A stretch of DNA of 24,515 nucleotides from positions 919 to 25,433 of IMG/VR virus record IMGVR_UViG_3300030382_000387; one strand, 5' to 3'. The DNA is from a virus. Under the pieces are notes generated by a model. That model worked only from the letters and a program-made list of their open reading frames with translations. It did not search any database and had not been told where the DNA came from. Made by a program: the position numbers and the translations under genes. The stretch's first letter is position 1. Each line of letters starts with the position of its first letter. This document shows, one piece after another, positions 1 to 24,515 of the stretch.

Positions 1-2007
1 CGCAATAGTATTGTCTCCTATAGTTCCATCTCTAGATTTAATCATTTGAAGTCTAGGTCCATTACCATTAGCAGACCATCTACCAAGCACCATTCTGCTA
101 TCATCATTACCTGTGCCGTGCATCTGCCATTGAATACCTGATACTGCTTGCACAGCTACTTGGCTTCCATACCCTAATAAAAATCCAGAACCATCCCCAA
201 CGATAAGGTCTGCAAAGGTTTTTGCTCCAGTAAAGGTTTGTGTTCCACTTAAATGTGCTGTATCTGAATCAAGGTACGCAGAAGCTATTGCCGTACCTTG
301 CCATACACCGGCACTGATAGTACCTAGGGTAGTTATAAGACTTCCTGTGAGTACGTTAGTACCACCAACAGTAAGAGCATCAGCCTCTAACGTGCCATCA
401 AAGTCACCATCAACTGCATCAATATTACCTTTAAATATGGTAGCTGTTACTGTCCCGGTACTTGGGTTGTAGATAAAAGTACCATCTGATTCTAATCCAA
501 GACTACCACCGTCAACATCTCCACCTGCCGTGAATATAACAGCGTTGTCTTCATTGGTACTTTCATTATCAGTAATGGTTACAGTAGTAGCCAAGGTTGC
601 AACGTCAGCAGTACCGGTTACATCGCCAGTTATATCTCCAACAAAAGCAGTAGACGTAATACTTGTAGCACCGGTAACTACTCCAGCATCAATACTAATA
701 GTCCCATCAAGTAATATGGCAGAACCAGATGCAGGTTCTATGTTGATAGCAGCACCTGAGTCTAGTGTCAGGACTCCTGCTGAATCAATATCTACCGTAC
801 CATCTGCTGTAATCTGTATATTAGCAGCGGCAGCAGCAGCATCTGTAGTTACTATAGAAAGAGTTCCGTTAGTGCCGGCAGTAAACACAGCCGTATCACT
901 AGCAGAACCAGTCATTGTCATTACTTTACCGTCAACAACTACATCATCTACTGTAAGAGCCGTGATACCAGTTAATGCTCCATCAAATGCGACTGCACCG
1001 TTGATATCTACTGTAGTATCTGACGTAATTGTAAGTACACCGTCAGAAGACTGGTGTATAAATGTACCTGTATCTCCAAAGGTTAGCTTGTTGGTTGAGT
1101 TCAGAGTCAGACCAGTACCATCTGTGTGTGTTAACGTGGTATCGTTATCTGCTCCAAATCCCAGAACAGCAGAATCGCTGTTTAGTTTTAAGTCATTGCT
1201 TACTAGAACTGCGGTAGAAGCATTAAGGTCTATGGTTGCTTCTCCATCGACAGTCATCACACCGTCTGATGATTGGTGTATGAACGTTGCAGTATCACCG
1301 AACAATATCTTTTCGGTACTGTTCATAAGTATTTCATCAGAGAACTTAAAGTAGTCCTCATCTTCCATCCATGTAATAACACCATCGGCTGTATTAGCAT
1401 CAAAGGTAAGGGATATATCTGTGTCTGCACCTGACCCTATAGTCAGAGAATCTACGTTCATATCGAATGACATAGCAGCAGCATCACTTGATGTGATTGT
1501 CCATACCTTGGTAAGGGTTCCTGCCTTCATGACATCGAACTCAATCTGCCCATCCTCTGTACCATCTGTTACATCTTTAGCAACAACAGTCATACGTCCA
1601 TATTCAATCAGTTCTGCTGCACTATTTGCCAGCTTAAATGAAGTATATATCTCATCATCGTCTGCTCTAGTAGTATTAGCACCGCTGAATACAGCTACCT
1701 GATTAGCTGCGTTATTAGTGAGGTTTGTGAACGTAGCAGCAGGGGTTGTGTTGCCTGTATTGTTACGTATATCTATCTCTTTAAGGGATATCTGGTCATC
1801 CCATCTTATATATCGGACAGACGTACCCGATGTAATCTTTACATCGTACTTGTCTTGGTCCCCTTCATTGAAATACCACAAGCCATTACTATCTGTGGTT
1901 GTTGATGCTTCTACGGTAGTAGTACCAGTCTCTAATAGCTGTACTGTTGCACCGTTTACTGCATCACCGTCATCTTGGAATAAATATCCTCTAAAATTAA
2001 TAGCCAT
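1..2007 (-). CDS. Tail-fibre-like virion protein, C-terminus beyond window
   Basis: The frame is open from the ATG at 2007 to the left edge, giving 669 residues with no stop, so the protein is partial. The start has a clear GGAGG about six bases upstream and lies directly after the stop of the 135-aa gene. The first ~50 residues look like a small beta-sandwich with a DGDAVNGATVQL segment, as in virion attachment domains. The rest is low-complexity, rich in Thr, Asp, Gly, Ala, Ser and Val, and made of repeated beta-strand units: FIHQSSDGV plus a following strand occurs twice, about 75 residues apart, each preceded by FGDT. Near the left edge it changes to SGIQWQMHGTG and WSANGNGPRL, a style seen in marine phage fibre proteins. 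I infer a trimeric beta-helical fibre or baseplate-attached receptor-binding protein. It is last in the visible late operon. Receptor and tip domain cannot be seen. Confidence 0.8.
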   Translation of the reverse strand, partial: MAINFRGYLFQDDGDAVNGATVQLLETGTTTVEASTTTDSNGLWYFNEGDQDKYDVKITSGTSVRYIRWDDQISLKEIDIRNNTGNTTPAATFTNLTNNAANQVAVFSGANTTRADDDEIYTSFKLANSAAELIEYGRMTVVAKDVTDGTEDGQIEFDVMKAGTLTKVWTITSSDAAAMSFDMNVDSLTIGSGADTDISLTFDANTADGVITWMEDEDYFKFSDEILMNSTEKILFGDTATFIHQSSDGVMTVDGEATIDLNASTAVLVSNDLKLNSDSAVLGFGADNDTTLTHTDGTGLTLNSTNKLTFGDTGTFIHQSSDGVLTITSDTTVDINGAVAFDGALTGITALTVDDVVVDGKVMTMTGSASDTAVFTAGTNGTLSIVTTDAAAAAANIQITADGTVDIDSAGVLTLDSGAAINIEPASGSAILLDGTISIDAGVVTGATSITSTAFVGDITGDVTGTADVATLATTVTITDNESTNEDNAVIFTAGGDVDGGSLGLESDGTFIYNPSTGTVTATIFKGNIDAVDGDFDGTLEADALTVGGTNVLTGSLITTLGTISAGVWQGTAIASAYLDSDTAHLSGTQTFTGAKTFADLIVGDGSGFLLGYGSQVAVQAVSGIQWQMHGTGNDDSRMVLGRWSANGNGPRLQMIKSRDGTIGDNTIA

Positions 2008-2008
2008 A

Positions 2009-2416
2009 TTAACCTCCGAGCGACCCTAATTGTGAATGGTCCCTATATTTTAAAGCTTCTTCTATATGATACTTCGGGTCACGTAATAAGTCATCATCGT
2101 CTATAAATATCAACCTTACCCCATGTCCTGCTAGTTGTGCCCTAGCTATCAAGTCTCTGGCTCTTGTCTCTACACCGAATTGATAATGATAATACACCCC
2201 CTGAACATTGATTGCCAAGTCAGGTGGGTTTATAAATTCAAAGTCGAGTACCAATCCTCCCTTTTGCATACGTCCACCCATGAGTGGAGACTGGTAAGTG
2301 AAATCCTCGTTAGGTGTTTTACCTAAATCTATAAGGGTTGTATAACATAGGTACTCAGGCTTACTTCCTTCCCAACCGGGCGGAAGAGTTATGGCATTAT
2401 AGTTTTGAGTAGTCAT
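2009..2416 (-). CDS. PD-(D/E)XK nuclease-like protein in tail module
   Basis: This 135-aa protein starts at an ATG directly after the TAG of the upstream 98-aa gene (TAGATG) and ends one base before the fibre start, so its translation is probably coupled. Its order of elements fits a Vsr/Holliday-resolvase-like PD-(D/E)XK fold: helix with Glu21 (KPEYLCYTTLIDLG), a GGR loop with Gly47-Gly48-Arg49, strand GGLVLDFEF with Asp58, strand LAINVQGVYYHY with Asn70-Val71-Gln72 in the usual E-x-K place, helix TRARDLIARAQLAGHG, then strand VRLIFIDDDDLL. Asp58 is kept, but the second catalytic pair is N/Q instead of E/K, so activity is uncertain. I recall similar proteins in other environmental phage genomes. 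A nuclease-derived structural protein or a packaging or DNA-entry nuclease are both possible. The fold call is from motif spacing only. Confidence 0.6.
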   Translation of the reverse strand: MTTQNYNAITLPPGWEGSKPEYLCYTTLIDLGKTPNEDFTYQSPLMGGRMQKGGLVLDFEFINPPDLAINVQGVYYHYQFGVETRARDLIARAQLAGHGVRLIFIDDDDLLRDPKYHIEEALKYRDHSQLGSLGG

Positions 2417-2713
2417 CTATCCATCCACTAATGCTATCCAAGCCAGTTTATCACCGTTGGTAGCTGCATCTGCCCATAGGGTATTGAATACTATACTTCC
2501 ACCTATGTCAGAAAAGTTGATTTCAATCTCATTACCTGCAGATAACTCGTATCCCAAGGCTGAAGTTATACTTCCTGCTATACCTAGATATACCTTACCT
2601 GAATTTGCTGCGAGTGCTTTAACCTTTATCCAAGATACACGGCTAGTAGTATTAGATAGCTGTACTTCAGTACCTGCCGTACTGACTGTTGTTGTACTAT
2701 TTTTTACTATCAT
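2417..2713 (-). CDS. Small beta-rich virion protein (98 aa)
   Basis: The ATG overlaps the stop of the 673-aa gene by four bases (ATGA), a standard coupling arrangement, and the stop TAG abuts the next ATG. The protein is nearly all predicted beta strand: SRVSWIKVKALAANSGKVYLG, then GYELSAGNEIEINFSDIG, then TLWADAATNGDKLAWIALVDG. It has no signal peptide, membrane segment or Cys. The pattern 'V-x-W-I-x-V-K-A-x-x-x-N-x-G-x-V-Y-x-G ... G-x-x-L-x-A-G' recurs in small phage accessory proteins that decorate heads or tails. A role as a decoration or tail-tip component is inferred from composition and its place between neck/tail genes and the fibre. No enzyme motif is visible. Confidence 0.7.
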   Translation of the reverse strand: MIVKNSTTTVSTAGTEVQLSNTTSRVSWIKVKALAANSGKVYLGIAGSITSALGYELSAGNEIEINFSDIGGSIVFNTLWADAATNGDKLAWIALVDG

Positions 2714-4731
2714 GGTTCCACCAGCATTATTGTGCTTGAACCTCTTTCGTCATAGCCTGTAGCTTCCATACCTGTGGCTGATGTGATATCTACGTAGTAG
2801 TTCCTCTCTGTACTATCGTCATCTCTGAACGTAAACTCTACTAACGTACTGCTTTCTATAGCATCTATAAGTTTCTCTCTAAGTTGCTTGGGTGTATTAC
2901 CCTTGTACTGCCTGTTTAAACTGATTCCAACCTGATGAGCATACTTAGCCTCTAGTTTCTTTCTCCATACTAGGGTCATAGATACTACGTCAGGAGTCTT
3001 TTTCTTATCAGCAGTAGTAGAATTAGCACGGGATAAGGTTAGCTTAAACTTTATAGACCTAAATGCTGTGCCTACATTAGACCCAAATGTATATGTTGTT
3101 ATACCATCACTAGTTATAGTGCCCATAGATGTGTAACTTTCTGCATAGTCAGTAGCATACTGTACTTGTATTGTCTCTGTTGAAGAAGAATCCTGTACTT
3201 CAACCTTTAGTTGTAGTGCTAACTTTTCTATCTCACTCTGTCCTGCATTGAACCAAGGAGTCTCATGGTTTCCTGATGTTGCATATTCAAACTCTGTTAC
3301 CATTGAAGGGTTTATAATATCTACAGGTAGTTTCATATAATATACGGCATCATCAAATCCAAACCATAACCTATAGTTCTCGTTCACATCAGAGTACGCA
3401 TTGGAAACGTGCATAGAATCTATTCTTCTACCTGCTGTAGGTGCAAGCCACTTGGCTTCCCACCCTAATTCGTTATATCCGAGTATGGTGCTGTATCCTG
3501 TACCTGAATCTATGACAGGAGAACCGTGTCCACTTGGACCTCCACCTCTCCATTGGTATGGAACGCTGTCAGACGAGGTTATGCTAGGGTTTGTGGTAGC
3601 ATCTACGGCTGCAAGCAACTCGTTATGAGTACCCTCCATTAGCATTATGGTTCCTCTTTTATCTTCAGGTAATCCGTCATCTCTATCCGGTCCAACTACC
3701 GATAGCACCGCATTAGAACCATTGACATACTTATATAAACCAAGTCCACTAGGGAAATAGATACTTTCTCGCCACCTTTCAGTTCCTTTACCACCATGTG
3801 GATGGAAAGGAAACTCCATCTCTGTCTTTACAAACCTAGCGTGCATGGCATCGTGTGCCCATAATCCCTTTTTAGAAGCTGCATATAGTATTGGTTCTCC
3901 ACGTGAGTCACGGGCTACAAATAATCCGGTTACATATCCTGCAGGTAGGGGCAACTGAGCATCAGCTACTTCTGTACCTATGGTTACTGAGTACCATAGC
4001 TGTCCTGTGTGTGATATTCCCCATAATCTATCGTCCCAATCTGCTAGATATTTTGCTCCCTGAGTACTGTCAAAAGCCCATACTGCCGCAGTAGTAGTTG
4101 CAGCAATGTAACTTGGTACTGTTGCATAACTGTATCCACTTGTACCGCTACCATCATAGTGTGCTAGTACTAGGTAGTTAGTTCCAGTCCTATCTGTGAA
4201 GTTAAGAGAGTCTGTTACCTGTGCATCTAATGATTCTAATCCTGTATCTCCAGACCTTTGACCTATATAGTTGTCTTCTGCAGCACCATCCCACCAGTAA
4301 TCTTCTGTATTGTTATATACAAATATCTTGGGAGCATTACCTGCAGAGTCATTCCATACTGCATATATCTGGTCATTGAACTCGTTTATAACAGCTATTC
4401 CTGTACCGCCACCTGCGGTTGCAAGACCATGTGCATGAGTATCTGTCTGTGTTGCTAGGTTTCCTAGTACTAAGTGGTTCTTATATCTAAGCTGAAGGTC
4501 ACTCCACCATGCCCTGCTTGTCTCACCACCGTCCATCCTGTCTATACCTATACCACCTCTCCAATCAGACCACGCTATGATAGACGAGCGTAACTGTGAG
4601 TCTTTACTTGTATCACCTATGACTACCTTGCTTGGATATATAGATGCAAGCACGCTTTGTACGGGACGTTCTACTGGATAGTACGTACCGTTTAAATATA
4701 TTTCATTTCTTGTAGATACCTTGTTAGCCAT
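2710..4731 (-). CDS. Large neck/tail structural protein, probable beta-propeller
   Basis: This 673-aa protein starts at an ATG inside the stop of the preceding 426-aa gene (TAATG) and overlaps the next gene by four bases. It is rich in Trp, Tyr, Gly and Asp. Repeating strand-turn-strand blocks such as WSDWRGGIGIDRM, DQIYAVWNDS, TNYLVLAHYDG, AKYLADWDDRLWGISHTGQLWY and PILYAASKKGLWAHD are typical of beta-propeller blades, spanning roughly residues 45-480. The C-terminal part (about 485-673) has a second beta-rich domain (ETIQVQYATDYAESY) and a basic stretch LSLNRQYKG-like near 605, then a FTFRDDDSTERNYYVD beta unit. I infer a tail or neck protein, perhaps the tail hub or nozzle of a short-tailed virion. 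No catalytic motif is recognised, and a glycan-binding role is possible but not shown. Confidence 0.75.
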   Translation of the reverse strand: MANKVSTRNEIYLNGTYYPVERPVQSVLASIYPSKVVIGDTSKDSQLRSSIIAWSDWRGGIGIDRMDGGETSRAWWSDLQLRYKNHLVLGNLATQTDTHAHGLATAGGGTGIAVINEFNDQIYAVWNDSAGNAPKIFVYNNTEDYWWDGAAEDNYIGQRSGDTGLESLDAQVTDSLNFTDRTGTNYLVLAHYDGSGTSGYSYATVPSYIAATTTAAVWAFDSTQGAKYLADWDDRLWGISHTGQLWYSVTIGTEVADAQLPLPAGYVTGLFVARDSRGEPILYAASKKGLWAHDAMHARFVKTEMEFPFHPHGGKGTERWRESIYFPSGLGLYKYVNGSNAVLSVVGPDRDDGLPEDKRGTIMLMEGTHNELLAAVDATTNPSITSSDSVPYQWRGGGPSGHGSPVIDSGTGYSTILGYNELGWEAKWLAPTAGRRIDSMHVSNAYSDVNENYRLWFGFDDAVYYMKLPVDIINPSMVTEFEYATSGNHETPWFNAGQSEIEKLALQLKVEVQDSSSTETIQVQYATDYAESYTSMGTITSDGITTYTFGSNVGTAFRSIKFKLTLSRANSTTADKKKTPDVVSMTLVWRKKLEAKYAHQVGISLNRQYKGNTPKQLREKLIDAIESSTLVEFTFRDDDSTERNYYVDITSATGMEATGYDERGSSTIMLVEP

Positions 4732-6011
4732 TAACCTACATTCCTTACGTTTCTAAGCATAGGGAAGGCACGTTTACTCTGCTCTGATATACCAAACCAG
4801 AAAGCTGCCTGTTGCCTACGTGCTTCCGGGTCTGTTGAAGGACCACCTGATGAAGACGAAAAAGCTAGGGCAGTAGCCGTAGCTATAACGTACTGGTCAT
4901 CTATCTCAGTAGCAGTAGAGTCAGCACTAAGTATTGCTGGCTTATCTCCACCTACCAGTTTTAATAAATCATAGGATACAAGCCCATTAAAGTAGGAATC
5001 AAACACTATATCGTTAGCTTCTCTATCTATCTTCCATAGATTTCTAGGTACTTTTTTCCAATGAGCAGAGTCATTTACTACTACTCTAATGTCATCTAAC
5101 CATATAGTACATACTCCGATATCTGCATCATATTCTAATCCTACTGAAATAATAGCTGTATTTGACTCTGGATTAGATAGTGCAACACGTACAAACTTCC
5201 ATGTATCTGCTGTTAATGCAGGAACATCTGCACTTTCTAGTGGAGATGCACAGTTTGCCGTATTATCTAGGTGTATCTTTATATTACCTGCTGATGTAGC
5301 TACGGTAGATTTAATCCAGAACTCTATATAGTCATATTTACTGATATCTTTGCTTGTTATAGAGTCTGTTGCAAGCTCTCCACCTGTTGCTCCTGCTGCT
5401 ACTACTATCTCATTACTTGCAGTTCCCTGCTTTTTGATTTGTGTGTCAGCAGTAACGGTAAAGTCACTATCAATAGCTTCATCAAACACGGCATTACAGT
5501 TAGTTATGGTAGTAGAATCTACCTCATCCCGATAATAGATGTCCTGAATCATAGAAAATCCTGAAGGTATATCAAACCGTAACTGATTACCGTCAGTATG
5601 TAAATCAACATTCTCTACAGAGTCATATACATGTCCTGTAGCATAGATTATAGACTGGTTAATAAAATCATGTATTCTAGTTGGGTCATAATCCATATCC
5701 CATAACTCGTATGTGTCACTTGATGCAGTAGATGTACCTACACTAACACCTGCATCTGCTACAAATGTAAGCGTAGTAGTAGATGCTACGTAGTCTGTTA
5801 CTCTTGCTATATCACCGTCATTACTACCGGAAGTAAATACTATCCACTTACCTATGTGGTCATCATTACCACCTATAACGGTAGTAAGAGATGAGTCTAC
5901 AAGTGTAGTAGTACTACCACTACCCGTAGCAGTACCTATCCGCATAACTCCAAGGTTATAGCCGATACTCTGACGTAATTGCTTTCGTGTCCGTCCCTGA
6001 ATTGTAGGCAT
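4731..6011 (-). CDS. Neck/tail adaptor-like protein with an embedded CBM-like beta-sandwich
   Basis: The ATG at 6011 has GGAG eight bases upstream. The 426-aa product begins with TRKQLRQSIGYNLG, a helix seen at the start of several phage head-tail adaptor proteins, followed by a beta insertion with Thr/Ser/Gly-rich strands (residues ~25-105). YDPTRIHDFINQSIIYATGHVYD (about 110-132) resembles the helical core of such adaptors. Residues ~170-315 read as a jelly-roll like a carbohydrate-binding module: KQGTASNEIVV, YDYIEFWIKST, GNIKIHLDNT, TWKFVRVALSNP and CTIWLDDIRVV in the canonical order. The C-terminus (FWFGISEQSKRAF) is helical. I infer a neck protein with a surface glycan-binding or stabilising insertion. 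Position after the head genes supports this. The adaptor call is tentative and the jelly-roll call is firmer. Confidence 0.7.
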   Translation of the reverse strand: MPTIQGRTRKQLRQSIGYNLGVMRIGTATGSGSTTTLVDSSLTTVIGGNDDHIGKWIVFTSGSNDGDIARVTDYVASTTTLTFVADAGVSVGTSTASSDTYELWDMDYDPTRIHDFINQSIIYATGHVYDSVENVDLHTDGNQLRFDIPSGFSMIQDIYYRDEVDSTTITNCNAVFDEAIDSDFTVTADTQIKKQGTASNEIVVAAGATGGELATDSITSKDISKYDYIEFWIKSTVATSAGNIKIHLDNTANCASPLESADVPALTADTWKFVRVALSNPESNTAIISVGLEYDADIGVCTIWLDDIRVVVNDSAHWKKVPRNLWKIDREANDIVFDSYFNGLVSYDLLKLVGGDKPAILSADSTATEIDDQYVIATATALAFSSSSGGPSTDPEARRQQAAFWFGISEQSKRAFPMLRNVRNVG

Positions 6012-6033
6012 TTAATAACTCCATAGGAGCCAA

Positions 6034-6144
6034 TTAATACTTTTTCTTTTTAGTCATCTTCTTGCCAGTTTTCTTGGCATAATCAGATGCAGCCTTTTTT
6101 CCTTTCTTACCATAAGAGAAGGTACGTTTTCCAACTTTAGGCAT
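6034..6144 (-). CDS. 36-aa Lys-rich small protein
   Basis: A short frame fills what would otherwise be an empty gap. It starts at an ATG at 6144 with a strong GGAGG seven bases upstream, overlaps the end of the 62-aa gene by eight bases and stops with TAA at 6034-6036. The 36 residues include about 15 Lys/Arg, starting MPKVGKRTFSYGKKGKK and ending TKKKKY. Very short basic proteins of this form are common in marine phage head/neck regions and are often missed by gene finders. Its charge suggests nucleic-acid binding or binding to an acidic virion surface, but the function is unknown. It sits immediately before the 426-aa adaptor-like gene. Confidence 0.8.
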   Translation of the reverse strand: MPKVGKRTFSYGKKGKKAASDYAKKTGKKMTKKKKY

Positions 6145-6325
6145 CTTTATCCTCCGATTCGTTACAGCTACAGGAGTTCTCTTTTAGTTCTTCAATCTCT
6201 TTTTGTTGTTCGCCAAGAGTTCTACTAAGAGCAGCTATCTGCAACTGGTATTTACCAGCCTCAGTATTGAGTACTGACTGTACATCATCGTTTGTAATAT
6301 TAATCGACTTAGGTTCTGTTGTCAT
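6137..6325 (-). CDS. 62-aa coiled-coil hypothetical protein
   Basis: This small protein has an ATG at 6325 with GGGGAG upstream and follows the TAG of the 120-aa gene by ten bases. Residues ~15-50 (VQSVLNTEAGKYQLQIAAL through QKEIEELKE) form a heptad-like amphipathic helix, so a coiled coil or oligomer is likely. The tail NSCSCNESEDKDA has a Cys-x-Cys pair and is acidic. No family is recognised. It belongs to the small head/neck gene run between the capsid genes and the adaptor-like gene, so a minor virion or assembly role is the best guess. Confidence 0.7.
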   Translation of the reverse strand: MTTEPKSINITNDDVQSVLNTEAGKYQLQIAALSRTLGEQQKEIEELKENSCSCNESEDKDA

Positions 6326-6335
6326 AAAATCTCCC

Positions 6336-6698
6336 CTATTTTAATCCATTGTAGAGTATCTTATTATTGCTACTCTGTCTTCTCTTTTTAAAGTTTTTCC
6401 TGATGTCATCAAGAATCTTTCCTATTTCCTTTCTCTGGCTAACAGTAGGAACCTTCTTACTACCCTCTGCTCTTACTTTATTAAACCATTCTTCTGCCGA
6501 CTGGGCTGCCATATCTTCTATATGTGCAGGGTCTGTATCCTTATCGGCTAAGACCTTTATGATAGTCTTCCTACCCGTATCCTTATCCTCAAGTCTAAAG
6601 GTATGAGCGACTACACTTCCCCCTGTTACTGCGTTGTACCCACTAGGGGTAGTATTTAATTTAACTACCCCCTGTGGTGTCCATAAGTCAGTTACCAT
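6336..6698 (-). CDS. 120-aa basic hypothetical protein of head/neck module
   Basis: I place the start at the ATG at 6698, which shares its first base with the TAA of the 257-aa gene (TAATG), the same junction used three other times in this operon. A GTG at 6722 would add eight residues (128 aa), but it has no better ribosome binding site. The N-terminal half is beta-rich (GGSVVAHTFRLEDKDTGRK, TIIKVLADKD). The middle is helical (AHIEDMAAQSAEEWFNKVRAEG) and the C-terminus is strongly basic (ILDDIRKNFKKRRQ). No family is recognised. The basic tail could touch DNA or the capsid interior. A head-completion or minor virion protein is inferred only from position. Confidence 0.7.
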   Translation of the reverse strand: MVTDLWTPQGVVKLNTTPSGYNAVTGGSVVAHTFRLEDKDTGRKTIIKVLADKDTDPAHIEDMAAQSAEEWFNKVRAEGSKKVPTVSQRKEIGKILDDIRKNFKKRRQSSNNKILYNGLK

Positions 6699-7471
6699 TA
6701 GTATCGAATTGTCAAAAGACACATCTGTTTGTCTGTGTCTACCGATGGTATTCCTATCGCAGTACCTATTGACTGGATGTCATCTTCACCAGAAAGGTCA
6801 TAAAGTTCTGCTCTACCAGATTCACCACTAGCTTGGGATATCTGTAAACCATCACCAACAATACCTACTACAGCACCAATGGCTACGCTACCTATACCTG
6901 CGGTTTGTATCCAGCAGTAATAACTTGCTGTTACAGGTATAGTAGTTACACCTAGTGCACCAGTTTCCATAGTACCGTCACCATCAATAATCTTTACTGC
7001 TGCGTATGGGTTTACCATTAAACCGGCAAGTGAAGATGTGGTCAATGCAGTTCTTATTCCATCTTCTTCATCAATAGTAAAGATAGCAGTATTATCATCT
7101 GATGCATCATGAGCAGGATGAGATTTAATTCTGTATACCTCACCTTCTCCCGGACCATCATTGAATATTAAGTATCCATCTGCGTATTGATTTTTAGTCA
7201 AGTCGGTAGTTGGCACTTCTAAACTTATAGTAGTGTCTCCAACAGAATGAGCAGCCGTAGCTGGAACATCCATGTCATGAGCATTTACTGTAAGTGCAGT
7301 ACCTGCATCTACTATAAATCCTGCAGTAGTAATAGCAGCACTACCATTTTTGGCATAGTAAAATACTCTGCCGTCAGGTGTAACACCTCTGGTTCCCAGC
7401 TTTTGCTTTTGACCAGAACTTTCCACCTTTTCGTCTCCATACTTCAAATTTATTGTCGTTGGAAAAGCCAT
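6698..7471 (-). CDS. Head-associated structural protein, probable capsid decoration
   Basis: The 257-aa product starts at an ATG with GGAGG ten bases upstream. It is Ala/Gly/Thr/Asp-rich and almost all beta: MAFPTTINLKYGDEKVE, GRVFYYAKNGSAAITTAGFIV, DTTISLEV and YADGYLIFNDGPGEGEVYRIKSH. The segment around residues 150-205 (VNPYAAVKIIDGD, TASYYCWIQTAGIGSVAIG, VVGIVGDGLQ) resembles phage proteins with a virion beta-barrel that use 'Y-C-W-I-Q-T-x-G' strands near the capsid gene. Its place two genes after the major capsid protein suggests a decoration or head-stabilising protein. It is the first gene after the pseudoknot-like intergenic element, so it may be separately regulated. Function is inferred from context. 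Confidence 0.72.
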   Translation of the reverse strand: MAFPTTINLKYGDEKVESSGQKQKLGTRGVTPDGRVFYYAKNGSAAITTAGFIVDAGTALTVNAHDMDVPATAAHSVGDTTISLEVPTTDLTKNQYADGYLIFNDGPGEGEVYRIKSHPAHDASDDNTAIFTIDEEDGIRTALTTSSLAGLMVNPYAAVKIIDGDGTMETGALGVTTIPVTASYYCWIQTAGIGSVAIGAVVGIVGDGLQISQASGESGRAELYDLSGEDDIQSIGTAIGIPSVDTDKQMCLLTIRY

Positions 7472-7513
7472 AATCTTTGTACCTCCGTACGTTTAAACAG
7501 GTTCTAAGCCCTG

Positions 7514-7572
7514 AGATTGCCCGATATTTTATTTCATAGACTGATGCTCGGACAATCTTTACACATCAGTCT
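7514..7572 (-). promoter_or_regulatory. Candidate H-type RNA pseudoknot between head genes
   Basis: In minus-strand RNA, stem 1 pairs 7572-7564 with 7546-7538 (9 bp) and stem 2 pairs 7558-7548 with 7524-7514 (11 bp, with one G-U pair). The 5' arm of stem 2 lies in the loop of stem 1, and its 3' arm lies downstream, which is H-type topology. Loop 1 is five bases and contains the TAA stop of the 106-aa gene, the junction is one base, and loop 3 is 13 bases of A and U with single G (AUGAAAUAAAAUA). The GGAGG of the 257-aa gene follows about 28 bases later. It could control that gene or protect an mRNA end. The pairing is seen; the function is not. Confidence 0.5.
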
Positions 7573-7879
7573 GTTTTTTAACAAACTTTCCGTTACCGTC
7601 ACGTTTGGGTGTAGATGTAGCCCTCTCCTTGCACCACCTACACTCACACGTATCACTAGGTGGCTTATTAAATAAACCAAGCCTTGCCTTGCGTAGAACA
7701 TATTCCGGGTTTCCCGGAACCTTTTCTATCATACTGCCGACATCAAATACTATTTGTCCTTCTGTATTATATTGAGGCTTATGCCTGTATAGAGTGGTCT
7801 TGGGCTGCCAGTCATCCAGATATTTAACTGAATAACCTGCCCCAACCAAATCTTCCCTTAATTCATTACGTGATGTCAT
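7559..7879 (-). CDS. 106-aa hypothetical protein with Cys cluster, next to capsid gene
   Basis: The ATG at 7879 follows the TAG of the major capsid gene by ten bases, and AGGGAG overlapping that stop serves as ribosome binding site. Residues 1-70 include YSVKYLDDWQPKTTLYRHKPQ and VPGNPEYVLRKARLGLF, motif-like segments I recall from uncharacterised proteins next to capsid genes in environmental phages. Cys78-x-Cys80-x2-Cys83 in TCECRWCKER may be part of a metal site or structural cluster. The C-terminus is basic (KKQTDV end). No function is known. Conservation beside the capsid gene would suit a small head component. The stop codon lies inside the pseudoknot-like element. Confidence 0.7.
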   Translation of the reverse strand: MTSRNELREDLVGAGYSVKYLDDWQPKTTLYRHKPQYNTEGQIVFDVGSMIEKVPGNPEYVLRKARLGLFNKPPSDTCECRWCKERATSTPKRDGNGKFVKKQTDV

Positions 7880-7889
7880 TTATAACTCC

Positions 7890-8753
7890 CTACGCAGTAG
7901 TTGAAGGAGCAGAAGCATCCATAGTAAGAGAAGCACCACGGCTGTCATCAAGTTCAAACACACCGTAGTCAGAAGTCATTACGATTTCTGTTGCTCTTAG
8001 AGATGCATCTCTCTGCCTTTCTGTCTTAGTTGTTACACTATTGAGTACACATAAAGCACTCTTGTCAGCTATTGCACCAACTACATCATCACTAGAATCA
8101 ATAGTTAAGTTACCATCTTCAAAGATAGCTACTCCGTTAAGAGGTCGCAACCCGCTGAAGAATTCACCTAGTAAGTCCTCGCTCCAACCCTTTGGTACAG
8201 GGTATGTGGATGATGCTGTTACAGCAGTATTAGCTATATCAAACACAGCATTTGGATGCTGGATTATATATACCTGACTACCAAATTTATTTGCTTTAGC
8301 ATAAGCTATTGCTCCTGCTGTATTAGCAAGTGACATGGTAGTATTTGCTGCACCAAGGCTAGTACTGAATCCAGAATACAATGAGTGAACATCTGTATCT
8401 TTCTTCCTAGCCATACCGTCACCCAACTGCCTACCTATGATAGACATGACGTTGACTGCCGATTGCTTGAGAAGTTTATCAGTTATGATAACCTTTGCTC
8501 CTACTTCAGACGCAGTAAGGTCAACAGTTGTCATTCCGATTTCTTCTTCATCTACTATGTCCTGACCATCAACTAGGTCTGACATAGTCATCTGTCCTAC
8601 TTTAGGGACAGTTACCTGCTTCTCGCCTTTTCCAAGGCTAAAACTCTCTATAAGAGCCAAAGCAGGTGCGTTGTGTTCCTCGGTGTACCGAGCAGCACTT
8701 ATAATTATTTTCTGGGCATTTTCCAAATTCCCAGTTGTCGAGGTTTGTGGCAT
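7890..8753 (-). CDS. Major capsid protein, HK97-type fold
   Basis: The ATG at 8753 has AGGAGG seven bases upstream. At 287 aa it has normal length for a compact HK97-fold coat protein without a large delta domain. The N-terminal arm has TGNLENAQKIIISAARYTEEHNAPALALIE (about 7-36), the E-loop region has LGKGEKQVTVPKVGQ (40-54), and EIGMTTVDLTASEVGAKVI (about 71-89) is a strand-rich signature shared with many environmental phage coat proteins. Further on, YIIQHPNAVFDIAN is the P-domain beta strand and helix, and the C-terminal strands include DASLRATEIVMTSDYGVFELDD. It follows the scaffold gene by 25 bases, the usual order. It forms the icosahedral shell. Its ribosome binding site lies in a predicted small hairpin. 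Confidence 0.92.
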   Translation of the reverse strand: MPQTSTTGNLENAQKIIISAARYTEEHNAPALALIESFSLGKGEKQVTVPKVGQMTMSDLVDGQDIVDEEEIGMTTVDLTASEVGAKVIITDKLLKQSAVNVMSIIGRQLGDGMARKKDTDVHSLYSGFSTSLGAANTTMSLANTAGAIAYAKANKFGSQVYIIQHPNAVFDIANTAVTASSTYPVPKGWSEDLLGEFFSGLRPLNGVAIFEDGNLTIDSSDDVVGAIADKSALCVLNSVTTKTERQRDASLRATEIVMTSDYGVFELDDSRGASLTMDASAPSTTA

Positions 8754-8754
8754 G

Positions 8755-8773
8755 ATTACCTCCTATTGGTAAT
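8755..8773 (-). promoter_or_regulatory. Hairpin enclosing the capsid ribosome binding site
   Basis: In minus-strand RNA, AUUACC (8773-8768) can pair with GGUAAU (8760-8755) across a seven-base loop, AAUAGGA. The AGGAGG of the major capsid gene is divided between this loop and the 3' arm, two bases before the ATG. The scaffold stop lies five bases before the hairpin, so a ribosome ending there would open it. This predicts coupling of capsid to scaffold translation. The pairing is direct observation; the six-base-pair stem is only moderately stable. Confidence 0.45.
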
Positions 8774-8778
8774 AGATT

Positions 8779-9543
8779 TTAGCCTAGTCCGGCAGCTCGT
8801 CTGGCTGCTGCCTCTGTTTGAGGGGTTCTTACCCCTGAGTTATACGAATCAAGGAGTTCTTCCTCCGAACCTGATGCACTTGCAGCAGGTTGATTGGTAT
8901 CAAATTGTTGTGAAGGGACTTGTGCTTTTTTGAGTGCATTAAGTTCAGCTTTAGTGTCCCTAAATTCTTTCATCCTTTTAGCTTCAACCTCCATATCCTG
9001 TGGAGTATTAAATCTTTCAAGGTTTCCTATATCGTCAACACCAAGATTATATTTCTTTGCGAAATAGACAGAAGCACTCCTCTGTCCTTCTCTATATTCC
9101 TGTTGTTTTTTTGCATCAGCCTGTTGACGTTGAGTCTGCTGTACCTGAGTAGCATAGTTTTGAGCGACAACCTGTGCCTGTTCCGGCATATATCCCTGCT
9201 CTTCCAGTCTTCTCTGGTAATCTGCAGCCTGTTGTTGTGCTTTGTTCTGCTCATCAAGTTCATTAAAATACTGCAACTGCTGTTGCTGCTGCTGTATTGT
9301 CTGTTGCAGTTGAGTCATCTGACCTTGCATCTGATTCAACTGTTCTGGCTGTCCCGATTCCTCAGTCGGTTCTGCCTTTACTGGCTGTTCTGTTGGCTGT
9401 TCCGGTTGTGCTGTAGGTGTAGCAGCCGTCTCTGCCACAGGTTGTTCAGTAGTTTCTGCTACCGGTTCCTGCGTATTATCTTCTACCTGTACCTCTGCTT
9501 GAGGTTCAGGTGTAGTACCTACCTGTTCATTTTCTGTAACCAT
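8779..9543 (-). CDS. Scaffolding protein
   Basis: The ATG at 9543 has GGAGG seven bases upstream. The 254-aa product is acidic and Gln/Glu/Pro/Thr-rich at its N-terminus (PEPQAEVQVE, EPVAETTEQPVAE repeats). It then has a long Gln-rich coiled coil (LNQMQGQMTQLQQTIQQQQQ, residues ~70-150), a helical region KRMKEFRDTKAELNALKK (~190-205), and a short basic C-terminus, TEAAARRAAGLG. This acidic N-terminus, coiled coil and small basic C-terminus, directly before the major capsid gene, is the classic form of a phage scaffold, which guides procapsid assembly and is then released. No protease motif is seen here or nearby, so exit without cleavage or a protease elsewhere are both possible. Confidence 0.87.
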   Translation of the reverse strand: MVTENEQVGTTPEPQAEVQVEDNTQEPVAETTEQPVAETAATPTAQPEQPTEQPVKAEPTEESGQPEQLNQMQGQMTQLQQTIQQQQQQLQYFNELDEQNKAQQQAADYQRRLEEQGYMPEQAQVVAQNYATQVQQTQRQQADAKKQQEYREGQRSASVYFAKKYNLGVDDIGNLERFNTPQDMEVEAKRMKEFRDTKAELNALKKAQVPSQQFDTNQPAASASGSEEELLDSYNSGVRTPQTEAAARRAAGLG

Positions 9544-9564
9544 ATATTCCCTCCATTATTCCAA

Positions 9565-9593
9565 ATTTTAGTTACACTAGCTGATATTGTCAA
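9565..9593 (-). promoter_or_regulatory. Near-consensus sigma70 promoter before scaffold gene
   Basis: On the minus strand, TTGACA (9593-9588), 17 bases, then TAAAAT (9570-9565) lie in the 53-base gap between the 1643-aa gene and the scaffold gene. Predicted transcription would start near 9558, leaving a leader of about 15 bases with the GGAGG. It would give extra mRNA for scaffold and capsid. All six -35 bases and five of six -10 bases match consensus. Activity is inferred. Confidence 0.6.
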
Positions 9594-9596
9594 TGT

Positions 9597-12500
9597 CTAT
9601 TCTCCTGCTACCATCGGTAATCTTTCTTCACCGGGTGGCATAGTTTGTGCAAATCCACTCTCTCTAAGCCTTCTTGCCAAGCCGTATTTAAACTGGCTTG
9701 TTCTAGGTAATAATACAAGAATCTCTTCCGGTATATATAAATCATAAGAATGAAGCCGTATCCAGTTTATAGTCTGTAACGCTTCAGGATGTTGTGACTT
9801 ACGCAGCATGGATTCAAATCTATCTATAACTGCATTATATTCATCTGAACCTCTAGCTTTACTTGATTCATCTCTATACTGCTGAAGTATCCTTTGCTTG
9901 AATCCCATACGTGAAAGTTCCTGTGGTGTCCTCTTCCTTGCCCACTTCTTCCCATATAATACCTCATTCCTTCTTATTCCGGAATCTCTCCTGATATCAT
10001 AGAACTCATCTGTTACCTTCTTTGATACACTACGAGGCAAAGGAATATCGCCTCTTCTACTAAGCTGTATCCATTCATTGACACTCTTAGTATCATCTCC
10101 AACCTTGACGAGCATGGTTCCGAGGTTACGTATAGATGTCTCTTCCTTGTCTCTTAGTTCCTGCATCCTTCCAGTATCACCTTTAGTACGTTCTATTCCT
10201 CTAGCAGTCTCTATATCTTTTATGAGTCCTTTGACTCTCTGCTGGGATACTATACCCGGCTCTCTTCCCATCTGAGGAAGTTCTTCATATCCTCTAGGGT
10301 CATCCCAACTACTTGTAAGTTCTTTTGCTATATCATCTCTTGTATAGTAGGTAGCACCGCTGAATCCAAAGAACTCAGGAGCAGCCCCTACGAACATACC
10401 CATAAATCTCTGCCAAGCAGGTCTGGGTTCAGATACGTCTATGCCGTGTTTAGCTGCAATATCTGCAGGAACCATGGGAGTCATATAGGTATCTGCTGCA
10501 TCTCTAAGTGCCTCTATAAACATAGGAGTAAGTAACTGTCCATATATACTTGTAGAGTCCCAAGGAGCCTTATTCATATCATCTATGATATCAGCATCTT
10601 CTCCAAAGAATCCTTGTCCTGTTCCTACTATTGGTGCATATTTAAATATTGCACCACCAGTAGGAGAGAACTTGCTTTGAGTAAATCTACCTAGTACATC
10701 TTTAGCATCTTCCAAAGGTCCTCTTTCAATATACTTTCCGGTAGCAGTAACCTTATCTACTCCGGATAAAGTAATGACTGCTCTAACTATAGGTCCGTAT
10801 CCAGCCCATATATCTATGCTACTGTTTCCTACCTTTATCTTTCCAAAGTTACTACTTCTTGGGTTAAGGTCTGCATCAGCACCGGGAACCAGATACTTAA
10901 ACATAACAAGTGCAGTTATACTTGAACCTATCCAAGATACCATTGTCCTTGCTACTGAACCCATTATAGCTTGCGGTGTACTTTGACCCGTAGCTTTTGC
11001 TGCCCTAAAAGAAGATATAGGAAGCATTATCCTAGATGTAAAGAATCTAGGGGACCAGAATAATATGTTTGCAATGTTAGTTGTTTTAGTCCAGTCATCT
11101 CCCCAAGGAAGTTTTCCTCTACCTGTAGCATCATTCACAAAGTCCGCTATGGCTTTTAACTTTTGTAAGTCTTCAGGATTAGCCCTTGGATTCAACTTTC
11201 TTCCAAGGTTCCATTCCAAGTTTCTGACATAGTTATCCATAGTATCCATTCTTAACTTATTTAGAAATCCGGTATAGGCTCTTTCAGATGCTCTAGAACC
11301 GGGTATCATTCTTGCAAGATTAGAAAGAAATGCTTCTTCTTTTACACTTCTTGTACTAACTCCTGTTACATCAGTAAGAGATAACTTAGCTATATCTGTA
11401 TACATTTTAAAGCTGGGATGTCTCATTATAGAATTATTTAACTGTAACGCTCCAGCATCCCCACCGGGGAGTACTAGTTTTAACTGAGCATTAAAGGCTT
11501 TAGCCCATAATTTAGGGTTGTTGAATAGTAGTACCCAGCCCTGTCTAAGAGGTGCTGACAAGTCATATGAAGCACGTATTGTCTTTGGAAGCATAGCCAA
11601 GTCCATGATAATCTCTCCGGGAGTCATTCTTCCAAAGTGTGTGCCTAGCCTTGAGCCTGTACGACCAATCCAGTTCTGTGGTAGAGCAACACCCTCAAGT
11701 CCTCTTGCCCAAGGTATTTTTTCTGATGCCCACTTTAACCAGTTAGCTATAGAGTTAGTCCTATGTTTCAAAAGAGCCTTGCCTACATCTGCACCAAATA
11801 TCTCAGCAATAACTCCTATCGAATAATTACCCGGTGCAATACCAACTATATCATCACCCATAACTCGTCCCTTCCACATATCATCAAACGCAAGCCTTGC
11901 ATTTGCTAAATCAAATATTCCTTTAAGACCGCTACTGTTCCACACCTTCATGTCTGGAGAAGTCTTTGTAGTAAATTCATCTAATAATCTAAGTTGCTCA
12001 AGAGGGTCTGTAGACTTATTTATATCGCCTAATAACTTTAATCCATCATCGCCAAGGGCTTGCATCTGTCCTCTATATGTTGCATCTAGACTTTGTCTGG
12101 CAAGTTCAAATACTTCATCTACCATATCAGATATCTTTTTTGCTTCTTCTGGACTAAATAATTCTGATATTGGAGAATCTAATTCGTTAGGCATCTTACC
12201 TGAAAGAATCTTTTCAAGTTCACCACCAACAAATCCGGGAGTTCTTGCCATTCTTTCTACTTGTGATTTCTTTCTTGCTGCTACCTTTGCAGCTTGTTTC
12301 GTAGCAGAAGCCGGAAGTTTTTCTATAACTTCCTTTAGACTGTTTAGTACAGACCTTACTTCTGCAGTACTTACTCTACCTTCAAGTAGATGTTCAGCAA
12401 AACTTTGGGGTATACCCTTCTTTAAATCTAAAGTATCTACTGGTATTCCAAATCTACCAATCCATTTATGAGGAACATCAAGACCCTTCAGTATACTTGC

Positions 12501-14528
12501 AGGAGTATGTTTTAATACAAGAGCAGCTTGTTTAAACACATCTCCCCAAGATTGTTCTAATGCTACACCGGGAGCATCTAGCTTATCTCTATATACATTA
12601 GCTTGCCATAACCCATCTACTTTTCTAAATATCTTACCACCCTCTTCCATCATTACAGGCAAGGCTTCCTCGCCTACCAGTCTCGTTTTAGAATCTCCCT
12701 CACCTATAAACTGAAAGAACATATGAGGAGTTCGTTTACCATCAGTATTAATCTGCATTGATATATCTCCGATGTTGTCGAGTATATCCTGCTGATTCAT
12801 AACAGGTCGTATGTTACCTCTCCATCTATATATAGCATCTAGACGTTTACCACCTTGATTCCTATATCCTTTATCAGTTCTTTTGTACCCTATTATATCT
12901 AATATTTCATCTATCTCATCATGTAGTTCTGTTCTCTTCTCTATAAAATCAGCAGAGTTTCTAAGTTTTGCAGTTTCACTTTTATTGCTTCCAGTATGTT
13001 TCCTTAACAGAGCATCGTAATCCTTTCGGATTCTACTCAATACAGTTGTAGGATTCATCTGTCTTAACAACTTTATCTGGTCAGGTCTAAATGCACGGTT
13101 TTCTTCTAGAGCCTTCACAAATCCTTCATCTCCCGGATTAACCTTACCCTTCATTACACGTCTTAATATTTGTTCCTGAGTTGGTGTTAAGCTGTTTTCA
13201 AATGCCCTTCTTACTTTGTTATAACTTACCCTAAACTTACTCGCCCGTCTGAAAATACTGGACGTTGGTACAAAGTCTAATACTGCTGGCTCTGAAAACG
13301 TATCAAGGTGTCTCATACCTGCTTCAAGTTGAGCATGATATTTCGCAGCCCATGATTCATCAGTCTCATCTACACCACGTATAATGCTACCTGCTTTATT
13401 CTTTATACCAGCCTGACCGGGCTTTACGTTCAGCCACTCATCTAATGTAGTAAGAGGGTTGCCGTACATATCAAGACGTAATCCACCCTCTAGACCTTCT
13501 CTTATTCTAATATTATTAACTTCTTCAGGAGTAAGCCTTCTTCCTGTTTCACTATCAAAAAGAGTATCTCCCATAAGTTCTTTATTTCTTTTTCGTGCAA
13601 GTCCTATTTTTTGAAGGAACCTACCAAACTTATTATTAGCCTGTGCCTCGGCTTTTACGTCAGCAGTTAGGTCTTCAAAAGACTTAACTACATTCCCCTG
13701 CTCATCTAATACATTGCCTCTTTCAAATCTTATACCTTTTAAAGGTTTTGCTTTTATTAATCCTGCAGCTTCCAGTCCTACCTTACCTGCCCTGTATGCG
13801 TGAGGAATAGCCTTGAGTGCTTTAAAACCTTTTTCTATAGGTATAGGTGCTGTGGCTACAGAAAATGGACTTAGTAGTTGCATCTGTGCCTGTTCAGCTT
13901 CAGGACGTTCCTTATGTGATTCTAGTATTTTTTCTGCACTTGGCGACCTTCTAAATTCAATGTATTCACCTAGTCCGGGAACTGCTGCACCTATCATACT
14001 CAACGGGTCTTTTATGTCAGGGCTTGGTGCTTTCCAATCATGTGCTTTTAAAGCTTCTCTTGTCTGTCTATATTTTTCTTCCAGTCTTCTTCCTTCAGGA
14101 GTAGATAAATCACGTCTGTACTCAGCTTCCATCTCAGGAGACTGAAATGCTTCCCAAGGACTACTCATCCAACTAGGTAACCCTCTGGCTTCAAGACCAG
14201 CTTCTAATCCCGGAAAATGTTTTTTACGTATTGCATCCCAAACAGGAGGCAATATACCACCAACTCCCATAGCAGCTTCTGGTATATTACCAAGTGCACC
14301 AGCAATAGGGGACACTCTTATATTTGGGTCTTTTTCTAATAGAGGTTTCACACTCCACGCTGCTGCAGCTTCTGCCGATAAGGTTTCTGGTATTTGAATA
14401 GCTTCACGACCAACAGTTTTAAGACCACCCCATACAGGTCCCAATGCTCGTTTAAACAGCCCGGGTCCACGTTCCTCTTCACGCTTCTGCATCACCGTAT
14501 CAAGTTGTTGTTTACTTGGTCTGCCCAT
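9597..14528 (-). CDS. Giant internal/ejected virion protein (1643 aa)
   Basis: The ATG at 14528 has GGAG about eight bases upstream. This is the largest gene here. The N-terminus (~1-260) is mixed helical with Gly/Ala/Pro hydrophobic stretches (GPVWGGLKTVG, SPIAGALGNIPEAAMGVGGILPP). The middle is charged and helical. Residues ~985-1170 carry a module familiar from large phage polyvalent or ejected proteins: SYDLSAPLRQGW, a helical linker, SRASERAYTGFLNKLRMD, VNDATGRGKLP and NILFWSPRFFTSRIMLP. One probable membrane helix, MVSWIGSSITALVMFKYLV, lies near 1190-1213. The C-terminal third is basic and helical. No lysozyme, protease or polymerase motif is seen. I infer a core protein packaged in the head and injected with DNA to form a channel or protect the genome. 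Position between portal and scaffold is consistent. Confidence 0.75.
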   Translation of the reverse strand: MGRPSKQQLDTVMQKREEERGPGLFKRALGPVWGGLKTVGREAIQIPETLSAEAAAAWSVKPLLEKDPNIRVSPIAGALGNIPEAAMGVGGILPPVWDAIRKKHFPGLEAGLEARGLPSWMSSPWEAFQSPEMEAEYRRDLSTPEGRRLEEKYRQTREALKAHDWKAPSPDIKDPLSMIGAAVPGLGEYIEFRRSPSAEKILESHKERPEAEQAQMQLLSPFSVATAPIPIEKGFKALKAIPHAYRAGKVGLEAAGLIKAKPLKGIRFERGNVLDEQGNVVKSFEDLTADVKAEAQANNKFGRFLQKIGLARKRNKELMGDTLFDSETGRRLTPEEVNNIRIREGLEGGLRLDMYGNPLTTLDEWLNVKPGQAGIKNKAGSIIRGVDETDESWAAKYHAQLEAGMRHLDTFSEPAVLDFVPTSSIFRRASKFRVSYNKVRRAFENSLTPTQEQILRRVMKGKVNPGDEGFVKALEENRAFRPDQIKLLRQMNPTTVLSRIRKDYDALLRKHTGSNKSETAKLRNSADFIEKRTELHDEIDEILDIIGYKRTDKGYRNQGGKRLDAIYRWRGNIRPVMNQQDILDNIGDISMQINTDGKRTPHMFFQFIGEGDSKTRLVGEEALPVMMEEGGKIFRKVDGLWQANVYRDKLDAPGVALEQSWGDVFKQAALVLKHTPASILKGLDVPHKWIGRFGIPVDTLDLKKGIPQSFAEHLLEGRVSTAEVRSVLNSLKEVIEKLPASATKQAAKVAARKKSQVERMARTPGFVGGELEKILSGKMPNELDSPISELFSPEEAKKISDMVDEVFELARQSLDATYRGQMQALGDDGLKLLGDINKSTDPLEQLRLLDEFTTKTSPDMKVWNSSGLKGIFDLANARLAFDDMWKGRVMGDDIVGIAPGNYSIGVIAEIFGADVGKALLKHRTNSIANWLKWASEKIPWARGLEGVALPQNWIGRTGSRLGTHFGRMTPGEIIMDLAMLPKTIRASYDLSAPLRQGWVLLFNNPKLWAKAFNAQLKLVLPGGDAGALQLNNSIMRHPSFKMYTDIAKLSLTDVTGVSTRSVKEEAFLSNLARMIPGSRASERAYTGFLNKLRMDTMDNYVRNLEWNLGRKLNPRANPEDLQKLKAIADFVNDATGRGKLPWGDDWTKTTNIANILFWSPRFFTSRIMLPISSFRAAKATGQSTPQAIMGSVARTMVSWIGSSITALVMFKYLVPGADADLNPRSSNFGKIKVGNSSIDIWAGYGPIVRAVITLSGVDKVTATGKYIERGPLEDAKDVLGRFTQSKFSPTGGAIFKYAPIVGTGQGFFGEDADIIDDMNKAPWDSTSIYGQLLTPMFIEALRDAADTYMTPMVPADIAAKHGIDVSEPRPAWQRFMGMFVGAAPEFFGFSGATYYTRDDIAKELTSSWDDPRGYEELPQMGREPGIVSQQRVKGLIKDIETARGIERTKGDTGRMQELRDKEETSIRNLGTMLVKVGDDTKSVNEWIQLSRRGDIPLPRSVSKKVTDEFYDIRRDSGIRRNEVLYGKKWARKRTPQELSRMGFKQRILQQYRDESSKARGSDEYNAVIDRFESMLRKSQHPEALQTINWIRLHSYDLYIPEEILVLLPRTSQFKYGLARRLRESGFAQTMPPGEERLPMVAGE

Positions 14529-14537
14529 TATAGACTC

Positions 14538-14888
14538 CTAAAAGAATATACGTCTTGTTGTTGGCGAATATGCTCCTGTAAATGAACCTCTCTGGCTAGG
14601 AGGTAAAGCCGTATACCTTTCAGTAAACGGGTCTTGTTCAAGATACTCTGTCCACTTTAGACTAGGTGCTTCTCCACTTCTAATCTGTGAACCTAGCTTA
14701 CCTAAGTATTGATTATATATATCTCCGAAACTTCTTTCATAGAACTGTTGTGCTGCAGGAGAACCTCCACCGAAAGCCTGACCTTTTCCGCTACTGTAGT
14801 AAGCAGCTTCAGGTTTATACTCTAGGAAGTCTCCGAAAGCATTGTCAGATGAAAGATAGTTTGGTGTTTTGTTATTACCGTTTGCCAT
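14538..14888 (-). CDS. 116-aa hypothetical protein of internal-virion block
   Basis: The ATG at 14888 has GGAG ten bases upstream and lies ten bases after the stop of the 829-aa gene. The product is rich in Tyr, Phe, Gly and Ser (DNAFGDFLEYKPEAAYYSSG, QQFYERSFGDIYNQYLGKLG) and ends with an aromatic and basic tail, YSPTTRRIFF. A short helical segment with DPFTERYTALPPSQRG lies in the second half. No family is recognised. Since it lies between two probable internal virion proteins, it may be a small partner packaged with them or a linker in the core. No signal peptide or membrane helix. Confidence 0.7.
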   Translation of the reverse strand: MANGNNKTPNYLSSDNAFGDFLEYKPEAAYYSSGKGQAFGGGSPAAQQFYERSFGDIYNQYLGKLGSQIRSGEAPSLKWTEYLEQDPFTERYTALPPSQRGSFTGAYSPTTRRIFF

Positions 14889-14897
14889 ACTTATCTC

Positions 14898-17387
14898 CTA
14901 AAATGGTATACCGTAATCATAAGGATTGCCGTAGTCTTCTCTTCCTATAGATGTTACTGCAGGTCCGGGTTGAAATGCATTTACAACTGCAGGTCCGGCA
15001 TTGGGATTGAATACACCGGGAACGGTTTGAGTTATAGGTACAGAATTTTGCATAGGAATTTGATTTTGTTGCCAGCCACCACCAAAGGTACTTCTGTATC
15101 CTGTATTTATATTTTGAACATTTGGTCCATAACCTGCTCCTGCTGCTTCCATTGGAGGAGCACTAAATCCACCTGTTCCTATTCCGGATGTAGCTGCAAG
15201 CCCACCTGATATGTCTACAGGTGCACCTAATGTTACTGTTGCAGGTACTGCACCAAAGTCTGGTTGAGCATATTGAGGAGTTGATTGACCATAGTTAGGT
15301 GTTCTCTGTACACCGTTTCCTCTTAAATCTCCTATCATTCTATCTTGAAATTCAGGTCTAACAGAAAGACCGGGTCTAGGAGATTGCATAGCATTAATCT
15401 GTTCTTGGGTTGCTGCCCTTTCTGCTGGTGTCTCTCCACCAAATTCTCCTCCTCCAAACTGACCAAATGATATGTCTCCTGTAAGTGCAGAAGGAGTCTG
15501 CACGCTTGCTCCATATTGTCCTTCAGCAAATATATTCTGTGGAGCATTATCGGGAGTAACAAATAAAGATGTAGGAGCAGGAGTTATTCCGGGCATCTGT
15601 ATCGGAGTACTTGCTCCATATCCTAATCCACCCTGAGTCAGATTTTCTCTACGTACTGGAAGAGGCATAGTAGGAGGAGCAACATTTGTAGGAGTAGGAG
15701 CAAATGGCTGTGCTACTCCTCCGGGTGCTATCTGACCCATACCTAATACATCTCCTACTGCAGCAGGTGCTGCACCGAATCCACCTTGAGTAGGAACCTG
15801 TCCGGGTGTAACTCCTCTACCTGTTATATATGGTTGTACAACTGATTCTGGAGGTGGTCCAAAGTGTGGTTGTACAACTGCTTCTGGAGGTGGTCCTGTG
15901 TATGGTCCTTTTACTAATTCTGGAATATTAAATTCTCCACCGCCTAATCCGGGCAACGGTGTTGTTGGTTGTGCTACTGCGGAAGGTGTGAAGCTAGGAA
16001 TAGCATCTCCACCTAATCCGGGTAACATCCCTGTATCTGGTGTAATTGATGGTGTACCGCCTCCGCCTCCAGCTTGTCCTATAGGAGATGGTCCTGCTAC
16101 AGGAGAAGGCATCCCTGTTGGTATTCCTTCTCCACCTAATCCCGGTAGTAAACCCGTATCAGGTGTAGGAGTAGTTGGAGTAACCGGTGGTGTAGGTGTT
16201 GTTGGTGCTTGAGTAGGTGTAGGTATTCCTGTAGGTATACCTTCTCCTCCAAGTCCGGGTAATAAAGATGTATCGTTAGTCTGTATTGCCCTAGTAATCT
16301 CTGGCTTCTGTTCCGGCTTTACTGTTTTATCTGTTGTTGTAGGAACATCTGCTGTAATAGCTGGTTTGTTTTCAACAGTAGGAGTTGCTGCATTTTCTAA
16401 AGTTACATTAGCAGCAGCCTTATCTGAAGCAGTTGCTTTATTTGTTTCAGCCTGTACAGACTTTGTGTCTGTATAAGGTGATATAGCTTTTTGTTCAGGT
16501 GGATTACCTAATCCATTTAAATCAAATCCGTTCATAGACATATGTAATAATAGGTTAGAAGGGTTGGTTGTAAGGTCAGGTTGGTCACGTTCCAGCTTTG
16601 CTATCTCTTCTTCTATAGCTGTATCCATCCATCCTCTCATACCTGCAGGAAGGTCTGAACCTCCGAGCATACCCTTTATCATCGCTACAACCTGCTCTCT
16701 TCCACCCTTTTCATTCAGATTCATGAGGTTGCCTTTTTCGTTTCCACTCATACCGGCAAGGAACTTTTTCCTCTGCTCGAACTGCTGTTCAGGAGTCATA
16801 TCGGCATATCCCTCTATAGCCTGAGAAACCATACCGCCTTTTCTAAGACCGCCCATTGCGTTCTGCCAGTCCTGACCGCCCCATGTAGTAGGTTGTGCTT
16901 CCATGAATCCACGGAAGGTATCCTCTCCCTGACCGGGCATGTCTCCAAAATACTGACCCAAACCAAATCTGGTCTGTAGTTCGGGTAATCTCTGTTGTGC
17001 AATCTGTCTGCCTGTAGAACCTAATGCTCTGACACCCGGTGCTGACTGCATCATATTATAAAAGTCAAATTGTCTCATTCCGGGAGTCTCGCTTCTTGCC
17101 CTAGCTATAGCTTCAGGACTCATGAACGACATCTGTGCAGGAGTAAAGTCTGTAGTCTGAAACTGGTTTTGAACTCCAGTCAGTCCCTGTGTACCTGCTA
17201 TATCACCACCTACTTCAGCCGGAATAGCACCAAATCCTCCTTGTCCTGCTACAGGAAGTGTTTCTCCTGTAAGGCTTACTTGGCTTTGGTCTAAAGTAAT
17301 ACCCATAGGAGTTGTTCCATCTGGACCATACAGCATACCTGTATTAGAATCCCACCATTGACCTGTGCTTGTTTTTTGTAAAGCCAT
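14898..17387 (-). CDS. 829-aa Pro/Gly/Thr-rich repeat protein of the virion interior
   Basis: The ATG at 17387 overlaps the TAA of the 477-aa gene (TAATG). The N-terminal ~280 residues look partly folded (TGQWWDSNTGMLYGPDG; helices with MTPEQQFEQRKKFLAG and GWMDTAIEEEIAKLERDQ). From ~300 on it is almost entirely disordered, rich in Pro, Gly, Thr, Gln and Ala. The repeat LLPGLGGEGIPTG occurs twice (about residues 372 and 410), followed by degenerate copies MLPGLGGDAIPS (~450) and PLPGLGGGEFNIPE (~480). Another unit, GGFGAxPAxVG, is at ~50 and ~540 with a variant FGAVPATV near 715. GPPPEAVVQP and GPPPESVVQP are adjacent. No transmembrane segment. I infer a flexible internal or ejected virion protein. 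Function unknown. Confidence 0.72.
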   Translation of the reverse strand: MALQKTSTGQWWDSNTGMLYGPDGTTPMGITLDQSQVSLTGETLPVAGQGGFGAIPAEVGGDIAGTQGLTGVQNQFQTTDFTPAQMSFMSPEAIARARSETPGMRQFDFYNMMQSAPGVRALGSTGRQIAQQRLPELQTRFGLGQYFGDMPGQGEDTFRGFMEAQPTTWGGQDWQNAMGGLRKGGMVSQAIEGYADMTPEQQFEQRKKFLAGMSGNEKGNLMNLNEKGGREQVVAMIKGMLGGSDLPAGMRGWMDTAIEEEIAKLERDQPDLTTNPSNLLLHMSMNGFDLNGLGNPPEQKAISPYTDTKSVQAETNKATASDKAAANVTLENAATPTVENKPAITADVPTTTDKTVKPEQKPEITRAIQTNDTSLLPGLGGEGIPTGIPTPTQAPTTPTPPVTPTTPTPDTGLLPGLGGEGIPTGMPSPVAGPSPIGQAGGGGGTPSITPDTGMLPGLGGDAIPSFTPSAVAQPTTPLPGLGGGEFNIPELVKGPYTGPPPEAVVQPHFGPPPESVVQPYITGRGVTPGQVPTQGGFGAAPAAVGDVLGMGQIAPGGVAQPFAPTPTNVAPPTMPLPVRRENLTQGGLGYGASTPIQMPGITPAPTSLFVTPDNAPQNIFAEGQYGASVQTPSALTGDISFGQFGGGEFGGETPAERAATQEQINAMQSPRPGLSVRPEFQDRMIGDLRGNGVQRTPNYGQSTPQYAQPDFGAVPATVTLGAPVDISGGLAATSGIGTGGFSAPPMEAAGAGYGPNVQNINTGYRSTFGGGWQQNQIPMQNSVPITQTVPGVFNPNAGPAVVNAFQPGPAVTSIGREDYGNPYDYGIPF

Positions 17388-18820
17388 TATATGCCTCCTG
17401 TAGGCTGTAAGTTAAATCCTTTTTGTCGGAGCCTTTGTTCTTCTGATTGTACAGCAGGGCTCTTGGGAGCACCATACCAATCAAACTTCCTGTCCTGCCA
17501 TTCATTGAATAGTTTTTTAGCAGTAATGGGTTGTAAGTCTGCACCTGCTACCATATCGTCACCTAGATTAACCATCATAAAATTACTTATATTTTTTCTA
17601 AGTACCTGTTCTCTTACCTGTCTATCTCTTGGGTCTGTCCACTTACTTCTTTCCTTAGATACAATCCATTCGGTTACATCTTCAGGTCTTGAGATAAGTG
17701 AAGTAGTAAGGTTTAATACATCGTTAAGTGGTTTTGAAGGGTCGTTCTTTGCCTCTTCTATAAGCGGTCCTAGTTCTTCTTTAGACATGGTCATAAGGTT
17801 TTGGAACTCCGGAGTAGACGTTACGTTCTGCATGGCTACCTGCCATTGCTGATTACTCCACGGTCTTACCTTTCCTTCTCCATAGTCTCCAACATAATCT
17901 ATATATGAGTTCTTATATCCACCAAGAGCTTTTTCAACGTCATACTGTCTACTCAATCTCTTTTCTGTCTTATTAAATATACCCTGTGCACTACTACCTA
18001 ATGCAGCGTACATAGGATTATTATCCCTAAAGTATTTCATCTGCATTTGCTTTCCTTCAGCAAAGTCATTTGTATCTTTTAAGAATGTAGGAGAAAGAGC
18101 TTCGGGAGTATATTGAGTCACGTTCTTTTCACCAAACAATTCCTTCGGGTCGTACCTACCACCTATGGCAGGAGTCTCTCCCAAACCTCTGGCAATAGCA
18201 GGTTTCTCAATAGCAGCCTGTTTAAGCCAAGCCTCTATCATTGCATTTATATCTTTTTCTATAACCTCATCTTTTCTTCCACCTTCAGATGCATAATAGT
18301 CACTAGCATAATCTCCACTTATAGCCTGTCTCATAAGCTGCTTTACCCTACCTTCTTTTTCATGAGGTGCTCTAGTGAGTAGGTTGATAGCATCATTAAA
18401 ATTCTCCTGAGGATATTTCTCTGCCTGTATATTTATAGGAAGAATCTTTTCTCCGAACATATTTCTGACATGGTTTCTTATTAGAACGTCATCCTCGCCT
18501 GTACCTACAGATGCGAACATAGCCCTTGCAAATCTTGCATGGTCTTCGTCACTTACCTTTCTTTTAGTAGGAACTCCAGCAATAGACTGTAGACCTATCT
18601 TCCATGCAGGAAGATTGACCAGTCTTTTATATTCATCGTATGTATCATCAAGAAAATCCTGATACTCTTTATCATTAACTGTTTCTTCACCTTGTCCTGC
18701 CTGCATCTGCAGACTGGCTATAAGAGCATCAAGCTGCCTTTTTATATCAGCAGTAGTCTCAGGCTTTTTCATAGCCTGTGGCGGTGGTATTGCCGGATAG
18801 AACTGTCCCATTCCTGACAT
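17387..18820 (-). CDS. 477-aa helical hypothetical protein next to portal
   Basis: The ATG at 18820 has GGAGG seven bases upstream, overlapping the end of the portal gene. The product is mostly alpha-helical and charged. The N-terminus, FYPAIPPPQAMKKPET, is proline-rich like the portal tail. Helices include DIKRQLDALIASLQMQ, DKEYQDFLDDTYDEYKRLV, DEDHARFARAMFASVG and DINAMIEAWLKQA. The centre has PMYAALGSSAQGIFNKTEKRL. No enzyme motif or membrane helix is visible. Given gene order portal, this gene, two further likely internal proteins, then the giant protein, an internal core or portal-associated role is likely. It has no recognised family and should be called hypothetical. Confidence 0.72.
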   Translation of the reverse strand: MSGMGQFYPAIPPPQAMKKPETTADIKRQLDALIASLQMQAGQGEETVNDKEYQDFLDDTYDEYKRLVNLPAWKIGLQSIAGVPTKRKVSDEDHARFARAMFASVGTGEDDVLIRNHVRNMFGEKILPINIQAEKYPQENFNDAINLLTRAPHEKEGRVKQLMRQAISGDYASDYYASEGGRKDEVIEKDINAMIEAWLKQAAIEKPAIARGLGETPAIGGRYDPKELFGEKNVTQYTPEALSPTFLKDTNDFAEGKQMQMKYFRDNNPMYAALGSSAQGIFNKTEKRLSRQYDVEKALGGYKNSYIDYVGDYGEGKVRPWSNQQWQVAMQNVTSTPEFQNLMTMSKEELGPLIEEAKNDPSKPLNDVLNLTTSLISRPEDVTEWIVSKERSKWTDPRDRQVREQVLRKNISNFMMVNLGDDMVAGADLQPITAKKLFNEWQDRKFDWYGAPKSPAVQSEEQRLRQKGFNLQPTGGI

Positions 18821-18821
18821 A

Positions 18822-20717
18822 TTATCCTCCCGGTCCTACTAGACCAAGCCGTGCCATACGTTCTTCTTCAGACATAGCACCCGGTCTTGGAGTACCCGGA
18901 GGAACCATCGGTCCCATAGGTGGAGTAGGCATAGGTGGTGGAACACCCATAGCTGCATTAGGCATTACCTCTGGTGGTAATCCCGGTCCACCCTGCGGAG
19001 CCATCATCATCTCCGGTGGTGGTCCCGGAGGCATACCTTCCGGAGGCATACCCGGAGGTCCCATAGGTGGTCCCTGTGGTTGTGGTGGAGGTTGCGGTTG
19101 CATCATCTGCTGCATCTGTTGCTGCTGTTGTTGCATCTGCATTTGTTTATCATTGACTATCTTCATGAGTTCACCGAAATAGAATCTGGCAAGGTCAGGT
19201 CTTCCCCGTTCTTCCAGACTCTTGAGTATAGTCCATAGCTGTGCTTCGGGCAGAGCCCTTTCGGCAGACTGTTCTCTTAACATATCTTCTATCTGGTCTG
19301 TATCCTGCATACCGAGTATCATATCTCTTATAAAGATATCAGGTAATAACGGTGTCTCGCCTTCTCTGGCTATCTGAGCCTGACTGAATCTAGACATATC
19401 GTCCTGCGGTAATTGTGATACTATCTTAACTTCAGGTTCACCACCTTTCTTGACTATCTCAGGAGTAATCTCTGCTGAGAAATACATTCTTTCTCTATCC
19501 TGCCCACTTACCTCTACTGCTTCAAAGCTACCTGAAGCGTATTGATGTGAAAGCATATGGAATATACTTCTATATGCTCTTTCCATAGACTGTATTCTAG
19601 GATGTATCACAGATTCAACACCCTGTTTGAGTGTATTGATAGCATATCCTGATAGCTGAAAGTCTACCTGTCCGTATACAGAGTAGGGTAGAGAGCCTCT
19701 TTGAATCTCTCCACTAACCATACTCATGAACGCTCCGGATTCTTTTGCCATATCCATCATACCGAGAGGTTCTACATCTTCTCCCTGAGCGAGTGCTATC
19801 TCTGTTCCTTCCTTGTATGGGTCTTCTTCAAGGGTCTTTGTACCGTCCCTTGATTTGACTTTAAGTCCCTGCTTTCTACTTCTGGCTGTAAGTTCCAGCA
19901 TGGTAGAGAGCATGAAGTTACTGTCTTCATAATTACTTCTATTTGCTTTAAATATACTTTCGCCAACGTCTGCTATAGACTCTGAGCCTATGACATCTGA
20001 CTGTATGAGTGGAGTAGAACCTACCATACCTATGAATACAGGTACTCCGTCATGACCATGCTTGGTTCTTTTCTTTAGAATCTTGTCATCCATGACCACG
20101 TAGTTATCTTCTCTGTCATAGAAGTCATATACATCTACACCTGAATCTATTCCCTGTACGGTGGTATCTATCTTGATACCGTACTGTTCTTTTATCTCTT
20201 TAGAAGTCTTTTTAATCTTATAACATGCCCATGTCAGACCTGATGAGGACTCTCCCCAATATGTATTAATAGGGTCCCAAGGTGTTATATCTATTGTTGT
20301 CTTTTCTTCCTTGTCTTTAACAAGTAATACTCTACCTGCATACCATCCACGCAGTACTATGTACCATGCTAACTGGTCACGTATCCTAGGAACCATCCTC
20401 ATACATAGAGTATCGTCTGCGGCTCTTAAAGCTCCTATAAGGAACCTTTCTTTATCATTATTTATCTGTCTCTGCTCACGTTCATTACCGTTTGCAGGGA
20501 TTCTTACTATTAGTTCTGAGCTTGTCAAAAAACTTATTATCTTATCTGCAAATACCTGTGGTTCATTACTGGTGTAGGACTGATATCCGTCACCTGCATC
20601 ATAGGGCTCAAGCCTATAGAGCCTATGGTCATCATCCATCCTGTCCCTCATAGGGTAGGTTGCATCGTGGTGGTCATCTACCATGTTTATTATTTCATTT
20701 GGTTTTCTTTTAGCCAT
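18822..20717 (-). CDS. Portal protein
   Basis: I choose the ATG at 20717 (631 aa), which overlaps the terL TAA (TAATG). A GTG nine bases upstream would add three residues. The first ~500 residues show portal features: a helical N-terminus with HHDATYPMRDRMDDDHRLYRLEPYD, a core with FADKIISFLTSSELIVRIP and WYIVLRGWYAGRVLLVKD, the strand-rich ITPWDPINTYWGESSSG, and a long stem helix around VESVIHPRIQSMERAYRSI. The last ~115 residues are unusual: a Gln/Met run (QMQMQQQQQQMQQMM), then Pro/Gly/Met low-complexity sequence with collagen-like GPPMGPPG units. The protein forms the DNA entry ring at one capsid vertex and docks the terminase. Identification rests on fold pattern plus position directly after terL. 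Confidence 0.93.
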   Translation of the reverse strand: MAKRKPNEIINMVDDHHDATYPMRDRMDDDHRLYRLEPYDAGDGYQSYTSNEPQVFADKIISFLTSSELIVRIPANGNEREQRQINNDKERFLIGALRAADDTLCMRMVPRIRDQLAWYIVLRGWYAGRVLLVKDKEEKTTIDITPWDPINTYWGESSSGLTWACYKIKKTSKEIKEQYGIKIDTTVQGIDSGVDVYDFYDREDNYVVMDDKILKKRTKHGHDGVPVFIGMVGSTPLIQSDVIGSESIADVGESIFKANRSNYEDSNFMLSTMLELTARSRKQGLKVKSRDGTKTLEEDPYKEGTEIALAQGEDVEPLGMMDMAKESGAFMSMVSGEIQRGSLPYSVYGQVDFQLSGYAINTLKQGVESVIHPRIQSMERAYRSIFHMLSHQYASGSFEAVEVSGQDRERMYFSAEITPEIVKKGGEPEVKIVSQLPQDDMSRFSQAQIAREGETPLLPDIFIRDMILGMQDTDQIEDMLREQSAERALPEAQLWTILKSLEERGRPDLARFYFGELMKIVNDKQMQMQQQQQQMQQMMQPQPPPQPQGPPMGPPGMPPEGMPPGPPPEMMMAPQGGPGLPPEVMPNAAMGVPPPMPTPPMGPMVPPGTPRPGAMSEEERMARLGLVGPGG

Positions 20718-22063
20718 TACTTCCACCTTTTGACTTTGATTCTGTCCCTGCCCTCAATATAACCGTAGCCATATCTTTCGACAAGTCCATAAACCAAGGC
20801 TTTTATACCGTGATTGTTCTTATCTTCCGGGGTTTCCCCCACAATATTGCCTTCTCTGTCTGTCTTCCATCTGTAAGTTCTAGTCTGTCCATCGAATGGT
20901 GACGGAGCTGCACCGAATTCACTTAAAAGTCCCAGACATCTGTTACTTACCAGCATATTCGGCTGTCTTGACAGAGGGTCTGGCTTTAAAAACGATTTTA
21001 AACGCTCGGTTCCGTCATTTATTTTAACTTTTTCTGAAGAAAGGTACAATCCTGTTTCCTTCATCCATATCTCTGCAGGTGCAGCCATAGCCTGATGCTG
21101 ATAACCAGCAACGTCTATGACTCCTTCGGTGACATCCTTCCACCACGGGCGGGATTTACATATATCTATCATCTCTTCTGTTATAAGCCCACGTTCATAG
21201 ACCTCATCTACTACCAGTACCTTGTCATCTACTATCTGTATGACTTCTATGGCATAGGCTCCGGCATAACCGGGGTCCATCCATATCTGTACAGGTATAT
21301 CTTCTGTATATTCTATATCTGCAACGTGCATATCAGGTCTAAACTCAGGGAACACTAGTCCTTTAGGCGGTGAAGGTATGCCTTCTATCCTTTCCATAAA
21401 GAAACTATCAGATGCTTCTCTTTCTAGTTTTAATATCTCCGGGTCTTCTCTACCACCGGGGTATAAGTGTTCGTTAGTATAGCTTGGAAGTGAGAAACTC
21501 TGCTCTTGGTCTGACGGTACAGACCATGCGGTGTGCATTTGGGGATACCACCCCAGACTGCCCTCGAAAGTTCCTGCTAAAAACAGCCATCCACGTTTGG
21601 GAGCGACCCTACCACGCAGTCTAAAGAAAGTTTCGAGGTCTAACTGACTCGCCTCGCACCCGATAATACCGTTCGGGGCACGCATAGCCAGAGTTCTGGG
21701 GTCTTTAGCTGATTTAGTCTCTATCCTAGTACCGTCTGCGAGTACAATCTTGCCGGGGTCTACCCTTTTAGATGTCTCTTTAAGTACTCCAAGCTTGGCA
21801 AAGTCATCTACTAGGTATTCAAACTCTGCCCGTGTGCGTTCATAGTCTGCGGCAACAAGCCAGTAGAGTCCGGATTCTTCTGTCTCAACAAATCTGGACA
21901 GTAAGTACTTAGATGCAATCATGGACTTACCTGCCTGTTCTCCACCTGCAACAAGTATAAATCTTTTTTTAGATTCAAGTATGGGTTTCTGAGCCTCAGT
22001 AGGCTCAAACCCAACCACCTTGTACATATATTCAGCTACGTTAGTCGCTGTTTGGGTTGCCAT
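20717..22063 (-). CDS. terL: Terminase large subunit (packaging ATPase and nuclease)
   Basis: The 448-aa protein starts at an ATG inside the end of terS (23-base overlap). ATPase domain: Walker A G-G-E-Q-A-G-K-S at 40-47 (Lys46), a strand GLYWLVAADYERTR (65-78), a Walker B-like strand N-G-I-I-G-C-E-A-S (131-139, catalytic Glu137, but with Cys instead of the usual Asp before it), and coupling motif L-A-G-T-F-E (162-167). The RNase H-like nuclease domain has Asp263 in WMDPGYAG and Asp317 in GVIDVAGYQ. The third site, around DKNNHGIKALVYG (414-426), lacks the usual H-D pair, so its acidic residue is uncertain (Asp414 or a nearby residue). It cuts concatemeric DNA and pumps it into the procapsid through the portal. 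Length is compact. Confidence 0.95.
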   Translation of the reverse strand: MATQTATNVAEYMYKVVGFEPTEAQKPILESKKRFILVAGGEQAGKSMIASKYLLSRFVETEESGLYWLVAADYERTRAEFEYLVDDFAKLGVLKETSKRVDPGKIVLADGTRIETKSAKDPRTLAMRAPNGIIGCEASQLDLETFFRLRGRVAPKRGWLFLAGTFEGSLGWYPQMHTAWSVPSDQEQSFSLPSYTNEHLYPGGREDPEILKLEREASDSFFMERIEGIPSPPKGLVFPEFRPDMHVADIEYTEDIPVQIWMDPGYAGAYAIEVIQIVDDKVLVVDEVYERGLITEEMIDICKSRPWWKDVTEGVIDVAGYQHQAMAAPAEIWMKETGLYLSSEKVKINDGTERLKSFLKPDPLSRQPNMLVSNRCLGLLSEFGAAPSPFDGQTRTYRWKTDREGNIVGETPEDKNNHGIKALVYGLVERYGYGYIEGRDRIKVKRWK

Positions 22064-22547
22064 TCTTCAGACTCCCGAATTTTTCAGCTAGAGCCTTTTT
22101 TTCTTCTTCATACTTTAATACAGACTGCTGTGCCATATTGAGTTTCTTCTCTGGTTTCTTATCTGTAACCACGGTAGCCCTAGCCATCTTTCTAAATTCT
22201 GACAATACATCCCGTGCTTCTGCTGAAGTATCGGATATACCCTTGTATTTCTCAGGGGCATTACCGTTAAGAAGGAAAATAAGTAGGGTAGGGTTAGCTT
22301 TATAGTCTCTATTGTCTGCCATTTCTTTGACAAGACCATAGGCTATGTTCTCAAGTTCTTCTACAAATCCCTGTCTTGCCTGTTCAAATCTTTCTGAAAA
22401 CTCAGGGTGAGTTTTAAACCAAGTATGTACAGTACGACGGTTTACTCCTATAGCTTCCGCTGCAGATTTGATAGTCCCTGCAGTAGGATATACCTTTAAA
22501 AAAGCATCCTGCCGTTCTTCTACACTTATTACACTCTTGTTAGACAT
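22041..22547 (-). CDS. terS: Terminase small subunit
   Basis: The 168-aa protein starts at an ATG with GGGGAAG upstream. Residues 24-45 (GTIKSAAEAIGVNRRTVHTWF) form a helix-turn-helix of the type found in phage terminase small subunits, with KTHPEFSERFEQARQGFVEELENIAYG (45-72) as the following oligomerisation helices. The C-terminus is Lys/Glu-rich (EKKLNMAQQSVLKYEEEKKALAEKFG) and likely helical. It recognises the packaging site on phage DNA and loads the large subunit, whose gene begins inside its last 23 bases. It is the first gene of the leftward operon. A transcription-factor role alone is possible from sequence but the terL context makes terS much more likely. Confidence 0.88.
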   Translation of the reverse strand: MSNKSVISVEERQDAFLKVYPTAGTIKSAAEAIGVNRRTVHTWFKTHPEFSERFEQARQGFVEELENIAYGLVKEMADNRDYKANPTLLIFLLNGNAPEKYKGISDTSAEARDVLSEFRKMARATVVTDKKPEKKLNMAQQSVLKYEEEKKALAEKFGSLKNGNPNSD

Positions 22548-22566
22548 AGCTTCCCCATAGTTATGA

Positions 22567-22595
22567 ATAATAACCTAGACATTAACATCTTGCAA
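22567..22595 (-). promoter_or_regulatory. Candidate sigma70 promoter for terS operon
   Basis: On the minus strand TTGCAA (22595-22590), 17 bases, then TATTAT (22572-22567) would start RNA near 22560, about 13 bases before the terS ATG. The -35 matches consensus at four of six positions and the -10 at five. The short predicted leader is like that of the scaffold promoter. A second possible start lies farther upstream near 22685. Confidence 0.4.
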
Positions 22596-22610
22596 CTATA
22601 AACTCAAACT

Positions 22611-22685
22611 GCCGGGGGTTCCCTTAGGCTGGATTCTCCTCCTTCGTGTTTAGTTACACAGAGCCAGCTCCTTCATTCCCCCGGC
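22611..22685 (-). promoter_or_regulatory. Structured element closed by GCCGGGGG/CCCCCGGC
   Basis: An 8-bp perfect GC stem (22611-22618 with 22678-22685) encloses 59 bases that can form further pairs: GCUGG/CCAGC (minus sense) and a GUGU(AACUAA)ACAC hairpin. On the minus strand a weak -10-like GATTAT at 22697-22692 would start transcription right at the 5' arm, so it could be a leader RNA of the terS operon. The loop contains strong purine-rich AAGGAGGAG. It might also be a protein site or small RNA. Not a tRNA. Confidence 0.4.
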
Positions 22686-22687
22686 TA

Positions 22688-22696
22688 TGGTATAAT
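22688..22696 (+). promoter_or_regulatory. Extended -10 promoter for rightward operon
   Basis: TGGTATAAT is a perfect TATAAT with the TGn extension. At 17-base spacing the -35 position (22668-22673, CTCCTT) does not match consensus, so this would be an extended -10 promoter or depend on an activator. Transcription would start near 22703, at the 5' edge of the structured leader. Confidence 0.6.
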
Positions 22697-22703
22697 CTTT
22701 TCA

Positions 22704-22801
22704 ACCGGGGAGCTAAACAAAGTGAGCAGTACAGGTTTTGCTCCATTCCTTGCTCACTCTCCCTTAGTTTTACAATATATAAAACGCCAACACTCCCCGG
22801 T
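22704..22801 (+). promoter_or_regulatory. Structured 5' leader RNA (three-way junction)
   Basis: A 9-bp stem ACCGGGGAG/CTCCCCGGT (22704-22712 with 22793-22801) closes a 98-base unit. Inside are CTAA/TTAG (22713-22716 with 22764-22767) stacked below AGTGAGCA/TGCTCACT (22721-22728 with 22751-22758), and GTTTTA/TAAAAC (22767-22772 with 22780-22785). A second TGCTC at 22738-22742 can compete for GAGCA, so two hairpins are mutually exclusive. It begins at the predicted RNA start and ends just before AAGGGA and the ATG at 22816. The form suggests a riboswitch-like or protein-bound leader. It matches no class I know. Confidence 0.5.
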
Positions 22802-22815
22802 CAAAAGGGAATAAT

Positions 22816-22896
22816 ATGAAATCACTTATATGTGTTTATGAAGGACACAAAGACTGTAGGCTAAAGGTCTGTGACTGCAAATGCCATGCAGTTTAA
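22816..22896 (+). CDS. 26-aa Cys/His-rich microprotein
   Basis: This tiny frame has an ATG at 22816 with AAGGGA eight bases upstream and a TAA at 22894-22896, directly after the structured leader. The peptide has Cys6, His11, Cys14, Cys19, Cys21, Cys23 and His24, in the form C-x4-H-x2-C-x4-C-x-C-x-CH. The 'H-x2-C-x4-C-x-C-x-CH' pattern recurs in small predicted zinc-binding proteins of phages and bacteria. It is the first gene of the rightward operon and overlaps the start of the next gene. I infer a small zinc-binding protein, possibly a host-takeover factor. Function is unknown and no homologue search was possible. Confidence 0.65.
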   Translation: MKSLICVYEGHKDCRLKVCDCKCHAV

Positions 22897-23170
22897 CAGG
22901 ATAATAGACTACCAGAAACAACGCAAAGCTAAACTCGGTGAAGAAATCATAATATCCAAGGACTCACGCAACTACGGTAAGTTCTCAAGGATACATGATA
23001 GACACATCGGTAAAGTCATTGGCGGTAAACAACGGGCAAGAAAGAACGGCTTGAGTATAAAATGGCATTATAGAGTCCAATGCACTTGCAATGATACCTC
23101 CGACTGGCTTACAGCAAGCGGGTTTAAAAAGAAAGAAGGAGAAAGTAATGCAAGAAACAACGTACAATGA
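22886..23170 (+). CDS. Basic hypothetical protein, about 94 aa
   Basis: The ATG at 22886 lies inside the end of the 26-aa gene; an in-frame GTG at 22871 would make 99 aa. Neither has a clear ribosome binding site, so coupling to the microprotein is likely. The first ~20 residues are basic (RIIDYQKQRKAKLGEE). The central part (GKFSRIHDRHIGKVIGGKQRARKNGLS) followed by IKWHYRVQCTCND looks like a small beta-barrel with conserved Arg/Lys, similar to KOW/SH3-like nucleic-acid-binding modules, but this is only a shape match. A Cys-x-Cys pair is near the C-terminal end. The last bases overlap the start of the nuclease gene by 23 bases. Function unknown; DNA or RNA binding is a guess from charge. Confidence 0.65.
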   Translation: MQFNRIIDYQKQRKAKLGEEIIISKDSRNYGKFSRIHDRHIGKVIGGKQRARKNGLSIKWHYRVQCTCNDTSDWLTASGFKKKEGESNARNNVQ

Positions 23171-23555
23171 CGATTGGAGATACGACCTAGAGTTCGGTCA
23201 ACTAGCTGAAAAGAAACTGAATGAAATATTCAGCGGACCTAGAAATAGACTAGAAGTAAAAGCAGATAAACAAGCGTTTTCTACAGGCAATATAGCCGTT
23301 GAAATAGAATGTAGAGGTAAGCCAAGCGGTATATCTATATCTCAAACCGAACACTATGTGTTTCTGCTATACCACAATAATCACTACCAGTCGTGTTTGT
23401 CCATACCTACACGGAAACTAAAGACCATAACAGACAACCTGCTAGAATCAGGCAAGGCTAGGATAACAATGGGCGGAGATGATAAAGCAAGTAGAATGAT
23501 TCTAGTCCCACTTAGTGAAGTATTCATCCTTAATAACTATGAAGAATCATGGTGA
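23148..23555 (+). CDS. PD-(D/E)XK-type phage nuclease-like protein
   Basis: I start at the ATG at 23148, which has AAGGAG seven bases upstream; the frame is open farther upstream (ATG at 23091), but that would extend inside the preceding gene without a ribosome site. The 135-aa protein has the order expected of a phage PD-(D/E)XK nuclease: helix with Glu15/Glu21 (LEFGQLAEKKLNEIF), strand RLEVKAD with Glu36/Asp40, strand GNIAVEIECRGKPSGIS (47-63) with Glu52, Glu54 and Lys58, then a Tyr-rich strand YVFLLYHNN. 'TGN...E...GKPSG' is a pattern I know from phage nucleases of this type. The C-terminal half has helix LKTITDNLLESG and an MILVPLSEVFIL strand. Likely role: DNA processing in replication or host DNA breakdown. 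Substrate is unknown. Confidence 0.75.
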   Translation: MQETTYNDDWRYDLEFGQLAEKKLNEIFSGPRNRLEVKADKQAFSTGNIAVEIECRGKPSGISISQTEHYVFLLYHNNHYQSCLSIPTRKLKTITDNLLESGKARITMGGDDKASRMILVPLSEVFILNNYEESW

Positions 23556-23589
23556 TTAAAAGAAAAAGACCTTAACCAAAAAGAAAAAT

Positions 23590-23803
23590 AAGATGTAACA
23601 TCTTGACAAGATGCATCTTATGTTACATATAATACAGGAGGGGGGGAATGAGGGGTATATCTCTTATGTAACATCTTACATGACTGTGTATTAATTACAG
23701 AATGCTGTAACCCTAGTTACAAGTGATGTAATTAATTAATACCTAACCTCTTCTTTTATCTAATAATTACAAACATCTGTAATTCAGTTACAACCGTTTG
23801 TAA
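23590..23803. promoter_or_regulatory. TGTAA/TTACA operator-like array
   Basis: Twelve half-sites lie in 214 bases: TGTAA at 23594, 23667, 23706, 23727, 23778 and 23799; TTACA at 23623, 23676, 23695, 23717, 23767 and 23788. Four make inward palindromes TTACA-N5/6-TGTAA (23695-23710, 23717-23731, 23767-23782, 23788-23803); one outward pair is at 23667-23680. Centres within pairs are 21-21.5 bp apart and pairs 50.5 bp apart, near whole helical turns. The last site ends seven bases before the ribosome site of the 89-aa gene. This is most like a cooperative repressor/activator operator or replication iterons. Confidence 0.7.
23603..23633 (+). promoter_or_regulatory. Consensus promoter with 19-base spacer
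   Basis: TTGACA (23603-23608) and TATAAT (23628-23633) are both perfect, but the spacer is 19 bases. The spacer and the -35 edge hold a perfect 12-base palindrome, AAGATGCATCTT (23608-23619). A long spacer containing a dyad is typical of promoters twisted into shape by MerR-type activators. TTACA directly precedes the -10. It would transcribe the 89-aa gene with a leader of about 180 bases. Confidence 0.6.
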
Positions 23804-23819
23804 TTAATAAGGAGATACT

Positions 23820-24089
23820 ATGTCAAACTCTGTAATAGACCGAATCATAAAGCTGAATCCAGAAGCACTTACTGCCGATGGATACGATAGAGCAATAATA
23901 GGTATAACCAAAAGAAACGATAACCACGTTGTCCTCTATTCCAGCGAGAAATGTATCAGGCAACTTATGGAAGATAACAACTGGACTGAAGAAGAATCAC
24001 TTGAATGGTTCTCCTATAATACCGAATCAGCTTATATGGGAGAAAATACTCCTGTGTTTCAATGGAACGATTACGACTGTGATGAGTAA
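23820..24089 (+). CDS. 89-aa hypothetical early protein under the operator array
   Basis: The ATG at 23820 has AAGGAG seven bases upstream, directly following the last TTACA/TGTAA palindrome. The product is acidic: LNPEALTADGYDRAIIGITKRN, then VVLYSSEKCIRQLMEDNNWTEEES, then EWFSYNTESAYMGENTPVFQW and an acidic end. The segments 'N-P-E-A-L-x-A-D-G-Y-D-x-A-I-I-G', 'C-I-x-x-L' and 'E-W-F-x-Y-N-T-x-x-A-Y-x-G-x-x-T-P-V-F' recur in small uncharacterised proteins of unrelated tailed phages, so it is probably a real conserved family, but I know no function. The compact acidic form suggests a partner-binding role. Its unusual operator array implies tight timing of expression. Confidence 0.75.
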   Translation: MSNSVIDRIIKLNPEALTADGYDRAIIGITKRNDNHVVLYSSEKCIRQLMEDNNWTEEESLEWFSYNTESAYMGENTPVFQWNDYDCDE

Positions 24090-24120
24090 ACGTCTTTTAT
24101 AAAAAAAATTCTGGCACGGG

Positions 24121-24215
24121 TATCCTACCCTCATTCACCACTACTCTAAGACATACCCCCTCACACTAACCATCTACCACAACAACCACTACCCCCCACC
24201 CATCATCATCATCCT
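24121..24215 (+). terminator. Rut-like C-rich, G-free tract (candidate Rho-dependent terminator)
   Basis: In 95 bases there are about 45 C and only one G (24150). This starts 31 bases after the stop of the 89-aa gene, so RNA here would be unpaired and rich in YC dimers, as Rho loading sites are. A stable GC hairpin follows, a possible pause site. Terminator function is inferred from composition and place. Confidence 0.4.
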
Positions 24216-24264
24216 GCGACGGGGGCTCCTGCGACTGCGTGACCGCAGGAAAGCGACCCCTTCG
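24212..24264 (+). other. GC-rich hairpin with competing 5' arms
   Basis: TCCTGCG occurs at 24212-24218 and 24227-24233; either copy can pair with CGCAGGA at 24244-24250. GGGG at 24221-24225 can also pair with CCCC at 24257-24260 around the second hairpin. The element is GC-rich in an otherwise AT-rich phage and could be a pause hairpin or small structured RNA. Confidence 0.4.
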
Positions 24265-24280
24265 GCATTTTGAAAACCAT

Positions 24281-24383
24281 GGGGAGGTACTAGAGGAGGA
24301 ACCTTAGGAGGAGGAGTAGGAGGGGGAAGGAAAGTCCCCATCCCCTCCCCTCCTGTCCCCTCCTCATCCTCATCAACCCCCCA
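24281..24383. repeat. Polypurine/polypyrimidine inverted tract
   Basis: A G/A-rich stretch (24281-24334) is followed by a C/T-rich stretch (24336-24383). GAGGAGTAGGAGGGG (24311-24325) pairs with CCCCTCCTCATCCTC (24357-24371) at 13 of 15 positions; AGGAGGGG can also pair with an inner CCCCTCCT. Such tracts can form hairpins, triplex DNA or weak G-quadruplexes. The frames across it have proline/glycine low-complexity products and are not credible genes. Confidence 0.45.
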
Positions 24384-24415
24384 CAATACGAAAGAATCAA
24401 CGCACGAACAAATTT

Positions 24416-24510
24416 TATATCTAAGTGTCTGGCGATTCTATATCTAAATTGTATCTGATAGACCCCGTTTAAACATGACCCCCGCCACATAGTAGACAGA
24501 TACCCGCCAC
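24416..24510. repeat. Short direct repeats near right edge
   Basis: TATATCTAA occurs at 24416-24424 and 24439-24447 (23-base step). CCCGCCAC occurs at 24481-24488 and 24503-24510 (22-base step). Steps near two helical turns are typical of binding-site arrays, but each repeat has only two visible copies and the window ends here. Confidence 0.3.
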
Positions 24511-24515
24511 GCTAC

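Follow-up and report, generated by a model that had tools for sequence, protein, structure and literature searches.

A conserved array of palindromic sites at the early promoter of uncultured marine phages: putative targets of a phage DNA-binding protein

Introduction

What is the function of a dense array of short repeated sites (TGTAA and its complement TTACA) lying at the edge of the late gene block of an uncultured virus? We addressed this question in a window of 24,515 bp, comprising bases 919-25433 of a 25,433-bp IMG/VR uncultured virus record; the end of the window is also the end of the record. A first-pass annotation had proposed either the sites of a cooperative regulator or the iterons of a replication origin.

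Results

Genetic context of the array

All recognisable virion and packaging genes of the window are carried by the minus strand. This block is followed by small plus-strand genes, the array and a gene encoding 89 amino acids:

7890-8753, minus strand: capsid gene
20717-22063, minus strand: terminase large subunit (TerL) gene
22041-22547, minus strand: terminase small subunit (TerS) gene
23809-23814, plus strand: ribosome binding site (AAGGAG) of the 89-aa gene
23820-24089, plus strand: 89-aa gene (PHROG 13182)

Eighty terminase-related loci were fetched for comparison, and searches with DNA patterns and with TerS added more. In relatives with longer sequence, the region beyond the array contains rightward genes for AAA_25 ATPases, an exonuclease, RusA, a methylase-like protein and small helix-turn-helix proteins. 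The minus-strand late block, together with the rightward early genes of these relatives, therefore places the array in the control region from which late and early genes diverge. Among the early proteins examined, we saw neither an integrase nor a CI-like repressor. The start of the 89-aa gene adjoins the array also in relatives L018 and L114, while in L104 it adjoins that relative's own array on the opposite strand.

A DNA search of the phage collection gave no match, the best TerL identity found there was approximately 26%, and a search for a host via TerL among genome contigs found none. Since the collection holds no close cultured member, the control region of this family is known only from sequence. 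The contig ends were also considered as physical genome ends; this was rejected, as their distance from a conserved anchor (described below) varies between relatives.

The sites are local and far above chance

Twelve half-sites within 214 bp, as first reported, were indeed present, all of them at positions 23594-23803. There is no overall excess of TGTAA/TTACA in the window (72 versus 73.8 expected), and no equal density was found elsewhere. The best 214-bp segment holds these 12, compared with a mean best of 3.9 (maximum 7) when the whole window was dinucleotide-shuffled 300 times; 20,000 local dinucleotide-preserving shuffles gave a mean of 1.4 half-sites and again a maximum of 7. Palindromes of the form TTACA-N5/6-TGTAA number four locally, against 0.004 expected, and occur nowhere else in the 25,433-bp record; they are listed here with one further set of inverted half-sites:

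23695-23710, no strand: palindrome 1, TTACAGAATGCTGTAA
23717-23731, no strand: palindrome 2, TTACAAGTGATGTAA, centre 21.5 bp from that of palindrome 1
23767-23782, no strand: palindrome 3, TTACAAACATCTGTAA
23788-23803, no strand: palindrome 4, TTACAACCGTTTGTAA, centre 21.0 bp from that of palindrome 3
23666-23681, no strand: inverted half-sites ATGTAA-CATC-TTACAT, one half-site of which is lost in L018

The direct repeat ATGTAACATCTT was likewise found at both 23593 and 23666. The array region is AT-rich (30% GC), which could suggest ordinary chance or low-complexity clustering; this explanation is refuted by the local shuffles, which never exceeded seven half-sites, and by the retention of the feature in relatives (see below), and we give it practically no weight.

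The palindrome centres lie at 23702.5, 23724.0, 23774.5 and 23795.5, i.e. 21.5, 50.5 and 21.0 bp apart, corresponding to 2.05, 4.81 and 2.00 helical turns. Spacing by whole turns, which had been proposed both within and between the pairs, thus holds within them (two turns) and fails between them (4.8 turns).

Palindromes overlap the early promoter

Upstream of the two pairs there is a promoter-like sequence with perfect hexamers, TTGACA at 23603 and TATAAT at 23628. The usual promoter spacer is 17 bp. Because the spacer here is 19 bp, the earlier description of a consensus promoter applies to the hexamers and not to the promoter in the full sense. Five longer palindromes around it, from 23590 to 23666, had escaped the first-pass annotation, and repeated palindromic sites overlap and flank the early promoter:

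23590-23604, no strand: palindrome AAGATGTAACATCTT, 15 bp, touching the -35 hexamer
23599-23613, no strand: palindrome CATCTTGACAAGATG, containing the -35 hexamer
23603-23633, plus strand: promoter-like TTGACA-N19-TATAAT (spacing N16 in relatives L036 and L114)
23608-23619, no strand: palindrome AAGATGCATCTT, within the promoter spacer
23620-23628, no strand: palindrome ATGTTACAT, abutting the -10 hexamer
23640-23646, plus strand: conserved G-run (in L018, L035, L036, L038, L114 and L127) within the initially transcribed region
from 23666, no strand: palindrome ATGTAACATCTTACAT

Relatives keep the sites beside the same genes

The array is not a chance product of one genome. In L018 (97% TerL identity) all four palindromes are kept, although the spacer of the fourth is changed; palindrome 4 of this relative is an exact copy of its palindrome 3. 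Between the two sequences, 59 of the 60 half-site bases are identical, compared with 190 of 214 other bases. In L114 the array again has the 89-aa gene downstream; the promoter reads TTGACA-N16-TATAAT, and the members of a palindrome pair (TTACACAACCTGTAA/TTACAGAACCTGTAA) are 20 bp apart. The loss of sites in close relatives, which would have spoken against a functional array, was thus not observed. Tandem pairs with a centre-to-centre distance of 19-21.5 bp are present in the window (twice), L018 (twice), L035, L127, L036, L114 and L050, recurring at the same place, between leftward late and rightward early genes, in a family of uncultured marine phages. In L050, both halves of a single palindrome have changed together (TAACAG-AAC-CTGTTA).

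An exact scan of all viral contigs for twin palindromes returned 20 stretches, with a shared context only in near-identical records; most of the remaining stretches, judged by eye only, look like repeats within coding sequence.

In the control regions of 12 lineages TGTAA/TTACA ranks first among 5-mers (101 versus 19.7 expected, in 11 of the 12), a count that includes L050 and L095, both picked for such clusters. For this reason the motif test anchored on a downstream element, described next, is the cleaner one.

A conserved anchor and interchangeable motifs

Directly after the array, or after the 89-aa gene, we found a previously unnoted 66-bp element, followed by a noncoding tract:

24095-24160, plus strand: conserved anchor TTTTATAAAAAAAATTCTGGCAcGGGTATC-N25-AAGACATACCCCC, with a distance of 52 (+/-1) bp between its blocks in 13 lineages (counted by hand)
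24161-24515, plus strand: noncoding tract, C-rich and G-poor at its start

The anchor consensus is TTTTATAAAAAAAATTCTGTCAnGGGTATC, approximately 25 variable bases, and then AAGmCAyACCCCC. In L035 the tract after the anchor is C-rich and G-poor over approximately 300 bp (reverse complement 3100-3400), with GC skew down to -0.95. Two observations concern this part of the genomes: the tract of the window contains, at 24293-24373, a long purine/pyrimidine inverted repeat with many chance microRNA matches, and L114 (record G031, 4148-5588) carries eight CTGTnnACAG palindromes in its early region past the anchor.

Within 320 bp on the left side of the anchor, each lineage read has its own enriched short motif, in a test whose lineages were not selected for TGTAA. 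The motif is of the TGTAA type in nine lineages, ATAACAA in L045 and L055, ATTTAC in L064, and CTACGTAG in L133 and L134. The position of the array is conserved across lineages, while its motif alphabet is variable.

A separate candidate RNA upstream

Separately from the array, a candidate structured leader RNA of 98 nt was detected at 22704-22801 (plus strand). It is preceded by an extended -10 promoter, TGGTATAAT (promoter and RNA together span 22688-22801, plus strand), and is closed by an almost invariant stem, ACCGGGGAG...CTCCCCGGT. Its inner stem covaries in eight relatives, with four pairs changed on both sides, and its covariation score was reached by none of 500 shuffles. Rfam contains no family for this RNA; at a permissive threshold nothing scored above the gathering score, and the low-scoring matches look like low-complexity chance. 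A possible Cys-rich peptide of 26 aa (MKSLICVYEGHKDCRLKVCDCKCHAV) is encoded at 22816-22896 (plus strand), and similar peptides occur in L018, L034, L035 and L032.

Discussion

Proposed sites for a phage regulator

The array, whose position relatives retain while its sequence changes, probably represents the place at which a phage protein controls the early genes or starts DNA copying. Within this range, the reading that we favour, with roughly even confidence, is that of putative binding sites for a phage DNA-binding protein controlling the early promoter. Each palindrome of 15-16 bp would take one dimer of a phage-encoded, sequence-specific protein, and dimers on palindromes spaced by two turns would bind cooperatively along the same helix face. 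Dimers on the palindromes over the -35 and -10 hexamers would keep RNA polymerase from the rightward early promoter, i.e. act by repression rather than activation, with the downstream pairs serving as an added roadblock or as cooperative anchoring; the outcome may be early shut-off or autoregulation. The local distribution of the sites and their retention in L018 and L114 support the binding-site idea of the first-pass annotation. Its phasing between pairs was not borne out, and of its two alternatives, regulator and origin, we rate the regulator as the likelier. Against a regulator stand the distance of 4.81 turns between the pairs and the many sites downstream of the promoter. Furthermore, 56% of positions in the outer flanks of the pairs show complementarity, a feature not required of a plain operator; some symmetry at the level of the pair may therefore be real.

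It is well known that operators of the lambda OR/OL type are palindromes spaced approximately two turns apart that surround the early promoter of a divergent control region. The array shares this arrangement, and differs in that its sites are more numerous, shorter and in many cases downstream of the promoter, and that no CI- or Cro-like protein or integrase was seen in the early regions read. In mycobacteriophages, a short repressor site is present in numerous copies (stoperators) dispersed through the genome. Here, too, a short site is repeated many times in one phage genome, but the four full palindromes of the 25.4 kb all lie in one place.

Which protein might recognise the sites? As had been noted, no regulator gene is evident in the window, and the record ends before the early genes. 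L035, a close relative with the longest early region among those compared, encodes 11 early proteins, none with a DNA-binding domain in Pfam. The 89-aa gene was rejected as the regulator: PHROG 13182 is of unknown function, with relatives in large Bacillus phages, and lacks a DNA-binding domain. The upstream gene at 23148-23555 was also set aside (PHROG 13596, function unknown, relatives in Pelagibacter phages), as was the gene that opens the early region of L127 and L035, whose structural model reached a pLDDT of only 60. Candidate DNA-binding proteins were found only in more distant relatives. L084 carries, beside TerS, a KorA-like helix-turn-helix gene (4510-4737; Pfam KORA, E 4e-6). KORA-family genes were found in the L084 group only, where the arrays consist of TTTACATGTAAA palindromes. 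This recalls the KorA/TrfB plasmid repressor, in that a KORA-family protein is encoded beside arrays of 12-bp palindromes, whereas the sites of the window are 15-16 bp long with a 5-6-bp spacer and no KORA gene was found in its record. Operators of the BlaI/MecI type, which contain a TACA/TGTA dyad, may offer a further lead. Another distant relative, L109, encodes an early protein resembling sigma-70 region 4 (2157-2657).

A replication origin as the main rival

The iteron-like layout of the array and the ATPases of the relatives make a replication origin the main rival, which we consider possible, if rather doubtful. The sites would be iterons for a phage initiator, the early promoter would provide transcriptional activation, and the anchor with its C-rich tract might be the site of strand opening or loading. 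Several inverted repeats of 15-16 bp with a period of approximately 20 bp and an AT-rich stretch conform to this anatomy, and in L018 the palindrome forms an exact tandem repeat of 21 bp. Co-diversification of initiator and iterons would fit an anchor that stays invariant next to motifs that change with the lineage, and three lineages encode AAA_25 ATPases in their early regions. The layout also resembles the origin of phage lambda, which has four 19-bp inverted-repeat iterons (PMC7466680). As in the origin recognised by the lambda O protein, several inverted-repeat sites (here four palindromes of 15-16 bp) lie near an early promoter; unlike in lambda, where the iterons are inside the initiator gene, they are intergenic and overlap the promoter. 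Lambda provides a model for both functions, operators as well as origin iterons. The occurrence of sites over the promoter hexamers as well speaks against an origin. In addition, no initiator was identified, the AAA_25 ATPases being present in relatives only, and no AT-rich unwinding element could be singled out beside the pairs. GC skew, which had been suggested as a test, changes at the array, tracking the switch in gene direction, and for this reason does not discriminate an origin.

Possible hairpins in a leader RNA

The first-pass annotation did not consider RNA. We weighed the possibility that the palindrome pairs are hairpin stems in the 5' untranslated part of the early transcript (a terminator, an antiterminator or a translation control), in which the G-run would pair with a pyrimidine-rich stretch on the 3' side of the pair, and we judge it improbable. 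Folding z-scores of -5.1 (L035), -6.7 (L036), -3.15 (L018) and -2.85 (window) would agree with such a structure, but any palindrome lowers the folding energy and the score of L038 is only -1.35. Outer arms that differ between relatives do pair (GGGGTTG/CAACCCC in L035, a 16-bp stem in L036, a 12-bp stem in L114), and better on the plus than on the minus strand; however, the window's own flank test was not significant (p 0.12), the two spacers within a pair show no complementarity (31%), and the double-sided change of L050 falls within a single palindrome. The half-site is identical in every copy and also occurs upstream of the promoter, and RNA pairing needs neither. Half-sites upstream of or inside the promoter cannot be explained by a leader transcribed from it. 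L038 was initially regarded as proof of hairpins over operators, an argument dropped in view of L127 and of a second L038 palindrome with one mismatch.

Phage HK022 has, in its put sequences, a hairpin-forming leader RNA just downstream of an early promoter (PMC9378689). A candidate hairpin-forming leader likewise lies 3' of the early promoter here; put, by contrast, is approximately 70 nt long with two stem-loops and acts as RNA, while pairing support in the window is weak and an RNA role of the array is putative. DNA sites are thus the more likely interpretation.

Conclusions

We tentatively propose, with low confidence, that the array and the 66-bp anchor belong to a single module, which would serve a new marine phage family as control region and replication origin at once; the anchor would stay fixed, while the site alphabet would be swapped between lineages together with a putative phage protein. 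Interchangeable arrays beside a conserved anchor offer a natural series in which DNA-binding proteins can be paired with the sites that they recognise. Together, anchor and arrays mark where this uncultured marine phage group would govern early transcription and possibly replication.
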